DNA from: Methylobacterium sp. Leaf99
Lineage (GTDB): Bacteria; Pseudomonadota; Alphaproteobacteria; Rhizobiales; Beijerinckiaceae
Assembly: GCF_001422375.1 (NCBI RefSeq)
Contig: NZ_LMMU01000007.1
Location: 474,184 to 538,183 of the forward strand
Reading direction: 5' to 3'
DNA: 64,000 bases
The notes under the pieces were generated by a model. The model ran no database searches. It was given only the letters and a program-made list of their open reading frames with translations, and was not told where the DNA came from. Below are positions 1 to 64,000 of the stretch, in pieces (within the stretch, counting starts at the first letter, position 1; each line of letters starts with the position of its first letter). Made by a program: the position numbers and the translations under genes.

Positions 1-51
1 AGGTGAGGGGGCTGCGTCGGAGGAGCCTCTTCCGGATTCGCCCCCTCACCT
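1..51. repeat. Palindromic repeat at window edge
   Basis: Arms AGGTGAGGGGGC (1-12) and GCCCCCTCACCT (40-51) are perfect reverse complements around a 27-nt loop. This looks like a chromosomal palindromic repeat or the terminator stem of a gene left of the window. There is no T-tail, so a repeat is more likely. Confidence 0.55.
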
Positions 52-206
52 TCGGCTGCCGCCTCGACGCGCTCCCCGACAGGGGGGAGACGCGTCCCTC
101 TCCCCGCAGGCGGGGCGAGGGGATGCGCACGGGGGGCGCTGCTTCGACGACGCCATTCGGCGGCGGCTTCAGACCGCGACCCTCGTCCGCGATCACCCTC
201 TCCTGA

Positions 207-307
207 AAGGCTACCGGATTCACACAAGTGCGAATGGGCCGATTCCATGCAGCGGCAGGCATCCGGATGCGGGCGGGAGGCGCACCGGGGCTCCCTCTCC
301 TGGAAGG
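207..307 (+). repeat. Dispersed repeat, copy A (about 100 bp)
   Basis: This stretch (from GGCTACCGGATTCACACAAG to the start of the CTCTCCTGGAAGG palindrome) recurs almost base for base in opposite orientation at about 46440-46548. Shared blocks include CACACAAGTGCGAA, GGGCCGATTCC, TGCAGCGGCA, GGGAGGCGCA and CGGGGCTCCCTCTCC. No coding potential is visible. It is a dispersed intergenic repeat. The rest of 1-588 contains only repeats and no supportable gene. Confidence 0.75.
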
Positions 308-384
308 AGAGGGTTGGGGTGAGGTGTGTGAACTCTCCGGATAAGTCCCACACCTCACCCTGTCCCTCTCCTTCCAGGAGAGGG
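295..384. repeat. Large palindromic repeat, copy 1
   Basis: Two arms of about 34 nt face each other: the left runs from CTCTCCTGGAAGGAGAG to GGGTGAGGTGTG (295-328) and the right from CACACCTCACCC to CCTTCCAGGAGAG (349-383), around a loop of about 20 nt. Each arm also contains its own small hairpin (CTCTCCT-GGA-AGGAGAG). A second full copy lies at 17937-18025, and a partial arm lies near 16717-16735. Confidence 0.85.
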
Positions 385-588
385 GACCCGAGCATCCCGC
401 GAGATGTGTGAATGTCGTAGCCTGGACGGAGGGGGTTGGGGTCAGAGGCCTTTCGGCCGTCTCACACGGGCGGGGCCGTCCCGCGAGGGACAGCCCGTCA
501 TCGGATGTCAGAGTGCCTTGCTAAACGCCCGGCCCCGCCGGTTCTCGCCCTGGGCACGACGGGGCCGCGGGAGTTTCGTGAGGGACAC

Positions 589-999
589 TCAGTACGGCAG
601 GATCTTGACGAACAGGCCCCACAGCACGAGCAGGATGCCGACCACGGAGACGCCCCAGAGGATCGACCGGACCTTGGGGATTCCGAGGCCGTAGACCGGC
701 AGGTAGGCGAGGCGGCCGAAGAAGTAGAGGTAGGAGCCCAGCACCACCGCGGTGTTGTGGCGGCCGGTGGCGACGCAGGCCAGCACCAGGGCGGCGAAGA
801 TCGGGAACGTCTCGAAGAAGTTCTTCGAGGCCTTCTCCAGGCGCGACGCGGCCCCGGTCACCTCGGGCGTCCTGCCCTCGCGGTTGCCGGCGGCCCAGGT
901 GAACCCGCCCCGCTGCTGCAGGCCGCTGTAGGAGGCGGCGATGATGTGGACGAGGCCGAGGAAGCAGGACCAGGCGAGGAGGCGGATTTCGACGGGCAT
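589..999 (-). CDS. MAPEG family membrane protein
   Basis: The 136-residue product is an integral membrane protein with about four hydrophobic segments (roughly residues 5-25, 65-85, 88-105 and 112-132). The small size, an ExxxRA/N-rich loop after the first helix (AASRLEKASKNFFETFP) and the helical layout match the MAPEG family (membrane-associated proteins in eicosanoid and glutathione metabolism). Bacterial members mostly have no known substrate, so no reaction can be assigned. The ATG start at 999 is the only one that keeps the first helix complete. The gene stands alone between repeats and divergent alaS. Confidence 0.85.
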   Translation of the reverse strand: MPVEIRLLAWSCFLGLVHIIAASYSGLQQRGGFTWAAGNREGRTPEVTGAASRLEKASKNFFETFPIFAALVLACVATGRHNTAVVLGSYLYFFGRLAYLPVYGLGIPKVRSILWGVSVVGILLVLWGLFVKILPY

Positions 1000-1229
1000 G
1001 TGTGCGGTGTGTCCTTCGTGAACGGTGATCTCCCGTCCCTAAAGCATTGCGCCGACGAGGGGCACCCGCCGGTGCGAAACGTGAAACCGCCCGTGACTTG
1101 AGCCGGAACCCTCCGTATGAGACGCCTGCGCGGTCGGCTCGCCTTGCGGCGAGCCGTTGCGCGGGCGCTCCGGCCTTCGGGGCGGCCCGCACCGACCCGG
1201 CAGGGCCAACCGACAGAGTCATTACAGCG

Positions 1230-3884
1230 ATGAGCGGCGTCAACGAGATCCGGTCGACCTTCCTCGACTACTTCGCAGCGGCGGGCCACACGGTGCTGCC
1301 GTCCTCGTCGCTGGTGCCGCGCAACGACCCGACGCTGATGTTCACCAATGCCGGCATGGTGCAGTTCAAGAACGTCTTCACCGGCGTCGAGAAGCGGCCC
1401 TACGACCGCGCCACCACGGCGCAGAAATGCGTCCGCGCCGGCGGCAAGCACAACGACCTCGACAATGTCGGCTACACCGCCCGCCACCACACCTTCTTCG
1501 AGATGCTCGGCAACTTCTCCTTCGGCGACTACTTCAAGCCGCAGGCCATCGAACTCGCTTGGGATTTGATCACCAAGGAGTTCGGCCTGTCGAAGGACCG
1601 CCTGCTGGTGACGGTCTATGCCGACGACGACGAGGCCGCGACGCTGTGGAAGAAGATCGCCGGCTTCTCCGACGACAGGATCATCCGCATCGGCACGTCG
1701 GACAACTTCTGGCAGATGGGCGACACCGGCCCGTGCGGCCCGTGCTCGGAGATCTTCATCGACCAGGGGCCGGGCCTGCAGGGCGGGCCGCCCGGTTCCC
1801 CCGACGAGGACGGCGACCGCTTCCTCGAATTCTGGAACCTCGTGTTCATGCAGTACGAGCAGGTGGAGCCGGGCAACCGCCTCGCCCTGCCGCGCCCCTC
1901 CATCGACACCGGCATGGGCCTGGAGCGCATGGCCGCCATCCTCCAGGGGGTGACGAGCAACTACGACACGGACCTGTTCCGCGCCCTCATCGACGCCGTC
2001 AGCCATGCCGTCGGCCGCCCGCCCGAACCCGGCACCGTCGCCTCCTACCGGGTCATCGCCGACCATTTGCGCGCCGCGTCCTTCCTCGTGGCCGACGGCG
2101 TGCTGCCGGGCAACGAGGGCCGCGGCTACGTCCTGCGCCGGATCATGCGCCGGGCCATGCGCCACCTCGAACTGCTCGGGTCCCGCGAGCCGGTGATGTA
2201 CCGCCTCGTCCCGACCCTGGTGCGCGAGATGGGCCAGGCCTACCCCGAGCTCACCCGCGCCGAAGCCCTCATCGGCGAGACCCTGCGCCTCGAGGAGACC
2301 CGGTTCCGCCGCACCCTGGAACGGGGGCTCGCCATCCTCGACGCCGAGACCCGAACCCTCGCGCAAGGCCAGAACCTGTCGGGCGAGACGGCGTTCACCC
2401 TCTACGACACCTACGGCTTCCCCCTCGACCTGACCCAAGACGCCCTCAAGGCGCGGGGCATCGGCGTCGACACCGACGCGTTCGGGGCCGCCATGGAGCG
2501 CCAGCGCAAGGCGGCGCGGGCGGCCTGGACCGGCTCCGGCGAGGCCGCCACCGAGACCGTGTGGTACGGCCTCAAGGAGCGCACCGGCGCCACGGAATTT
2601 TTGGGCTACGAGACGGAGGCCGCCGAGGGCATCGTCACGGCGCTCCTGCGCGACGGCGCCGAGGTCGAGACCCTGGAGGCCGGCCAGACCGGCCTCGCGC
2701 TGGTCAACCAGACGCCGTTCTACGCCGAATCCGGCGGTCAGGTCGGCGACACCGGGACGCTGACGGCCGCCGGCCTCAAGGCGCGGGTGACCGCGACGGA
2801 GAAGAAGCTCGGCGACCTCTTCGTCCACCACGTCACCGTGGACGAAGGCCGGCTGTCCCTGAACCAGGCCGTCGAGCTCGCCGTCGAGGGCGGCCGCCGC
2901 GCCGCCATCCGGGCCAACCACTCGGCGACCCACCTCCTGCACGAGGCCCTGCGCCAGGTGCTCGGCGACCACGTCGCCCAGAAGGGCTCCCTGGTCTCGG
3001 CCGAGCGCCTGCGCTTCGATTTCAGCCACCCCAAGCCCCTCGACGAGGCCGAGATCCGCGCCGTCGAGGACATCGCCAACGCCGTGCTGCTGCAGAACAC
3101 CCCGGTGGTGACGAAGCTCATGGCCCAGGACGAGGCCGTAGCGTCGGGCGCCCGCGCCCTGTTCGGCGAGAAGTACGGCGACGAGGTCCGCGTCGTCTCC
3201 ATGGGCCTGCCCGGAGAGGGCAGCGGCAAGGCGTTCTCGGTGGAGTTGTGCGGCGGAACCCACGCGGCCCGCACGGGCGAGATCGGCCAGGTCTCCGTGG
3301 TGGGCGAGAGCGCCGTCGGCGCCGGCGTGCGCCGCATCGAGGCCCTGACGGCGGATTCGGCGCGGCGCTTCCGCGCCGAGGAGGCCCGGACCCTGGCGCA
3401 GATCGCCGGCCTGCTTAAAGCCGCCCCGGCGGACGTGCCCGAGCGCCTGTCCGGCCTCATCGAGGACCGCCGCCGCCTGGAGCGCGAACTCACGGACGCG
3501 CGGAAAAAACTCGCCATGGGCGGGGCCGGCTCGGGCGGCGACGAGGTCGCCGAGGTCGGCGGCGTCAAGCTCATGGCCCGCGTGGTCGAGGGCGTCGAGA
3601 TGCGCGACCTCAAGAGTCTCGCCGACGAGGGCAAGTCCCGCATCGGCTCCGGCATCGTCGCCCTGGTCGGCGTCGCGCCGGACGGCAAGGCCGGCCTCGT
3701 CGTCGGCGTCACCCCCGACCTCACCGAGCGCTTCGACGCCGTCGCCCTGGTGCGGGCGGGCGCGGGCCACCTCGGCGGCAAGGGCGGCGGCGGCCGCCGC
3801 GACATGGCCCAGGCCGGCGGCCCGGAGGGCACGGGGGCGCAGGCGGCCCTGGACGCGATCCGGGCGGCCGTGGCCGGCTCTTAA
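1230..3884 (+). CDS. alaS: Alanine--tRNA ligase
   Basis: AlaRS charges tRNA-Ala with alanine in the cytoplasm. The 884-residue product has the usual family length. The N-terminal class II catalytic core starts [15 protein letters not shown] and carries the motif region [14 protein letters not shown]. The editing domain shows the zinc-site motif [11 protein letters not shown] and a distal CGGTH. A C-terminal C-Ala segment ([21 protein letters not shown]) completes it. ATG 1230 is chosen because it fits the family N-terminus exactly; the frame stays open further upstream but that extension is arginine-rich and unlike AlaRS. No Shine-Dalgarno is obvious. Identification is secure. Confidence 0.98.
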
Positions 3885-4454
3885 CGCCTTCCGTCGCGAG
3901 ATCGCGCCGCGGAACGGGGCGTCGGGCGACCGGGCTCCGGTGAGGGGCCGGGTACGCGATGGCTCGGCATGATCCCACCGGTGCATGATCCCACCGTGAA
4001 TGACCCGCCACAGGGAGACCGACTCCCTGGTCTCTTTCAGGGGGGCCGGGCTCTCAGGCACGGTGATCGACGCTGCGGTCGGCGCGGTCGCGGGGCCGAG
4101 CCGGACCGCGCGCTGATGCCCGGCGCAGCCGCCCGGCTACCCCGCGGCCGCCTCGGCGATGGGGACCCCCGCGCGGAGGCCGGCCGAGTCCGTATCCGCC
4201 TGAATCGTCCCGGATCGAGCGAGGCCAGGATGGTATCCGGAGGCCCGCGCGGCGTCCGGCGAAAGTCGAAATCCGTATCGCGGGGGGAGCCGCCAAACAT
4301 CAAATGATAAAACCATCGGGCCTGACCGTGCCCGATGACGACACGTTCTGCGGGAAAACCGGGGCGGCGGTCCGGTGGAGCGCGCTTTAGCGTGCCATTA
4401 GGTTTCGGCATGCCAAACATCGGGTCACGACGACGAAGCCCGGAACGCTCGCCG
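3885..4454. other. Intergenic region, no gene seen
   Basis: About 570 bp separate alaS from the diguanylate cyclase gene. A short inverted repeat (GAGACC/GGTCTC, about 4015-4037) could be a weak alaS terminator but has no T-run. Around 4290-4335 the sequence is locally AT-richer (CATCAAATGATAAAACCATC), a plausible promoter area for the next gene. Open frames here are arginine/proline-rich shadows. Confidence 0.5.
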
Positions 4455-6032
4455 ATGGTCCTCCCGCCGCGCCTCGCGCGTCACGTTCACTCGGCGCGCA
4501 CCTGGATCGTCCTCGGCATCCTGGCGCCCCTCGGGATGCTGGCCGTGTCCGGTCTGATGCTGCTCGACCTGCGCCGCGATGCCTGGGACAAGGCCGAGCA
4601 GACGTCGCGCAACCTGCTGCAGGTCATCGAGCGCGACATCGCCCGCAACGCCGAGATGTTCGACCTCTCGCTCCGGGCCGTCGTCGAGAACCTCCACGCG
4701 CCCGGCCTCGGGGCCCTCGACCCCGCCCTGCGCCAGCTCGTCCTGTTCGACCGCGCCGCCACCGCGCGGGACATGGGCGTGATGCTCGTCATCGACGAGA
4801 ACGGCCAGGTCACCGAGGACATCGGCGCCGTGCCGCCGCGCAAGGGCAGCTACGCCGACCGGGAATACTTCCGGGTCCACCGCGACCGGACCGACCTCGG
4901 CCTGTTCGTCGGCGCGCCCATCGTCTCGCGCCTCACCGGCGAGCCGATGCTGCCGTTCAGCCGGCGCGTCGCCAAACCGGACGGCACGTTCGGGGGCGTG
5001 GTGCTGGGCAGCCTGAAGCTCAGCTACTTCGCGCACCTGTTCGACCGGATCGGCCTCGGCCGCGACGGCGCGATCAACCTCTACCTGCGCGACGGCACCC
5101 GCGTCATGCGCTATCCCTACGAGGCGACGGACATCGGCGTGAACATCGCCGGCGCCCCGACCTTCCGGCGGTTCCTCGCCGCGCGCAGCGGCACGTTCGT
5201 CGGCACCTCGGTCCGGGACGGGATCGAGCGCCACTACGCCTTCACCCAGGTCGGCGACCTGCCGCTCGTGCTCAACGTCGCCCTGGCGACGGGGGATATC
5301 GAGGCGCAGTGGCGGGCCAAGGCCCTCGTCCTCGGCGCGACGGTCCTGGCCCTGTGCGGGCTGACCATGGGCCTGTCGCTGCTGTTCGGGCGCGAGCTGA
5401 ACCGGCGGGCGGCGATGCAAGCCGAACTCGCCCACCTGTCGTACACGGACGCCCTCACCGGGCTGCCGAACCGCCGCCGGTTCGACGAGGTCTTCCAGCG
5501 GACCTGGAAGAGCGCCCGCCGCACGGGCCGGCCCCTGGCGCTCCTCATCGTCGATGCCGACCACTTCAAGCGCTACAACGACCGCTACGGCCACGCCGTC
5601 GGCGACGCGGTGCTGAAGGGTCTGGCGCAGGGCCTCGCGCAAAGCGTGCATCGCCCCAACGACCTCGTGAGCCGGGTCGGCGGCGAGGAATTCGCCCTGC
5701 TCCTGCCCGAGACCGACGAAGCCTCGGCCCTCCGCATCGCCGAGGCCGTGCACGCCCGGATCGCCGGACTCGATGCCCGGATTCCGGGGCTCGCGGCCGG
5801 GACCGCCGGGACCGACGCCGTCACGGTGAGCATCGGCCTGGCCGCGACGGGCGGTCCGGCGTCCGCGGGCGATGGCGACGCGGAGGCCGCGGACCTCTAC
5901 GGCCGGGCCGACGCGGCCCTCTACGCCGCCAAGGCCGGCGGCCGAAACCGCACGGTGCGGGCCCGCGGCCCCGACCGTGCCCGTCCGGGCCCCCTGAGGT
6001 CCATTCCCGTCGGCAGCACGGTCTTCCTGTAG
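4455..6032 (+). CDS. Membrane-bound diguanylate cyclase with periplasmic sensor
   Basis: Predicted to make cyclic di-GMP from two GTP. The 525-residue protein has one membrane helix near residues 13-35, a periplasmic region of about 260 residues resembling a double-Cache/PDC sensor (RKGSYADREYFRVHRD is typical), a second helix near 295-315, and a C-terminal GGDEF domain. The active-site motif is GGEEF (residues 409-413) preceded by the DALTGLPNRR signature, so it should be catalytically competent. No RxxD inhibitory site stands out. ATG 4455 is preferred over the in-frame start at 4335 because the latter adds a basic low-complexity leader. It is monocistronic. Confidence 0.9.
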   Translation: MVLPPRLARHVHSARTWIVLGILAPLGMLAVSGLMLLDLRRDAWDKAEQTSRNLLQVIERDIARNAEMFDLSLRAVVENLHAPGLGALDPALRQLVLFDRAATARDMGVMLVIDENGQVTEDIGAVPPRKGSYADREYFRVHRDRTDLGLFVGAPIVSRLTGEPMLPFSRRVAKPDGTFGGVVLGSLKLSYFAHLFDRIGLGRDGAINLYLRDGTRVMRYPYEATDIGVNIAGAPTFRRFLAARSGTFVGTSVRDGIERHYAFTQVGDLPLVLNVALATGDIEAQWRAKALVLGATVLALCGLTMGLSLLFGRELNRRAAMQAELAHLSYTDALTGLPNRRRFDEVFQRTWKSARRTGRPLALLIVDADHFKRYNDRYGHAVGDAVLKGLAQGLAQSVHRPNDLVSRVGGEEFALLLPETDEASALRIAEAVHARIAGLDARIPGLAAGTAGTDAVTVSIGLAATGGPASAGDGDAEAADLYGRADAALYAAKAGGRNRTVRARGPDRARPGPLRSIPVGSTVFL

Positions 6033-6135
6033 GCCGGTGCGGGGGCGTCGCGGAGGCACCGCGACGCACGAAACGCGGACCGGCGGGACACCGCCCGTCC
6101 CCGCGACGGCCCCCTGCCCCGCGACCCGCGGCGGT

Positions 6136-6558
6136 TCAGTTCACCCGCTTCCACGTCTGGGTCTTGCAGAACACGCTCATGACGCAGCCGGAGACCTCGA
6201 CCACGTCCGCGCCCTTGAGGGTCAGGCTGCCGGCGTAGGTCTTGCCGTCCTTGGGGTTGTAGAGCGCGCCCTCGAAGCCGTCCCCCTTGGCGCGGTCGGC
6301 GGTCATGATCCGGACGCCGACGAGGCTGCGGCCCCGCAGGGCGGCGTCGGGGTTCTGGGTGTCGAGGCCGGGGCCGGACACGCTGGCGAGGGTGCCGCAA
6401 TAGCCCGCGCCGCAGCGGGCGATGCGGACCCGGGAGCCGCCGGTCTCCGTCAGCCACAGGCCGCTGGCGTCGGGCGTCGTCTGGGCCGCGGCGGACCCGG
6501 CGAGGCCGAGAAAAACGGCGCCCGCCCAGGCGCAGGCCGTCCGGTTCGTCGTCGTCAT
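6136..6558 (-). CDS. Secreted DUF2147 family protein
   Basis: A 140-residue protein with a signal peptide (hydrophobic stretch to about residue 25, cleavage after SAAAQ). The mature part has the DUF2147 pattern: GLWLTETGGSRVRIARCGAGYCGTL near the start, YNPKDGKTYAG in the middle and a C-terminal CVMSVFCKTQTW. The family is periplasmic or lipocalin-like with no established activity. Three or four cysteines could form disulfides. ATG 6558 is chosen because it begins the signal peptide; the upstream ATG at 6600 adds a charged leader. It converges with the diguanylate cyclase gene. Confidence 0.85.
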   Translation of the reverse strand: MTTTNRTACAWAGAVFLGLAGSAAAQTTPDASGLWLTETGGSRVRIARCGAGYCGTLASVSGPGLDTQNPDAALRGRSLVGVRIMTADRAKGDGFEGALYNPKDGKTYAGSLTLKGADVVEVSGCVMSVFCKTQTWKRVN

Positions 6559-6719
6559 CGTGCGATCTCCCTTGAAACGCCCTGCGCGGGCGGGCGGCAT
6601 AGCGCGGGCCCGACGCCCTCGGCAAGCGCGCCGCGAAACCGCTCAAGTCCTGTCCCAGCCTTGACAACCCGGCGCGAACCCCGGCCTAGGACGGTTCGAT
6701 TTTGCGGAAGGCATTCACC

Positions 6720-7274
6720 ATGCGGGTGATCGAAACGGAGATCGCCGCGGTCAAGCGCGTCGTTCCCAAGCGCTTCGGGGACGAGCGGGGCTGGTTCTCG
6801 GAAACCTACCGGGCCGATGTCCTGGCCGCGGGCGGCATCGACGACGTCTTCATCCAGGACAACCAGTCCTTCTCCGCGCCGCAAGGCACCGTGCGCGGAC
6901 TGCATTTCCAGCGTCGCCCCATGGCCCAGGCCAAGCTCATCCGCGTCCTTTCCGGCGCCATCCTCGACGTCGCCGTGGATCTGCGCCGCGAATCGCCGAC
7001 CTACGGCCGGCACGTGGCCGTCCGGCTCGATGCCCAGAACAGTGAGCAGCTGTATGTTCCGATCGGATTCGGGCATGGTTTCTGTACCCTCGTGCCCGAC
7101 ACCATGGTGGCCTACAAGGTCGCGGGCGGGATCTACAGTCCGGAGCACGACGGCGGCCTTCTCTGGAACGATCCCGATCTCGGCATCGACTGGCCCGTGG
7201 GCGAGGCCGACGCGCACTTGTCGGCCAAGGACAGGATCGCACCGCGGCTGGCCGAGCTTCCGCCCCTGTTCTGA
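6720..7274 (+). CDS. rfbC: dTDP-4-dehydrorhamnose 3,5-epimerase
   Basis: Third enzyme of dTDP-L-rhamnose synthesis: epimerises dTDP-4-keto-6-deoxyglucose at C3 and C5. The 184-residue protein has the cupin-fold family features: DERGWFSETYR, FIQDNQSFS, GTVRGLHFQ (catalytic-base region) and a PIGFGHGF-type turn. ATG 6720 aligns with the family start. It is first of four co-directional rfb genes. A good -35 box (TTGACA, 6661-6666) lies about 55 bp upstream with a poor -10, so the promoter assignment is tentative. Rhamnose presumably feeds surface polysaccharide. Confidence 0.96.
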   Translation: MRVIETEIAAVKRVVPKRFGDERGWFSETYRADVLAAGGIDDVFIQDNQSFSAPQGTVRGLHFQRRPMAQAKLIRVLSGAILDVAVDLRRESPTYGRHVAVRLDAQNSEQLYVPIGFGHGFCTLVPDTMVAYKVAGGIYSPEHDGGLLWNDPDLGIDWPVGEADAHLSAKDRIAPRLAELPPLF

Positions 7275-7330
7275 GATGTTCTGAAACCGGGCCCAGCCCG
7301 ATCCGACTCCGCGAGAGAGCGTTCCATCCC

Positions 7331-8422
7331 ATGCGCATCCTGGTCACCGGCGGCTGCGGCTTCATCGGCTCCGCCCTCGTCCTGCATCTGGTTCAGGATC
7401 TGGGCCACGACGTCCTGACCCTCGACGCCCTGACCTATGCGGCCAATCCCATCTCCCTGCAGCCCCTGGCCGAGGACCCGCGCCATCGCTTCGCCGAGGC
7501 CGACATCTGCGACCCGCAGGCGGTCCACGCCCTCTACGCCGAGTTCCAGCCCGACGCCGTGATGCATCTCGCCGCCGAGAGCCACGTCGACCGCTCCATC
7601 ACCGATCCGGGCGCGTTCATCCGCACCAACGTGGTCGGCACCCAGGTGATGCTCGACGGCGCCCGGACCTATTGGGATACGCTCCAGGGCGCGGCGAAAT
7701 CCGCCTTCCGCTTCCTCCACGTCTCCACGGACGAGGTCTACGGCTCGCTCCCGCCCGACGGGTTCTTCACCGAGGAGAGCCGCTACGACCCGCGCTCGCC
7801 CTACTCGGCCTCGAAGGCGGCGTCGGATCACCTGGCGCGGGCGTGGCACGAGACCTACGGCCTGCCGGTGCTGATCACCAACTGCTCGAACAACTACGGC
7901 CCGCGCCACTTCCCCGAAAAACTCATCCCGCTGATGATCCTCAACGCCCTGGAGGGCAGGAACCTGCCCGTCTACGGCGACGGTCTCAACGAGCGCGACT
8001 GGATCCACGTGGAGGACCACGCGCGCGGCCTCGTCGCGGTGCTGACCAACGGGCGCCTCGGCGAGACCTACCTGCTCGGCGGCCGCTCCGTGCGCAACAA
8101 CCTCGCGGTGGTGAAGGGGCTGTGCGCCGCCTTCGACCGCCTGCGCCCCGAGCACGCGCCGCACGACCGCCTCATCACCTACGTGGCCGACCGGCCGGGC
8201 CACGACCGCCGCTACGCCATCGACCCGTCGAAGGCGGAAGCCGAGGTCGATTGGGCGCCGACGAAGAACTTCGAGACGGCACTGGAAGAGACCGTGCGCT
8301 GGTACCTCGACAACGAGGCGTGGTGGCGCCCGATCCGCGAGGGCCGCTACACCGGCGAGCGCCTCGGCCTCGGCGCCGCGCCGGCGTCTGCGACGCAATC
8401 ATCCGCCGCGAAGACGTCCTGA
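7331..8422 (+). CDS. rfbB: dTDP-glucose 4,6-dehydratase
   Basis: Second enzyme of dTDP-rhamnose synthesis, an extended SDR that oxidises C4 and dehydrates C5-C6 of dTDP-glucose using bound NAD. The 363-residue product shows the Rossmann motif GGCGFIGS at residues 7-14, a DEVYGS motif and the catalytic YSASKAA (Tyr-x3-Lys). Length is normal for the family. It lies 56 bp after rfbC, and its TGA abuts the ATG of rfbD, indicating one operon with coupled translation. Confidence 0.97.
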   Translation: MRILVTGGCGFIGSALVLHLVQDLGHDVLTLDALTYAANPISLQPLAEDPRHRFAEADICDPQAVHALYAEFQPDAVMHLAAESHVDRSITDPGAFIRTNVVGTQVMLDGARTYWDTLQGAAKSAFRFLHVSTDEVYGSLPPDGFFTEESRYDPRSPYSASKAASDHLARAWHETYGLPVLITNCSNNYGPRHFPEKLIPLMILNALEGRNLPVYGDGLNERDWIHVEDHARGLVAVLTNGRLGETYLLGGRSVRNNLAVVKGLCAAFDRLRPEHAPHDRLITYVADRPGHDRRYAIDPSKAEAEVDWAPTKNFETALEETVRWYLDNEAWWRPIREGRYTGERLGLGAAPASATQSSAAKTS

Positions 8423-9328
8423 ATGGATATCCTGATCCTCGGCGGCGCCGGCCAGGTCGGCACCGAGCTGCGGGCCCATGCCTGGCCCGACGGCGTGCGG
8501 GTCGATGCGCCGGACCGCGCGGCCCTCGACATCACCGACGCCGAGGCCGTGGCCCGCGCCCTCGACGCCAAGCCCTACGCGGCCGTGATCAACACGGCGG
8601 CCTACACCGCCGTGGACAAGGCCGAATCCGACGTGGTCGCGGCCTGGCGCCTCAACGCCCTCGCCCCGGCGATCCTCGCCGCCGCCACGCACTTACGAAA
8701 GATTCCCCTCGTTCACGTCTCGACGGATTACGTCTTTTCCGGCGACGAGGCGGGCGACTACGCCCCCGACGCCCCCGTGAACCCGCGCAGCGTCTACGGC
8801 GCCAGCAAGGCGGCGGGCGAGATGGCGGTGCGCACGGCCAACCCGCGCCACGCGATTCTCCGCACGGCCTGGGTGGTGAGCCCGCACCGGGGCAACTTCG
8901 TGAAGACCATGCTGCGCCTCGCGGCCGAGCGCGACGCGCTCACCGTGGTCGACGACCAGCACGGCTGCCCGACCTCGGCGACGGATCTGGCCGAGGCCTG
9001 CGCCGCCATCGCCCTGCGACTCGCGTCGGACGCCGATGCGCCCACCGGCACCTTCCACTGCGTCAATGCCGGCTCTACCACGTGGCGCGGCTTTGCCGAA
9101 GCCATCGTGGCGGGCTCCGCCGCCCGCGGCGGCCGCGCGATCCCCGTCACCGGTATCCCGACCAGCGCCTATCCGACCCCGGCCCGGCGCCCGGCCAATT
9201 CCCGGCTGTCGACGGCGAGCCTGACGGCGGCCTACGGGATCGCGCCGCGCCCCTGGGAAGCCGCCCTCGACGACATCCTCGACCGGCTCGTCGGGCCGTC
9301 CACCCAGAACACGGAGACCCGGGCATGA
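8423..9328 (+). CDS. rfbD: dTDP-4-dehydrorhamnose reductase
   Basis: Last step of the pathway: NAD(P)H-dependent reduction to dTDP-L-rhamnose. The 301-residue protein begins with the nucleotide-binding loop GGAGQVG, has the RmlD signature VINTAAYTAVDKAE, the STDYVFSG segment and the catalytic YGASKAAGE. The start codon directly follows the rfbB stop and the end overlaps rfbA by 4 bp (ATGA), so all three are translationally coupled. Confidence 0.97.
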   Translation: MDILILGGAGQVGTELRAHAWPDGVRVDAPDRAALDITDAEAVARALDAKPYAAVINTAAYTAVDKAESDVVAAWRLNALAPAILAAATHLRKIPLVHVSTDYVFSGDEAGDYAPDAPVNPRSVYGASKAAGEMAVRTANPRHAILRTAWVVSPHRGNFVKTMLRLAAERDALTVVDDQHGCPTSATDLAEACAAIALRLASDADAPTGTFHCVNAGSTTWRGFAEAIVAGSAARGGRAIPVTGIPTSAYPTPARRPANSRLSTASLTAAYGIAPRPWEAALDDILDRLVGPSTQNTETRA

Positions 9329-10218
9329 AGGGCATCGTCCTTGCCGGCGGATCGGGCACGCGCCTGCACCCGGCCACCCTGTCGATCAACAAGCAGCTGC
9401 TGCCGGTCTACGACAAGCCGATGATCTACTATCCGGTCTCGGTGCTGATGCTCGCCGGCATCCGCGAGATCCTGATCATCTCCAGTCCCGAACACCTCGA
9501 CAACTACAAGCGCCTGTTCGGCACCGGCGAGCAGTTCGGCCTGCGCTTCTCCTACGCGATCCAGCCGCGCCCCGAGGGTCTGGCCCAGGCCTTCGTCATC
9601 GGCCGCGACTTCGTCGGGACCGACGACGTCGCCCTGGTGCTCGGCGACAACCTGTTCTTCGGCAACGGCATGAGCGAACTCCTCGCCCGCGCCCGGACCC
9701 GCACGAGCGGCGCCACGGTGTTCGCCTACCACGTCGACAATCCGGCGGCCTACGGCGTCGTCACCCTCGACAAGGCCGGGCGCCCCTTACGCCTCGTGGA
9801 GAAGCCGCCGGAGCCCGAGAGCCCGTGGGCGGTGACCGGCCTGTACTTCTACGACAACCAGGTCCTCGACATCGCCGCCGCCGTCACTCCGTCGCCGCGG
9901 GGCGAGCTCGAAATCACGAGCGTCAACCAGGCCTACCTCGAACGCGGCCAGCTCCACGTCGAGCGGATGTCGCGCGGCTACGCCTGGCTCGACACCGGCA
10001 CCCACGACAGCCTGCTGGAGGCGGCCGAGTTCGTCCGCACCCTGCAGCACCGCCAGGGCCTGCAGGTCGCCTGCCTCGAGGAGATCGCCTACCTCCAGGG
10101 CTTCATCGACAAGGAACAGCTCATCGCCCGCGGCAACCTGTTCGCCAAGACCGCCTACGGCCAGAACCTCCTGCGGCTGGCCAGGGACGACGCCTACGCG
10201 GAGTTCGCGTCGCGCTGA
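9325..10218 (+). CDS. rfbA: Glucose-1-phosphate thymidylyltransferase
   Basis: First enzyme of the pathway: makes dTDP-glucose from dTTP and glucose-1-phosphate. The 297-residue product has the nucleotidyltransferase loop LAGGSGTRLHP at residues 5-15, followed by KQLLPVYDKPMIYYP, LGDNLFFG, and the EKPPEPES and WLDTGTHDSL motifs of RmlA. It overlaps rfbD by 4 bp and ends the operon. Downstream lies a repeat-rich gap rather than a clear terminator. Confidence 0.97.
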   Translation: MKGIVLAGGSGTRLHPATLSINKQLLPVYDKPMIYYPVSVLMLAGIREILIISSPEHLDNYKRLFGTGEQFGLRFSYAIQPRPEGLAQAFVIGRDFVGTDDVALVLGDNLFFGNGMSELLARARTRTSGATVFAYHVDNPAAYGVVTLDKAGRPLRLVEKPPEPESPWAVTGLYFYDNQVLDIAAAVTPSPRGELEITSVNQAYLERGQLHVERMSRGYAWLDTGTHDSLLEAAEFVRTLQHRQGLQVACLEEIAYLQGFIDKEQLIARGNLFAKTAYGQNLLRLARDDAYAEFASR

Positions 10219-10287
10219 GGCTTCGCGGACGATTACGGGCGGTTTCGCGAGGGGTGCGGGTTCCGTCCCGCGACGGGTAATCCCCAC

Positions 10288-10650
10288 CCATCGCAGCGCG
10301 ATGCGGCCCCCCCTTGTGGGGAGGAGTGGGAGGTGGGGGGGGTTGGGAGACCCTCAGCGCCCACGAAGGGATCGCGGGAGCGAGCCCGTCACCTGCGGAG
10401 GCTGGCGGAGCCACCCCCACCCCTAATCCTCCCCACAAGGGCAGGGCGATCGCAGATGACCACCGGTGTCATTCCGGGGCGCCGCAGGCGAACCCGGAAT
10501 CCAGAACCGCCGAAAGCGCAAAACCTTGCAAAACCGGTGGTTCTGGTTCCCGGGTTCCGCTGCGCGGCCCCGGGATGACACAGCGTTGCGGGACGTCAAA
10601 CGGTCCCCAAATGCCATCTGCGATCGCCCTCCCACAAGGGGGGGAAACCC
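10288..10650. repeat. Nested palindromic repeats
   Basis: At least two layers of inverted repeats fill this gap. The outer layer pairs GGGCGATCGCAGATG (about 10443) with CATCTGCGATCGCCC (about 10615), each next to CCCACAAGGG-type sequence. Between them a second element has arms starting GTGTCATTCCGGGGCGCCGC (about 10468) and ending CGCGGCCCCGGGATGACAC (about 10580). The left part (10310-10445) matches the repeat at 46262-46425. No gene is supported here. Confidence 0.75.
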
Positions 10651-10699
10651 GTGCTGTCTCGGACAGTGTCGCCGGTCGTCGGAGGTGCCATGCTGCCGA

Positions 10700-11101
10700 T
10701 TACAGCGCGCTCGTCAGGTCCGTGTGGGTAAAATCTCGTCCCTTGAAGAGGATCGGGGCCCGTGCGGCGCGGGCGCAGGCATAGGAGAGACAATCGGCGA
10801 GATTGAGCTGCGCGGGGTGGCCGCGGCCCTTGCCGTAGCGCCGGAACGCTTCGACGGCGCCTCGGCCGATGCCGTCGTCGATGGGCAGGACGGTGATGCC
10901 GGCTTCCGTGAGGAACGCATCGAAATCCGCCTGGACCTCGACGGGGTCGCGATCGAGGCGGGTCGCCAGGACCATGCAGGTTTCGAGGCGCACCATCGGC
11001 GAGGTGCAGCGTCGCTCGGCGCGCTCGATACAGGTGGCCAGGATGTCGGCATCGGACTCGCCGCAGAAGATGGCCACGAACGCCGATGTGTCGATGAACA
11101 C
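10700..11101 (-). CDS. vapC: PIN-domain ribonuclease toxin VapC
   Basis: The 133-residue product is a PIN-domain RNase expected to be the toxin of a type II pair. Acidic metal-binding residues are visible: Asp in MFIDTSAFVAI (D4), Glu in VRLETCMVL, and Asp in NLADCLSYACA, followed by a late KGRDFTHTDL. The start is GTG at 11101, placed immediately after the vapB stop codon (TGA then GTG), so toxin translation is coupled to the antitoxin. It is independent of its neighbours in function. Confidence 0.9.
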   Translation of the reverse strand: MFIDTSAFVAIFCGESDADILATCIERAERRCTSPMVRLETCMVLATRLDRDPVEVQADFDAFLTEAGITVLPIDDGIGRGAVEAFRRYGKGRGHPAQLNLADCLSYACARAARAPILFKGRDFTHTDLTSAL

Positions 11102-11347
11102 TCAGCGCTCCCAAAGGGCGTCGCGATCCGCCTCCGTGACGGGACGTGGATTCGGGCCTGCCTTGGACCGTGCGCGATCCGCGAGGGCCGTGAGGCGATG
11201 GGCGAGCGGGGTGGTGGAACGCTCGCGCTCGAGTTCATGCTCGAGGGCCTGAATCACGACCTCGGTGATGCCGGTCCTGCGGCGCTGGGCGAGTTCCCGG
11301 GCGAGTTCGTGGGCCCGCGGATTGCGGACGTTCAAGGTGGTCGCCAT
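11102..11347 (-). CDS. vapB: VapB-type antitoxin
   Basis: An 81-residue protein of the Rv0623/PSK-type antitoxin family. The N-terminus (ATTLNVRNPRAHELARELA) looks like the ribbon-helix-helix DNA-binding part, and the charged C-terminus (PVTEADRDALWER) would wrap the toxin. It precedes and abuts vapC, the normal antitoxin-first order. It is expected to bind the toxin and repress its own promoter through the palindrome just upstream (11358-11383). Confidence 0.9.
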   Translation of the reverse strand: MATTLNVRNPRAHELARELAQRRRTGITEVVIQALEHELERERSTTPLAHRLTALADRARSKAGPNPRPVTEADRDALWER

Positions 11348-11357
11348 CTCAGCCCCT

Positions 11358-11383
11358 CATTACATGAGTATGATGATGTAATG
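11358..11383. promoter_or_regulatory. Probable vapBC operator palindrome
   Basis: Eight-base arms CATTACAT (11358-11365) and ATGTAATG (11376-11383) form a perfect inverted repeat with a 10-bp spacer, ending 11 bp before the vapB start at 11347. The AT-rich repeat stands out from the GC-rich surroundings. Its position fits autorepression by a VapB dimer. Binding is inferred. Confidence 0.65.
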
Positions 11384-11475
11384 ATCGTCGCGTTCGATCA
11401 AGGCTTATCGTCTGGGCGCCGGGCAATGAACGTGAGGTCGGACGCCACTGCAGGTCGTTGAGGTCTGAACAAACA

Positions 11476-11508
11476 AAAAGCCGCCGGGTCACGGACCCGG
11501 CGGCTTTT
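11476..11508 (-). terminator. recA rho-independent terminator
   Basis: A perfect 15-bp stem (AAAAGCCGCCGGGTC, 11476-11490, with GACCCGGCGGCTTTT, 11494-11508) closes a 3-nt loop. Read on the minus strand it is followed by TTTTTGTTTGTT, a strong terminator about 30 bp past the recA stop. The A-rich start may let it also act on the plus strand. Confidence 0.92.
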
Positions 11509-11535
11509 CTCATTCAAGCGACATGCGGCAGGAAC

Positions 11536-12627
11536 TCAGGCCTCGCCCTCGTCCAGATCGTCCTCGGTGGGCTTGGCCGTGTCGAGGATCTTGTCGGCCA
11601 GGACGCCGGAATTCTGGCGGATCGCGGCCTCGATCTTGGTGGCGATGTCCGGGTTGTCGCGCAAAAAGCCCTTGGAGTTCTCGCGGCCCTGGCCGAGGCG
11701 CTGGCTGTTGTAGGAGAACCAGGCGCCCGACTTCTCGACGATGCCGGCCTTGACCCCGAGGTCGATGAGCTCGCCGACCTTCGACACGCCCTCGCCGAAC
11801 ATGATGTCGAACTCGACCTGCTTGAACGGCGGGGCGACCTTGTTCTTCACCACCTTGACGCGGACCTGGTTGCCGATGGCCTCGTCGCGGTCCTTCAGGG
11901 TCGAGATCCGGCGGATGTCGAGGCGCACGGAGGCGTAGAACTTCAGGGCGTTGCCGCCCGTCGTCGTCTCCGGCGAGCCGTACATGACGCCGATCTTCAT
12001 GCGGATCTGGTTGATGAAGATGACCATGCACTTGGAGCGCGAGATCGAGCCCGTGAGCTTGCGCAGGGCCTGGCTCATGAGCCGGGCCTGGAGGCCGGGC
12101 TGGCTGTCGCCCATCTCGCCCTCGATCTCGGCGCGGGGCGTCAGCGCCGCCACGGAATCGACCACGAGGACGTCGATGGCACCCGAGCGCACCAGGGTGT
12201 CGGTGATCTCCAGCGCCTGCTCGCCGGTGTCGGGCTGCGAGATCAGCAGGTCGTCGAGCTGGACCCCGAGCTTGCGGGCGTAGATCGGGTCGAGGGCGTG
12301 CTCGGCGTCGACGAAGGCGCAGACGCCGCCCTTCTTCTGGGCCTCGGCGATGGTGTGCAGCGCCAGCGTGGTCTTGCCCGAGGATTCCGGCCCGTAGATC
12401 TCGATGACGCGGCCGCGCGGCAGGCCGCCGACCCCGAGCGCGATGTCGAGGCCCAGGGACCCGGTGGAGACCACCTCCACCTCAGCCACCTGGGCGTTCT
12501 TGCCGAGCCGCATGATCGAGCCTTTGCCGAAGGCCCGCTCGATCTGCGACAGCGCGGCGTCGATCGCCTTCGCCTTGTCCTTGTCCACCATGGGAGCGTC
12601 CACAACTTTCAGCGCGGGCTGGGCCAT
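11536..12627 (-). CDS. recA: Recombinase A
   Basis: RecA forms filaments on single-stranded DNA, drives strand exchange and triggers LexA self-cleavage in the SOS response. The 363-residue protein has the Walker [10 protein letters not shown], the [16 protein letters not shown]1-side region, Walker [11 protein letters not shown], the [16 protein letters not shown] segment and an acidic C-terminal tail ([10 protein letters not shown]). ATG 12627 gives the normal family start. It is monocistronic, with an SOS-like box upstream and a strong terminator downstream. Confidence 0.98.
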
Positions 12628-12689
12628 TCGTCGGCATCCTTATGCATGGGGTGGGAGCAAGGCTCAATGCGCCCTGGATGACGATTGAT

Positions 12690-12704
12690 GTACCTGTTTT
12701 GTTC
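12690..12704 (-). promoter_or_regulatory. Putative LexA (SOS) box before recA
   Basis: On the minus strand the sequence is GAAC-AAAACAG-GTAC, one mismatch from the alphaproteobacterial LexA consensus GAAC-N7-GAAC. It lies about 63 bp upstream of the recA start, where an operator is expected. The consensus is established for alphaproteobacteria; binding here is inferred. Confidence 0.65.
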
Positions 12705-12766
12705 TCATTGTGCAAGGCCGGCGCCCACGGATTCCCGCGAACGCCGGCAAAAAGCCCCGCAAAAGA

Positions 12767-15418
<2,652 letters not shown>

Positions 15419-15543
15419 CCCGGGTCGATCCACCTGTCTTGTGACACCCGGTTAGCGCCCGGCCCGCCCGTGCGGCAAGGGTCATCCCGCCACGGCTTTC
15501 GAAAGATTACGGTGAAAGAGGTGCATAAACCGTGGCGTTCGTC

Positions 15544-16611
15544 CTACGCCGCCCGGCGCCGCAGGCGCATGACGAAGCCGATGACCTCGGCCACCGCGCG
15601 GTAATGCTCGGCGGGGATTTCCTCGTCGATGTCGACGGTGGCGTGGAGGGCGCGGGCCAGCGGCGGGTTCTCCAGCACCGGCACGTCGTGCTCCTTGGCG
15701 ATGGCGCGGATGCGCAGCGCGAGGGAATCGACGCCCTTGGCGACGCAGATCGGCGCCTGCATCCCGGCCTCGTAGCGCAGGGCCACGGCGTAGTGGGTCG
15801 GGTTCGTGACGATGACGGTGGCGGTGGGCACGGCGGCCATCATGCGCTTCTTCACCCGCTGGGCGCGGATCTGCTTCATCCGGCCCTTCACCTCGGGGTT
15901 GCCGTCGCTCTCCTTGTGCTCCTGCTTCATCTCCTCCTTGGACATGCGCAGCTTCTGGCGCCACTTGAAGCGCTGATAGACGGCGTCGCCGAGGGCAATG
16001 GCGACGAACACCGCCAGCATGCCGCCCATGAGCTTCAGGCACAGGGACAGGATCGCCGCGAGGGTCGCCGACGGATCGAGGCGGACGAACACTTCGAGGC
16101 GGTCGCGCTCGCCCCACAGGATGGTGCCGCCGACGATGCCCACCATGGCGAGCTTGGCCAGGCCCTTGATGAACTGGAACAGGGCCTCCATGCCGAAGAT
16201 GCGCTTGGCGCCGGCCATGGGCGAGACCCGCTCCCATTTCAGGCCGATGGCCTCGGTGGAGAACACCAGGGGGTGCTGGATCAGGCCGGCGGCGAGGCCC
16301 GCCACCACCACGAGGCCGATGGGGACGGCCAGGGCCTGGGCGTAGATCATCATCGTGCGCAGGCCCATGGCGGCATAGACGTGCGGGTCCGACGGGACCG
16401 CGTGGGCGTTCATGAGGAAGCCGCGCATGCCGGCCACGAGGTCGCGGGCGATGGACCCCGACGCCATCACCAGCGCGAGGGTGAAGGCCGCCAGGATGAA
16501 GAACGTGTTGATCTCGATGGAGTTGGGGACGTTGCCCTGCTCGATGGCCTTCTCGATGCGCCGCGGGGTCGGGTCCTCGGTCTTGTCTTCCTGCTCCGCG
16601 CCCTCGGACAT
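15544..16611 (-). CDS. flhB: Flagellar export switch protein FlhB
   Basis: FlhB sits in the inner membrane export gate and switches substrate specificity from hook to filament by self-cleavage. The 355-residue protein has a charged N-terminus (EGAEQEDKTEDPTPRRIEKA), four membrane segments and a cytoplasmic domain with the autocleavage motif NPTH in VIVTNPTHYAVALRY. It ends the minus-strand run flgB-flgC-fliE-fliQ-fliR-flhB. A 182-bp gap with a partial palindrome arm separates it from fliR. Confidence 0.97.
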   Translation of the reverse strand: MSEGAEQEDKTEDPTPRRIEKAIEQGNVPNSIEINTFFILAAFTLALVMASGSIARDLVAGMRGFLMNAHAVPSDPHVYAAMGLRTMMIYAQALAVPIGLVVVAGLAAGLIQHPLVFSTEAIGLKWERVSPMAGAKRIFGMEALFQFIKGLAKLAMVGIVGGTILWGERDRLEVFVRLDPSATLAAILSLCLKLMGGMLAVFVAIALGDAVYQRFKWRQKLRMSKEEMKQEHKESDGNPEVKGRMKQIRAQRVKKRMMAAVPTATVIVTNPTHYAVALRYEAGMQAPICVAKGVDSLALRIRAIAKEHDVPVLENPPLARALHATVDIDEEIPAEHYRAVAEVIGFVMRLRRRAA

Positions 16612-16793
16612 GGCTCAGACCGTTTCGCGATGGATTGGCGGGTTCGCGCGGGCACGACGGGCCGCCCGCGCAATCCACGGGGAACCGTCGTCCGGCATGG
16701 CCCGCGACGGGCTCGCTCTCCTGGAAGGAAAGGGAGCCGTGCTGCCCGCCCGATCGACGAAGCCCATTGCCAGGGGCGGAAACACAAGCCCCG

Positions 16794-17558
16794 TCACCGC
16801 CCGGCCAGATCCGAGAGGTAGCGGCCGATATCGTCGAGAAACACGCCCATCATCACGCCGAGACTCCCGAGCAGGACCAGCATGCCGATGAGGACCGAGG
16901 CCGGCACGGCGACGAAGAACACCTGCATCTGCGGCATCAGCCGGGCCAGCACGCCGAGGCCGACGTTGAACAGGATGCCGAAGGCGATGAACGGCGCCGC
17001 AATCTGCACCCCGAGGGCGAAGCCCCGCGCGACGGCCTTGAGGGCGAGGGTCGCGGCCTCGCCGAGGCCCGGCACCCCGTCGGGCGGCAGCAGCACGTAG
17101 CTGCGGCCGATGGCGTAGAGGGCGACGTGGTGCAGGTCGGTGGCCACGATCAGGGTGACGCCGAGCAGGGCCAGGAAGTTGCCGATGGCGGTCTGCTGGC
17201 CGCCCTGCGTCGGGTCCACGGTCATGGCGTAGGACAGGCCGAGCTGCTGCGACACCACCACGCCGGCGACCTGCAGGGCGGCCAGCACCATCCGGACGGT
17301 GAGCCCGAGCATCAGGCCGACCAGCACCTCGCCGAACAGCAGCGCGATGAGTCCCGGCCCGGCGATGGCCCCGCCCTGCATCGGCAGTAGGGGGCGCACC
17401 ACGGGAAACAGTACGAGGGACAGCAGCAGGGCGAAGGCCAGCCGCAGGCGCGGCGACACCAGCTGCTCGCCGACGCCCGGCATCAGCATCACCAGGGTGC
17501 CGACCCGGGCGAAGGTGAGCAGGAAGGCCGCCGCGATGCCGGGCAGGAGCAGGTTCAT
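16794..17558 (-). CDS. fliR: Flagellar export protein FliR
   Basis: FliR is a membrane subunit of the flagellar type III export gate with FliP and FliQ. The 254-residue product is almost entirely hydrophobic with about six membrane segments. Recognisable family stretches are AFLLTFARVGTLVMLMPGVGEQLVSPRLRLAFAL near the start and GILFNVGLGVLARLMPQMQVFFVAVP in the second half. It starts 18 bp after the fliQ stop. Confidence 0.96.
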   Translation of the reverse strand: MNLLLPGIAAAFLLTFARVGTLVMLMPGVGEQLVSPRLRLAFALLLSLVLFPVVRPLLPMQGGAIAGPGLIALLFGEVLVGLMLGLTVRMVLAALQVAGVVVSQQLGLSYAMTVDPTQGGQQTAIGNFLALLGVTLIVATDLHHVALYAIGRSYVLLPPDGVPGLGEAATLALKAVARGFALGVQIAAPFIAFGILFNVGLGVLARLMPQMQVFFVAVPASVLIGMLVLLGSLGVMMGVFLDDIGRYLSDLAGR

Positions 17559-17576
17559 GCCCCGTCATAGCAGGCT

Positions 17577-17843
17577 TCACCCGCCGGCGACGATGCGGGC
17601 GGCGATGCGGGTCATGTAGCCGCCCATGGCGTCGCCCATGAAGGGCAGCATGAACAGCAGGGTGGCGAACACGGCGACGATCTTGGGCACGTAGATCAGG
17701 GTCTGTTCCTGGATCTGGGTCAGGGCCTGGAGCAGGGAGATCACGAGGCCGACCACGAGGGCGACGAGCATGATCGGCCCCGCCACCTTGAGGAACACGA
17801 AGATCCCGTCGCGCGCGACGTCGATGATGGCGAGGCCGGTCAT
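17577..17843 (-). CDS. fliQ: Flagellar export protein FliQ
   Basis: An 88-residue export-gate subunit with two membrane helices (about residues 15-38 and 53-75) joined by the conserved loop QALTQIQEQTLIYVPK. Length and both helices match FliQ exactly. ATG 17843 removes an unrelated upstream frame extension that runs into the palindromic repeat. The repeat (17937-18025) separates fliQ from fliE and could affect read-through or mRNA stability. Confidence 0.96.
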   Translation of the reverse strand: MTGLAIIDVARDGIFVFLKVAGPIMLVALVVGLVISLLQALTQIQEQTLIYVPKIVAVFATLLFMLPFMGDAMGGYMTRIAARIVAGG

Positions 17844-17936
17844 GCTGTTTTCGATTCTCGTGTCCGAGGGATCATGGATGCCTTCCCTCCGCCGAGGGCG
17901 ACCGTTTTGACGTCTCCCGCGGGTAGCGCGGGTCCC

Positions 17937-18025
17937 CTCTCCTGGAAGGAGAGGGACAGGGTGAGGTGTGCGAACCTTTCGGAGATGTCCCACACCTCAC
18001 CCCAACCCTCTCCTTCCAGGAGAGG
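17937..18025. repeat. Large palindromic repeat, copy 2 (flipped)
   Basis: Same family as 295-384, sitting inside the flagellar run between fliE and fliQ. The arm-specific bases are exchanged: here the left arm reads GAGGGACAGGGTGAGG and the right CTCACCCCAACCCTC, whereas copy 1 has GTTGGGG left and CCTGTCC right. So this copy is inverted relative to copy 1. The remainder of 17844-18145 has no gene. Confidence 0.85.
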
Positions 18026-18145
18026 GGGCCTTTCGCGCTTTACGCCGACCCATCGGGGCTTGCGAAGGCAGTCGGCGAGCGCGTGTGTCACCCCGACCAT
18101 GCCGGTGGGAGGGAAGCGGAAGGCGCAACGCGCAATGCCAAAAAA

Positions 18146-18463
18146 CTAGATCTGCATCCGCATGATTTCCTCGTAGGCCGAGATCATGCGGTCGCGCACG
18201 GCCACCATGGTCTGGAGGGCGGTCTCGCTCTCGGCCACCGCCGTGACCACGTCGACGACGTTGGCCTTGCCGCCCGCCACCGCCAGGGCCTGGGCATCGG
18301 CCCGCTGGCCCGCGGCACCGACGGAATCGAGGGTGGAGGACAGGAGCGAGCCGAAGTTGATGCCCTGCGGGTTGGCGACGGGCGCCGCCTTCGCCATGGC
18401 GCCCTTAGCGCCGATGTTCTGGATCGCGGCGTAGGCGCCGGCGGCGAAGGCGTTGGTGGCCAT
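18146..18463 (-). CDS. fliE: Flagellar hook-basal body adaptor FliE
   Basis: FliE links the MS ring to the rod. The 105-residue protein has the typical weakly conserved N-terminus and the strongly helical C-terminal end KANVVDVVTAVAESETALQTMVAVRDRMISAYEEIMRMQI, which is diagnostic. It lies between flgC and fliQ as in many alphaproteobacteria. Confidence 0.95.
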   Translation of the reverse strand: MATNAFAAGAYAAIQNIGAKGAMAKAAPVANPQGINFGSLLSSTLDSVGAAGQRADAQALAVAGGKANVVDVVTAVAESETALQTMVAVRDRMISAYEEIMRMQI

Positions 18464-18516
18464 GGCGGAGGGTCTTTCGGGCGCGGGGTCTTGTGGGCAA
18501 GGGGTGCGGAGGCGGA

Positions 18517-18927
18517 TCAGGCCTTGAGGATCTCGAGGGTCTTGGCCACCATCCGGCGGGTGGCGGTGACCATGTTGAGGTTGGCCTCGTAGGAGCGCTG
18601 GGCCTCGCGCATGTCCATGTTCTCGATGAGCCCGTTGACGTTGGGCAGGCTCACGTCGCCCTTGGCGTTGGCGGCCGGGTTGCCCGGATCGTGCTTGACC
18701 CGAAACGGGGAGGAATCGCGGCGGACCCGACCGGTCTCGACCAGGGTCGCCCCGGTCTCGCGGTCGACCTGCTGGGTGAAGGTCGGGATCTTGCGGCGAT
18801 AGGGGTCGCCGCCCGGCGTGGTCGGGGCCGATTCGGCGTTGGCGATGTTCTCGGCGATGACCCGCATGCGGCTCGACTGGGCCTTGAGGCCCGAGGCGGC
18901 GGTGGTGAGGGATTTGAGGAAGTCCAT
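18517..18927 (-). CDS. flgC: Flagellar proximal rod protein FlgC
   Basis: A 136-residue rod subunit. It shows the N-terminal rod/hook motif in SRMRVIAENIANAESAPTTPGGDPYRRK and the C-terminal helix MDMREAQRSYEANLNMVTATRRMVAKTLEILKA. The ATG at 18927 fits the family; the frame is open further but overlaps flgB. It is exported through the FliPQR/FlhB gate and polymerises with FlgB in the periplasm. Confidence 0.96.
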   Translation of the reverse strand: MDFLKSLTTAASGLKAQSSRMRVIAENIANAESAPTTPGGDPYRRKIPTFTQQVDRETGATLVETGRVRRDSSPFRVKHDPGNPAANAKGDVSLPNVNGLIENMDMREAQRSYEANLNMVTATRRMVAKTLEILKA

Positions 18928-18971
18928 GGCGCTCTCGATGGTTCGGGCGACGATCCGCGGGGGGGCGCGGG

Positions 18972-19439
18972 TCAGCGCTTGCCGATGGCGATCTTCAGGG
19001 TCTCGAGGCTCTTCTGGTACATGGACGAGGCGAGCTGATAGTCGGCCTGGTTGTCGCCGGCCTTCATCATCTCCTCCTCCAGGTTCACGCCGTTGCCGCT
19101 CGGGCGGATCTCGAAGCCCTTGACCCGGCGCGGATCGGCGCCCGGCCCCTCCCCCGCCTGGGCCAGGGCGATGTGGGACGGGCTCGTCACGGCGAGGCCG
19201 GAGCCCGACGCCTCCACGGGCTGGGCCAGCGCCATGGCGCCGAAGCTCGCCGCCCCTCCCATGCCGGCGCCCGCACCCGCGCCGGCGCCGCGACCGAGAT
19301 CGGGGTTCGCCAGATCGCGGGGCTTGAAGCCCGGCATGTCGGCGTTGGCGACGTTCTCGGCCAGGAGCTTCTGGCGGGTCTGGTGCCACTGCATCCGGGT
19401 GCGCAGCATGCCGAGGATGGGCAGGTCGGTGACGGACAC
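18972..19439 (-). CDS. flgB: Flagellar proximal rod protein FlgB
   Basis: A 155-residue rod subunit and first gene of the run flgB to flhB. The N-terminal motif is TDLPILGMLRTRMQWHQTRQKLLAENVANADMPGFKPRDL, and the C-terminus DYQLASSMYQKSLETLKIAIGK pairs with it in the coiled-coil domain. A central insertion rich in Gly/Ala (about residues 55-75) is unusual. GTG 19439 matches homologue starts; the ATG at 19505 would overlap a CtrA box and adds a non-conserved leader. Confidence 0.93.
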   Translation of the reverse strand: MSVTDLPILGMLRTRMQWHQTRQKLLAENVANADMPGFKPRDLANPDLGRGAGAGAGAGMGGAASFGAMALAQPVEASGSGLAVTSPSHIALAQAGEGPGADPRRVKGFEIRPSGNGVNLEEEMMKAGDNQADYQLASSMYQKSLETLKIAIGKR

Positions 19440-19507
19440 GGTGCGGCTCCAGACCCCGCACCCGGTCGGATGTGCCGGGCGATGGGCAAAATCTGCCGCC
19501 TCCATGG

Positions 19508-19522
19508 TTAACGTCGCGTTAA
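19508..19522. promoter_or_regulatory. CtrA box 1 between flgB and fliO
   Basis: TTAA-CGTCGCG-TTAA is a perfect match to the CtrA half-site pair TTAA-N7-TTAA. It is 69 bp upstream of the flgB start and shares the divergent region with a second box at 19567. CtrA recognition of this motif is established in Caulobacter and other alphaproteobacteria; occupancy here is inferred. Confidence 0.75.
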
Positions 19523-19566
19523 GATCCGGCCTGCACCGGCCGTTGCGCTCGCCCGTCAAGGAGCTG

Positions 19567-19581
19567 TTAACGAAGTCTTAA
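19567..19581. promoter_or_regulatory. CtrA box 2 between flgB and fliO
   Basis: TTAA-CGAAGTC-TTAA, followed by C, is a perfect TTAA-N7-TTAAC match, 44 bp from box 1 and 90 bp upstream of fliO. TTAA is rare in this GC-rich sequence, so two spaced pairs in 75 bp are unlikely by chance. Confidence 0.8.
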
Positions 19582-19670
19582 CGTTATTGCCCCTGGCCGG
19601 CCGGGGCGTGATAGTGCTGAGATCAGCGTTGCGTCGGGCCGGTGGCCCCTAAAAGCGAGAGACCCCGGTC

Positions 19671-21182
19671 TTGCCTTCGTTCTTCAGTTCAGACGGTTCC
19701 TCGACGATCCAGTTCGCGATCATCTTCCTCGTCATCTTCGCGGTGCTGGCGGCCGTGGTGTTCGCCTTCCGCCGCCTGACCGGACGGGGCCACGTCCTGT
19801 CCTCGAAGCTCGGGGCCCGCGGCCGCCAGCCGCGCCTCGGGATCGTCGACATCTACGAGCTCGACCGGCAGCGCCAGCTCATCCTGCTGCGCCGGGACAA
19901 CGTCGAGCACCTGCTCCTCGTCGGCGGCCCCAACGACGTCGTCATCGAGCGCAACATCTCGCGCGGCGTCGGCGCCCGCCTCGGCACCGACGAGGCGGCC
20001 CGGCCGGAGCCCGAGGCGGAGCCGGCCGAATCCCTCGAGCCGCCGCGGTTCCAGCCGGCCTTCGAGCCCGCCTTCGAGATGCCCGTGGTGGTGGCCCCGC
20101 CCCTGCCCGGCTCGACGACGCGGCCGGCGAGCGTCGGCCGGCGCCTCGACCTGTCCGGGCCCGATGGCGATCGGACCGACCCGGTGCGGGCCCCCGACCC
20201 CCTGGAGATCTACGAGCCGCAGCCGGACTTCGAGGCGACGCGCGACTTCGCCGCCGCCCGGTCGTCCCACGCGCCGGTGCCCCCGCGCCCGCCGGCCGAG
20301 CCCGCCGCGCCGTCGCGCCCGGCCCGGCGCCTGCCGCCGTCCCTGGCCAACCTCGTCCCCGGCGCAGCCAAGCGCGCCCGCGCCGCCGAGGAAGCCTCGG
20401 CGCCGGAGGCCCCGCCGGAGCCCCGCCCCGAGGCGGCGCCCATCACCGCTTCCCCGGTTCCGGGATTTCCGGCTCGGGAGGCCACGGTCCGACCGCTGGC
20501 GGACCCTGTGGCCGCGCCGGCGCGCAGCTTCGACGCCGCGATCCTGTCCGACATGGCCCGCCAGCTCGAAGAGGCGGTGCGCCGTCCGTCGTCGGCGGTG
20601 ATGCCGGCCCGCCCCGCCCCGGCCGAGACCCCGCCGCCCGAGCCGACCGCGACGGCCCCCGTCGCCCCCTCGGCCGCCCCCGTGCCGACCCCGCCGCCGG
20701 CCTCGCTGGCCGAGACGGCCCCGCAACCCGAGGTCGCTCCGGTCGCCGAGGTGGCGACCGCCGAACCGGCGTTCGTCGAGCCCCCGGTCCCGACCGCCGT
20801 TCCGGAGGAGCCGGCGCCCGCCGCCTCTCAGGTCGATTCGCAGGCCGACTCGCAGGCGGACTCTCATGTCGATCACCAGGTCGATCCCATGGCCGCCGCC
20901 ATGGCGGCGACGGCGGAGGAGCCCGGCCCCGACCCGGTCCCGGCCGACGACCTGTTCGAGGCGGACCGTTCCACCCCCCCGGTGGACCGTTCCATGAACC
21001 AAGCGGACCGGTCCGCGCCTGCACCGGACGGACCGGCGCCCGACGTCGCGATTCCGGCGCCGCCCGACCCGGCGCCGGCCCGTCCGGCCCGACCGAACCC
21101 GGCGCCCAATCCGTTCTCCGTCGAGGAGATCGAGGCCGAGTTCGCCCGCCTCCTCGGCCGGCCCCTCGACAAGAAGAACTGA
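19671..21182 (+). CDS. fliO: FliO-like flagellar biosynthesis protein with long Pro/Ala tail
   Basis: FliO helps assemble the FliP ring of the export gate. The 503-residue protein has one membrane helix (about residues 13-34, FAIIFLVIFAVLAAVVFAF), then a FliO-type domain of about 70 residues (QRQLILLRRDNVEHLLLVGGPNDVVIERNI), then some 380 residues rich in Pro, Ala and acidic residues with no recognised fold. The tail includes short repeats (QVDSQADSQADS, DRSxxPVDRSMNQADRS). The start is TTG 19671, the first in-frame initiator. fliP follows 121 bp later on the same strand, supporting the call. Confidence 0.85.
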   Translation: MPSFFSSDGSSTIQFAIIFLVIFAVLAAVVFAFRRLTGRGHVLSSKLGARGRQPRLGIVDIYELDRQRQLILLRRDNVEHLLLVGGPNDVVIERNISRGVGARLGTDEAARPEPEAEPAESLEPPRFQPAFEPAFEMPVVVAPPLPGSTTRPASVGRRLDLSGPDGDRTDPVRAPDPLEIYEPQPDFEATRDFAAARSSHAPVPPRPPAEPAAPSRPARRLPPSLANLVPGAAKRARAAEEASAPEAPPEPRPEAAPITASPVPGFPAREATVRPLADPVAAPARSFDAAILSDMARQLEEAVRRPSSAVMPARPAPAETPPPEPTATAPVAPSAAPVPTPPPASLAETAPQPEVAPVAEVATAEPAFVEPPVPTAVPEEPAPAASQVDSQADSQADSHVDHQVDPMAAAMAATAEEPGPDPVPADDLFEADRSTPPVDRSMNQADRSAPAPDGPAPDVAIPAPPDPAPARPARPNPAPNPFSVEEIEAEFARLLGRPLDKKN

Positions 21183-21303
21183 CCCGAGGCCCTCGGCTCC
21201 GGACATATCCCCGGCCATCACGCCGACAGGTTTCCGGCGGAAGACGGTTCGCCCTGGAGCATCGCCCCACCCGATTCTCCAGGCTATCCCCGTCGGAAAC
21301 CAG

Positions 21304-22059
21304 ATGATTCGTCCTCCGCTCCGCCTCCCGCGCCTCGCCGCTCGTGCGATCCTCGCGGCCCTCGGCCTGACCCTGGCGGCGGGCGGGGCCGCGGCCCAGA
21401 GCCTGTCCGTCGATCTCGGGGCCGGCGGCGTCACGGAGCGGGCGCTGCAGCTCGTCGCGCTCATCACGGTCCTGGCGCTGGCGCCCTCCGTCCTCGTGAT
21501 GGCGACCTCGTTCACCCGGATCGTGGTGGTGTTCTCGATCCTGCGCTCGGCCCTCGGCACCCAGAGCGCGCCGCCCAACGCCGTCGTCACGAGCCTCGCC
21601 CTGTTCCTCACGGCCTTCGTCATGGCCCCCGTCGGACGGGAGGCCTACCGCACCGGGATCGAGCCCCTCATCGCCGGCCAGATCACCCAGAGCGTCGCCT
21701 TCGAGCGCGCCTCGGCCCCGTTCAAGGCGTTCATGCTGAAGAACGTCCGCGAGAAAGATCTCAAGCTTTTCCTCGACATGGCCAAGGTGCCCACCCCCTC
21801 GGGGCCGGAAGCCATCGGCCTGGAGATCGTCACCCCGGCCTTCATGATCTCGGAGCTGCGCCGGGCCTTCGAGATCGGGTTCCTGCTGTTCATCCCCTTC
21901 CTGATCATCGACCTCGTGGTGGCCTCGATCCTCATGGCGGTGGGCATGATGATGGTGCCGCCCGCCACCGTGGCCCTGCCGTTCAAGCTGATCTTCTTCG
22001 TCCTCGTCGACGGCTGGACCCTGGTGGCCGGCTCCCTGGTGCAGAGCTACGGCACCTGA
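21304..22059 (+). CDS. fliP: Flagellar export protein FliP
   Basis: Core pore subunit of the export gate. The 251-residue product has a cleavable signal-like N-terminus (to about residue 32), then the FliP signatures ATSFTRIVVVFSILRSALGTQSAPPN and FLLFIPFLIIDLVVASILMAVGMMMVPP, with about four membrane segments. It follows fliO and ends 3 bp before the convergent TPR gene. Confidence 0.97.
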   Translation: MIRPPLRLPRLAARAILAALGLTLAAGGAAAQSLSVDLGAGGVTERALQLVALITVLALAPSVLVMATSFTRIVVVFSILRSALGTQSAPPNAVVTSLALFLTAFVMAPVGREAYRTGIEPLIAGQITQSVAFERASAPFKAFMLKNVREKDLKLFLDMAKVPTPSGPEAIGLEIVTPAFMISELRRAFEIGFLLFIPFLIIDLVVASILMAVGMMMVPPATVALPFKLIFFVLVDGWTLVAGSLVQSYGT

Positions 22060-22062
22060 GCC

Positions 22063-25000
22063 TCAGCCGGGCGGCGTCGCCGGGCCGCCCTCCGCGTCGG
22101 CCCGGGTCTCGCCGTCGCGCCCGGCCCGCTCGGGCACGGCGCTGTCGGGATAGCGCTTGCGGTACTCCGTGAGGAACGAGCGCAGGGTCTCGGCGCTGGT
22201 GGCCTTCTGGGCGATCTCGCGGAATCCCGTGGTGCGCACGGCGTTGGGCTGGGTCAGGAGCGCGAAGGTGCGGGCGTCGACGCCCTCGGCCATGGGATTC
22301 GCGAACTTCGCCCGAAGGCGTTCCAGGCTGAGGGTCTCTTTCGCCAGGCCATACGCGATGGCGGCGCGCAGGACGTCCGTGCGGGCGGTGTCGTCCAGGG
22401 GCACGCGCTGGCGCCAGGCATCGCCCACCAGGGTCTCGTGCGCCTCGCCGGCCTCGCGCCAGCGCCGCCCGGTCCACAGGATGTCGGCCCGCAGGCGCGC
22501 AGCGTCGGCGCCGGGCTCGCCGTCGATGGTCTCCAGGGCGAGGTCCGTCCGCGAGAGGTCGGAGAGGGCGCGGGCCCGCAGGAGCGCGCGGGCGCGGCGC
22601 AGGTCCTCGGGCAGTTCGGGCAGGTAGGTCGCGTCGAGGACCTGGAGCGCGGCGAGCGGCTTCTCGTCCATGAGCCGGATGGTGGCCAGACGCGCGGCCA
22701 CCTCGGCGCGGGCCGGCCCGGTCAGGCGGCGATCCACCTGATGCTGCAGGAGATCGCCGGCGGAATCGAGCAGGTCGATTTTCACGAGGCGGTCCGACAG
22801 GCGACGGACGATCTCGTCACCGCGTCGGTCGATGGGCGCGAAATCCTTGAAGTCGAAGTACAGCGCCAGGGCCTCGACACCGGACAGGTTCGCGCCGCGC
22901 TCGCCGAGGTAGAGCTCCTCGAACAGCGCCATGGCCGAATCGTGCAGGGCGCGGGCGATGGGCGACTGACCGCGCAGGACATCGGCCCGGCGCGCGGCGG
23001 TGAAGGCCTGGCGCCAGCGGCCGGCGTCCCTGTACAGGTTGGCGAGGGCCGCGATGGCCCGCGTCTCGATCTCGTCGCCGTGCCAGGTGAGCGCCAGGGC
23101 CTCGATGCGATCGATGGTCTCGGCGAGGGGCAGTTTTCCCGACGCATGGCCGAGGATCGCCGCCCGCAGGGCGGCATCGGCGGCTACGGGACCCCTGCCC
23201 GCCTCGGTGAGGCGCCGGTAGCTCTCCTGGGCGGCGACGGTCCGGCCCGTCACTTCATCGATGCGGGCGCGGAGCAGCAGGAGCCGGTCGCGCTCGGAGG
23301 CTTCGGGCGAGCGCGCACCCGCCAGGGTGAGGTGGCGGCTCGCCGAATCCCAGTCGCCGGCCTCGATGGCCGCCTCCGCCGCGGCGCTGCGCAGGAGGAC
23401 CTGGAGGTCGTCTGGGTAACGCTCGAGGATACCGGACGTCTCGCGGAACGCGGCGTCCGCCTTGCCCCACCGCCCGGCCAGGGTGTCGAGGTACCCTTGC
23501 CACAGGCGTACCTCGGGATCGGATTTGAGGCCGTCGCCGTCGAGGATGTGCCGCGCTTCGGCGGTGTGCCCCATTCGGGCGGCGGCGATGGCGACGAGGA
23601 GGGCCACGTCGCGCTGCGCGGCGAGGACGGGGTCCTCGGCCACGGCCACCTTGAGAACGCCGTAGGCCTCGACGGTCAGACCATTGGCGAGGAAGCCCTT
23701 GGCCAGGGTCAGGCGCAGGGGCCCGCGCGCGACGCTGGAGGCCTCCGTGACGGCTTCGAGCTGACGGCGCAGGAGATCACGCACGTCGCCGCGGCGGGAC
23801 GCTTCCCAGGGCGCGCGCTCGACGGCGAGGTCGCCGATGCCGGCAAGCGGCACGTCCACGGCGCGCGCGACGCCGGAGACCGCCATGCCGGCGTCGCGCC
23901 CGATGGCGACGCCGTCGATATCGGGCCGCACGAGCAGATCGTCGGCCCGTGCGAGGACGGCGACGCCCTGGCGGCTCGGCAGCAGTTCGAAATCGACGAA
24001 TGTCTGCCGTTTGGGAATGCCGGCGGGCTTCGGGCCGTATCCGGTGACGACGGCGATGCGCTCGCCGTCGAGGTCGAGCCATGTCGCCCCGCCGGGGTTC
24101 GGCAGTTTCACGCCGACGCCGAGACGGCCGTTCGCTCCGGTCGTCCGGGTCGCCGACAGGGGCTCGCTCGCGGAGAGATCGGTCCCGGCCACCAGTTCCC
24201 AGCCCGTGGGGGCGTCGGCGGGGCCGGACGGCACGAGGTCGAGGAGGCGCTCGCGCGGCACGGGGAGGCGTATCGTGACGAAGCCGCCCGTCCGATCGGG
24301 GGACCCCAAGGGCGAGAGGACGGGATCGCCCGCCGGGATCGTGACGGATTCGGACGTCTCGAACACCAGGGTGGCGATTCCGGCCCGCTCGAACAGGGCC
24401 GCGGCCGGCATCTTCGTGAAGGGAAACACCAATCCGGGTCCGGCCGGGCGGATCACCACGGGATGCGACGCCGATGCCGGCGGTTTGACCGCCGCCGGTG
24501 CGATGGGCTTCGCCTCGGACTGGCCGGTCCCGGCCTCGCCCGCCGTCTTCCTGGCACCGTCGGGCGCGTCCGGAGCGCGCGCTTCGACCGGTTTGGTCTC
24601 GCTCGCCCTCGGCACCACGTCGAGGGTGGCACCGTCCGCGTCTCGGGCGGACCTGATCTCGTAGCCCTCGGCCGGGGTCACCAGGAGGCGCGCGCCGGTC
24701 GCGTCCTCCTCGACGGACAGGGCCGCGATGGCGGGCTTGAGGCGCCCGCGCGTGGCGGTGTCGTCGATCCGCCAGGCCCCGGGCAGGTCGAGTCGCGTGG
24801 CCGCGCCGTCGCGCTCGAATCGTGCGGTCGCGGATTCGGGTAGGCGCAGGCTGAGGCGTGCGAGGTTGGGGCGCAGGGCGAGTTCGAGGGAGAGGCGCGC
24901 GGGCTCGGGCGGCTTCGGCCGGGCGGCCCTCAGGGCAGCCTCGGCGGCCTGGGTTCGGGCGAACAACTCGGCCACCACCTCCGGCGGCAGCGGCGGCGGC

Positions 25001-25410
25001 AGCCCGGACCAATCGAGGGGCAGCAGATCGATGAAGGTGGTCTCGCCCGCACTCTGCACGTTGATGCGATACGGACGCTGCAGGGCGAGGCGCAGGCCCG
25101 TGCCATCGGGGTCGCGTCGGACCACCGAGACGTAGTCGGGCATCTGCGCGGCGAGCCGCTCGGCGAAGGCCGTGCTGCGCTCGGAGAAGGCGATGACGAG
25201 GACCGCCCCCGAGATGCGTGCCTTCACGGTCACGGCCGTGTCGAAGGTCAGGGTGATGCGGCCGTAGCGCTCGGCCTGGACCCCGGCGGCGGCCGTCAGG
25301 CGGGCCGCGGTGGCGGGACCGCACAGGACGAGCCCGGCGAGGATCGACGCTGCGGCGAGGCCGGCCCAGGGCCGACGCCGTCGAGTCGCGATACCGGCAC
25401 CCAGACCCAT
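22063..25410 (-). CDS. Large exported TPR protein of the motility region
   Basis: A 1115-residue protein of unassigned role. A basic N-terminus and hydrophobic stretch (about residues 17-35) act as a signal peptide or anchor. Residues 40-150 form a beta-rich region resembling an AMIN-type domain (YGRITLTFDTAVTVKARISGAVLVIAF). A low-complexity linker and a second beta-rich region follow. From about residue 570 the sequence becomes helical with tetratricopeptide-like repeats (AEARHILDGDGLKSDPEVRLWQGYLDTLAGRWGKAD). ATG 25410 is chosen over an upstream TTG. A near-consensus CtrA box lies 92 bp upstream. Location suggests a motility role similar in position to rhizobial MotC; that is inference. 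Confidence 0.75.
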   Translation of the reverse strand: MGLGAGIATRRRRPWAGLAAASILAGLVLCGPATAARLTAAAGVQAERYGRITLTFDTAVTVKARISGAVLVIAFSERSTAFAERLAAQMPDYVSVVRRDPDGTGLRLALQRPYRINVQSAGETTFIDLLPLDWSGLPPPLPPEVVAELFARTQAAEAALRAARPKPPEPARLSLELALRPNLARLSLRLPESATARFERDGAATRLDLPGAWRIDDTATRGRLKPAIAALSVEEDATGARLLVTPAEGYEIRSARDADGATLDVVPRASETKPVEARAPDAPDGARKTAGEAGTGQSEAKPIAPAAVKPPASASHPVVIRPAGPGLVFPFTKMPAAALFERAGIATLVFETSESVTIPAGDPVLSPLGSPDRTGGFVTIRLPVPRERLLDLVPSGPADAPTGWELVAGTDLSASEPLSATRTTGANGRLGVGVKLPNPGGATWLDLDGERIAVVTGYGPKPAGIPKRQTFVDFELLPSRQGVAVLARADDLLVRPDIDGVAIGRDAGMAVSGVARAVDVPLAGIGDLAVERAPWEASRRGDVRDLLRRQLEAVTEASSVARGPLRLTLAKGFLANGLTVEAYGVLKVAVAEDPVLAAQRDVALLVAIAAARMGHTAEARHILDGDGLKSDPEVRLWQGYLDTLAGRWGKADAAFRETSGILERYPDDLQVLLRSAAAEAAIEAGDWDSASRHLTLAGARSPEASERDRLLLLRARIDEVTGRTVAAQESYRRLTEAGRGPVAADAALRAAILGHASGKLPLAETIDRIEALALTWHGDEIETRAIAALANLYRDAGRWRQAFTAARRADVLRGQSPIARALHDSAMALFEELYLGERGANLSGVEALALYFDFKDFAPIDRRGDEIVRRLSDRLVKIDLLDSAGDLLQHQVDRRLTGPARAEVAARLATIRLMDEKPLAALQVLDATYLPELPEDLRRARALLRARALSDLSRTDLALETIDGEPGADAARLRADILWTGRRWREAGEAHETLVGDAWRQRVPLDDTARTDVLRAAIAYGLAKETLSLERLRAKFANPMAEGVDARTFALLTQPNAVRTTGFREIAQKATSAETLRSFLTEYRKRYPDSAVPERAGRDGETRADAEGGPATPPG

Positions 25411-25501
25411 CGAAGGATACGCCAAACCCGAGGGGCGCCCCGCCCGTTCGGCGAGCGAGGCACCTTACGCCACACAGTCCGGACATTGTCTTCGGTCTGG
25501 G

Positions 25502-25516
25502 CTAACGGGCGCTTAA
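25502..25516. promoter_or_regulatory. CtrA-like box before the TPR gene
   Basis: CTAA-CGGGCGC-TTAA (minus strand TTAA-GCGCCCG-TTAG) has one mismatch to TTAA-N7-TTAA and is 92 bp upstream of the ATG at 25410. It is weaker than the boxes near flgB and fliL. Confidence 0.45.
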
Positions 25517-25653
25517 GAGCCTGAACCCCCATCCGCTCGCTCGCCGCGGATGGAGTCTCGGCAGGTCGGCGCCGCCCCGAAGGACGATCGATGGCCGCCA
25601 TCGCGACCCGATCGACGGGACGTCGTCCGCCTGCCGCTCTCGTCCGCGGGCCG

Positions 25654-26055
25654 CTAGGGTGCCGTGCGCTTGACGACGAGATTGGGAATCGTGGAGCCCG
25701 CGGCACCGAAATTGGTGTCGGCTCGGGCGCAGCTCCCGGGTGTATCCTTGGTGTAGACCTCCGTGTAGGCGCGCGAGCGCAGCAGCAGATCGCCCGCGGA
25801 CAGATCCTCCAGGGTCACGCCAAGGCCGGCAACGACGTCCTTGAAGCGTGCGTAGTCGGGCTTGAGGTCCGGGCAGGCATTCTGAACGAAGTAGAGCAGG
25901 CCGGCGAGCTTTGCCGCGCTGTTGCGTTGGCGCTCGGCCTTCGTTTCGGGGGGGCGGGGCTCGGGAGCGGCGGCGGCGTCGGGCGGCGCGGTCTGGGCCA
26001 GGGCGGGCGCGGTCAGTGCGGCCACCAGCAGGCCGGCTGTCAGAAGTCTTCTCAT
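25654..26055 (-). CDS. Small secreted protein of unknown function
   Basis: Not recognised. The 133-residue product has a signal peptide (MRRLLTAGLLVAALTAPALAQ). The mature part contains two cysteines (FVQNACPDLKPDYARF and PGSCARAD), possibly a disulfide, and a central helical segment. ATG 26055 begins the signal peptide. It lies 91 bp after ialB-like and 243 bp before the TPR gene, all in the motility region, so an accessory periplasmic role is possible but unproven. Confidence 0.75.
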   Translation of the reverse strand: MRRLLTAGLLVAALTAPALAQTAPPDAAAAPEPRPPETKAERQRNSAAKLAGLLYFVQNACPDLKPDYARFKDVVAGLGVTLEDLSAGDLLLRSRAYTEVYTKDTPGSCARADTNFGAAGSTIPNLVVKRTAP

Positions 26056-26146
26056 CGGCGTTTCCTCACGGTTGGTCGTCGGTGCGGCGTCTTCGTTGAT
26101 GGACGTTTCTTGGGACACGCCGCCGTTCGAGATCGGACTGCGGAAC

Positions 26147-26842
26147 TCAGCCGGTCAGGGCGGCCGCGCGGGCGAGCGCCGGCCCGAAGCCGCCGAGTGG
26201 CACGGTGATGACCAGGGGCTCCTTCGCATCGGGTCTGGTGGCCGTCACGGTCAGGGCCTTCGCCGCCTTCATGGTGTCGGTGGCGAGGGTGGGGAAGCTG
26301 ACGGGGACGATGCAGCCTTCCTGGCTGCAGCTCAGATAGGGCGCACCCTGCCCCAGGATCGCCTCGTCGAGCTTGAACTGGACGCCGCCCTCGATGTTGA
26401 CGCCGAGCGGCATCAGGATCAGCCCTGCCGCCCGGCCCTCGGCCGGGGCGCGCAATTCGATGGCGAAGGAGCGGCGTCCATCGGTCTTCGAGCCCTGCGC
26501 CTGCATCAGGGTACAGGTGACCGGCCCGGCTCCCTCTCGCGCGCAGACCACGGTCCAGTCGCCGTAGACTTCGCTCACCGAACTGGCACCGACGGGCCAG
26601 ACTGCCGCCGGGGCCGATGCCGGGGCCGGGGCCGCCGTCGTGGCGGCAGGCTTCGCCGCCGGCGCGGGCTTGGCGGCGGGAACGGGTTTCGGCCTGGGCT
26701 TCGGCTTCGGGGCCGCTTCTGCCGGCGCTTCCGGCTCAGCGGCGTCCTGGGCGAAGGTCGGCGCGATGGCGGCTGGCAGGAGGGTCAGGAGCAGGCCGAG
26801 CGCGGCGGCGGGGAGCGGTCGGAGCGGGCAGGGTAGCGGCAA
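26147..26842 (-). CDS. Invasion-associated locus B (IalB) family protein
   Basis: The 231-residue protein has a signal peptide (to about residue 32), a Pro/Ala/Lys-rich linker (about 35-85) and an IalB domain: SVSEVYGDWTVVCAREGAGPVTCTLMQAQ, then GVNIEGGVQFKLDE and a Cys pair LSCSQEGCIVPVSF. The family is periplasmic, widespread in alphaproteobacteria and of unclear function outside Bartonella. The start is TTG 26842, supported by GGAGG seven bases upstream. Confidence 0.85.
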   Translation of the reverse strand: MPLPCPLRPLPAAALGLLLTLLPAAIAPTFAQDAAEPEAPAEAAPKPKPRPKPVPAAKPAPAAKPAATTAAPAPASAPAAVWPVGASSVSEVYGDWTVVCAREGAGPVTCTLMQAQGSKTDGRRSFAIELRAPAEGRAAGLILMPLGVNIEGGVQFKLDEAILGQGAPYLSCSQEGCIVPVSFPTLATDTMKAAKALTVTATRPDAKEPLVITVPLGGFGPALARAAALTG

Positions 26843-26996
26843 GCGGGGCCTCCAGGGATATCTCGAGCATCGGAGACTCTCACGCGGCGCCCCACCCGCT
26901 GTCGATCGGGGGCGTCACACCTGATAACCTCTGAGCCTGCCGCCTAACCCCGACGCACCACGCGCGCAACCGTAAGGGTTTGCTGAGACTGGGTCG

Positions 26997-27842
26997 TCAG
27001 CGCTTCGGGTCGAGTCTGCCCGTGGATTCGATGGCCGGGAGCTCGTTGGGGCCGAGACCGGCGACCGACGGAGCCTGTGACGGCGGTTGGGTCCCGCGCG
27101 CGCGGTTCGCGAGGGCGATGGTGAGCTTCTCGGCGGGCTCCGACTGCATCAGCGCCAGGACCTCCGCCATCTTGCGCGGGTTCATGGCCAGGACGATGGG
27201 GACCAGCACCTCGAGGGTGAGGCGATCGAACACCCGTGCGGCGTCCTTGGGCTTCATCGTCTCGTACATGGTGACGATGTTCTTCAGGGCCGCCTTCTCG
27301 GCCTCGGCACGCTGATTGGCGCCCCCCTCGGCACTTCCCTCGCCCTGTTTGAGCGCATCGATGCCGGTCTCCAGCTTGCGCTCGGCGGTGCCGATGAGCT
27401 GCTCGCGCAGGTCGAGGGCGTCGCTGCGCTGCTTGAGGGTGTCGCGGCGGCCCGCCAAGCGCTCGAGGATCGCGCGCTCGGATGCGGGCATCGCCTCCGG
27501 CGGCGGAGGGGGGCGGAGTGCCGGCTTCTCGGGCTCGGGCGCCGGCTTCTCCGGCTCCTTCGCCGTGACCGAGCCGGTGGTGGCCGGATCGGACGGCTCG
27601 TAGCCCGTACGGGCCTTGGCCAGCACGCGGGCGAACTCCGGCAGGGGTGCGTCGGGCGCGGGTTTCGAATCCTCGATCGTGATCGCCGCGAGCTTCAGGA
27701 CGAGAAGGCCGACGGCCGCGAGGGTGACGGCATCGATCAGACGCAGCTTGAGCGGGCGCGGTTGTGGAAGTCGCGCGCGCAGACCCGGCTTCCCGGTCTT
27801 CTTGGCCGGTCCCGGAAGCCGTGGGGAGACCGGACCGGTCAT
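26997..27842 (-). CDS. motE: MotE-family motility chaperone
   Basis: A 281-residue protein with one membrane helix (about residues 35-55), a Pro-rich linker and a periplasmic coiled coil followed by an MgtE-N/FliG-like helical domain (NIVTMYETMKPKDAARVFDRLTLEVLVPIVLAMNPRKMAEVLALM). This arrangement matches MotE, which helps MotC stabilise motors in rhizobia. Its ATG overlaps the end of the DUF6468 gene by 4 bp. It belongs to the fliL-fliM-DUF6468-motE unit. Confidence 0.85.
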   Translation of the reverse strand: MTGPVSPRLPGPAKKTGKPGLRARLPQPRPLKLRLIDAVTLAAVGLLVLKLAAITIEDSKPAPDAPLPEFARVLAKARTGYEPSDPATTGSVTAKEPEKPAPEPEKPALRPPPPPEAMPASERAILERLAGRRDTLKQRSDALDLREQLIGTAERKLETGIDALKQGEGSAEGGANQRAEAEKAALKNIVTMYETMKPKDAARVFDRLTLEVLVPIVLAMNPRKMAEVLALMQSEPAEKLTIALANRARGTQPPSQAPSVAGLGPNELPAIESTGRLDPKR

Positions 27843-28369
27843 GCGGCCTTGCTCCGCAGGCGTTCGAGGGCCCGTTCGGACATGGCGAGCGCTGCAGCCG
27901 CGGCGGCTCCGAGGCGCTCGCCATTGGGGGTGCTCGGACCCTCCGGCGGGTTGCGGGCCTGGGGTTTTGCAGCCTGCGGGGCGCTATGGACGGGCCCGTC
28001 CGCGAGGCGCGGTGCCGGGCGGGCGACGCCGCCGTGAGCGCCGCCGGCCTGTGCGACGATGGCCGAAATCCGTCCGATCACGGCCTCGCCGGCCGTCACG
28101 TGGGCGGAGAGATCGGCGGCGTAACGCTCCGCGGTGGCGAGGCGGTCGGCGAGGGTCCGGTCGCATTCGTCGAGGGTGGCGCGCAGGCCTGCCACGGCGC
28201 GCTCCGCCGTGGCGCTGGCCACCACGAGGTCGCCGATGGTCTGGCGCATCCCCGCCTCGTCGGCCTTCATCCGGGAGATCCGCCGGCTCAGCCGCACGGA
28301 TGAGACGATCGTGGCGACGAGCAGGATGGCGACGAGGATATCGGCGCCGAGGGTGGCGAGGAGACTCAT
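27839..28369 (-). CDS. DUF6468 flagellar-region protein
   Basis: A 176-residue protein with an N-terminal membrane helix (about residues 5-25) and a long coiled coil (RRISRMKADEAGMRQTIGDLVVASATAERAVAGLRATL), the DUF6468 pattern common next to fliM in alphaproteobacteria. Function is unknown. ATG 28369 is chosen; a GTG at 28378 would overlap the fliM stop. The last 4 bp overlap motE, so the two are coupled. Confidence 0.8.
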   Translation of the reverse strand: MSLLATLGADILVAILLVATIVSSVRLSRRISRMKADEAGMRQTIGDLVVASATAERAVAGLRATLDECDRTLADRLATAERYAADLSAHVTAGEAVIGRISAIVAQAGGAHGGVARPAPRLADGPVHSAPQAAKPQARNPPEGPSTPNGERLGAAAAAALAMSERALERLRSKAA

Positions 28370-28374
28370 GCGGC

Positions 28375-29580
28375 TCACCCGTCGTTGCGGTTGTTCATGG
28401 AGGCCTCGAAAGCCTGGAACGTGGTGCGGGACCGGCGCAGCGGCCGCGTCAGCTGCACGGCGATACTGTCGTCCACCCGGCCGATCCGCCCTTGAGTCAG
28501 GGCCCAGTCCCCGCAGCGGACGGAGATGAGGTCGGAGGGCTTGGTGTCGAACATCAGGGTGTCGCCCACCTTCAGGGACAGCACCTTCTTCAAGGGCAGC
28601 ATCGTCTCGTGGAGTACGGCCTCCATGGTCGCGTCGGCCTGCCAGATCTCGGTGGCGAGGTGGCTCTCCCAGACGTGGTCGCGGCCGAGCTTCTCGCCCA
28701 TGAAGCTCTGCATGAGCAGTTCACGGATCGGCTCGATGGTGGCGTAGGGGAACAGGATCTGGAGCAGGCCGCCGCGCCCGTCCATGTCGAGCTTGAGGCT
28801 GATCAGGATGGCGGCATTGGCCGGACGCGTGATCGTGGCGAAGCGCGGGTTGGTCTCGATCCGGTCGATGGCGAAGCGCACCGGCGAGAGCGGCTGGAAC
28901 GACAGTTCGAGGTCGGAGAGGATGATCTCCACGAGGCGGCGGACGAGCTGCATCTCGATGGTGGTGAAGGGCCGCCCGTCGAGGCGCGTCGAGCTGCCGC
29001 CGCGCTTGCCGCCGAGCAGCAGGTCCATGGTCGAATAGGCGAGGTTCGATTCGACGGTGACGAGGCCTGAATTCTCCCAGGCATCGGCCCGGAACACGCC
29101 GAGCAGGGTCGGTAGGGGAATTGCGTTGAGGTAGTCGCCGAACCGCACCGACGTGATGTTGTCCAGCGTCACCTCGACGTTGTCCTGGAAGAAATTGCGC
29201 AGGCTTGTCGAGAGCAACCGGATCATCCGGTCGAAGACGATTTCCAGCATCGGCAGGCGTTCGTACTGGACGACGCCCGAATCGACGATGGCACGCACGC
29301 CGCCGGCCCCGGAGGCCGACAGCTCGCGTAAGGAGAAGCCGAGGACGCCGTCGATCTCGTCCTGGTTCAGGATGCGGTCGTTGCCGCTGAGCTCGGGAAG
29401 GTTGTCGGTCTCCCCGTCCTCGATCATCGTCGCCCATTCGGCGGCGACGTCGCTGGCGTGCGTGGTCGTACCCTGTTCGGCCAGGGCCGCGCCCCACTCG
29501 TCGGCGAGGGAGGAATCACCCCCGGCCTCGTTCTGCGCGATGAGGGCTGCGGCCCAGTCGTCCTCGTCGGCGTCGGCCAT
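28375..29580 (-). CDS. fliM: Flagellar motor switch protein FliM
   Basis: FliM forms the C-ring with FliG and FliN and binds phospho-CheY. The 401-residue protein has an unusually long acidic N-terminus with repeated units (DEWGAALAEQG, AAEWATMIEDG) before the conserved core LNQDEIDGVLGFS, then the central GGxG-type domain and a C-terminal FliN-like SpoA domain (LSLKVGDTLMFDTKPSDLISVRCGDWALTQGRIGRV). It lies 39 bp after fliL. The 60-residue extension before the CheY-binding motif is atypical. Confidence 0.95.
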   Translation of the reverse strand: MADADEDDWAAALIAQNEAGGDSSLADEWGAALAEQGTTTHASDVAAEWATMIEDGETDNLPELSGNDRILNQDEIDGVLGFSLRELSASGAGGVRAIVDSGVVQYERLPMLEIVFDRMIRLLSTSLRNFFQDNVEVTLDNITSVRFGDYLNAIPLPTLLGVFRADAWENSGLVTVESNLAYSTMDLLLGGKRGGSSTRLDGRPFTTIEMQLVRRLVEIILSDLELSFQPLSPVRFAIDRIETNPRFATITRPANAAILISLKLDMDGRGGLLQILFPYATIEPIRELLMQSFMGEKLGRDHVWESHLATEIWQADATMEAVLHETMLPLKKVLSLKVGDTLMFDTKPSDLISVRCGDWALTQGRIGRVDDSIAVQLTRPLRRSRTTFQAFEASMNNRNDG

Positions 29581-29619
29581 GGAAGTTCCGAATGCGGGTG
29601 TGAAAGGGGTCGGCGAGGG

Positions 29620-30117
29620 CTACTGGACGATGACGTCCTTGAAGAGCACCGCCTCGGCCCGGGCCGGGTGGATCGCGACGTTGACCCGCCGCAGGAGTTC
29701 CTCGCGCAGGCGGTAGAGGCCGGCGGAACCCGCCAGATCGCTGGCGCGCAATTCACGCATGTAGACCTGGAAGGCGTCCTCGATACGCGGCATCAGGGGC
29801 TTCACCTCCTGCTCCACCTTCGCGTCCTTGAGTTCGATGGAGATCTTGATCTTGGCGACGCGGGCCTTCTCCTGACCGGCTTCGCTCGACAGGTTGACCA
29901 TCATTTCCCGCACGTCGAGGAACACGATGGGCGCCTTGACCTCGGCGACGGCCGGCGCGTGACCCTCACCGCCGGCTTTCTTCTTCATCAGGAAGACCCC
30001 GCCGCCGCCGAGCGCCAGGACGGCCACCGCCGCGATGATGATGAGCTTCTTCTTCGAGCCGGCCGGGGCCTCACCCTCTTCGCCCTCTACGGCAACCTTC
30101 TTGGGCTTCTTCGCCAT
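29620..30117 (-). CDS. fliL: Flagellar basal body protein FliL
   Basis: A 165-residue single-pass membrane protein: a Lys-rich cytosolic start (AKKPKKVAVEGEEG), a helix near residues 25-43 and a periplasmic FliL domain (VFLDVREMMVNLSSEAGQEKARVAKIKISIELKD). FliL rings surround stators in other bacteria. It is first gene of the minus-strand unit fliL-fliM-DUF6468-motE. A perfect CtrA box lies 85-99 bp upstream. Confidence 0.95.
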   Translation of the reverse strand: MAKKPKKVAVEGEEGEAPAGSKKKLIIIAAVAVLALGGGGVFLMKKKAGGEGHAPAVAEVKAPIVFLDVREMMVNLSSEAGQEKARVAKIKISIELKDAKVEQEVKPLMPRIEDAFQVYMRELRASDLAGSAGLYRLREELLRRVNVAIHPARAEAVLFKDVIVQ

Positions 30118-30201
30118 CGATTCTGCCCTGACTGCGACGCCGTCGTCGGGTGCGATCGCCTCACCGCGATGCCCGTGCGATCGAGATATCGGCCGCGAGG
30201 G

Positions 30202-30216
30202 TTAACGCGCCGTTAA
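30202..30216. promoter_or_regulatory. CtrA box between fliL and flgF
   Basis: TTAA-CGCGCCG-TTAA is a perfect CtrA pair in the divergent region of fliL (minus) and flgF (plus). It is 85 bp from the fliL start and 174 bp from flgF, so fliL is the likelier target; flgF has its own sigma-54 element. Confidence 0.75.
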
Positions 30217-30331
30217 GGCGGCAAGAACTGCCGGGTCGGACTTGCCGCGCGGACCGGGCGTCGGCCGATGGTGCCGGTCGGATGTATCTTTAACCTACGG
30301 AAAAGACAAACGAAATTCCGGTTGCTCGGGG

Positions 30332-30346
30332 TGGCACGGCCTATGC
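30332..30346 (+). promoter_or_regulatory. Sigma-54 promoter of flgF operon
   Basis: TGGCACG-GCCT-ATGC gives the invariant GG-N10-GC spacing and differs from TGGCACG-N4-TTGC at one base. It ends 44 bp before the flgF ATG. In Caulobacter, rod and hook-stage flagellar operons use sigma-54 with FlbD; this fits the same class. Confidence 0.75.
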
Positions 30347-30389
30347 GGATCTGTTCCCCAGTTACCGCTCGTCGCAGTTGGGTCGTGTC

Positions 30390-31130
30390 ATGCAGAACGC
30401 AATGTTCGTGGGGGTCTCGAGCCAGGTCGCGCTTCAGCGCGAGCTGGAGGTGATCGCCAACAACATGGCCAACGTCTCCACCAACGGCTTCAAGGCGCGC
30501 AACTCGCGCTTCCAGGAATACCTGATGCCGGTGGCGAGCGCGGATTCGTTCCAGAAGCCGGATCGGCGCGTGTCCTACGTCATCGACCAGGGTACCGCCC
30601 TCGATCTCGGCCAGGGGCCCATCGAGCAGACCGGCAATCCCCTCCACATTGCGGTGCGGGGCGAGGCCTTCCTCGTCGTGCGGACGCCTTCGGGGGACCG
30701 CTACACCCGCAACGGCGCCTTCGAGACCGATGCGCAGGGCAACCTCGTCACCAGCGACGGCTACGCCGTGCAGGGCGATGGCGGCCCGATCCAGATCAGC
30801 CCGCAGGAGACCGGCATCGCCATCGGCCCCGACGGGACGGTCTCGACCAACCTCGGCATCCGCGGCCGGGTCCGGCTCGTGACCTTCGCCAACCCGCAGG
30901 CCCTCACCAACGAAGGCGCCAACCTCTACGCCTCCACCGCCGCGCCGACCCCGGCGGGTCTGGCCGGTCGCGTCGAGTCGGGCGCCCTGGAGCGCTCCAA
31001 CGTCAAGCCGGTCATCGAGATGACCCGGCTGATGGACGTGAATCGCACCTACACCATGGTTTCCGGCGTGATCTCGCGCCTCGACGAGTTGCGCGGCACG
31101 GCGATCCGTCGCCTCGCCGACGTCGCTTAA
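30390..31130 (+). CDS. flgF: Flagellar rod protein FlgF
   Basis: A 246-residue proximal rod subunit and first of flgF-flgG-flgA-flgH. The N-terminal rod motif is VSSQVALQRELEVIANNMANVSTNGFKARNSRFQEYL and the C-terminal helix is MTRLMDVNRTYTMVSGVISRLDELRGTAIRRL. The ATG at 30390 matches homologues. It lies 44 bp downstream of the sigma-54 element. Confidence 0.96.
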   Translation: MQNAMFVGVSSQVALQRELEVIANNMANVSTNGFKARNSRFQEYLMPVASADSFQKPDRRVSYVIDQGTALDLGQGPIEQTGNPLHIAVRGEAFLVVRTPSGDRYTRNGAFETDAQGNLVTSDGYAVQGDGGPIQISPQETGIAIGPDGTVSTNLGIRGRVRLVTFANPQALTNEGANLYASTAAPTPAGLAGRVESGALERSNVKPVIEMTRLMDVNRTYTMVSGVISRLDELRGTAIRRLADVA

Positions 31131-31142
31131 GGATCAGCACCC

Positions 31143-31934
31143 ATGCGCGCGCTCTACGCCGCCGCCACCGGCATGGCGGCCCAGGAACTCAACGTCCAGG
31201 TCATCTCCAACAACATCGCCAACCTTCGGACCACCGGCTACAAGCGCCAGCAGCCGCATTTCCAGGATCTGCTCTACCAGAACCTGCGCCGGGCCGGCTC
31301 CTCGACCTCGGACCAGAACACCCAGCTCCCGGCGGGCCTGGCCATCGGCTCGGGCGTCAAGACCACCTCGACGGCCCGGGTGATGTCGCAGGGCACGCTC
31401 ACCTCGACGGAAAAGGACTACGACGTCGCCATCCGCGGCGAGGGCATGTTCCGCGTCACCATGCCGGACGGGCGCACGGCCTATACCCGCGACGGCTCGT
31501 TCGACCTGTCCGCGCAGGGCCAACTCGTCACCCGCGACGGCTACCTCGTCGATCCCGGCATCACGGTGCCGAACAACGCCACGTCCGTGACCATCAGCGC
31601 GCAGGGCGCGGTGCAGGCGACGGTGCCGGGACAGACGGCGCCGCAGGCCCTAGGGCAGTTCCAGTTGGCGCGCTTCGTCAACAAGGTCGGCCTCGAATCC
31701 ATCGGCGACAACCTGTTCATCGAGACCGCCGCGTCGGGACCGGCCATTGCCGCGACGCCGGGGTCGGAGGGGTTCGGCAACCTGCAGCAGAGCTACCTCG
31801 AAGAGGCCAACGTCAATGCGGTCACCGAAATCTCGTCCCTGATCGCGGCCCAGCGCGCCTACGAGATGAATTCGAAGGTCGTCACCGCCGCCGACCAGAT
31901 GATGTCCACCACCTCGCAGATGTTCCGCGGTTGA
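31143..31934 (+). CDS. flgG: Flagellar distal rod protein FlgG
   Basis: A 263-residue distal rod subunit of normal length. It begins MRALYAAATGMAAQELNVQVISNNIANLRTTGYKRQ and ends with the diagnostic LEEANVNAVTEISSLIAAQRAYEMNSKVVTAADQMMSTTSQM. The gap from flgF is 12 bp, so co-transcription is near certain. Confidence 0.97.
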   Translation: MRALYAAATGMAAQELNVQVISNNIANLRTTGYKRQQPHFQDLLYQNLRRAGSSTSDQNTQLPAGLAIGSGVKTTSTARVMSQGTLTSTEKDYDVAIRGEGMFRVTMPDGRTAYTRDGSFDLSAQGQLVTRDGYLVDPGITVPNNATSVTISAQGAVQATVPGQTAPQALGQFQLARFVNKVGLESIGDNLFIETAASGPAIAATPGSEGFGNLQQSYLEEANVNAVTEISSLIAAQRAYEMNSKVVTAADQMMSTTSQMFRG

Positions 31935-31951
31935 TCGGGAGCGCTCCAGCC

Positions 31952-33004
31952 ATGTACGCCCTGAGATGTGTTCACCCGACCATTCGACCCCGTGTCGCGC
32001 CGGTCAATCCGGCGATGGTCGTTCGCGCTCTACTCGCGCTCCTGGCGCTTGGACTTCTCACCCTGCCGGTGCTGGCGGAGGGGCCGGCGCAGCGCCTGCG
32101 CCTGCGCGGCGACGTCACGGCGCGCGGCGACGTGCTGACATTGGGCGATCTCGTGGAGGGTGCGAGCCCGGATCTCTCGGCGCGCCCGCTGTTCCGCGCG
32201 CCGTCACTCGGGGCCAGTGGAACGATCCAGGCCCGGCGCATCGCCGAGGCCGTAACGGCCCTCGGGCTCGGTGAGATCGAGACCGGCGGGCGCGTTCAGG
32301 TCGCGGTCCAGCGCGCGGCCCGGCGCGTCGCCCAGCCCGAGATCGAGGCCGCCCTGAAACGGTCCCTCGAGACGGCCTACGGACTCGACGGCCGCACCCT
32401 GGCGATCCGCCTCGACGGCGATGCCCCGGTGCTGCTCGCCCCCGTCGACCTCGACGGCCAGGCCACCGCCCTCGACCTCACCTACGATCCGCGCTCGCGG
32501 CGGCTCGCCGCCCTGGTGACGCTCGGCGAGCGCCAGGCGTCGCTCCGGGTCACCGGCCTCGTCATGGAGATTCGCGAGGTCGTCGTCCTCGGCCGGCAGC
32601 TCAATCGCGGCGAGGCCATCACCGCCGCCGACTTCACCCTCGAGCGCCGGCCCAGGGAAGCGGTCCCCACCGATGCCCGGACGGGTGCGGCAGACCTGCC
32701 CGGTCAGGTGGCGCAGCGGGCCTTGAGCACCGGCGCGATCCTGCGCGGCGGCGATGTCGCGCCCCCGGACCTCGTCCTGCGCGGCGAGGCCGTCACCATC
32801 GTGTTCGACGCACCCGGCCTCGCCCTGTCCCTGCGGGGGCAGGCCAACGAGAGCGGCCGCCTCGGCGCCACGATCACCGTGACCAATCCGGTCTCGAAGA
32901 AGGTGCTGCCCGCCACCGTCACCGGACCGGGCCGGGTCTCCGTCGGCCCGGCCCCCGCACCGGTCCAGCGGCAGGCCAACGCCGCCCTCGACGGCGCCCG
33001 GTGA
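31952..33004 (+). CDS. flgA: P-ring assembly chaperone FlgA
   Basis: FlgA is a periplasmic chaperone for the P-ring protein FlgI. The 350-residue protein has a signal peptide (hydrophobic stretch about 24-42, ending VLAEG), an N-terminal domain and a C-terminal SAF-type domain (VVVLGRQLNRGEAITAADFTLERRP ... GAILRGGDVAPPDLVLRGEAVTIVFDAPGL). ATG 31952 has GGGAG upstream; ATG 32015 is the alternative and also keeps the signal. Its stop overlaps the flgH GTG. Confidence 0.93.
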   Translation: MYALRCVHPTIRPRVAPVNPAMVVRALLALLALGLLTLPVLAEGPAQRLRLRGDVTARGDVLTLGDLVEGASPDLSARPLFRAPSLGASGTIQARRIAEAVTALGLGEIETGGRVQVAVQRAARRVAQPEIEAALKRSLETAYGLDGRTLAIRLDGDAPVLLAPVDLDGQATALDLTYDPRSRRLAALVTLGERQASLRVTGLVMEIREVVVLGRQLNRGEAITAADFTLERRPREAVPTDARTGAADLPGQVAQRALSTGAILRGGDVAPPDLVLRGEAVTIVFDAPGLALSLRGQANESGRLGATITVTNPVSKKVLPATVTGPGRVSVGPAPAPVQRQANAALDGAR

Positions 33005-33786
33005 TCGCCATGGTCCACAACGCTTCCAGCACGGTCCCGATGACCCACCGCGTTCGCCCCGCCCTCGCCGTCGCGCTCCTGTGCACGGGCCTGGCCGCCT
33101 GCAACACCGCCGACCGGCTCTCGCAGATCGGCGCGACGCCGGCCCTGTCGGCCATCGAGGACCCGACGTCCCAGGCCGGCTACAAGCCCGTGCGCCTGCC
33201 GATGCCCGAGGTCCAGCCGGTCTCCTACGCGCCGAACTCCCTGTGGCGCACGGGATCGCGGGCGTTCTTCAAGGATCAGCGCGCGGCCCGCATCGGCGAC
33301 CTCGTGACCGTGAAGGTCAACGTCACCGACAAGGCCAACCTCAACAACGAGACCAAGCGCTCGCGCTCCAACGCCGAGGGGTTCGGCCTGCCCAACGCCT
33401 TCGGCCTGGAGAAGAGCGCCGGCATCGCCGCCGCCGGCATCGCCGCCGACAAGCTCCTCAACGCCACCTCGACCACGTCGAGCGACGGCACCGGCTCGGT
33501 CCAGCGCAACGAGACCGTCACCACCAGCATCGCCGCCATCGTCACGCAGATCCTGCCCAACGGCAATCTCGTGGTGGAGGGCAAGCAGGAGATCCGCATC
33601 AACTTCGAGGTGCGCGAGCTCATCGTCGCCGGCGTGGTCCGGCCCGAGGACATCGAATCCGACAACACCATCGAGTCGTCCAAGATCGCCCAGGCCCGCA
33701 TCGCCTACGGCGGAAGGGGCCAGATCACCGACGTCCAGCAGCCGCGCTACGGCCAGCAGATCGTGGACGTGCTGCTGCCGTTCTGA
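33001..33786 (+). CDS. flgH: Flagellar L-ring lipoprotein FlgH
   Basis: FlgH forms the outer-membrane L-ring bushing. The 261-residue product has a lipoprotein signal with lipobox Leu-Ala-Ala-Cys (CTGLAAC) and the family core SLWRTGSRAFFKDQRAARIGDLVTVKVNV, ILPNGNLVVEGKQEIRIN and a C-terminal GQQIVDVLLPF. GTG 33001 overlaps the flgA stop (GTGA); in-frame ATGs at 33010 and 33040 are alternatives, the latter giving the most typical signal-peptide length. Confidence 0.95.
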   Translation: MIAMVHNASSTVPMTHRVRPALAVALLCTGLAACNTADRLSQIGATPALSAIEDPTSQAGYKPVRLPMPEVQPVSYAPNSLWRTGSRAFFKDQRAARIGDLVTVKVNVTDKANLNNETKRSRSNAEGFGLPNAFGLEKSAGIAAAGIAADKLLNATSTTSSDGTGSVQRNETVTTSIAAIVTQILPNGNLVVEGKQEIRINFEVRELIVAGVVRPEDIESDNTIESSKIAQARIAYGGRGQITDVQQPRYGQQIVDVLLPF

Positions 33787-33858
33787 GGCGCTCGTCGGGA
33801 CCGGCTCTCCAGTGCCGAGGGCGGAGCCGGTTTGCGGCCGGACGCTCCGCCGGGCTGC

Positions 33859-34035
33859 TCAGTGCTCCGTACCCGGACGGTTCGGGCGCGGGGCCTCGCC
33901 GTGATCCTTGACGAAGGCGGAGCGCTCGGGATCGTTCTTCTTCGCCGCGACGCGGGCGCGCTGCCACAGGGCGACGCCGATGACGAGGCCGAGGGTCACG
34001 ACGGCGAGGACGAGGACGAGCACTTCATTGTTCAT
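33859..34035 (-). CDS. Small single-pass membrane protein, 58 residues
   Basis: A short open frame with a convincing product: a 22-residue hydrophobic segment at residues 3-24 (NEVLVLVLAVVTLGLVIGVALW), then a positively charged, hydrophilic tail (RARVAAKKNDPERSAFVKDH) ending in GTEH. Positive-inside charges predict a cytosolic C-terminus. It converges with flgH and stands apart from dksA by 213 bp. No family recognised. Base use follows neighbouring genes, supporting real coding. Confidence 0.65.
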   Translation of the reverse strand: MNNEVLVLVLAVVTLGLVIGVALWQRARVAAKKNDPERSAFVKDHGEAPRPNRPGTEH

Positions 34036-34248
34036 GGCGTTGTCTCCCGGACGATTCTGTTGTCGTCGGGAAGCCGGCTGGAAGTCCTAAGGTTCCACCG
34101 CCCCTGCGTCGGGCTTCGTCAAGTCACCGGATTGCGTCGAGGAAGTGATCGCGTTGCGCCCGATCAAAAGGGATCTCACGCAGCGCCAAGTGTTTGATGG
34201 GGACTGAATTCCGGCGCCGCGCCGCCTTCGGCCCTGTCCGACGAAAGC

Positions 34249-34668
34249 TCAATCGTCGCGGTAGACCCGCTCGCGGCGCTCGTGCCGTTCCTGGGCCTCC
34301 AGGGACAGGGTGGCGATGGGACGGGCGTCGAGGCGCTTCAGGGAGATCGGCTCGCCCGTCTCCTCGCAATAGCCGTAGGAGCGGTCCTCGATGCGGGCCA
34401 GGGCGGCGTCGATCTTGCCGGTGAGCTTGCGCTGGCGGTCGCGGGCGCGCAGCTCGATGGCGCGGTCGGTCTCCGACGAGGCGCGATCGGCGAGATCGGG
34501 ATGGTTCTCGTTCTCGCTCTGGAGGGCGACGAGGGTGTCCTGCGCCTCGCGCAAGATGTCGGATTTCCAACCCAAGAGTTTCCGGCGGAAGTACTCGCGC
34601 TGCCGATCATTCATGAAAGGCTCGCTCTCGCTCGGTACGTAGCCGTCCTCGAGTGTGATCTTCGCCAT
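34249..34668 (-). CDS. dksA: DksA-type RNA polymerase regulator
   Basis: DksA works with ppGpp at the RNA polymerase secondary channel to adjust rRNA and stress promoters. The 139-residue protein has the coiled-coil region (FRRKLLGWKSDILREAQDTLVALQSENENHPDLADRASSETDRAIELR) with the acidic tip, and the C-terminal DRSYGYCEETGEPISLKRLDARPIATLSLEAQERHERRE. Only one of the four zinc-finger cysteines remains, the usual alphaproteobacterial form. ATG 34668 fits the family. Confidence 0.93.
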   Translation of the reverse strand: MAKITLEDGYVPSESEPFMNDRQREYFRRKLLGWKSDILREAQDTLVALQSENENHPDLADRASSETDRAIELRARDRQRKLTGKIDAALARIEDRSYGYCEETGEPISLKRLDARPIATLSLEAQERHERRERVYRDD

Positions 34669-34862
34669 TCGCGCCCCTCGCAAGTCCGTCGCGGTCAGTC
34701 TGCGGCGATATTTTGCGTGGCTATAATGCAGGGAACGGTCCACGACAACGCGGGGATACCACAGGGAGGCAGGATCGTAACAGATGGAGCGTGCGCTGCG
34801 GCAAACACGCAACGGCTGTAGGGCGTGCCGGCGCCTCCCGGCCAAGGGTCCGGGCGGTCGGA

Positions 34863-36227
34863 TCAGAACTGAAAGTAGATGAAGGCGTAGTTCGCGTCCT
34901 CGCCGATCCGCAGCAGCAGGGCGACGAACAGCAGGCCGAAGCCAAGGGCCGCGAGGCGGCCGGGCGGCGTGCGCTGCACGACGGTCCAGGCCGTGGGGCC
35001 GAGGCAGGCGAGGGCCGCCGCCGGCGCCAGGGTGCGCCAGGACAGCCCGGTGCCCAGGGGCGCCTGTCCGACGAGACCGCCGAGGATCCGGAGCGCCGTC
35101 GGGAGATCGGGGGCGCGGAACAGCACCCAGGTCACGGCGACGAAGCCGAAGGTGAGGCACCAGCCGAGGGCCGCCGGCATGGCGAGCCCCGCCCGCCGCC
35201 ACAGCAGGCCGAGGCCGAGGCCGAGGCCATGGGCGGCGCCCCAGGCCACGAAGGTGAGGCCGGCGCCGTGCCACAGGCCGCCAAGGGTCATGGTGGCGCC
35301 GAGGGCGAGGAGCTGGCGGGCGAGGCCGCGGCGGTTGCCGCCCAAGGGAACGTAGAGGTAGTCGCGCAGGAAGCGCGACAGGGTCATGTGCCAGCGCCGC
35401 CAGAACTCCCGCAGGGAGGTGGCCCGATACGGACGGTCGAAGTTCGGCGGCAGGACGATCCCGAACATCAGGCCGAGCCCCAGGGCCATGTCGGTGTAGC
35501 CGGAGAAGTCGAAGTAGATCTGGAAGGTGAAGCCGAGCGCCGCCTGCCAGGCCTGTGCCACGGTCACGGTGGCGCCGGACGCCGCCAGTTCGAAGACCGG
35601 ATTGACGATCCCCGCGAGGGGATCGCCGAAGAACACCTTCTTCGTCAGCCCGAGGCAGAGCAGCATCAGCCCCTGCCCGACGCGCTCGGGCGCGACGGGC
35701 GCGCGCTCGGCGAACTGGTGCATCACCTCGCGCCAGCGCACGAGGGGCCCGGCGAGCACCTGCGGGAAGAACGCGATGTAGAGGGCATAGGCCCTGAGGC
35801 CGAAGGCGGGGGCCCGGCCGGCCCGGAGGTCGGCGAGATACATGCAGTGGTGGAAGGTGAAGAACGAGATGCCGAGCGGCAGGGCGAGGCCGGCATGGCC
35901 GAGGTCCACCCCGGGAATCCAGGCGACGAGGTCGGCGAGGAAATCAAGGTACTTGAAGACCGCCAGGGCCGCGAGGTTCAGCGCGATGGCGAGGGGGATC
36001 AGACCGTGCGGGCGCTTCCGGAGATAGGCCCGGGCGACCAGCCAGTTCGCCAGGATGGACACGGCCAGCAACGGGACGAAGCGCGGGTCCCACCATCCGT
36101 AGAACACGAACGACAGGAGAAGCAGGCAGTCGGGCCGCGCGGCCGGGCGCCACCGCAGCACCACGGCGTGGAGCCCGAGGGCGACGGGCAGGAAGCCCAG
36201 CAGGAAGACGATGGAGTTGAACAGCAT
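34863..36227 (-). CDS. MBOAT family O-acyltransferase (AlgI-like)
   Basis: A 454-residue membrane-bound O-acyltransferase predicted to move acetyl groups across the inner membrane to a polysaccharide acetyltransferase partner. It has about ten membrane helices, the segments SFFTFHHCMYLADLRAG and FDFSGYTDMALGLGLMFGI, REFWRRWHMTLSRFLRDYLYVPLGGNRRG, and the catalytic His in LGGLWHGAGLTFVAWGAAHG. No AlgJ/AlgX-type partner is adjacent, so the acceptor is unknown. The rfb operon is in the same window but far away. Confidence 0.92.
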   Translation of the reverse strand: MLFNSIVFLLGFLPVALGLHAVVLRWRPAARPDCLLLLSFVFYGWWDPRFVPLLAVSILANWLVARAYLRKRPHGLIPLAIALNLAALAVFKYLDFLADLVAWIPGVDLGHAGLALPLGISFFTFHHCMYLADLRAGRAPAFGLRAYALYIAFFPQVLAGPLVRWREVMHQFAERAPVAPERVGQGLMLLCLGLTKKVFFGDPLAGIVNPVFELAASGATVTVAQAWQAALGFTFQIYFDFSGYTDMALGLGLMFGIVLPPNFDRPYRATSLREFWRRWHMTLSRFLRDYLYVPLGGNRRGLARQLLALGATMTLGGLWHGAGLTFVAWGAAHGLGLGLGLLWRRAGLAMPAALGWCLTFGFVAVTWVLFRAPDLPTALRILGGLVGQAPLGTGLSWRTLAPAAALACLGPTAWTVVQRTPPGRLAALGFGLLFVALLLRIGEDANYAFIYFQF

Positions 36228-36328
36228 GTGCGCCGGCCCACGGGTGCGACGGATCGCAGCCCGTCCGCGTGTCCGGGTTCAGGGATGGTGCGGCTTGTCG
36301 GGGATCGACGCGGGGGCGTCAACGGCAG

Positions 36329-36482
36329 GCCCCGCCGGGATCTCGTTTCAAGCCCCGCCGGGGTCCCGTTTCAAGCCCCGCCGGGGATCTCGTTTCAGGC
36401 CCCGCCCAGGATGCCGATTCAGGTCGGGCCGGGATCTTGTTCAAGCCTGCCGGACACATCGGTTCAAGCCCCGCCGGGGAAC
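36329..36482. repeat. Decaying tandem repeat, about 23-bp unit
   Basis: Seven head-to-tail units of 22-24 bp start with GCCCCGCCGGG and end with TTTCAA/G. Units 1-3 are nearly identical (GCCCCGCCGGGGTCCCG, GCCCCGCCGGGGATCTCG), units 4-6 diverge, and unit 7 is partial. It lies in the 364-bp gap between the MBOAT gene and the stress gene at 36592. It is not a CRISPR: there are no unique spacers. Confidence 0.85.
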
Positions 36483-36539
36483 GCGGCCATGCCGTCCTGC
36501 GACAGAATCCGCCCATCCCCCGTCATCCGCCGGCGGCCA

Positions 36540-36564
36540 GGAACCATGCCCGATGGGCCACGTT
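36540..36564 (+). promoter_or_regulatory. EcfG-type general stress promoter
   Basis: GGAAC (36540-36544), 16-bp spacer, CGTT (36561-36564) matches the consensus of EcfG, the PhyR-controlled general stress sigma factor of Methylobacterium and other alphaproteobacteria. It is 27 bp before the start codon of the DUF2171 gene, an ideal position. Confidence 0.75.
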
Positions 36565-36591
36565 GGGCTCGGCTGAAACAGAGTGGTGATC

Positions 36592-36825
36592 ATGAGCACC
36601 GAAGACATTCGCGAGCACATGCCCGTCATCGGATCGGATGATGTCCACGTCGGAACCGTCGATCATCTTGAGGGACAGCGTATCAAGATGACGAAGACTG
36701 ACGAAGATGCGGGCGGTAAGCACCATTATCTTCACATCGATTCCATCGCATCGGTCGCGGACGGGCGCATCACGCTCAATCGCACGGCGGCGCAGGCCAA
36801 GGACGAGTGGGCCACGGCCGACTGA
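36592..36825 (+). CDS. DUF2171 (PRC-barrel-like) stress protein
   Basis: A 77-residue protein beginning MSTEDIREHMPVIGSDDVHVGTVDHLEGQRIKM with a following HYLHIDSIASVADGRITLNR strand pattern, as in DUF2171/PRC-barrel small proteins. Biochemical role is unknown. The EcfG-type promoter just upstream indicates induction under general stress, and the next gene is a stress-linked ferritin-like protein. ATG 36592 fits the family start. Confidence 0.85.
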   Translation: MSTEDIREHMPVIGSDDVHVGTVDHLEGQRIKMTKTDEDAGGKHHYLHIDSIASVADGRITLNRTAAQAKDEWATAD

Positions 36826-36997
36826 GTTTCCCTCGTCTTTCGGTGATACGCACGAAGGATCGCACTGATCTATAAAACTCGGTAGCAAGCTTGTGTCTTG
36901 TCGTGCTCTGGTGCGACGAGCCGGCATTCCCTTCGCCGGAGGGCAGGTCAGATCCGGCGCCGCAATCCATCGCTCCAACCTCAGAGAGACCGAACCC

Positions 36998-37609
36998 ATG
37001 GCCGCCAAGCAGAAGACCCTCGCGGACGCCTTCTACGAGACCCTGAAGGACGTGTACTACGCCGAGAAGCAGTCCGTCCGCGCCCTCAAGAAGTCCGCCA
37101 AGGCTGCGGAGAACGACGAGCTGCGCCAGGCCTTCACCGCGCATGCGGAAGAGAGCGCCCATCAGGTCGAGCGGCTCGGCCAGGTGTTCGAGATCATCGG
37201 CAAGCCGGCCCGTTCCAAGACCTGCGAGGCGATGCAGGGCATCACCTCGGAGATGGAAGAGGATCTTGAGGATTTCGGCGACAGCCCTGCCGCCGACGCC
37301 GTGCTCATCGGCTGCGCCCAGGCGGTGGAGCATTACGAGATCGCCCGCTACGGCACCCTGAAGACCTGGGCGCGCCAGCTCGGCCACGAGGACGCGGCGA
37401 AGCTCCTCGAAGAGACCCTCGAGGAGGAGAAGAAGACCGACGCGCTCCTGAGCGAGATCGCCGAGCGGATCAACACGGAGGGCTCGGAGACGGATGCGGC
37501 CGACGGCGACGCGCCGCGCGGCAAGGCGGCGAAGGGCAAGGCCAAGGCCGACGAGGCCGATGACCTGGAAGAGCCGGCCAAGGGCACGAAGGCGAAGACC
37601 AAGGGCTGA
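36998..37609 (+). CDS. Ferritin-like DUF892 (YciE/YciF) protein
   Basis: A 203-residue four-helix-bundle protein. The DUF892 pattern is clear: LADAFYETLKDVYYAEKQSVRALKKSAKAA, then HAEESAHQVERLGQVFEIIGK, VLIGCAQAVEHYEIARYGTLKTWA and LLEETLEEEKKTDALLSEIAE, with Glu/His residues placed to bind two metals. The last 45 residues are a Lys/Ala/Asp-rich tail. The family is stress-induced in enterics; activity is unproven. A strong hairpin follows. Confidence 0.9.
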   Translation: MAAKQKTLADAFYETLKDVYYAEKQSVRALKKSAKAAENDELRQAFTAHAEESAHQVERLGQVFEIIGKPARSKTCEAMQGITSEMEEDLEDFGDSPAADAVLIGCAQAVEHYEIARYGTLKTWARQLGHEDAAKLLEETLEEEKKTDALLSEIAERINTEGSETDAADGDAPRGKAAKGKAKADEADDLEEPAKGTKAKTKG

Positions 37610-37643
37610 TCCTCGGTTCGCAGCACGACGAGACGCGGCTTCA

Positions 37644-37677
37644 GGCCCTACCCGATCCGCGAGGATCGGGTAGGGCC
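37644..37677 (+). terminator. Hairpin terminator after DUF892 gene
   Basis: A perfect 14-bp stem (GGCCCTACCCGATC with GATCGGGTAGGGCC) and 6-nt loop lie 35 bp after the stop. The T-tail is poor (TTCGTGTG), but the stem sits between the convergent DUF892 and fliX genes and could serve both. Confidence 0.7.
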
Positions 37678-37704
37678 TTCGTGTGTCTGCGGGCGTCGCG
37701 GGTT

Positions 37705-38130
37705 TCAGGCGGCGCGGGAGGCCGAAAGCTTGGCGAGCTCCACCGCCGCCCGCAATTCGATGTCGGCGATGAGGCCGTCGAGGCGGGGGTCGCCGCTGTC
37801 GCCGCTCCGCTGCGACAGGCGCCCGGCGATGGCCTGGAGGTCCCGGGTCGAGACCCGGCCCATGATGAGGGAGGCCTTCAGGCGGTCGAGGCCGTCGAGG
37901 AGGTCGTGACCGCGCCGGGTCGCACGGCGGCGGCGCTCCTCGGGCGTGTCGGCGTTGGTCTGGAGGGTGAGGATGGCGTCGAGGCCGGCCAGCGACGCGG
38001 CCGGTGTCGCGGCGGCGCTCGTGGTCGTGGCCGGGGCCTGTCCGAGGGCGAAGGCCGGGCCCCCTTCCGGGCGGCGCGGCGCGGCGGCCGCACCCGTGGG
38101 CGCCGCGGCGAAGCGGGGGTCGATGCGCAT
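37705..38130 (-). CDS. fliX: Flagellar assembly regulator FliX
   Basis: FliX couples flagellar class II assembly to sigma-54/FlbD-dependent transcription in Caulobacter. The 141-residue protein has an Ala/Pro-rich start and the conserved C-terminal part GLDAILTLQTNADTPEERRRRATRRGHDLLDGLDRLKASLIMGRVSTRDLQAIAGRL. ATG 38130 fits homologues. It is divergent from flgI, the same arrangement as in Caulobacter, with a CtrA-like site and a sigma-54 element between them. Confidence 0.9.
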   Translation of the reverse strand: MRIDPRFAAAPTGAAAAPRRPEGGPAFALGQAPATTTSAAATPAASLAGLDAILTLQTNADTPEERRRRATRRGHDLLDGLDRLKASLIMGRVSTRDLQAIAGRLSQRSGDSGDPRLDGLIADIELRAAVELAKLSASRAA

Positions 38131-38266
38131 GGTGGGACGACCGTTCCGAACCCGCGCGGCCCCTCCATCCGCCCCGGACCCGCGCGGCACCGGAGGGCGG
38201 CCGATCCGGTCCCCGCGAAGCGGGAACCCAGGATCGGTGCGAGACGGCAGAATCCGGCCGGGATGG

Positions 38267-38281
38267 TTAAACATCCGTGAA
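38267..38281. promoter_or_regulatory. CtrA-like box upstream of fliX
   Basis: TTAA-ACATCCG-TGAA (followed by C) differs from TTAA-N7-TTAAC at one base. It is 137 bp upstream of fliX in the fliX/flgI divergent region. In Caulobacter fliX is a CtrA target; that parallel raises confidence. Confidence 0.5.
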
Positions 38282-38396
38282 CATCCCGGCAGAACCTGCC
38301 GGGTCGACACGGAGCGTGCCGGGTCGGATCGATGGCGTGCGCCGCAGGGCCTGGAATAATTCGTTCAATTCCAAGGGTTTACAGAAACCCCATGGT

Positions 38397-38412
38397 TGGC
38401 ACGCTCCTGGCA
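38397..38412 (+). promoter_or_regulatory. Sigma-54 promoter of flgI operon
   Basis: TGGCACG-CTCC-TGGCA has the GG-N10-GC spacing and one mismatch in the -12 element. It ends 35 bp before the flgI ATG. The corresponding Caulobacter promoter is also sigma-54 dependent. Confidence 0.7.
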
Positions 38413-38447
38413 CGTTGGGGGAACTCGACCCCTCATCGAAGCGCACC

Positions 38448-39611
38448 ATGCGAATTCAGATGCCCTCCTCGACGTTTCGGCCTGCCTGGCGGTCGCCTCG
38501 CCGCCTGGCCCGGTGCCTCCTGGCCCTGGCCTGCGTCCTGACGCTGGCGGTCCCGGAGCGGGCCTTCGCCCTGTCGCGGGTGAAGGACATGGCGAGCATC
38601 GAGGGCGTGCGCCAGAACCAGCTCGTCGGCTACGGCATCGTGGTGGGCCTCAACGGCACCGGCGATACCCTGAACAACATCCCGTTCACCAAGCAGTCGC
38701 TCCAGGCCATGCTGGAGCGCCTCGGCGTCAACACCCGCGGCGCCACCATGCGGACCCAGAATCTGGCCGCCGTGATGGTGACGGCGAGCCTGCCGCCCTT
38801 CGCCACGCAGGGCAACCGCATCGACATCACCGTGTCGTCGCTCGGCGACGCCAAATCCCTCCAGGGCGGGACCCTGCTGGTGACGCCCCTGCTCGGCGCC
38901 GACGGCGAGGTCTACGCCCTGGCCCAGGGGTCGGTGGCCATCGCGGGCTTCTCGGCCGAGGGCGACGCCGCCAAGATCACCCGCGGCGTGCCCACCAACG
39001 GGCGCGTGCCCAACGGGGCGATGATCGAGCGCGAGATGGCGTTCAAGATGAACGACATGCGCTCCCTGCGCCTGTCCCTGCGCAACCCCGACTTCACGAC
39101 CTCGAAGCGGATCGCGGCCGCCATCAACGACTTCATGGGCGCCGACACCGCCGAGCCGACGGACCCCGCCACCGTCACCCTGCAGATCCCGCCGAAGTAC
39201 AACGGCAACATGATCCGCCTCGTCACCGAGATCGAGCAGCTCAAGGTCGAGCCCGACCAGACCGCGCGGGTCATCGTCGACGAGCGCTCGGGCATCATCG
39301 TCATGGGCCGGGACGTCCGGGTCTCCACGGTGGCCATCGCGCAGGGCAACCTGACCGTGACCATCACCGAGCAGCCGCAGGTGAGCCAGCCCGCCCCCTT
39401 CTCCAACGGCCAGACCACGGTGGTGCCGCGCACCGGCGTGAAGGTCGATACCGGCGAGGGCAACAAGCTCGCCCTGGTCAAGGAGGGCGTGACCCTGCGC
39501 GAGCTCGTCGACGGGCTCAACGCCCTGGGCGTCGGGCCCCGCGACCTCATCTCGATCCTCCAGGCGATCAAGGCCTCGGGCGCCCTCCAGGCCGATATCG
39601 AGGTGATGTGA
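38448..39611 (+). CDS. flgI: Flagellar P-ring protein FlgI
   Basis: FlgI forms the P-ring in the periplasm. The 387-residue protein has a signal peptide (basic start, hydrophobic to about residue 38, cleaved near ERAFA-LSR) and the family core SRVKDMASIEGVRQNQLVGYGIVVGLNGTGD, TPLLGADGEVYALAQGSVAI and a C-terminal GVTLRELVDGLNALGVGPRDLISILQAIKASGALQADIEVM. ATG 38448 gives the correct signal. It leads the flgI-flgJ-flgN-like unit. Confidence 0.97.
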   Translation: MRIQMPSSTFRPAWRSPRRLARCLLALACVLTLAVPERAFALSRVKDMASIEGVRQNQLVGYGIVVGLNGTGDTLNNIPFTKQSLQAMLERLGVNTRGATMRTQNLAAVMVTASLPPFATQGNRIDITVSSLGDAKSLQGGTLLVTPLLGADGEVYALAQGSVAIAGFSAEGDAAKITRGVPTNGRVPNGAMIEREMAFKMNDMRSLRLSLRNPDFTTSKRIAAAINDFMGADTAEPTDPATVTLQIPPKYNGNMIRLVTEIEQLKVEPDQTARVIVDERSGIIVMGRDVRVSTVAIAQGNLTVTITEQPQVSQPAPFSNGQTTVVPRTGVKVDTGEGNKLALVKEGVTLRELVDGLNALGVGPRDLISILQAIKASGALQADIEVM

Positions 39612-39645
39612 TGCTCCCCCCCTCCCCCAGCCCGAGAGGTTGACC

Positions 39646-40026
39646 ATGCTGTTCGCTCCCCTCGCCGCCTCCGCCGCCCTCGGCGTCGGCAAGGCCATCG
39701 TCGGCGACATCGCCAAGACCGTGGCGGGTGCGTCGAAGACCGCCGCCGCCACGGCGGCCCCGAAGAGTGCCGCCGAGGCGAAGGCGCGCAAGGCCTCGAA
39801 CGAGTTCGAGACCATGTTCCTCGAGCAGAGCCTCGACCGGCTCGCCCAGTCCGAGGGCACCGAGGGGCCGCTCGGCGACAACGGCACCGGCGGCGGCGTC
39901 TACCGCTCGATGCTCACCAAGGAATATGCCGGCCAGATCGTGAAGAGCGGCGGCGTCGGCATCGGCGATCAGGTGTTTCGCGAGATGATGAAGATGCAGG
40001 AGGGCAGCCATGGCGGCGTCAACTGA
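39646..40026 (+). CDS. flgJ: Rod-binding protein FlgJ (no muramidase domain)
   Basis: A 126-residue protein made of the N-terminal rod-cap domain only: KASNEFETMFLEQSLDRL and GGGVYRSMLTKEYAGQIVKSGGVGIGDQVFREMMKMQ. The peptidoglycan-hydrolase half of enteric FlgJ is absent, as is usual in alphaproteobacteria, so rod penetration needs a separate lytic enzyme. ATG 39646 is preferred because GAGAGG lies at the right distance; a TTG at 39640 is closer to that site. Confidence 0.9.
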   Translation: MLFAPLAASAALGVGKAIVGDIAKTVAGASKTAAATAAPKSAAEAKARKASNEFETMFLEQSLDRLAQSEGTEGPLGDNGTGGGVYRSMLTKEYAGQIVKSGGVGIGDQVFREMMKMQEGSHGGVN

Positions 40027-40495
40027 GAGCCCCTTGCGCATCGTCGACCGGGCCGGGGCCGGGGCCCTCGTCGCCCGGGTGATGGAGAGCCTCCAGGCCC
40101 TGGAGGGCGTGCTGGTCCGGGAGAGCGATCACATCCGCGTCGGGCGCCTGCGCGAGGGCCTGGCCGAGGCCGAGCGCAAGACCGGCCTGTCGGCGGCCTA
40201 CCTCCAGGGCCTCGAGACCATCAAGGCCAACGCCATCGCCCTGGCGCGCTTCGCCCCCGAGGGCCTCGAGGCCCTGAAGGCGGCCCACCGGCGCTTCACG
40301 GCGGTGGTCGAGGCCAACCAGATGGTGCTCGCCACCGCCCGCGCCGTCTCGGAGGGGCTGGTGAAGTCGCTGGCCGAGGAAGTCGGCCGCGCCCGCGCAT
40401 CGACCATCTACGGCCGCCCGGCGCATGCCCCCTCCCCCTATGCCCGCCCCGGCATGGGCGCCGGCCAGTCCCTGGTGCTGTCGCGCAGCCTGTGA
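40010..40495 (+). CDS. FlgN-like flagellar chaperone (tentative)
   Basis: A 161-residue, mostly helical protein. Its start lies inside flgJ (17-bp overlap, GGAGG upstream), so it is translationally coupled to a rod gene. Residues 20-125 form a long helical region (LVARVMESLQALEGVLVRESDHIRVGRLREGLAEAERK ... AHRRFTAVVEANQMVLATARAVSEGLVKSLAEEV) resembling FlgN, the hook-filament junction chaperone; the tail is Pro/Gly-rich. Sequence identity to FlgN is weak by eye; position is the stronger support. Confidence 0.65.
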   Translation: MAASTESPLRIVDRAGAGALVARVMESLQALEGVLVRESDHIRVGRLREGLAEAERKTGLSAAYLQGLETIKANAIALARFAPEGLEALKAAHRRFTAVVEANQMVLATARAVSEGLVKSLAEEVGRARASTIYGRPAHAPSPYARPGMGAGQSLVLSRSL

Positions 40496-40499
40496 GGGG

Positions 40500-40841
40500 T
40501 CAGGGCCGGCCGGTCCCCATGCGCACGAAGGCGCGGACGGGGCCGTAATCCGTGGTGGTGCGCGTGTCGACGGACAGGCGGCCCAGGGACAATGGCGCGG
40601 GGTTCCGCCGCTCCGCCGCGGGTCCGGCTGCAAGTCCGGCTGCAAGTCCGGCCGCGACCCGCCCGGACAGGCGCAGGCAGGTGGTGGTGCCCGGCACCCG
40701 GACGAAGCCGGCGCCCTGCGACGGGCACGGCCGGACTTCCCCGGCGGGCGCGACCGCCCGGTCGCGGGCCGAGACCGGTCCGGCGAGGCCGATCCCCAGT
40801 CCGAGGACGACGCGGAACCCTGTGGCCGACGCTCCCGGCAT
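40500..40841 (-). CDS. Truncated porin-like protein
   Basis: A 113-residue product with a signal peptide (to about residue 25) and the N-terminal signature of alphaproteobacterial porins: CPSQGAGFVRVPGTTTCLRLSGRV, matching the family's CPxxGxGFxxxPGTxTCxRxxGxV. After about 30 Ala-rich residues it shows DTRTTTDYGPVRAFVRM, another porin-like strand, then stops. Full porins are several hundred residues, so this could make at most a few strands. It may be a porin relic or a small outer-membrane protein. Confidence 0.7.
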   Translation of the reverse strand: MPGASATGFRVVLGLGIGLAGPVSARDRAVAPAGEVRPCPSQGAGFVRVPGTTTCLRLSGRVAAGLAAGLAAGPAAERRNPAPLSLGRLSVDTRTTTDYGPVRAFVRMGTGRP

Positions 40842-40953
40842 GAAATCCCCCCGAACGGGTCGCAGGATGAACGGTGTCCGCGCCCCCGGGTCTTTACGCC
40901 CCGTTATCTCACTTCTGTCTAGGCTCGGGGCGCGGACATCACGGGCCACGATC

Positions 40954-41421
40954 ATGCGCGCCAAGCGGACGACTCTCGTCCACCTCATCTACTTCTCCCG
41001 GCTCAACCTCGCGGCCGATGCGCCGACGCGCGCCCGTCAGCTCAACGAGATCACCCGGCACGCGCAGAAGAAGAACGAATTCTCCGTCATCACCAGCTTC
41101 CTCGTGGTCGAGCAGAACGTCGCCGCCCAGATCATCGAGGGCGAGCGCACCTCGGTCAACGACACCTTCAACCGGATCGCCGCCGATTCGCGCCACCGCG
41201 ACGTGCAGATCGTGGAGTGGCGCGAGATCGTGAAGCGGGAATTCGTGCACTCGTTCTCCACCGGCGTCCGCGGCCCGGCCAACGACGCCATCTTCCTGAA
41301 GGCCAACCTGATGCCGATGTTCCAGCGCGGAACGCCGAAGGCCGGCGGCATCCACGCGCTGGCCATGCAACTGCAGACGGAATCCATGTCGAAGCAGGGG
41401 ATCGATCACCTGTTCGTCTGA
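40954..41421 (+). CDS. BLUF-domain blue-light photoreceptor
   Basis: BLUF proteins bind FAD and sense blue light. In this 155-residue protein Tyr13 (LIYFSR), Asn41 (KKNEFS) and Gln59 (NVAAQIIEGE) fall where AppA has its photoactive Tyr21, flavin-binding Asn45 and switching Gln63; Asn-to-Gln spacing is identical. The later RIAADSRHRDVQIVEWREI strand also fits. The Trp/Met region is changed (EFVHSFS). There is no output domain, so it must act through a partner; a single-domain response regulator follows 130 bp later. Confidence 0.85.
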   Translation: MRAKRTTLVHLIYFSRLNLAADAPTRARQLNEITRHAQKKNEFSVITSFLVVEQNVAAQIIEGERTSVNDTFNRIAADSRHRDVQIVEWREIVKREFVHSFSTGVRGPANDAIFLKANLMPMFQRGTPKAGGIHALAMQLQTESMSKQGIDHLFV

Positions 41422-41551
41422 GCGCCTCCCACGAAACGCCCGTCGCACCCGCGCGCCCGGAGCGCGAAGCCGCGGTGACCGGGCGCTTCGCGAGAGACGC
41501 CGATTCCCGTCCGGACGACCTGTCGCCGCCACGGCCTGAGATCCACGATTC

Positions 41552-42004
41552 ATGAGCGAGACGCCTCCGATCCTCATCGTCGACGACCAGGACAAGCTCC
41601 TGAAGCTCGTCGTCCTGCTGATGAACCGCCTCGGGTTCCCGGATGTGGACGGCGTCAACGACGGGGCAACCGCCCTGGAGCGCCTGCGCAGCCGCAAGTA
41701 CGCCCTGGTGATCTCCGATCTCGACATGGAGCCCATGGACGGCCTGTCCCTGCTGCGCGAGATCCGCGCCGACGATGCCCTGATGAACACGCCCTTCATC
41801 CTGACCGAGGCCTCGTTCGACTTCGAGGACATCAACCTCGCCCACCAGGCCGGCGCCGACGCCTTCATCCTGAAGCCGTTCGACATGTCGGTGCTGAAAT
41901 CGAAGCTGAAGCAGGTCATCAACCGCAAGCCGCGCCGGCGCGAGGCGCCCCTGGCCGCCGAATCGGCGCTCAGCGTCGATTTCCCCATGCTGGGCAAATT
42001 CTGA
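41552..42004 (+). CDS. Single-domain response regulator (CheY-like)
   Basis: A 150-residue receiver protein without output domain. The acidic pocket is Asp11/Asp12 (ILIVDDQD), phospho-acceptor Asp56 (LVISDLDMEPMDG), switch Thr85 (FILTEAS) and Lys108 (FILKPFD). About 25 residues follow the receiver. Its kinase is not nearby. It lies downstream of the BLUF gene on the same strand, suggesting light-linked signalling, which is inference. Confidence 0.9.
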   Translation: MSETPPILIVDDQDKLLKLVVLLMNRLGFPDVDGVNDGATALERLRSRKYALVISDLDMEPMDGLSLLREIRADDALMNTPFILTEASFDFEDINLAHQAGADAFILKPFDMSVLKSKLKQVINRKPRRREAPLAAESALSVDFPMLGKF

Positions 42005-42063
42005 ACTCGGCGCGTTCTGACGGACGGCTTCCGGCTTGAAGGCCGCTCCGGGACGGGACGCCG

Positions 42064-42855
42064 TCAGGCCGCCACGAGGCGGCGGTAGAGGTGCCAGGTG
42101 GCGTGCCCGAGGATCGGCATGACCACGGCAAGGCCGATGAAGAGCGGCAGCGATCCCATCACCAGCAGCCCGGCGACGACGAAGCCCCAGGCCACCAGGG
42201 TGCGCGGATTGCGCCGGAAGGCCGCAAGCGAGGTCTCGACGGCAGTCAGGGCATCGACGCGCCGGTCCACCACCATGGGCACCGAGACGAGGCTGACGGC
42301 CAGCACCAGCACCGAGAACGCGAAGCCCACGAGGTTGCCGAGGACGATCAGCGCCCAGCCGCGCGGGGTCGTGAGGATGTCGGCGACGAAGCCCAGCACC
42401 GTATCGGGCTGCGCCGTGCCGTAGAGCGCCCAGTACAGGCCCTGCGCGGCGATGAGCCAGGCGACGAAGATCACCGCCAGGATGAGGCCGAGGATACCGA
42501 GGGCGAAGGCCGAGTGCCGACCCAGGCTGGCGAAGGCGCGGCGCCCGTCCGTGGCGAGGCCGGCCGCGCGGCGGCGGCTGAGCTCGTACAGGCCGACCGC
42601 CGCGAACGGTCCGATGAGGGCGAAGCCCGCCGCCAGGGGAAACAGCATCGGTAGGACGTTGTTGCCGAAGGTGAGCCCGGCGAGGAACACCCCCGCCAGG
42701 GGATAGATCAGGCCGAGGAAAAAGACGTGGCTCGGCATGGCGAGGAAATCGTCCAGGCCGTGCCGGAGCGAGGTCTTGAGATCCGCGAGGCCGATCTCAC
42801 GGATCGCCGGATGGGTCACGTCGCGCCCATGCGTGAATGTCTGAAGGGTCGCCAT
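42064..42855 (-). CDS. DUF2189 integral membrane protein
   Basis: A 263-residue protein with six to seven membrane helices. The pattern HPAIREIGLADLKTSLRHGLDDFLAMPSHVFFLGLIYPLAGVFLA and the central FALIGPFAAVGLYELSRRR are characteristic of DUF2189. Function is not established. ATG 42855 is chosen because it starts the conserved part; the frame extends upstream as non-conserved sequence. It is transcribed away from the photolyase gene. Confidence 0.88.
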   Translation of the reverse strand: MATLQTFTHGRDVTHPAIREIGLADLKTSLRHGLDDFLAMPSHVFFLGLIYPLAGVFLAGLTFGNNVLPMLFPLAAGFALIGPFAAVGLYELSRRRAAGLATDGRRAFASLGRHSAFALGILGLILAVIFVAWLIAAQGLYWALYGTAQPDTVLGFVADILTTPRGWALIVLGNLVGFAFSVLVLAVSLVSVPMVVDRRVDALTAVETSLAAFRRNPRTLVAWGFVVAGLLVMGSLPLFIGLAVVMPILGHATWHLYRRLVAA

Positions 42856-43114
42856 GGCTGTTCGCCCTCGATCGGGGTGACGCTCGCGACCGTCCACAGG
42901 CGAGACACACGAACCACGCTCGCAGATGTCGAGAGCAGATGGCCGGTAGACTACACCCGGAGCGGCGAGTTGTCCGCCCCATTCGATGGACGGAAACTTG
43001 GCTATACGGATGCGGCGCGCCGAAGATTGGAGTATCGGCACTGCAAAGCGGGCGCCGGATTCGGGGCAAGCCGATGCCTCGGGGCGGCGTCGCCGGACAC
43101 GCCCTGCCGACCCG
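42856..43114. other. Divergent intergenic region, nothing clear
   Basis: The gap between the DUF2189 and photolyase genes must hold both promoters, but no clear -35/-10 pair was identified. A prfC-like 3' fragment lies in its right half and is listed separately. Confidence 0.4.
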
Positions 43115-43213
43115 TCAGGCCTCCGCCCGCGTCCGGTCATCCTCGCTGTCGGTGAACTGCACGGCCTGAGCCCGCTCTTCCTCGCGGCGTAGGGGAAAAG
43201 CGGTGGTGACCAT
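43115..43213 (-). pseudogene. Fragment resembling the 3' end of prfC
   Basis: Minus-strand frame of 32 codons whose product MVTTAFPLRREEERAQAVQF then TDSEDDRTRAEA closely matches the C-terminus of the RF3 gene at 46973 in this window (ATTAFSLRYEEERAPAVRF then TDIKDYQKRAA), including a stop at the same place. It looks like a duplicated prfC tail left by rearrangement. No ribosome-binding site is evident. An independent short peptide cannot be excluded. Confidence 0.6.
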
Positions 43214-43295
43214 GGCGGCTGCGACGTTTCGGTCCGATCCAGAACAAAAACGGAACGGTACACCCGGTCGACGTCCCGCCCGAGACCCGTTGCCC

Positions 43296-44909
43296 ATGTC
43301 CACCTCCGCCAAGTCCGCCCCCATCGTGTCCGCCCTTCCCTCGTCCGCCCCCGGCCCGTCCGTCCTCCGCTTCGTCCTCGGCGACCAGCTGACCCGCACC
43401 CTCCCGACCCTCGACGGCCTCGATCCCGGGACCGACACGGTGCTGATGGTCGAGGTGATGGAGGAAGCGACCTACGTTCCGCACCACAAGCAGAAGATCA
43501 CCCTGATCCTCTCGGCCATGCGCCACTTCGCCGAAGACCTGCGCGCCGAGGGCATCCGGGTCGACTACGTGGCCCTCGACGATCCCGACAACACCGGGTC
43601 GTTCACGGGCGAGCTCGAGCGCGCCGCCCGCCGGCACCTGCCCGACGCCATCGTGGTCACGGAGCCCGGGGAAGCGCGGGTCCTGGCCGCCATGGACGGC
43701 TGGCGGACCCGTCTCAACGTCCCCGTCGAGATCAGGCCCGACACCCGGTTCTACTGCTCCCGCGCGGATTTCGCCGCCTGGGCCGGGGGCAAGGCGAGCT
43801 ACCGCATGGAAACCTTCTACCACGCCATGCGCACCCGGACCGGCCTGCTCATGGAGGACGGGGCGCCGGTGGGCGGCCGCTGGAATTTCGACGCCGACAA
43901 CCGCAAGCCCTGGCCGGCCGACCGGGCGCCGCCGCAGCGCCTGCGCTTCGCGCCGGACGCGACCACCCGGGCGGTCATGGCCCTGGTGGCCGCCCGCTTC
44001 GCCGGACATTTCGGCGATCTCGACGGCTTCACCTGGGGCGTGACCCGCGCCGACGCCCTGGCGGCCCTCGAGGATTTCACCACCGGCTGCCTTCCGGCCT
44101 TCGGGGACTACCAGGATGCCATGCGGTCGGGCGAGCCGTTCCTCTACCACGCCACCCTGTCGCCCTACCTCAACGCCGGCTTGCTGACCGCCCGCGAGGT
44201 GGTCGACCGGGCCATGGCCGAGTACCGGGCGGGGCGGGTGCCGCTCAACGCCATCGAGGGCTTCGTGCGCCAGATCCTCGGCTGGCGCGAGTTCGTCCGC
44301 GGGGTCTACTGGCTGCGCATGCCGGACTACGCCGACGGCAACGCCCTTGGGGCGGAGCGCGGGCTGCCGACCTTCTACTGGACCGGCGAGACGGGGATGA
44401 ACTGCCTGCACCAGGCGATCGAGAACACCCGGCGCCACGCCTACGCGCACCACATCAACCGGCTGATGATCACCGGGAACTTCGCCCTCCTCGCCGGCAT
44501 CCGTCCCGCCGAGATCGAGGAATGGTACCTCGTGGTCTATGCCGATGCCTACGAATGGGTCGAGCTGCCGAACGTCCACGGCATGGCGCTCTTCGCCGAT
44601 GGCGGGGTGATGTCGTCGAAACCCTATGCGGCGGGCGGCGCCTACATCGATCGGATGTCGAACTACTGCGACGGCTGCGCCTACGGCCCCAAGATCAAGA
44701 CCGGCCCCAAGGCCTGTCCGTTCAACTACCTGTACTGGGCGTTCCTGATCCGCAACGCCGACACCCTGTCGCGGAACCAGCGCATGGCGATGCCCTACCG
44801 GACCCTGGCGACGTGGGACGGGACACGCCGGGCCGCCCTGGTGGCGGAGGCCGACCGCTTCCTCGACGGGCTGGCGACGGGCTACCCCGCGGGGCCGGGG
44901 CACGGCTGA
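43296..44909 (+). CDS. FeS-type bacterial cryptochrome/photolyase (PhrB-like)
   Basis: A 537-residue flavoprotein of the FeS-BCP group, which includes (6-4) photolyases such as Agrobacterium PhrB. Cys370, Cys458, Cys461 and Cys474 have the same spacing (88, 3, 13) as the PhrB 4Fe-4S ligands. The N-terminal antenna domain starts LRFVLGDQL; the FAD-binding region includes FVRQILGWREFVRGVYWLRMP and HAYAHHINRLMITGNFALL. ATG 43296 is preferred; an earlier in-frame ATG at 43203 adds a basic leader. A radical SAM lyase-like gene follows 47 bp later, probably co-transcribed. Confidence 0.95.
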   Translation: MSTSAKSAPIVSALPSSAPGPSVLRFVLGDQLTRTLPTLDGLDPGTDTVLMVEVMEEATYVPHHKQKITLILSAMRHFAEDLRAEGIRVDYVALDDPDNTGSFTGELERAARRHLPDAIVVTEPGEARVLAAMDGWRTRLNVPVEIRPDTRFYCSRADFAAWAGGKASYRMETFYHAMRTRTGLLMEDGAPVGGRWNFDADNRKPWPADRAPPQRLRFAPDATTRAVMALVAARFAGHFGDLDGFTWGVTRADALAALEDFTTGCLPAFGDYQDAMRSGEPFLYHATLSPYLNAGLLTAREVVDRAMAEYRAGRVPLNAIEGFVRQILGWREFVRGVYWLRMPDYADGNALGAERGLPTFYWTGETGMNCLHQAIENTRRHAYAHHINRLMITGNFALLAGIRPAEIEEWYLVVYADAYEWVELPNVHGMALFADGGVMSSKPYAAGGAYIDRMSNYCDGCAYGPKIKTGPKACPFNYLYWAFLIRNADTLSRNQRMAMPYRTLATWDGTRRAALVAEADRFLDGLATGYPAGPGHG

Positions 44910-44956
44910 TCGCCGCCGCACGGAACCGGGATCGGCCGGGTCTCTTGTCGAAGATC

Positions 44957-46054
44957 ATGCCCACATCCATGCCTGATTCGCCGGTGTCCCCCGCCGCTTC
45001 CCGCCTGTGGCGGCCCGGCACCGTCCTCATCACCCGCGCGGCGCGGGGTTTCCCGCACGGGCGGGCCATCGCCGAGCGGGCCGCCGCCCTCGGGGCCGAT
45101 GTGGTCGAACTGGCCGGTGACCGGCTCGCCAATCCGAAGCACGACGACCCGCGCGCCGCCTACCGCGCGGCCAAGGGAACCCTGGCGGTGGTGGTCGCGC
45201 CCCCGAGCAAGCGCCGGCTGCAGCCGATCCCGCCCTCCGCCGACTGGCGGTTCGACCTCGCCGAGGGCTGCCACGCCCATTGCCAGTACTGCTACCTCGC
45301 CGGTTCGCTGGGCGGTCCGCCGATCACGCGGGTCTACGCCAACGTGGACGAGATCCTCGCGGGCCTGCCGGCCCATCTCGGCACCGGCCAGGTCACCTCG
45401 GCCTCCCCCGCGCGGGCGCACGAGGGCACCACCTTCGAGGGGTCGTGCTACGCCGATCCCCTCGGCATCGAACACGTCACCGGCAGTCTCGCCGAAGCGG
45501 TGCGCTTCTTCGGAGGCTGGGAGGCGCCGGTCCAGCTCCGGTTCACCAGCAAGTTCGGCAATGCCGCGCCGCTGCTCGGCCTGCCCCACGGACGGCGGGT
45601 CCGGGTGCGCATGTCGGTGAACGCGCCGGCCCTGATCCGCTACGAGGGCGGCACCAGCCCGCTCCAGGCCCGCCTCGATGCCCTCGGGGCCCTGGCCCGC
45701 GACGGCTACCGGATCGGGCTCACGGTGGCCCCGATCCAGCCGTTCCCCGACTGGCCGGCAGGCTACGACGACCTGTTCGCCCGAACCGCCGCCGTCCTCG
45801 CGGACATCCCCGACCTCGACCTGACGGTGGAGCTCATCACCCACCGGTTCACGCCCGCTTCGAAGGCCGTCCTGCAGGATTGGTATCCGGGCAGCGACCT
45901 CGACCTCGACGAGCAGGCCCGCTCGCGAAAACTCACGAAATTTGGCTCGACCAAGTTCGTCTATCCCGCCGAGACCATGCGCCAGTTGCGGACATCCCTC
46001 ACCGGCCTGGTGGAGCGGCACCTGCCCATGGCCCGCCTGCTGTACTGGACCTGA
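44957..46054 (+). CDS. Spore photoproduct lyase-like radical SAM protein
   Basis: A 365-residue radical SAM enzyme of the SplB family. The 4Fe-4S motif is Cys105-x3-Cys109-x2-Cys112 (EGCHAHCQYCYL). Other matches are RFTSKFGN and a C-terminal ARLLYWT. SplB repairs the spore photoproduct in Bacillus spores; this organism does not make spores, so the substrate is uncertain and may be another thymine lesion. Adjacency to a photolyase supports DNA repair. ATG 44957 is used; ATG 44969 is possible. Confidence 0.88.
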   Translation: MPTSMPDSPVSPAASRLWRPGTVLITRAARGFPHGRAIAERAAALGADVVELAGDRLANPKHDDPRAAYRAAKGTLAVVVAPPSKRRLQPIPPSADWRFDLAEGCHAHCQYCYLAGSLGGPPITRVYANVDEILAGLPAHLGTGQVTSASPARAHEGTTFEGSCYADPLGIEHVTGSLAEAVRFFGGWEAPVQLRFTSKFGNAAPLLGLPHGRRVRVRMSVNAPALIRYEGGTSPLQARLDALGALARDGYRIGLTVAPIQPFPDWPAGYDDLFARTAAVLADIPDLDLTVELITHRFTPASKAVLQDWYPGSDLDLDEQARSRKLTKFGSTKFVYPAETMRQLRTSLTGLVERHLPMARLLYWT

Positions 46055-46261
46055 TCGGGCCGGCGCGTCGATCTTCTGGAACGATGGTCGTACCGGGTGG
46101 TCGCGCTCCCGGACGGTCCGCATTCCACCGCCGAATGCGGCGCGCGAAGCCCTTGCCCCTTTTCGAGTACGCCATATTACGGGAACAGACAGTGAACGCT
46201 TAGGTCTCCGCAGCTTTCAGGAACCGGACGACCGCCCCATGGCCCGCTACTTTACTGGCAG

Positions 46262-46425
46262 AGCGTGTTCCTCTCCCCAGCGGACCTCGGGCTTGCCCGA
46301 GATCCGTCGAGCTTGCGGGGAGAGGTTAGGAGTGGGGGTGGTTGGGTGACCCTCGGGGTTCGGAGGCCAGCGGAGCCACCCCCACCTCCAACTCCTCCCC
46401 GCAAGGGGGAAGAGAGCCGCGTCGC
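46262..46425. repeat. Palindromic repeat matching 10310-10445
   Basis: Arms beginning CTCTCCCC... and ending CAACTCCTCCCCGCAAGGGG enclose TTAGGAGTGGGGGTGGTTGG and AGCGGAGCCACCCCCACC. The same blocks occur after rfbA at 10310-10445. It is an intergenic repeat with no coding support. Confidence 0.75.
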
Positions 46426-46439
46426 GCTGACAATGTGTG

Positions 46440-46548
46440 AAATCCGGTAGCCTTCCGGGAGAGGGAGCCCCGATGCGCCTCCCGCCTCCGGATGCATGCC
46501 GCTGCACGGAATCGGCCCGTTCGCACTTGTGTGAATCCGAAAACCCCG
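46440..46548 (-). repeat. Dispersed repeat, copy B
   Basis: Reverse-complement copy of 207-307 with scattered differences. Here it follows the other palindromic repeat directly, as two families side by side. The remaining part of 46055-46709 has no supportable gene. Confidence 0.75.
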
Positions 46549-46709
46549 ACAGTGCGGGTTTGCGGAGCGGTGGAGGATCGTCGTCGGCGGGTTCGCAGGC
46601 CATGTCGAACGCGGCAAACTGAGCGTCCGTCGCTCGGGACACGCCCCATGCGGCATCATGGAGACCGGTCGGCAGCGAACCCGGGATCGCATCGGCCGGT
46701 TGGGGTGCC

Positions 46710-46952
46710 ATGAGCCAGCCAACAACCGAATCCGACCCGCAGATCGTCGACGCCCGTCGTCGCGAGATGGCCATCGAACATCTGCTGTTCGGCACCCTGC
46801 GCTTCCTCGCGCAGCGCCATCCCGAACTGCTCGACGACCTCGACGCCAGCGTCGATCACCTCTGGGACAAGGGCCCGGACGCGGAGCGCGACGACGAGGC
46901 CGTGCGCCACGTCGCGCGCCGCTTCATCGGAAGCCTGCGGGCCGAGCGCTAG
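46710..46952 (+). CDS. Small conserved-looking hypothetical protein
   Basis: Not recognised. An 80-residue, acidic, helical soluble protein (DARRREMAIEHLLFGTLRFLAQRHPELLDDLDASVDHLWD then HVARRFIGSLRAER). No signal peptide or membrane segment. Codon use matches core genes. It converges with prfC with a 20-bp gap. Confidence 0.65.
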   Translation: MSQPTTESDPQIVDARRREMAIEHLLFGTLRFLAQRHPELLDDLDASVDHLWDKGPDAERDDEAVRHVARRFIGSLRAER

Positions 46953-46972
46953 GACCGCGTCGCGCGCGCGTC

Positions 46973-48592
<1,620 letters not shown>

Positions 48593-48707
48593 GGCGGGCA
48601 ACGGTGTTCCGGGTCCGCGGCGGGCGGACGATGGCCGCCGGACGGCGACCTGCGCGAGGGGGCTGTGTAGGCGTTTCCGGGGGGAAGCGCAAAGCTGCGG
48701 GGTGCCG

Positions 48708-49460
48708 TCAGCCGCGGCCGATATAGGGCATCTTGGTCGCCAGCACGGTCATGAACTGGACGTTGGCCGAGAGGGGGAGCCCGGCCATGTAGACCACGGC
48801 CTGCGCCACGTGGGCGGCGTCCATCACCGGCTCCGGCTTGATGCTGCCGTCGGCCTGCCGCACCCCGTGCGAGAAGCTTTGCGTCATCTCGGTCTCGGCG
48901 TTGCCGACGTCGATCTGGCCGCAGGCGATGTCGTGGGCCCGGCCGTCGAGGGACGTGGCGCGGGTCAGGCCCGTCATGGCGTGCTTCGTGGCGGTGTAGG
49001 GCGCGGAGTTCGGCCGCGGCACCTGGGCGGCGATGGAGCCGTTGTTGATGATGCGTCCGCCCCGCGGGTCCTGAGCCTTCATCAGCCGGAACGCGCCTTG
49101 CGTGCACAGGAAGGCGCCCGTGAGGTTGACGTCGAGGCTCGCCCGCCAGTCGGCCAGCGTCACCTCGTCGACGGGCACCCCCGGCGTGAACACGCCGGCG
49201 TTGTTGAACAGCACGTCGAGGCGGCCATACGCGTCCCGCGTCCGCCCGAACAGGGTGGTCACGGCGTCGGGATCGGCGACGTCGGCCGCGACGGCCAGGG
49301 CCTCGCCGCCTCCGGCCCGCACCGCCTCGGCCACGGCGTCGAGCCGGTCCCGCCGCCGCCCGGCCAGCACCACGGCGTACCCGGCCCCGGCGAGCCCGAG
49401 GGCCACCGCCCGGCCGATCCCCGACCCGGCCCCCGTCACCATCGCGATCCGTCCCGTCAT
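48708..49460 (-). CDS. SDR family oxidoreductase
   Basis: A 250-residue classical short-chain dehydrogenase. NAD(P)-binding motif TGAGSGIG (residues 9-16), NNAG (about 89), catalytic Ser in NNGSIAAQ and Tyr-x3-Lys in [11 protein letters not shown]. The Arg pair after beta2 (AGRRRDRL) suggests NADP(H). The C-terminal extension ([16 protein letters not shown]) is seen in a subgroup of uncharacterised SDRs. Substrate unknown. It is the last core gene before the tRNA. Confidence 0.9.
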
Positions 49461-49558
49461 CCGCCCACCCGCTCCGGTTTCCGCCCGCTCATAAAGCCGC
49501 CCCACCCCTGTTGCCAGCCTCCCCCACTCCGTCTAGACACCACCCGGCCTTGCGCCGA

Positions 49559-49633
<75 letters not shown>

Positions 49634-49750
49634 ATTCTTCACCTAACCCATTCAGAACGCTCACGATTTCGCGTAGGTGCCCTGCGGAGTGAGCCGGTTG
49701 CTACATTCCGCTGCTACACAGGCCGCCCGCCCGGGCGGCGAGGGAGCGGA

Positions 49751-51547
49751 GTGGGGTCCATCGCCAATGTCGTCCTTCGGGGACGAATCTTCCATTTTCG
49801 GCGCCGTGTGCCGGACGGTCTCAGACCGACGCTGCGCCTGAAGGAACTGGTGCGCAGCCTTGAGACGACCGACCTTCGTGCTGCCAAGGCGAGATGTTGT
49901 CGGGTATACCTCGCCTCAGAAAGCCTGTTCACGGCCCTGTACGCGATGCCGATGCTGACCGACGACCAACTCGCCCGCCTCGTGCAGGACTTCTACGGAA
50001 CGATCCTCGACGGGGATGAACAGGGACGACTGACGTACGCAGCGATCCCGGCCGATATGCGGGAGCGGCGCGTCACCCAGTACGAGATGATGGCAGCGCA
50101 GGCACGCGACGCTCTCGCCTGCAACCGGCTGGAAGAGGCAGGGTTCGTCACCGTCGCGATGCTCCGCAAGCAAGGCATCGCTGCAGCCGATCTCGAGCCG
50201 CGTGCAGTCGCGAAGGCACGGCAGGCGATGCTGCGGGCCGGCATCGACGTCGCCGAGGCACTCAAGGCCCGTTACGAGGGTGACTTTAACTTCGAGCCCC
50301 GCGACCGCCTGCTCAAAATGCAGCTAGCGGCACTCCACGAGGCTCCGAAAGCCCCGCGCACGGAGAACACGGCACCCCACCCGGCCAAAAAGGAAGCGGT
50401 GCTGCCGCACGCCACCGAGCTTTTTTCGGCAGTCGCTGCCGCGTTCCGAAACACGCAGGCCGCCACCAACACCTGGGACAACCAGACCGCGTCGCAAGCA
50501 GGCGCAACCTTCCGCCTGTTCGTCGACACCTGCGGAGACCGCCCCCTCGCCGCCTACACCCGCAAGGACGCCGGCTACTTCCGCAGCCTCGTGGAACGGC
50601 TACCGAACGACTACGGCAAACATCCCCGCTACCGAAACCTCACGGTGGACGAGATCCTAGCTGCACACGAGGCGCTGCCCGACAAGCAGCGCACACAGCC
50701 GATCACGCAGCGGACCGTGAAGCGGCACTTCTCGGCCCTGTCGGCGCTCTGGACGGCCGCGGTCGCAAGAGACGAGGCGGCAGCGAACATCTTCCTGGGC
50801 TTCCGCTTCAGCAATACCCGTAAGGCGAGCGAGCAACGCGCCATGTGGGAGCGGGACGAGCTCGCCCGCCTCTTCGCAACACCAATCTGGACAGGCTGCG
50901 CCTCCCCCGGCCGGCGAACCACACCGGGAACCCTCATCCTACGCGACGAGAAATTCTGGCTACCCCTGATCGCCGTGTTCTCCGGCATGCGCCAGGAAGA
51001 GATCTGCCAGCTGCATGCCGAGGACATCCGACAGGACGAGGGCATCTGGTTCATCGACATCAACGACCGACCTCCGCGGAAGCTCAAGAACGCGACGGCG
51101 GTCCGGCGCGTACCGATCCACTCGCAGCTGATTCGCCTGGGCTTTCTCGCGCATGTCGACGCGCAGCGGCGCCGCCGGCAAGACCGCGTCTTCCCTCTGC
51201 TTGAACCCGGAGGGGCCGACGGTCGACTGGGCCACGCCTTCACCAAGTGGTTCACCCGCTACCGACGCGACGTGAAGCTCTACCGGCAAGGGCTCGACTT
51301 CCACTCGTTCCGGCACACGGCGACGACGCTGATGCACCAAGCCGGCACAGCGACCGCCGTCATCGACCACGTGACAGGACACGTCACGCCGGGCGAGACC
51401 GCGCGGTACACCAAGCGTTCTTCCTTATCCCAGCTGAAGGCAGCCATCGAGACGATTGTGATCGAGCTCGGCCTGGCCCATCTGCTGCCAGAGACCGGCA
51501 ACGGGTCGCGGTCCACCTCAAGCCGACCCTCCGCGGCAAAAGCCTAA
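49751..51547 (+). CDS. Tyrosine site-specific integrase
   Basis: A 598-residue tyrosine recombinase, expected to insert the element at the tRNA-Gln 3' end. The N-terminus (VVLRGRIFHFRRRVPDGLRPTL) resembles DUF6538 arm-type domains. A SAM-like core-binding region lies around residues 220-330. The catalytic set is visible: Arg in FSGMRQEEICQLH, HSFRHT, a late GHVTPGE and the nucleophile Tyr in ETARYTKR. Start GTG 49751. An insert between core motifs makes it longer than most integrases. No excisionase gene was recognised. Confidence 0.93.
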   Translation: MGSIANVVLRGRIFHFRRRVPDGLRPTLRLKELVRSLETTDLRAAKARCCRVYLASESLFTALYAMPMLTDDQLARLVQDFYGTILDGDEQGRLTYAAIPADMRERRVTQYEMMAAQARDALACNRLEEAGFVTVAMLRKQGIAAADLEPRAVAKARQAMLRAGIDVAEALKARYEGDFNFEPRDRLLKMQLAALHEAPKAPRTENTAPHPAKKEAVLPHATELFSAVAAAFRNTQAATNTWDNQTASQAGATFRLFVDTCGDRPLAAYTRKDAGYFRSLVERLPNDYGKHPRYRNLTVDEILAAHEALPDKQRTQPITQRTVKRHFSALSALWTAAVARDEAAANIFLGFRFSNTRKASEQRAMWERDELARLFATPIWTGCASPGRRTTPGTLILRDEKFWLPLIAVFSGMRQEEICQLHAEDIRQDEGIWFIDINDRPPRKLKNATAVRRVPIHSQLIRLGFLAHVDAQRRRRQDRVFPLLEPGGADGRLGHAFTKWFTRYRRDVKLYRQGLDFHSFRHTATTLMHQAGTATAVIDHVTGHVTPGETARYTKRSSLSQLKAAIETIVIELGLAHLLPETGNGSRSTSSRPSAAKA

Positions 51548-51628
51548 AAATCGCTGCCACGAGACTCGACACGTCTGTAGTACGTATCTAAGGTCTCTGA
51601 GACCCTTGTACGGTGCAAGCATCAGGAG

Positions 51629-52102
51629 ATGAACGTGGCTGCGTACTCTATGAAGCAGCGCGCGAGGCAGCTTTCCCGCTCCTCACCTACGCACGCTCAG
51701 CTTCAGACACTCATATCCGGGAAGCTTCTCGAAGCTGCACTCCTGGCGGCCGTGTCTGAGGGCAAGCCACCCGTCGGCGCCATAAGCGGGCACCTAATCG
51801 ACCAGTTCGGCCTGGATACATTCAAATCGCCGCAGACTAAGCAATTCGTCGGAGTTGCGGTCGCAGCCAAGCTCGAAACACTTGCGTACGCTGCAACCGG
51901 CAAGCGCATCCGCATCACCAACGACCCAATCTTCACAACAGGCGGCCTCTTCCGGAAGGTGGCCGCTTCGCCGAGATCCTCGTCCCATGAACTGCTCGCG
52001 CGGTTCGTGGCCGCTCTGACCGAGGACGAAGCTCTGATCGTCGCGGAACTACTCGCACGCAGGCGCGAACGGGCTGAACTTTCGCGTAACCCGGAAGACT
52101 GA
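51629..52102 (+). CDS. Element gene of unknown function
   Basis: Not recognised. A 157-residue protein with a basic N-terminus (MKQRARQLSRSS), a central part VGAISGHLIDQFGLDTFKSPQTKQFVGVAVAAKLETLAYAATGKR and a helical C-terminus (ELLARFVAALTEDEALIVAELLARRRERAEL). No membrane segment. AGGAG lies 4 bp upstream of the ATG. It is between the integrase and the clamp-loader-like gene and may be a regulator or accessory replication factor; that is a guess. Confidence 0.6.
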   Translation: MNVAAYSMKQRARQLSRSSPTHAQLQTLISGKLLEAALLAAVSEGKPPVGAISGHLIDQFGLDTFKSPQTKQFVGVAVAAKLETLAYAATGKRIRITNDPIFTTGGLFRKVAASPRSSSHELLARFVAALTEDEALIVAELLARRRERAELSRNPED

Positions 52103-52263
52103 GCCGAAGACGGGCGCGCCTCCGCGCTGAACTGCGGTACAGGGCGGACGACATTGCGTCGATCCGCACAGACTTTCACTGCGGTCACTCACCCACCCTG
52201 ACGCCCACACCGTGGTTCGTCGGTCGACGACCTGCGCCGCAAACTCATCGGGAGCGAGCCGAC

Positions 52264-53367
52264 ATGTCGAATGATCTTTCCAGTCTCGCGTGGCAACCAC
52301 CTACCCCCGCACAGCCCACGGTCCTCGGTCGGCCACGCCGCTTTGAGGACGTGTCCGGTCAAGAGGACGCCGACAGAGACATCCAGGCTTTCCTCGAAGA
52401 CGCGCTCGACCCAGCTCGTCAGAAGCCGCGCTGCCGGACACTGCTTCTCAGCGGCGTCGCGGGGATCGGCAAGACGACGATCGCGCGCATCCTGGGGAAC
52501 ATCGCTCTGTGCTGGAATCCGACTGAAGGCCATCAAGCTTGTGGCACCTGCGCCATCTGCAAGGCCTTCCAGGAAAACCCTCCGCGCGGCATCGACGACT
52601 ACTTCGAGATCAGTGCAGCCGAATACTCCGGCGTCCACGCGATGTCGCACCTCGTGGCACTGATGCGCCGCGCGCCCCTAGGTCGCTTCAAGGTGGGCTT
52701 CGCAGACGAAGCGCATCGCGCTTCCCGCATGGGAAAAGACGCACTCCTGAAGGACCTCGAAGAGCCTTCCCCCTACGCAATCTACATCCTTGCCACCACA
52801 GAACCGGACAAGCTCGGCGCCGCCCTCCTATCGCGCTGCCACCACGTGCGTCTGCGGCCACCCTCTATGACGGACCGCCTGCACTTCCTCCGCCGGCGAT
52901 GCGAGGTTGGATGGGGCTTGCCCCCCGAGAATTACGAACCAGCGGCACTCGAGCGCCTCGCCGTCCGAGTCGGTGCCAACTACCGCGAACTCGCGGCGGC
53001 ACTCGACCGCTGTATCACCGCCGGCCCCCTGACGACCGACACGGTCGACCGCCTGTTCCCAGACCCGCTCGCCGCGTGCCTGAGTAGCGCCGAAGCCCTT
53101 CTCGACGACGATCTGTCCGGCGCCATCTCCGCCCTGGTGGAGGCGCCTGGTACCCCCGACGAAAAGCGGGCCGCGATGCAGAGCCTCCTATTGGGGCTCA
53201 GCCTCGCCTGCGTCCGAGGCGTCGTGACACCCTACGACCCGCTGAGCGACGTTCCTCTGGAGCGACGGCAGGCGTTGGTGGCGCGCTTCGACGCTCGACG
53301 CCCCCAGTCCGTGTCTCTCGCAACCTACCTAGAGGACTGTGCGCGATTCTGGGGGGCATCCCGGTGA
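52264..53367 (+). CDS. DnaX-like AAA+ clamp-loader ATPase on mobile element
   Basis: A 367-residue protein clearly homologous to the DNA polymerase III gamma/tau subunit. It has RPRRFEDVSGQE at the start, Walker A GVAGIGKTT (residues 64-72), zinc-binding Cys83, 93, 96 and 99 (DnaX-like spacing), Walker B-like FADEAH (146-151), LLKDLEEP, sensor 1 ILATTEPDKL and the arginine finger in SRC (190-192). After the AAA+ lid it ends without the tau C-terminal domains. Its end overlaps the next gene by 4 bp. Likely role: loading the clamp-like protein encoded two genes later. Confidence 0.9.
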   Translation: MSNDLSSLAWQPPTPAQPTVLGRPRRFEDVSGQEDADRDIQAFLEDALDPARQKPRCRTLLLSGVAGIGKTTIARILGNIALCWNPTEGHQACGTCAICKAFQENPPRGIDDYFEISAAEYSGVHAMSHLVALMRRAPLGRFKVGFADEAHRASRMGKDALLKDLEEPSPYAIYILATTEPDKLGAALLSRCHHVRLRPPSMTDRLHFLRRRCEVGWGLPPENYEPAALERLAVRVGANYRELAAALDRCITAGPLTTDTVDRLFPDPLAACLSSAEALLDDDLSGAISALVEAPGTPDEKRAAMQSLLLGLSLACVRGVVTPYDPLSDVPLERRQALVARFDARRPQSVSLATYLEDCARFWGASR

Positions 53368-54470
53368 CTCAGGACGAACTCATCCTCCGCATAACCGCTT
53401 TCTATGACCTACTCGGCGCGATACGCGACGGATCGGAGCAGATCGGGCCTTCTGCTAACCGTGATCCCCCGCCGAAGGCATCGCGTATCCTCCCCCGGTG
53501 TCGTCGCAGTCTCGCGGCGCACGAGCGCGCGAACGCACGCTCGCACGACGGACGGCGGCATCTGTATCTCAACGCTGCGCAAGCCCATGCCCTGTACCGA
53601 GCCGCCTCCTTTCTCGCGCAGGGAACCGGACGCCTGCTCAACGTCCGAGTGACGTTCGACCATGGGCTCGACAAGCAGGATGCAGGTGCCGACGCGAGTA
53701 AGGCCGTCACGGACTTCTGCCGTCGCGCTCGGGCTCTCCTCCACCGCCGGGGCCAGGACGACTTTCCGTTCCTCTCCGTTCATGTAGTGACCGCCGAAGG
53801 GCACTTCGTCACCGAACTCACCGCGCATGTCGCCCCAGACCAGCGCCTCGCCCGCTTCACGACATGGGCAGAGGAAGACTTTATGACGACCCGCCGCCGC
53901 ACCGCACCCAGGGTTCGAGTCGGAGCTTGCCGCGCAACAGCGCGGGCCGAGAGGGTCGCCTACCATGCCACGTCGCTCCGGCGGCTCCTGCGTGGCCTCG
54001 ATCCAAACATCTACGACTGGGACGAGCAGAATGTCCGGCAGCCGCTGATCGACCTACTCGGTGTGCCCGTGTCGGAGCGTCGGACGATCGGCACGATCGA
54101 CGCCGCGCAGCGCATCAGTACCTCGGACTCGCTCGCCCAAGGAGCAAGACGTACAGCGGAGGCGGATGGCATGGGCCTCCTCGACCCAATGCAAGACCGC
54201 GCTTGGTCCTGGCTCTTTTCCGGATGGGAACTCGACGAGTACCACGCCCGAACGGCGGAGCGCGTGGCACGCGTTGAGGCCCGCGCTCGCATAGACGCCC
54301 TGTACCCCGTTGAACCCAACACCCTCGTGTCCGCGCGCCGAGCCGCAGAATTGGCCGATCTTGAGGCCCGCTGCCGCTGGTCAGCTGAATACCGGCCCCG
54401 ATTCTGGGGCGGACGGCTGCAGCCGGCGATCGAACTACCCGCTCTTGACGACAGGAGCCCTGCACGATGA
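53364..54470 (+). CDS. Unknown protein coupled to clamp-loader gene; initiator-like features
   Basis: Not confidently recognised. The 368-residue protein starts at GTG 53364, overlapping the DnaX-like gene (GTGA). Residues 90-165 alternate strand and helix (LLNVRVTFDHGLDK ... FPFLSVHVVTAEGHFVTELTAHVAPDQRLARF), faintly like the catalytic fold of HUH replication initiators, and a later LLGVPVSERRTIGTIDAAQRIS resembles their C-terminal part. The His-hydrophobic-His metal motif is not intact, so an active nickase is doubtful. Alternatives: a delta-like clamp-loader partner or a novel protein. Operon position ties it to replication. Confidence 0.5.
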   Translation: MTQDELILRITAFYDLLGAIRDGSEQIGPSANRDPPPKASRILPRCRRSLAAHERANARSHDGRRHLYLNAAQAHALYRAASFLAQGTGRLLNVRVTFDHGLDKQDAGADASKAVTDFCRRARALLHRRGQDDFPFLSVHVVTAEGHFVTELTAHVAPDQRLARFTTWAEEDFMTTRRRTAPRVRVGACRATARAERVAYHATSLRRLLRGLDPNIYDWDEQNVRQPLIDLLGVPVSERRTIGTIDAAQRISTSDSLAQGARRTAEADGMGLLDPMQDRAWSWLFSGWELDEYHARTAERVARVEARARIDALYPVEPNTLVSARRAAELADLEARCRWSAEYRPRFWGGRLQPAIELPALDDRSPAR

Positions 54471-54492
54471 CTCTGCTGCATGGAGCAAGATC

Positions 54493-56208
54493 ATGACTGA
54501 CGCTGATCACTACACCACGGCAGCGGCGGTCCCAGTCGCCGCCTCCGCAACTAGTCCCACCCCGGTAGACATAGCACCTGTGCATCAGCCCGGGCCGTCA
54601 TTCGTACCCCTGCACGCTTCCGAATCGCTAGGATCGGGTAGGTCGGTAGAGCTTAGCCCTACCTCTAACGCGATCGACGCACCGACCGATCAATCGGCAC
54701 CAGCCCTCCCCACCAGGGAAGGTTTACGAGGCGGACGAGACGGCGGTCCGCGAGAGGCCGTACTGCTGGCTGGAGAACCGGGGGAAGCGATCCACTTCCA
54801 AACCTACTACAGCGACTTGCTGCTACTGCGCGATATCACTGCCACGATGCTAGCTACACCGATTGCAGCCGAACCGGGCGCGAATACCGTGGGCGACACA
54901 TTACCATGCGAAGTCGCGCCGGACGGGCTGCGCGTCACGTTCTGCAACGGTTCCATCAGCTGCGAGCTTCGAGTTCCATACACCCTAGGCACGTTGTCGA
55001 GCGGCAATGGGCGTTTTCAAATCCCTTCGCAGATCCTTCGACTGGCAGCACTGCAGGTTGTCAAGAACAAACCGAAGACAAAAACGGCTCTCGCACGACT
55101 TCAAGCAACAAGCCGTAGTCTTGCGCCGCGCGCCATCTATCAGGGTGTCCCGGACGAACCAGCACACTGGACATTCCTTCCGCGGACATCGGACGGCAAG
55201 CTACTGTATGACGGCGCGAAGCTTAATTTTTCTGCTTCTGCTGATACGAGCACTCCGCTGGAAAAAGATCCCGGACTGAGTGACCCAGTCCAGATCTTCC
55301 CTGATCGGATCCGCACCGCCCTGCTCGCCACCAAGCCTGCGGCAGCTACGAAGATCGACGCTCTGCCCAAGCTAAGCCAAGTCGCGATCGAAGATGGGGT
55401 CGGCTGCGCGTCTAACGAACGAATGTACGCCTACCACAGCGACATTGCCCTCGCCGGACTATCCTTCCGCGTTGCAGCGACAGACATCTCAGTGCTCACC
55501 TCGCTCATGCGCCATTTGGACCGAACCGCAACGACGCTCCGCACGGCGGGCCGGATGTGCGTGATCCAGGACGCGCGGCTCACCATCCGCTTCACGCAGC
55601 CCGTCGACACCCTCCCCGTAATCAATCTCCGCTCGTCTTTGCAGCCGACGCTGGCAATGCAGTGCGAGCACAAGGAGCTCATAGAGTTAGTTAATAAAGC
55701 CTTCCTCACCGCTCGAACGGATCCGGACGCCCAGAGGCGCCTTCAGCTTCATCTCCGTGTCGCCCTCATCGACGGTGAGATCGCTCTCACGGCCGATGCG
55801 ACGTGGCGTCATCCCAAGAGTGGTATGGATCGATTCAGGGGTAACCTTCGCAGTATCATGATAGAGCGTGAGCAAGCCCGCAGTCTCTGCGAGCGCCTGA
55901 GCCCACCCCCCTCGCCAACACTCACGTCCGACCGCAAGCATACCGAAGAGATCCTTGCGCGGCACGTGGCGCCATCAGCAATCGAAATCGGCCGCTATGT
56001 TGTGTCTGATCTCCTACGCGCAATACGGCCGCTACGCAGCGCCCTGCTACGTCTCGAGTTTATCGACGATAGAGCCCTCATCATCACGGAGACGACGGCG
56101 GAGCACAGCACGGACTACGTCATGACGTCCAAGACGCAAGAAGACACTTACGGAATGCCGCAACGCCGATCCAAACGCTGGGACGCCCCGTCGCGGCTCC
56201 GCGCCTAA
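54493..56208 (+). CDS. Sliding-clamp (DnaN)-like protein with disordered N-terminal extension
   Basis: A 571-residue protein whose residues about 100-550 fit the three-domain order of the polymerase III beta clamp. Domain I: CEVAPDGLRVTF ... RFQIPSQILRLA. Domain II: FPDRIRTALLATK ... VAIEDGVGCASNERMYAY ... VLTSLMRHL. Domain III: EHKELIELVNKAF ... IEIGRYVVSDLLRAI ... TDYVMTSK, aligning with E. coli MEIGFNVSYVLDVLNAL ... AAYVVMPM. The clamp-terminal MPMRL is replaced and a basic tail follows. Residues 1-95 are Ala/Pro/Ser-rich. Start ATG 54493 has GGAGCAAGA upstream, 22 bp after the previous gene. Call rests on alignment by eye. Confidence 0.72.
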   Translation: MTDADHYTTAAAVPVAASATSPTPVDIAPVHQPGPSFVPLHASESLGSGRSVELSPTSNAIDAPTDQSAPALPTREGLRGGRDGGPREAVLLAGEPGEAIHFQTYYSDLLLLRDITATMLATPIAAEPGANTVGDTLPCEVAPDGLRVTFCNGSISCELRVPYTLGTLSSGNGRFQIPSQILRLAALQVVKNKPKTKTALARLQATSRSLAPRAIYQGVPDEPAHWTFLPRTSDGKLLYDGAKLNFSASADTSTPLEKDPGLSDPVQIFPDRIRTALLATKPAAATKIDALPKLSQVAIEDGVGCASNERMYAYHSDIALAGLSFRVAATDISVLTSLMRHLDRTATTLRTAGRMCVIQDARLTIRFTQPVDTLPVINLRSSLQPTLAMQCEHKELIELVNKAFLTARTDPDAQRRLQLHLRVALIDGEIALTADATWRHPKSGMDRFRGNLRSIMIEREQARSLCERLSPPPSPTLTSDRKHTEEILARHVAPSAIEIGRYVVSDLLRAIRPLRSALLRLEFIDDRALIITETTAEHSTDYVMTSKTQEDTYGMPQRRSKRWDAPSRLRA

Positions 56209-56615
56209 ACGAACTCGCACCGCGGGACGGCGACGCCAAGACGACGTTGCCGTCCCGCCAGTCCCGGCCCGATCTAGTTCCAAAGCTTCTACCGACCCTA
56301 TCACCACGTCGTCAACGTGCATTACAAATACCTTTATCTAATGCACGGCCAAGGGCTTCATTACGCACGCTCAGCAGCAGCAAGGATAACCGGGATACAT
56401 CCCTATATCATTGGAATCATACGACAATTATAATAAAAAACCAGTCGGTGTCAGCTGGCAAACATGGTTTCGGGCCTGTGCCCGACAGGACGGCCGACCC
56501 GCCAAGCGGTGGCACCTCACCGCCCAATCGGTCCTCCAGAACCCATGAATATACTGACTACTTTTCAGCGGCGACGTCCGCCCGGAAGGGGTACGAACGG
56601 CGTAGGACCTTCAAC
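56209..56615. other. AT-richer intergenic stretch
   Basis: About 400 bp after the clamp-like gene without a supportable gene. Base composition drops sharply at 56310-56460 (runs such as AATTATAATAAAAAACC), the lowest-GC part of the window. It could hold a promoter or an origin-like segment; no iterons or clear repeats were seen. Confidence 0.4.
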
Positions 56616-56861
56616 TTATACAATGAAAAACTCGCTCAACGGTACGGCCAGCGCCTCGGCGACCTTGGCGAAAAGATCGACCGTCGGGTTCTCCGCGTGA
56701 CGCTCCAAACCGCCAAGATATGCCCGATCAACGCCTGCGTCCGCAGCCAGCCACTCCTTGGAGAAGCGAGGCGTGTCAGGCGAGGCCTGGCTGGTGTTCC
56801 CTGTGGCTAAGCTCGCCGCGAACCTGGGACTTCGTTCCAGGACCACCTCGGTGATCGTCAC
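56616..56861 (-). pseudogene. Truncated XRE-family regulator
   Basis: The last 50 residues are a good helix-turn-helix C-terminal part (SKEWLAADAGVDRAYLGGLERHAENPTVDLFAKVAEALAVPLSEFF). The usual first helix with the LRxxRxxxGLS motif is missing and replaced by unrelated sequence, with the junction just before SKEWLA. The 81-codon frame from ATG 56861 may still be translated but the DNA-binding domain would be incomplete. Likely a relic from recombination within the element. Confidence 0.7.
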
Positions 56862-57380
56862 GCAGGTCGCCCGCTACTGGAAGAGCCTGACCGAGCAGGC
56901 GCCGCGGCTGGCAACGGGCTACCCTTGAGCTATGCCGCGACCTCATCGGCCTCGACGCGCTACGCAACGCAGTGCGCGCCACTCGCGGTCTCGACGCTGC
57001 GCCACCGCGAGACCCACTCTTGGCCGAGACCGCATCTGGCGCGCGTACGCTGCGGGTCGACTCCGAACCGCGCCTCTTGGTGTTCGGCTTCGACGCCGAT
57101 CAGCGCGGGGGTGCGATACGGGCTGTGACCGCCGAACTGCGCGGCCGGCACCCGCTACGTGTCTGCGCTGTCAGGAGGCTCGGCGGGCGGACAATGGATG
57201 CCTTCCGCCGCTCGACAGACTCGATCACCGACCCCAAGCCCGATGCAGCCTGACGTCCTACTTCGGACAGAGTGCGACCGCTTGGCGCGGCAGGAGTCTG
57301 CGTCAGGCGGTAAATTTTGGGGTCGGCAACGGGAATACCAATCTTAGGCTCCGCCGGAGCGTCCGCGAGACCCCTTCGTC
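56862..57380. other. Region of possible gene remnants
   Basis: No complete gene. Two plus-strand stretches look protein-like but lack a good start: about 56770-56928 (ending TSVIVTQVARYWKSLTEQ) and 56893-57253 (ELCRDLIGLDALRNAVRATRG ... RLLVFGFDADQRGG). They may be broken pieces of element genes. Neither family is recognised. Confidence 0.4.
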
Positions 57381-57842
57381 ATGTCCAGCCTATCCCGTCA
57401 CGCCGACCCCATCCGCCGCACACCGCACCTACGCGGGCATTCCCAACCCGGCACGAACGCACTGCAGTTTGGCGTGCTACTTACGTTCGCCCTCGTCGCG
57501 GCATCCGCCCACGCCGAATCGACGTTCGAGGGGCGCTACCAGGGCCGCGGCGACGGTCGGCTCAACCTGCAGGTGTTCGACCTTGGCGACGGTCGCGGCG
57601 CGTACTTCGTCGTCGCCGACACCGCCATCCCTAACGAATGCACCGGCGAACTGCGTGGCCTGGCCATTACCAACGGCGTGGGAGCGCTGGTGCTGACCCG
57701 GAAGAAGAAGGGGTCGGAGGAAGCCTGCATTCTCACCCTGCGCTTTGGCCCGGTCCGCAAGCGCGTGCGGATCGAAGAGCATGGCTGCGACGGATTCCAC
57801 GGAACGTCCTGCGCCTTTATCGGCGCGCTGACCCGCCGCTGA
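57381..57842 (+). CDS. Secreted protein of unknown function
   Basis: A 153-residue product. The first 27 residues look non-conserved; a hydrophobic segment (LQFGVLLTFALVAASAHA, about 28-45) forms a signal peptide. The mature part is beta-rich (TFEGRYQGRGDGRLNLQVFDLGDGRGAYFVVAD) with four cysteines that could pair. Not recognised. It is the first of two adjacent exported proteins in the element. Confidence 0.6.
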   Translation: MSSLSRHADPIRRTPHLRGHSQPGTNALQFGVLLTFALVAASAHAESTFEGRYQGRGDGRLNLQVFDLGDGRGAYFVVADTAIPNECTGELRGLAITNGVGALVLTRKKKGSEEACILTLRFGPVRKRVRIEEHGCDGFHGTSCAFIGALTRR

Positions 57843-57928
57843 CCGCAAGCCCATTGCCGGGCGCACCCAGTGTGCCCGGACAACGCGCCGCCCTTCCTCT
57901 GCGATCTCCCTGACGGATCACCCCCATA

Positions 57929-58411
57929 ATGCGCGCGATGCTGCCACTTGCCCTGTTGCTGCTAGCCGCCTTCTCGGCCGGGGCGAACCCGCCGGTCAAC
58001 GAGACCAAGTCCGGCGGCTGCCTCGAACTCAAGCTTGACGGCCAGTCCGCCCCCTTCAACCACGATTTCCGCTTGGTCGACAACGGCAAGCGCGAGATCA
58101 GCTTCGTCACTGGCTACTGCGACGGCAGGACTACCCCGAAGACAGTGCTGGCGCTGTTCACCGTCCAGACGCCCGACATGGATAATGCTTACGGCTACGC
58201 GTTGAGCTTAACGAACGTGACGCTGATGACCTATGACAGGCCAACCCACCAGCGAATGTGGATAGCTGCGGGCCTATACTTCCTAGTCAAGCCAGGCCCG
58301 GTAAGAGCCGGCGCGAAGGTGGTGCGGCAGGACATCGTCGCGATGTGCTCGGCGACTCTCGGCGACGCGGGCGCTCCCGTGCGGCGGATCGACTGGAAGT
58401 TCGTGTTCTGA
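57929..58411 (+). CDS. Secreted protein of unknown function
   Basis: A 160-residue product with a clear signal peptide (MRAMLPLALLLLAAFSAGA). The mature part contains Cys residues at GGCLEL, GYCDGR and AMCSAT and is mostly beta-strand (LALFTVQTPDMDNAYGYALSLTNVTLMTYD). Not recognised. It lies 86 bp after the previous secreted protein and 14 bp before the next gene. Confidence 0.65.
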   Translation: MRAMLPLALLLLAAFSAGANPPVNETKSGGCLELKLDGQSAPFNHDFRLVDNGKREISFVTGYCDGRTTPKTVLALFTVQTPDMDNAYGYALSLTNVTLMTYDRPTHQRMWIAAGLYFLVKPGPVRAGAKVVRQDIVAMCSATLGDAGAPVRRIDWKFVF

Positions 58412-58425
58412 CCGGGACAGATATC

Positions 58426-58878
58426 ATGAGCGCGATCAGCACCGGCATGGACATCACCGCTCCGTGTCCCGACACCCCTTCCCGCGAGCCGCCCGCCCCG
58501 TGCGTCGGCATCTTCTGGGGCGTGCTGGACAGCGGGCGCACGGTGCTGGTCACTGACCGCACGACCTTGGTGGAGGCGGAACCCTACGGCGACTGCCTCA
58601 CCCACCCGCGCGGACACCACGAGGTCTGGGAAGCGTGGCGCAGGCTCGGCGCCACGGCGCTGCGCCGTCGCGGGTTGCCACCTGCCATCGCAGGCCACGA
58701 GTATGAGGCGTTCCCGCGCGGGCGGGTGGTCTACATGCGTGGGCCGGTGCTGTTCACCCTCTACGCTGACCGCCGCCTGCAGCGGCCAGACACGATCGCC
58801 CTCCTCGTCCGGCTGTTTGGACTGACAGGCGAGCACCATGCAGTGCGCTCGGACGCGCACTACCGCACGCTGGCCTGA
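58426..58878 (+). CDS. Conserved-looking protein of unknown function
   Basis: A 150-residue soluble protein. It starts 14 bp after the previous gene. The body (GIFWGVLDSGRTVLVTDRTTLVEAEPYGDCLTHPRGHHEVWEAW ... GHEYEAFPRGRVVYMRGPVLFTLYADRRLQRPD) looks structured, with several His and aromatic residues. No known domain was identified. It is followed 17 bp later by the nucleotidyltransferase-fold gene. Confidence 0.65.
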   Translation: MSAISTGMDITAPCPDTPSREPPAPCVGIFWGVLDSGRTVLVTDRTTLVEAEPYGDCLTHPRGHHEVWEAWRRLGATALRRRGLPPAIAGHEYEAFPRGRVVYMRGPVLFTLYADRRLQRPDTIALLVRLFGLTGEHHAVRSDAHYRTLA

Positions 58879-58895
58879 CCCGGAGGGAGCGCACC

Positions 58896-59558
58896 ATGGG
58901 CGGAAGCTCGGCCGACCTCGAGGAGCTACTGGTCGACGTCATTGACCCAGGTAACCCGACCCCAAGTATGCTGCCGGCGATCTTCCGCAACATTGTCGGG
59001 CGGCTCGACGAAGCCGGGCTCGCCTACGCCATAGTCGACCGCATCGCCCTGACGCTGCACGAGCAGGCCCGCTTCGTCGGCGCGATCGAGATCGTCGCCG
59101 ACTTCGGCGCGGACGAGGACGAGCGCGCCGCGGAGATCGTGCGGGCGACGCAGGCTGCGTTCGCCTCGTACATGGACCCGCACCTGTCTCGGCTGGCAAT
59201 CAGCATAACACTGCGGTCCTGCTCCTGCGCGACCGAGACTCAACTGTTGGGCGAGGGGCTTACACTCCCGTGGTTCGGCGTGCCGGCGCGGCTGGCGAGC
59301 GCGGAGCACCTGCTCTGGCTGTGGTGCCATACCGAGGGCCCCGACCATGCCATGAATGCTGCCGCGCTGATCGCGGGCGGCACGGTCGACCTCCACCGTG
59401 TGCAGCGCCTGCTACGCGAGACGGACGACATTGAGGAGAGTAGCCAGCGGCGGCTGCGACTTGCGATCGGCAATGCGGTTTTGTCGACGGTGTCTTCGTT
59501 CAGCCAATTCATGGACGAACGGCGCGCCCGGCTTGACCCAAACTGCGTGCCGGTCTGA
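58896..59558 (+). CDS. Nucleotidyltransferase-fold protein with degraded active site
   Basis: A 220-residue protein. LDEAGLAYAIVDRIALTLHEQARFVGAIEIVAD (residues 37-69) aligns with the start of minimal nucleotidyltransferases, as in AbiEii-type toxins, and RLASAEHLLWLWCHTEGPDHAMNAAALIAGGTVDL with their C-terminal part. The family's Gly-Gly/Ser is Asp48-Arg49 here, and the metal-binding Asp-x-Asp is Ala63-Ile-Glu65, so catalysis is unlikely. It may be an inactive partner or pseudoenzyme. It is the last of a closely spaced run from 57929. Confidence 0.6.
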   Translation: MGGSSADLEELLVDVIDPGNPTPSMLPAIFRNIVGRLDEAGLAYAIVDRIALTLHEQARFVGAIEIVADFGADEDERAAEIVRATQAAFASYMDPHLSRLAISITLRSCSCATETQLLGEGLTLPWFGVPARLASAEHLLWLWCHTEGPDHAMNAAALIAGGTVDLHRVQRLLRETDDIEESSQRRLRLAIGNAVLSTVSSFSQFMDERRARLDPNCVPV

Positions 59559-60095
59559 CGCATGCTGCAGGGTGGCTCCTCAGAGGTGTGAGCCCGGTCC
59601 GACCGAGCGGGAACACGACGATCGGTACGAAGGTTATTCGGCTCCGCAACTCCGCACCATGCGGCCCGGCAGCTACATCCTTCGGAAACACATCCCCCCG
59701 GGGGCGGGTACGACGAAGAGGCCCTGCTCCCAGCGGCATGATAGCAGCCAAACGCAGTCCCCGGCGCCACCCGCATCCCACTGTCGCAGACTTAGCCCAA
59801 CCCTACTGCTCTGCCTCCCGCGATAACCGAACCTGGTCACACCACCCGACCAAGCGCATCGACCTTTCGACGCCGATCCGCCACAGGCCAAGTGTTTGAA
59901 ACTTGATGCCTCTCGCTGGCCCGGTGACAGCGACATGCCGGCTTTTGCGACGCCTACGACCTGTAGCTCGCTCCCACGAGAAAGCCGTACGATGTTCCCT
60001 GGAGTTGGGCGACGATGATGCGAACTCCTGACCCTTAGCTGAAGTCCGGAAGGTCCGCTTCGCGGGGCGATCAGAGCGGAGCAATGCAGCGGCTG
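59559..60095. other. Non-coding stretch before the IS element
   Basis: About 540 bp between the nucleotidyltransferase-fold gene and the target duplication of the IS. No gene, RNA or repeat is supported. Joining 60104 to 61480 after removing the IS gives no clear interrupted gene. Confidence 0.4.
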
Positions 60096-60104
60096 CGAGG
60101 GCCT

Positions 60105-61470
60105 GGTCGTGTCCCAGGCGGTGGTGTAGCTGAGGGGTGGTCATCGGCGGTTGCCGGGTAGGGTTGGGTTGCGACAGTCAACCCCGAACCTGAGAGACCC
60201 CCGATGACCGACGAGATCATGGCCCTGCGCGGGCTGATGGAGAAGAGCGCCGACGCCGATTTGCTGCGCGAGATGATCGGCTTTGCGGCCGAGCGATTGA
60301 TGGAACTGGAGGTCGGCGGCCTGACCGGCGCGGCTCATGGCGAGAAGAGCGCCGAGCGGCTGGTCCAGCGCAACGGCTACCGTGACCGAGACTGGCAGAC
60401 GCGGGCCGGCACGGTCGAGTTGCGCATCCCGAAGCTACGCAAGGGCAGCTACTTCCCGGGCTTCCTGGAGCCACGCCGCATGGCCGAGAAGGCGCTCACG
60501 GCAGTGATCCAGGAGGCCTACATCCAGGGTATCTCGACCCGCTCGGTCGATAACCTCGTGCAAGCCATGGGCGGCACGGGCGTGTCGAAGAGCCAAGTCT
60601 CGCGGCTCTGCCAGGAAATCGACGAGCGAGTCGGCGCGTTCCTCGACCGTCCCATCGAGGGCGAGTGGCCGTATCTTTGGATCGACGCGACCTACGTGAA
60701 GATCAGGAGCGAGGGCCGCATCGTCTCGGTCGCCGTCATTGTGGCGGTCGGCGTCAACAGCGACGGCCGGCGCGAGGTGTTGGGCATGGACGTCGGGCCC
60801 TCCGAGGCCGAGACGTTCTGGACGGCGTTCCTGCGCAAGCTCGCCCGGCGTGGTTTGCGAGGGGTCAAGCTCGTGATCTCGGATGCGCACGCGGGCATCA
60901 AGGCCTCCGTGGCCAAGGTCATGAACGCGACCTGGCAACGCTGCCGCGTCCACTTCATGAGGAACGTGCTCGCCCATGCCGGCCGCAGCGGGCGGCGCGT
61001 CGTCTCCGCCTTCATCGCCACCGCTTTCGCCCAGGATGATGCCGAGGCGGCCCGTCAGCAGTGGCGGCGGGTGGCCGACCAACTCCGCCCCAGAGTGCCC
61101 AAGCTCGCCGCTCTGATGGACGCCGCCGAGCCCGACGTGCTGGCCTACATGGGCTTTCCGGCAGCACACCGGGTCAAGCTGCACTCGACCAATCCGCTGG
61201 AGCGCCTCAATGGCGAGATCAAGCGCCGGACCGAGGTGGTCGGCATCTTCCCCAACGAGGCTGCCGTCACCCGTCTCGTCGGTGCGATCCTGCTCGAACA
61301 GAATGACGAATGGGCCGTCCAGCGCTCCCGCTACATGACGCTGGAAAGCATCGCCCCAATCGGCGATGATCCCCTCGTCAGCCTGCCCACCTTGGCAGCC
61401 TGATCCGCCCGGCCCAAGCCGGCGATCGTGGTGGCTCTCAGCGAGCTACACCACGCCTAGGGACGCGACC
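60105..61470 (+). mobile_element. IS256-family insertion sequence, intact
   Basis: A 1366-bp element. Terminal inverted repeats of 27 bp (60105-60131 and 61444-61470) match at 22 positions, with GGTCG at the outer end and TGGTGTAGCT at the inner end. A perfect 9-bp direct repeat CGAGGGCCT flanks it (60096-60104 and 61471-61479). One full-length transposase lies inside. Intact ends and duplication indicate a fairly recent insertion. Confidence 0.93.
60204..61403 (+). CDS. IS256-family transposase
   Basis: A 399-residue DDE (mutator-type) transposase. Catalytic residues are visible in [10 protein letters not shown] (Asp), [12 protein letters not shown] (Asp) and [22 protein letters not shown] (Glu). 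The CRVHFMRN segment between the second Asp and the Glu is typical of the family. ATG 60204 is preceded by GAGAG. The frame is complete, so the element is potentially active. Confidence 0.97.
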
Positions 61471-61654
61471 CGAGGGCCTCATAGGCGATCGTCGCAACCT
61501 CCCTTGCAAGGCCGATGCGCAGCAGGTCTTGAGCCCCGTAGGGCTAGTGGAAGCGTCTGGTGCAAGGATCTGTGTAACTTTTCAGGGTCCTTTCTCGCCG
61601 CCCGCGAAAACGCCTGGCACGCCCTCTTGATCGGCAAAGGCCTGCAACTTCATA

Positions 61655-61674
61655 AGGCGAGTCACAGCTCGCCT
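61655..61674. other. Small hairpin before terminator
   Basis: AGGCGAG and CTCGCCT form a 7-bp stem with a 6-nt loop, 12 bp before the terminator-like hairpin at 61686. The pair may mark the end of a transcript or small RNA from upstream. Confidence 0.4.
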
Positions 61675-61685
61675 AAATCATCGGA

Positions 61686-61712
61686 CCCGCCGAATGTTGC
61701 GGGGGCTTTTTT
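61686..61712 (+). terminator. Rho-independent terminator-like hairpin
   Basis: CCCGC and GCGGG pair around an 8-nt loop, followed by GGC and a run of six T (61707-61712). It is on the plus strand, 216 bp past the IS end, with no recognised gene just upstream. In the rest of 61480-62113 no gene is supported. Confidence 0.65.
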
Positions 61713-62113
61713 CCTGGCGTGACGCGCCTCGACCACGGTACGGGAGTGGCCATCGTCGGGGTCCAGCTCGTCATGCTGGTCCCATTGAATGGGAGGTGCA
61801 CGCGAAAGCGCCAACTCGACTCGCCGGCCGCTTTCGCGGATGACGATGGGCGGTCCACTTGCCGCAACGGGGACAATCACTCGATTGAATTCGCGGGCGC
61901 GCAAGCGAATCATGGGTCAGCGAATGCAGCCGAACTGAAGCGCTTCAGCATTCGAGGCCTTATGCCCGAAATAATCCAGCAAAAATGAGTCCTTCGCCGA
62001 TAGGAACTCATTGTTCCCCGATTTGTACTTTTGTCCAAATAGCTCGAAGCAACCATGTTTCCCGGGGCCGATTGACCTGCTTGAATGGTGCAAGGGAAAG
62101 TTGATCCGCAGCC

Positions 62114-64000
62114 GTGAGTAGAGACGAGTTCTCCGAAAAGACCAAGCTCCAGGTCGCAAAGGCGACTGGCTTTCTTTGTTCATTTCCGGGGTGCCGGGTC
62201 ATCACCGTAGGCGCGACCGAAGACGGTCAAGGTATCATCAATATCGGCACGGCTGCTCACATCTGCGCTGCCGCCAGCGGAGGTCCTCGTTACGACGTTA
62301 AAATGTCGCCGGACGAGCGCTCAGCTGCCAGCAATGCGATCTGGCTTTGCCGTGACCACGGCAAGGCGATCGACTCCGACGTGAAGGCTTTCCCCACCGG
62401 CCTGTTGCGGGAATGGAAGCGGCAAGCGGAACAGGAAGCCTGGCGTCAGGTCACCCGCTCTGGGGCTGCGCAATCGCCGAGGCCGCCAGCAGCACCCTTG
62501 TTTTCGCGGATAAGAACCGCTGCCGCAGAGAACCTCAAGAACTATTGCGCGACCGACAAATGGCCCGCTACTCGGGTTGCTCTGATGGTCAAGGTGGAGG
62601 GCCTCCCTGAGCCGCTAACGACAACGGCGCTCGCAGATGCCGGTACCGCTCTTCAGGACTTGGTTCTCGTCGCTCCGCCCGGCATGGGCAAGACAACAAC
62701 GATCTTTCAAATTGCCGAAGGGGTGCTTGCAAACGGGAACGGCATTCCGCTGATTGTCCACCTCGGCGACTGGGCTACCGGGAATGCAACGGTGCTGGGG
62801 TCGATCCTCCGGCGAGCTGCATTTCGCGGCATTTCCGAGGATGAGATTCGGGAGGTCGCTCGTCAGCCCGGCGTTGTCCTTCTTCTCGACGGTTGGAACG
62901 AGTTGGACCTTGGGGCTTCAGCACGCGTACGCGTTGAGATTGAAAACCTTAAAGCCGAATTGCCCCAGCTTGGCCTCATTGTTTCGACCCGCAGGCAGGC
63001 CCTCGACGTTCCCTTTCGAGGGGCCCACCTCGAATTACAGCCACTCAATGAAGAACAGCAAATGCAGATCGCCACGGATATGCGCGGCGAGGCAGGTGCC
63101 GAGCTTGTGGACCATGCGTGGCGCACTCCGGGGGTGCGCGAGCTTGTTTCTATACCCCTCTATCTGACTGCCCTTCTCTCTCTCCCTGAGGGTGTGCCAT
63201 TCCCGACGACGAAGGAGGAAGTGCTACGCCATTTCGTGGGAGCCCATGAAAAAGTTCCCAGAAACGCTGAGGCCTTGCGAGGCGTCGCAGACGGGTTGCA
63301 ACGCAAGTACCTCGACGGACTCGCCGTATTCGCTATAAGAACAGCCAATACGACCATAACCGAGGGCAACGCTCAGGTTTCCGTTTCGGGTACGGCCACC
63401 CTGCTTGTGGAGAACGGCCTCATCACGATCAGGCCTAAACCGAACGCCATTCTGGATGTTCTTGTGGGCAACCACCTGCTCACGCGGGAGCGGGACGCCG
63501 GGTTCTCGTTCCAGCACCAGCAGTTGCAGGAGTGGTACGCCTCCCACAGCGTGGAGGGCCGGGTCTTGGCTGAGCTTGACGACCCGAAAGCGCGCGAGAC
63601 GCTCAAGGCCGAAATCTTCGACATGCCTGTTTGGGAAGAATCCATCCTATTCGCGGTGGAGCGTCTTGCACGCGGAAGCGCCCTCCAGAACGTGGCCTGC
63701 GGCAAGGCTATTCTGGCCGCCTTCGAGGCCGATCCTATGCTCGCCGCGGAGATGATTGCCCACGCGACGGACGAGGTATGGGTGCAGATCGGTCCGACCA
63801 TTCAAGTCCTGGTGGGCCAATGGCACGCGACCGGAAAGGTCGACCGGGCTTTTCGGTTCATGCTGACCTCGGGCCGTTCCGAATTCCTGCCATGGATCTG
63901 GCCGCTCGTTACGGACCGCAACCACCAGGTCAGCCTGAAGGCCCTGCGCAGTTGCGAGAGGTTCCGACCCTCGATCCTCGGCAACGACGTCGAAGCAAAA
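62114..64000 (+). CDS. STAND/NACHT-type NTPase with N-terminal HNH-like domain (partial, runs off end)
   Basis: An open frame of 629 codons with no stop before the window end. Residues 20-90 form an HNH-type zinc-bound fold: Cys22-x4-Cys27, AHI with His49, GGPRYD, Asn74 and WLC-RDH with Cys79/His82. A NACHT-like NTPase follows: Walker A APPGMGKTTT (Gly190-Thr195), Walker B VLLLDGWNELD (Asp259, Glu263) and a sensor-like LIVSTRRQ. The rest is helical, as in STAND sensor arms. The start is GTG 62114, the first after a stop. This nuclease-NTPase-sensor layout resembles Avs-type anti-phage proteins. Defence is inference. Confidence 0.8.
   Translation, partial: MSRDEFSEKTKLQVAKATGFLCSFPGCRVITVGATEDGQGIINIGTAAHICAAASGGPRYDVKMSPDERSAASNAIWLCRDHGKAIDSDVKAFPTGLLREWKRQAEQEAWRQVTRSGAAQSPRPPAAPLFSRIRTAAAENLKNYCATDKWPATRVALMVKVEGLPEPLTTTALADAGTALQDLVLVAPPGMGKTTTIFQIAEGVLANGNGIPLIVHLGDWATGNATVLGSILRRAAFRGISEDEIREVARQPGVVLLLDGWNELDLGASARVRVEIENLKAELPQLGLIVSTRRQALDVPFRGAHLELQPLNEEQQMQIATDMRGEAGAELVDHAWRTPGVRELVSIPLYLTALLSLPEGVPFPTTKEEVLRHFVGAHEKVPRNAEALRGVADGLQRKYLDGLAVFAIRTANTTITEGNAQVSVSGTATLLVENGLITIRPKPNAILDVLVGNHLLTRERDAGFSFQHQQLQEWYASHSVEGRVLAELDDPKARETLKAEIFDMPVWEESILFAVERLARGSALQNVACGKAILAAFEADPMLAAEMIAHATDEVWVQIGPTIQVLVGQWHATGKVDRAFRFMLTSGRSEFLPWIWPLVTDRNHQVSLKALRSCERFRPSILGNDVEAK

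What the first reader, a model, noticed from the sequence alone, without database searches (positions are those of the whole stretch)
62114..64000. Candidate HNH-STAND NTPase defence gene
An HNH-like zinc fold fused to a NACHT-like NTPase and a long helical region is the effector-NTPase-sensor logic of Avs and other bacterial STAND defence proteins. His49, Asn74 and His82 could form an active HNH site. It lies on a mobile element. The frame is unbroken over 629 codons to the window end.
Basis: partly seen in the sequence, partly recalled or inferred. Interest (0 to 1): 0.78.

Follow-up and report, generated by a model that had tools for sequence, protein, structure and literature searches.

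The report
HNH-NACHT bacterial immune receptor candidate
A complete, rare, mobile bacterial gene built like an animal NLR immune receptor, with a DNA-cutting-type domain, an ATP-driven switch and a long sensing tail; it probably defends the cell against phages or plasmids, but one residue usually needed for cutting is missing and defence has not been tested.

Summary
The frame is real and complete: 1443 codons, with its stop near window position 66445. Residues 1-118 are a Cap5-type zinc HNH domain (solved HNH proteins, E 7e-11). About 126-463 is a NACHT module (NLRC4 Z 18.0, NOD2, NLRP3; Avs4 lower). A long helical region follows and ends in NCAB2, 'NACHT C-terminal Alpha/Beta 2' (E 5e-29). 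Homologues are patchy in Proteobacteria and several are on plasmids; QatA, GajB and a candidate defence gene lie near three of them. Best reading: a bacterial NLR-related (bNACHT-like) receptor, probably anti-phage or anti-plasmid, with a DNase effector. Defence is inferred, not shown. Cutting is therefore uncertain. No Avs model was among the PADLOC matches. Two relatives carry the same NACHT-NCAB2 body with a different N-terminus, which suggests effector exchange.

The parts
62114..64000 (+). first 629 codons of the 1443-codon HNH-NACHT-helical repeat-NCAB2 gene (stop near 66445 in window numbering)
62114..62467 (+). HNH domain, residues 1-118; probable zinc ligands C22, C27, C79, H82; H49, N74, R59, D87 kept; G83 at the usual third HNH position
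   Evidence: AlphaFold did not fold this part
62489..63502 (+). NACHT module, residues about 126-463
   Evidence: Foldseek and VIA-align: NLRC4, NOD2, NLRP3
62672..62698 (+). Walker A, residues 187-195 (GxGKT)
   Evidence: invariant G190, G192, K193 in A1
62873..62902 (+). Walker B, residues 254-263 (ending DGWNE)
   Evidence: invariant D259-E263 in A1
63509..63535 (+). conserved FQH..Q.EW motif after the NACHT core (winged-helix region by recall)
   Evidence: invariant F466, Q467, H468, E473, W474 in A1
60204..61403 (+). IS256-type (Mutator) transposase directly upstream
   Evidence: PF00872 E 1.6e-125
49751..51547 (+). tyrosine recombinase at the left edge of the region
   Evidence: PF00589 E 5.2e-14, DUF6538
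49559..49633 (+). tRNA-Gln at which homology to relatives stops
   Evidence: ARAGORN; homology ends at its last base in 4 of 4 relatives compared

Best explanation
A single-gene bacterial immune receptor of the NLR-related (bNACHT) kind. Shown by computation: the gene is complete; it has an HNH-type domain, a NACHT module with conserved Walker motifs, a helical tail and NCAB2; its relatives are patchy and often on plasmids. Inferred: at rest the NACHT module is closed; the tail senses a product of an incoming phage or plasmid, or a host protein that it disturbs; NTP-dependent assembly brings HNH domains together, much as cyclic nucleotide does in Cap5; DNA is then cut and the cell is arrested or dies. 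The cutting step is the least certain.
For: HNH part matches solved HNH/Cap5-type proteins and PADLOC effectors of CBASS and PDC-M68A. NACHT fold: NLRC4 Z 18.0 over 287 residues, rmsd 4.9; Avs4 E 1.2e-7. NCAB2 E 5e-29. Walker motifs, H49, N74 and D87 invariant. Patchy distribution and plasmid copies. QatA in L026 and GajB in L031 and PDC-S06 in L103; 118 neighbour ORFs matched 66 PADLOC families at E up to 1e-20 against 1 family for 99 control ORFs. A comparable protein, bNACHT25 (PD-(D/E)XK-NACHT), degrades DNA and protects (PMC12169576, passages). Other N-termini on the same body.
Against: No functional test. Gly at the third HNH position, not His in 18 of 19 NACHT-linked copies. Pfam's NACHT model did not match the query itself at E up to 1, and in relatives stays below its cut-off. 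The control regions are arbitrary stretches, not islands or plasmids, so mobile context alone could explain part of the defence neighbourhood; 5 of 39 proteins scanned singly gave a match. The HNH part of the model has pLDDT under 50.
Confidence: 0.65

Rival explanations
1. The same kind of immune receptor, but the HNH-like domain does not cut: it binds DNA or pairs with another HNH domain, and acts by clamping DNA or by recruiting a partner nuclease.
For: Third HNH position lost in 18 of 19 NACHT-linked copies. A PD-(D/E)XK gene follows in the own genome (L002:11315-12448, E 3.6e-100).
Against: H49, R59, N74 and D87 are invariant in all 54 HNH domains compared, hard to explain for a dead enzyme; 8ysq, filed as a SAVED protein, also has Gly there, though I do not know whether it cuts; one NACHT-linked copy, L048, keeps His; the PD-(D/E)XK neighbour is not a neighbour shared by the family.
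Confidence: 0.22
2. The target is plasmids or other mobile elements, or competition between elements, and not phages.
For: Several copies lie on plasmids and the own copy on an integrase-bearing region.
Against: Defence genes of any kind are often on such elements; validated relatives act on phages (PMC12169576, passages).
Confidence: 0.09
3. A STAND regulator without a role in defence, for example of transcription or metabolism.
For: STAND proteins of that sort exist (general knowledge, no call). Most singly scanned neighbours had no defence match.
Against: Patchy distribution, an effector-type N-terminus with defence-library matches, and no regulatory or metabolic family above its cut-off.
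Confidence: 0.04

Closest known systems
Bacterial NLR-related (bNACHT) proteins, e.g. bNACHT25 and bNACHT32
   Same: effector, central NACHT module, C-terminal sensor in one protein; DNase-type effector (PMC12169576, passages)
   Different: PD-(D/E)XK effector and NCH1 tail there; HNH-type effector with Gly83 and NCAB2 tail here
Cap5 (CBASS HNH-SAVED effector)
   Same: homologous HNH domain with zinc site (PMC8568899, passages)
   Different: no SAVED match here; the switch is NACHT, not a cyclic-nucleotide sensor; the AsCap5/LlCap5 entries 7rwm and 7rwk read His-His where this protein reads His82-Gly83 (the naming of those two entries as Cap5 is partly recalled)
Avs (AVAST) STAND proteins, Avs4
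   Same: effector-STAND-helical sensor build; Avs4 is among the fold matches (rank 20; Z 11.7 but rmsd 19.6 over 340 residues)
   Different: mammalian NLR NACHT modules match better and no Avs model is among the PADLOC matches
PADLOC candidate PDC-M68A
   Same: best PADLOC match of the HNH part, E 3.9e-25
   Different: only positions 1-114 of 253 match; no NACHT part in the match
DS-8 (metallophosphatase-NACHT)
   Same: N-terminal effector with NACHT, protective, both parts needed (PMC13092281, passages)
   Different: another effector fold

Membership tests
Bacterial NACHT (bNACHT / NLR-related) protein | NACHT-type fold of the NTPase | tested here: met
   NLRC4 Z 18.0, NOD2 17.0, NLRP3 16.5; same families lead Foldseek
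Bacterial NACHT (bNACHT / NLR-related) protein | match to Pfam NACHT above its cut-off | tested here: inconclusive
   no match for the query at E up to 1; below cut-off in L038, L039, L040
Bacterial NACHT (bNACHT / NLR-related) protein | conserved Walker A and NACHT-like Walker B | tested here: met
   invariant in A1
Bacterial NACHT (bNACHT / NLR-related) protein | NACHT-associated C-terminal domain | tested here: met
   NCAB2 101 bits against a cut-off of 27
Bacterial NACHT (bNACHT / NLR-related) protein | protection against phage | not testable with these tools
   needs an experiment
Avs (AVAST) types | match to an Avs model | tested here: inconclusive
   none among 14 PADLOC families at E up to 1; that the library holds Avs models is recalled, not checked
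Cap5 / CBASS | SAVED domain | tested here: not met
   PADLOC and PDB matches to SAVED proteins cover the HNH part only; no SAVED family in Pfam
Cap5 / CBASS | adjacent cyclic-nucleotide synthase | not tested
   the immediate neighbours scanned are a transposase and a PD-(D/E)XK gene; no search for a synthase was run
Canonical HNH nuclease | H, N, H residues all present | tested here: not met
   H49 and N74 present, third position Gly83; D87 kept, so activity is not excluded

The most novel reading that the evidence does not exclude
A distinct class of NLR-like immune proteins in which a Cap5-type HNH domain was recruited onto an NTPase and remodelled: the third HNH residue is lost in 18 of 19 copies, so DNA is either cut by an unusual metal site that forms only in the assembled oligomer (H49, N74, R59, D87), or bound without cutting. 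The same loss recurs in a few HNH proteins with ABC/SMC-type ATPase parts (Ala in L058, Glu in L010 and L022), which would make it a mark of ATPase-gated as against nucleotide-gated HNH effectors.
Probability: 0.25. Interest if true: 0.6.

Novelty: new variant of a known kind. Interest (0 to 1): 0.42.

Why it matters
If it protects, it adds an HNH-type effector with a non-standard active site to the bacterial relatives of animal NLRs, and gives a clean test of whether one HNH module can be driven either by cyclic nucleotides (Cap5) or by an NTPase switch. The exchange of N-termini on one NACHT-NCAB2 body would let the sensor and the effector be studied apart. As it stands it is a well-supported candidate within a known class, not a new class.

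Tried and rejected
Right end of the island: the own genome holds one copy of the tRNA-Gln 3' end, the tRNA itself, with up to 2 mismatches, and L002 none with up to 3; flank searches in 21 genomes and a comparison with 4 relatives up to contig position 589999 did not place it. Only the left edge is shown.

A conserved operon partner: the all-against-all comparison of neighbours (which left out pairs of long proteins from the listing) showed no neighbour shared across the loci. The 1272/1326-residue upstream gene of L026 and L041 is 89% identical, so it counts as one case.

Other N-termini of L039 and L040: no recognised domain.

Fold of the HNH part: pLDDT under 50 for residues 1-102; nothing rests on it. 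The helical tail matched eukaryotic HEAT-type proteins at low TM-score (0.13-0.29 of the query in the 50 rows shown): a common arrangement, not kinship.

Metabolic or replication ATPases: FlhF and Rho matches are far below their cut-offs; ORC, RuvB and clamp-loader folds rank below the NLRs.

AbiE, PDC-M21 and PDC-S15 matches could not be placed on particular loci.

Literature: the papers PMC10294775 (Kibby et al. 2023), PMC11564622 (Bechon et al. 2024) and PMC10028730 (Gao et al. 2022) are not held, so I cannot say that HNH-NACHT proteins are undescribed. Paper searches listed none whose title or shown text names this combination. Passages only were seen of PMC8195603, PMC13092281, PMC12169576 (plus part of its reference list), PMC8568899, PMC12804361, PMC13253105, PMC10952713, PMC7159879 and PMC10853773. 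PMC8195603 does report HNH among the variable N-terminal effectors of other bacterial conflict proteins. PMC12839542 was seen as a listing only.

Full report
Observation. The open frame at 62114-64000 is as described. The window lies on contig 7 of a 4.65 Mb genome in 14 contigs. It behaves as a gene: none of 1000 shuffles kept the frame open, and the third codon position is far less conserved than the first two against the Rhodobacteraceae homologue (41% against 72 and 78%).

Domains. Pfam gives one clear domain, NCAB2 at residues 1353-1432 (E 5e-29), and HEAT repeats below the cut-off. PADLOC matches lie within residues 1-120: PDC-M68A 3.9e-25, CBASS endonuclease effectors 5.4e-17, SAVED-HNH 5.6e-16. 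PDB sequences agree: 9om4 'HNH endonuclease' and the SAVED proteins 8ysq, 7rwm and 7rwk. Cap5 is a DNA-degrading HNH-SAVED protein whose HNH domain has a zinc finger (PMC8568899, passages). The N-terminal 562 residues were modelled (mean pLDDT 73; the HNH part under 50). The best fold matches are NLRC4, NOD2, NLRP3 and NAIP5, with Avs4 at rank 20; by VIA-align NLRC4 has Z 18.0, rmsd 4.9 over 287 residues, model range 125-456. The C-terminal 964 residues of the 59% identical L003 homologue model as helices with a short alpha/beta end (mean pLDDT 76).

Relatives. The genome-contig scan, which reaches close relatives, gave 4 full-length loci, 52-59% identical: one Rhodobacteraceae, two Halomonas, one gamma symbiont. 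Plasmids: 157 records match, 8 of them over at least 80% of the protein; in the rows shown below these, matches shrink to parts, mostly the HNH end. Phage records: 5, none over 80%. IMG/VR: 4 loci; L051 has the same flanking proteins as L003 at 100% identity. Genome samples, in which only a few candidates per genome were scored: 10 of 385 in the class match, the own genome and G323 over the full length; 6 of 99 in the genus, the own genome alone over the full length; 32 of 297 in the order, with own, G1142 and G1258 over the full length. NCAB2 above its cut-off: 5 of 398 in the phylum sample and 3 of 298 in the family sample, own genome included in both; 0 of 14 control genomes. The family member G1062 has a contig of the same length as the Methylocystis sp. 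MJC1 plasmid and the same protein, so these count once. The patchiness fits horizontal movement.

Effector exchange. L040 and L039 align from query residues 121 and 165 onward and carry NCAB2, but their N-termini lack the HNH residues and match no recognised domain. This looks like modular effector exchange, on two cases.

Active site. Among 54 distinct HNH domains in the fetched loci (19 NACHT-linked, query included, and 35 others), C22, C27, H49, R59, N74, C79 and D87 are invariant. Position 82 is His or Cys (16/3 and 25/10), as expected of a zinc ligand. Position 83 is G 10, A 7, S 1, H 1 in the NACHT-linked set, and H 29, A 4, E 2 in the others. The residue after this ligand is the usual third HNH position (family knowledge, recalled). 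The rows are not independent, since several NACHT-linked copies are close relatives. Against an inactive enzyme: all the other residues are kept, and 8ysq also has Gly there. Of the 6 others without His, L058, L010 and L022 carry ABC/SMC/AAA_15-type matches, weak and, but for ABC_tran in L010, below their cut-offs.

Mobility. A tRNA-Gln at 49559-49633 is followed at 49751 by a tyrosine recombinase. In 4 of 4 relatives compared, homology next to this site stops at the last base of the tRNA. An IS256-type transposase lies directly upstream of the gene, and a PD-(D/E)XK gene and DUF2958 downstream. The right end was not found.

Neighbourhood. In the Marinovum plasmid a QatA gene (E 1.7e-267) lies downstream and in the Sinorhizobium plasmid a GajB gene (E 2.9e-184) upstream; a PDC-S06 gene (E 1.5e-245) lies near the G1258 copy. 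Of 120 ORFs of at least 200 codons within 7.5 kb of 17 loci, 118 were scanned (two L002 ORFs were dropped, an efflux-pump gene and a reverse-strand ORF): 66 PADLOC families at E up to 1e-20, 25 shown, among them Qat A-D, GajA, GajB, AbiEi, AbiEii, PDC-S06, PDC-M21 and PDC-S15. As a control, 99 of 200 ORFs from 17 arbitrary regions of seven of the genomes gave one family, mad3, in 2 ORFs; mad3 also rang in 3 case ORFs and is discounted. Limits: ORFs were called mechanically, many families overlap on one gene, loci are partly related, and the control does not match for plasmids and islands. Of 39 proteins scanned singly, at various thresholds, 5 matched: QatA, GajB, TniQ, PDC-S06 and a mad3-like one. 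In the own genome the downstream PD-(D/E)XK gene had no PADLOC match.

Mechanism. The best reading is sensor-switch-effector immunity, like bNACHT25, whose PD-(D/E)XK domain degrades DNA on infection (PMC12169576, passages). Shown: domain content, conservation, patchiness. Inferred: sensing by the tail, NTP-driven assembly, DNA damage, cell arrest. The nuclease step is in doubt at residue 83.

Place among known things. It works like bNACHT and Avs proteins; by fold and build it belongs with bacterial NACHT proteins; it matched no Avs model and is not Cap5 (no SAVED). I found no paper that names the HNH-NACHT-NCAB2 combination, but the key paper on bNACHT clades could not be read, so novelty is claimed only for the variant.

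Noticed in passing
window 52264-56208: Next to the integrase lies a clamp-loader-like ATPase (DNA_pol3_delta2, E 4.5e-16) followed by two long ORFs without a Pfam match; a replication-type gene set on an integrated element.
   Followed up: partly
window 60204-61403; L028:8639-9511: The IS256-type transposase just upstream of the gene is 83% identical over 271 residues to a 290-residue ORF just upstream of the homologue in the Methylocystis plasmid, though the two HNH-NACHT proteins are only 49% identical.
   Followed up: no
L026:6181-9999; L041:14945-18922: In two loci a second large P-loop protein (1272/1326 residues, 89% identical, weak nSTAND match) overlaps the start of the HNH-NACHT gene: a possible two-receptor operon.
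   Followed up: partly
L002:11315-12448 and L002:12492-12914: A PDDEXK_13 nuclease gene (E 3.6e-100) and a DUF2958 gene lie downstream of the HNH-NACHT gene in the own genome.
   Followed up: partly
L027, L031, L042, L046: Several relatives are broken: split into two frames (L027, L031), interrupted by an annotated IS3-type transposase (L046) or reduced to fragments (L042); the gene may be costly to keep.
   Followed up: no
hits H42-H44: The HNH domain alone also matches genes annotated as 'lysogenic conversion protein' in P2-EC46 and a Yersinia phage.
   Followed up: no
L010, L022, L058: HNH domains of the same family in front of weak ABC/SMC/AAA_15-type matches also lack the third HNH residue (Glu, Glu, Ala).
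   Followed up: partly
L038:2944-4656: A TniQ-type gene (PADLOC TniQ E 5e-20) lies just upstream of the G699 homologue, which suggests carriage by a Tn7-like element.
   Followed up: no
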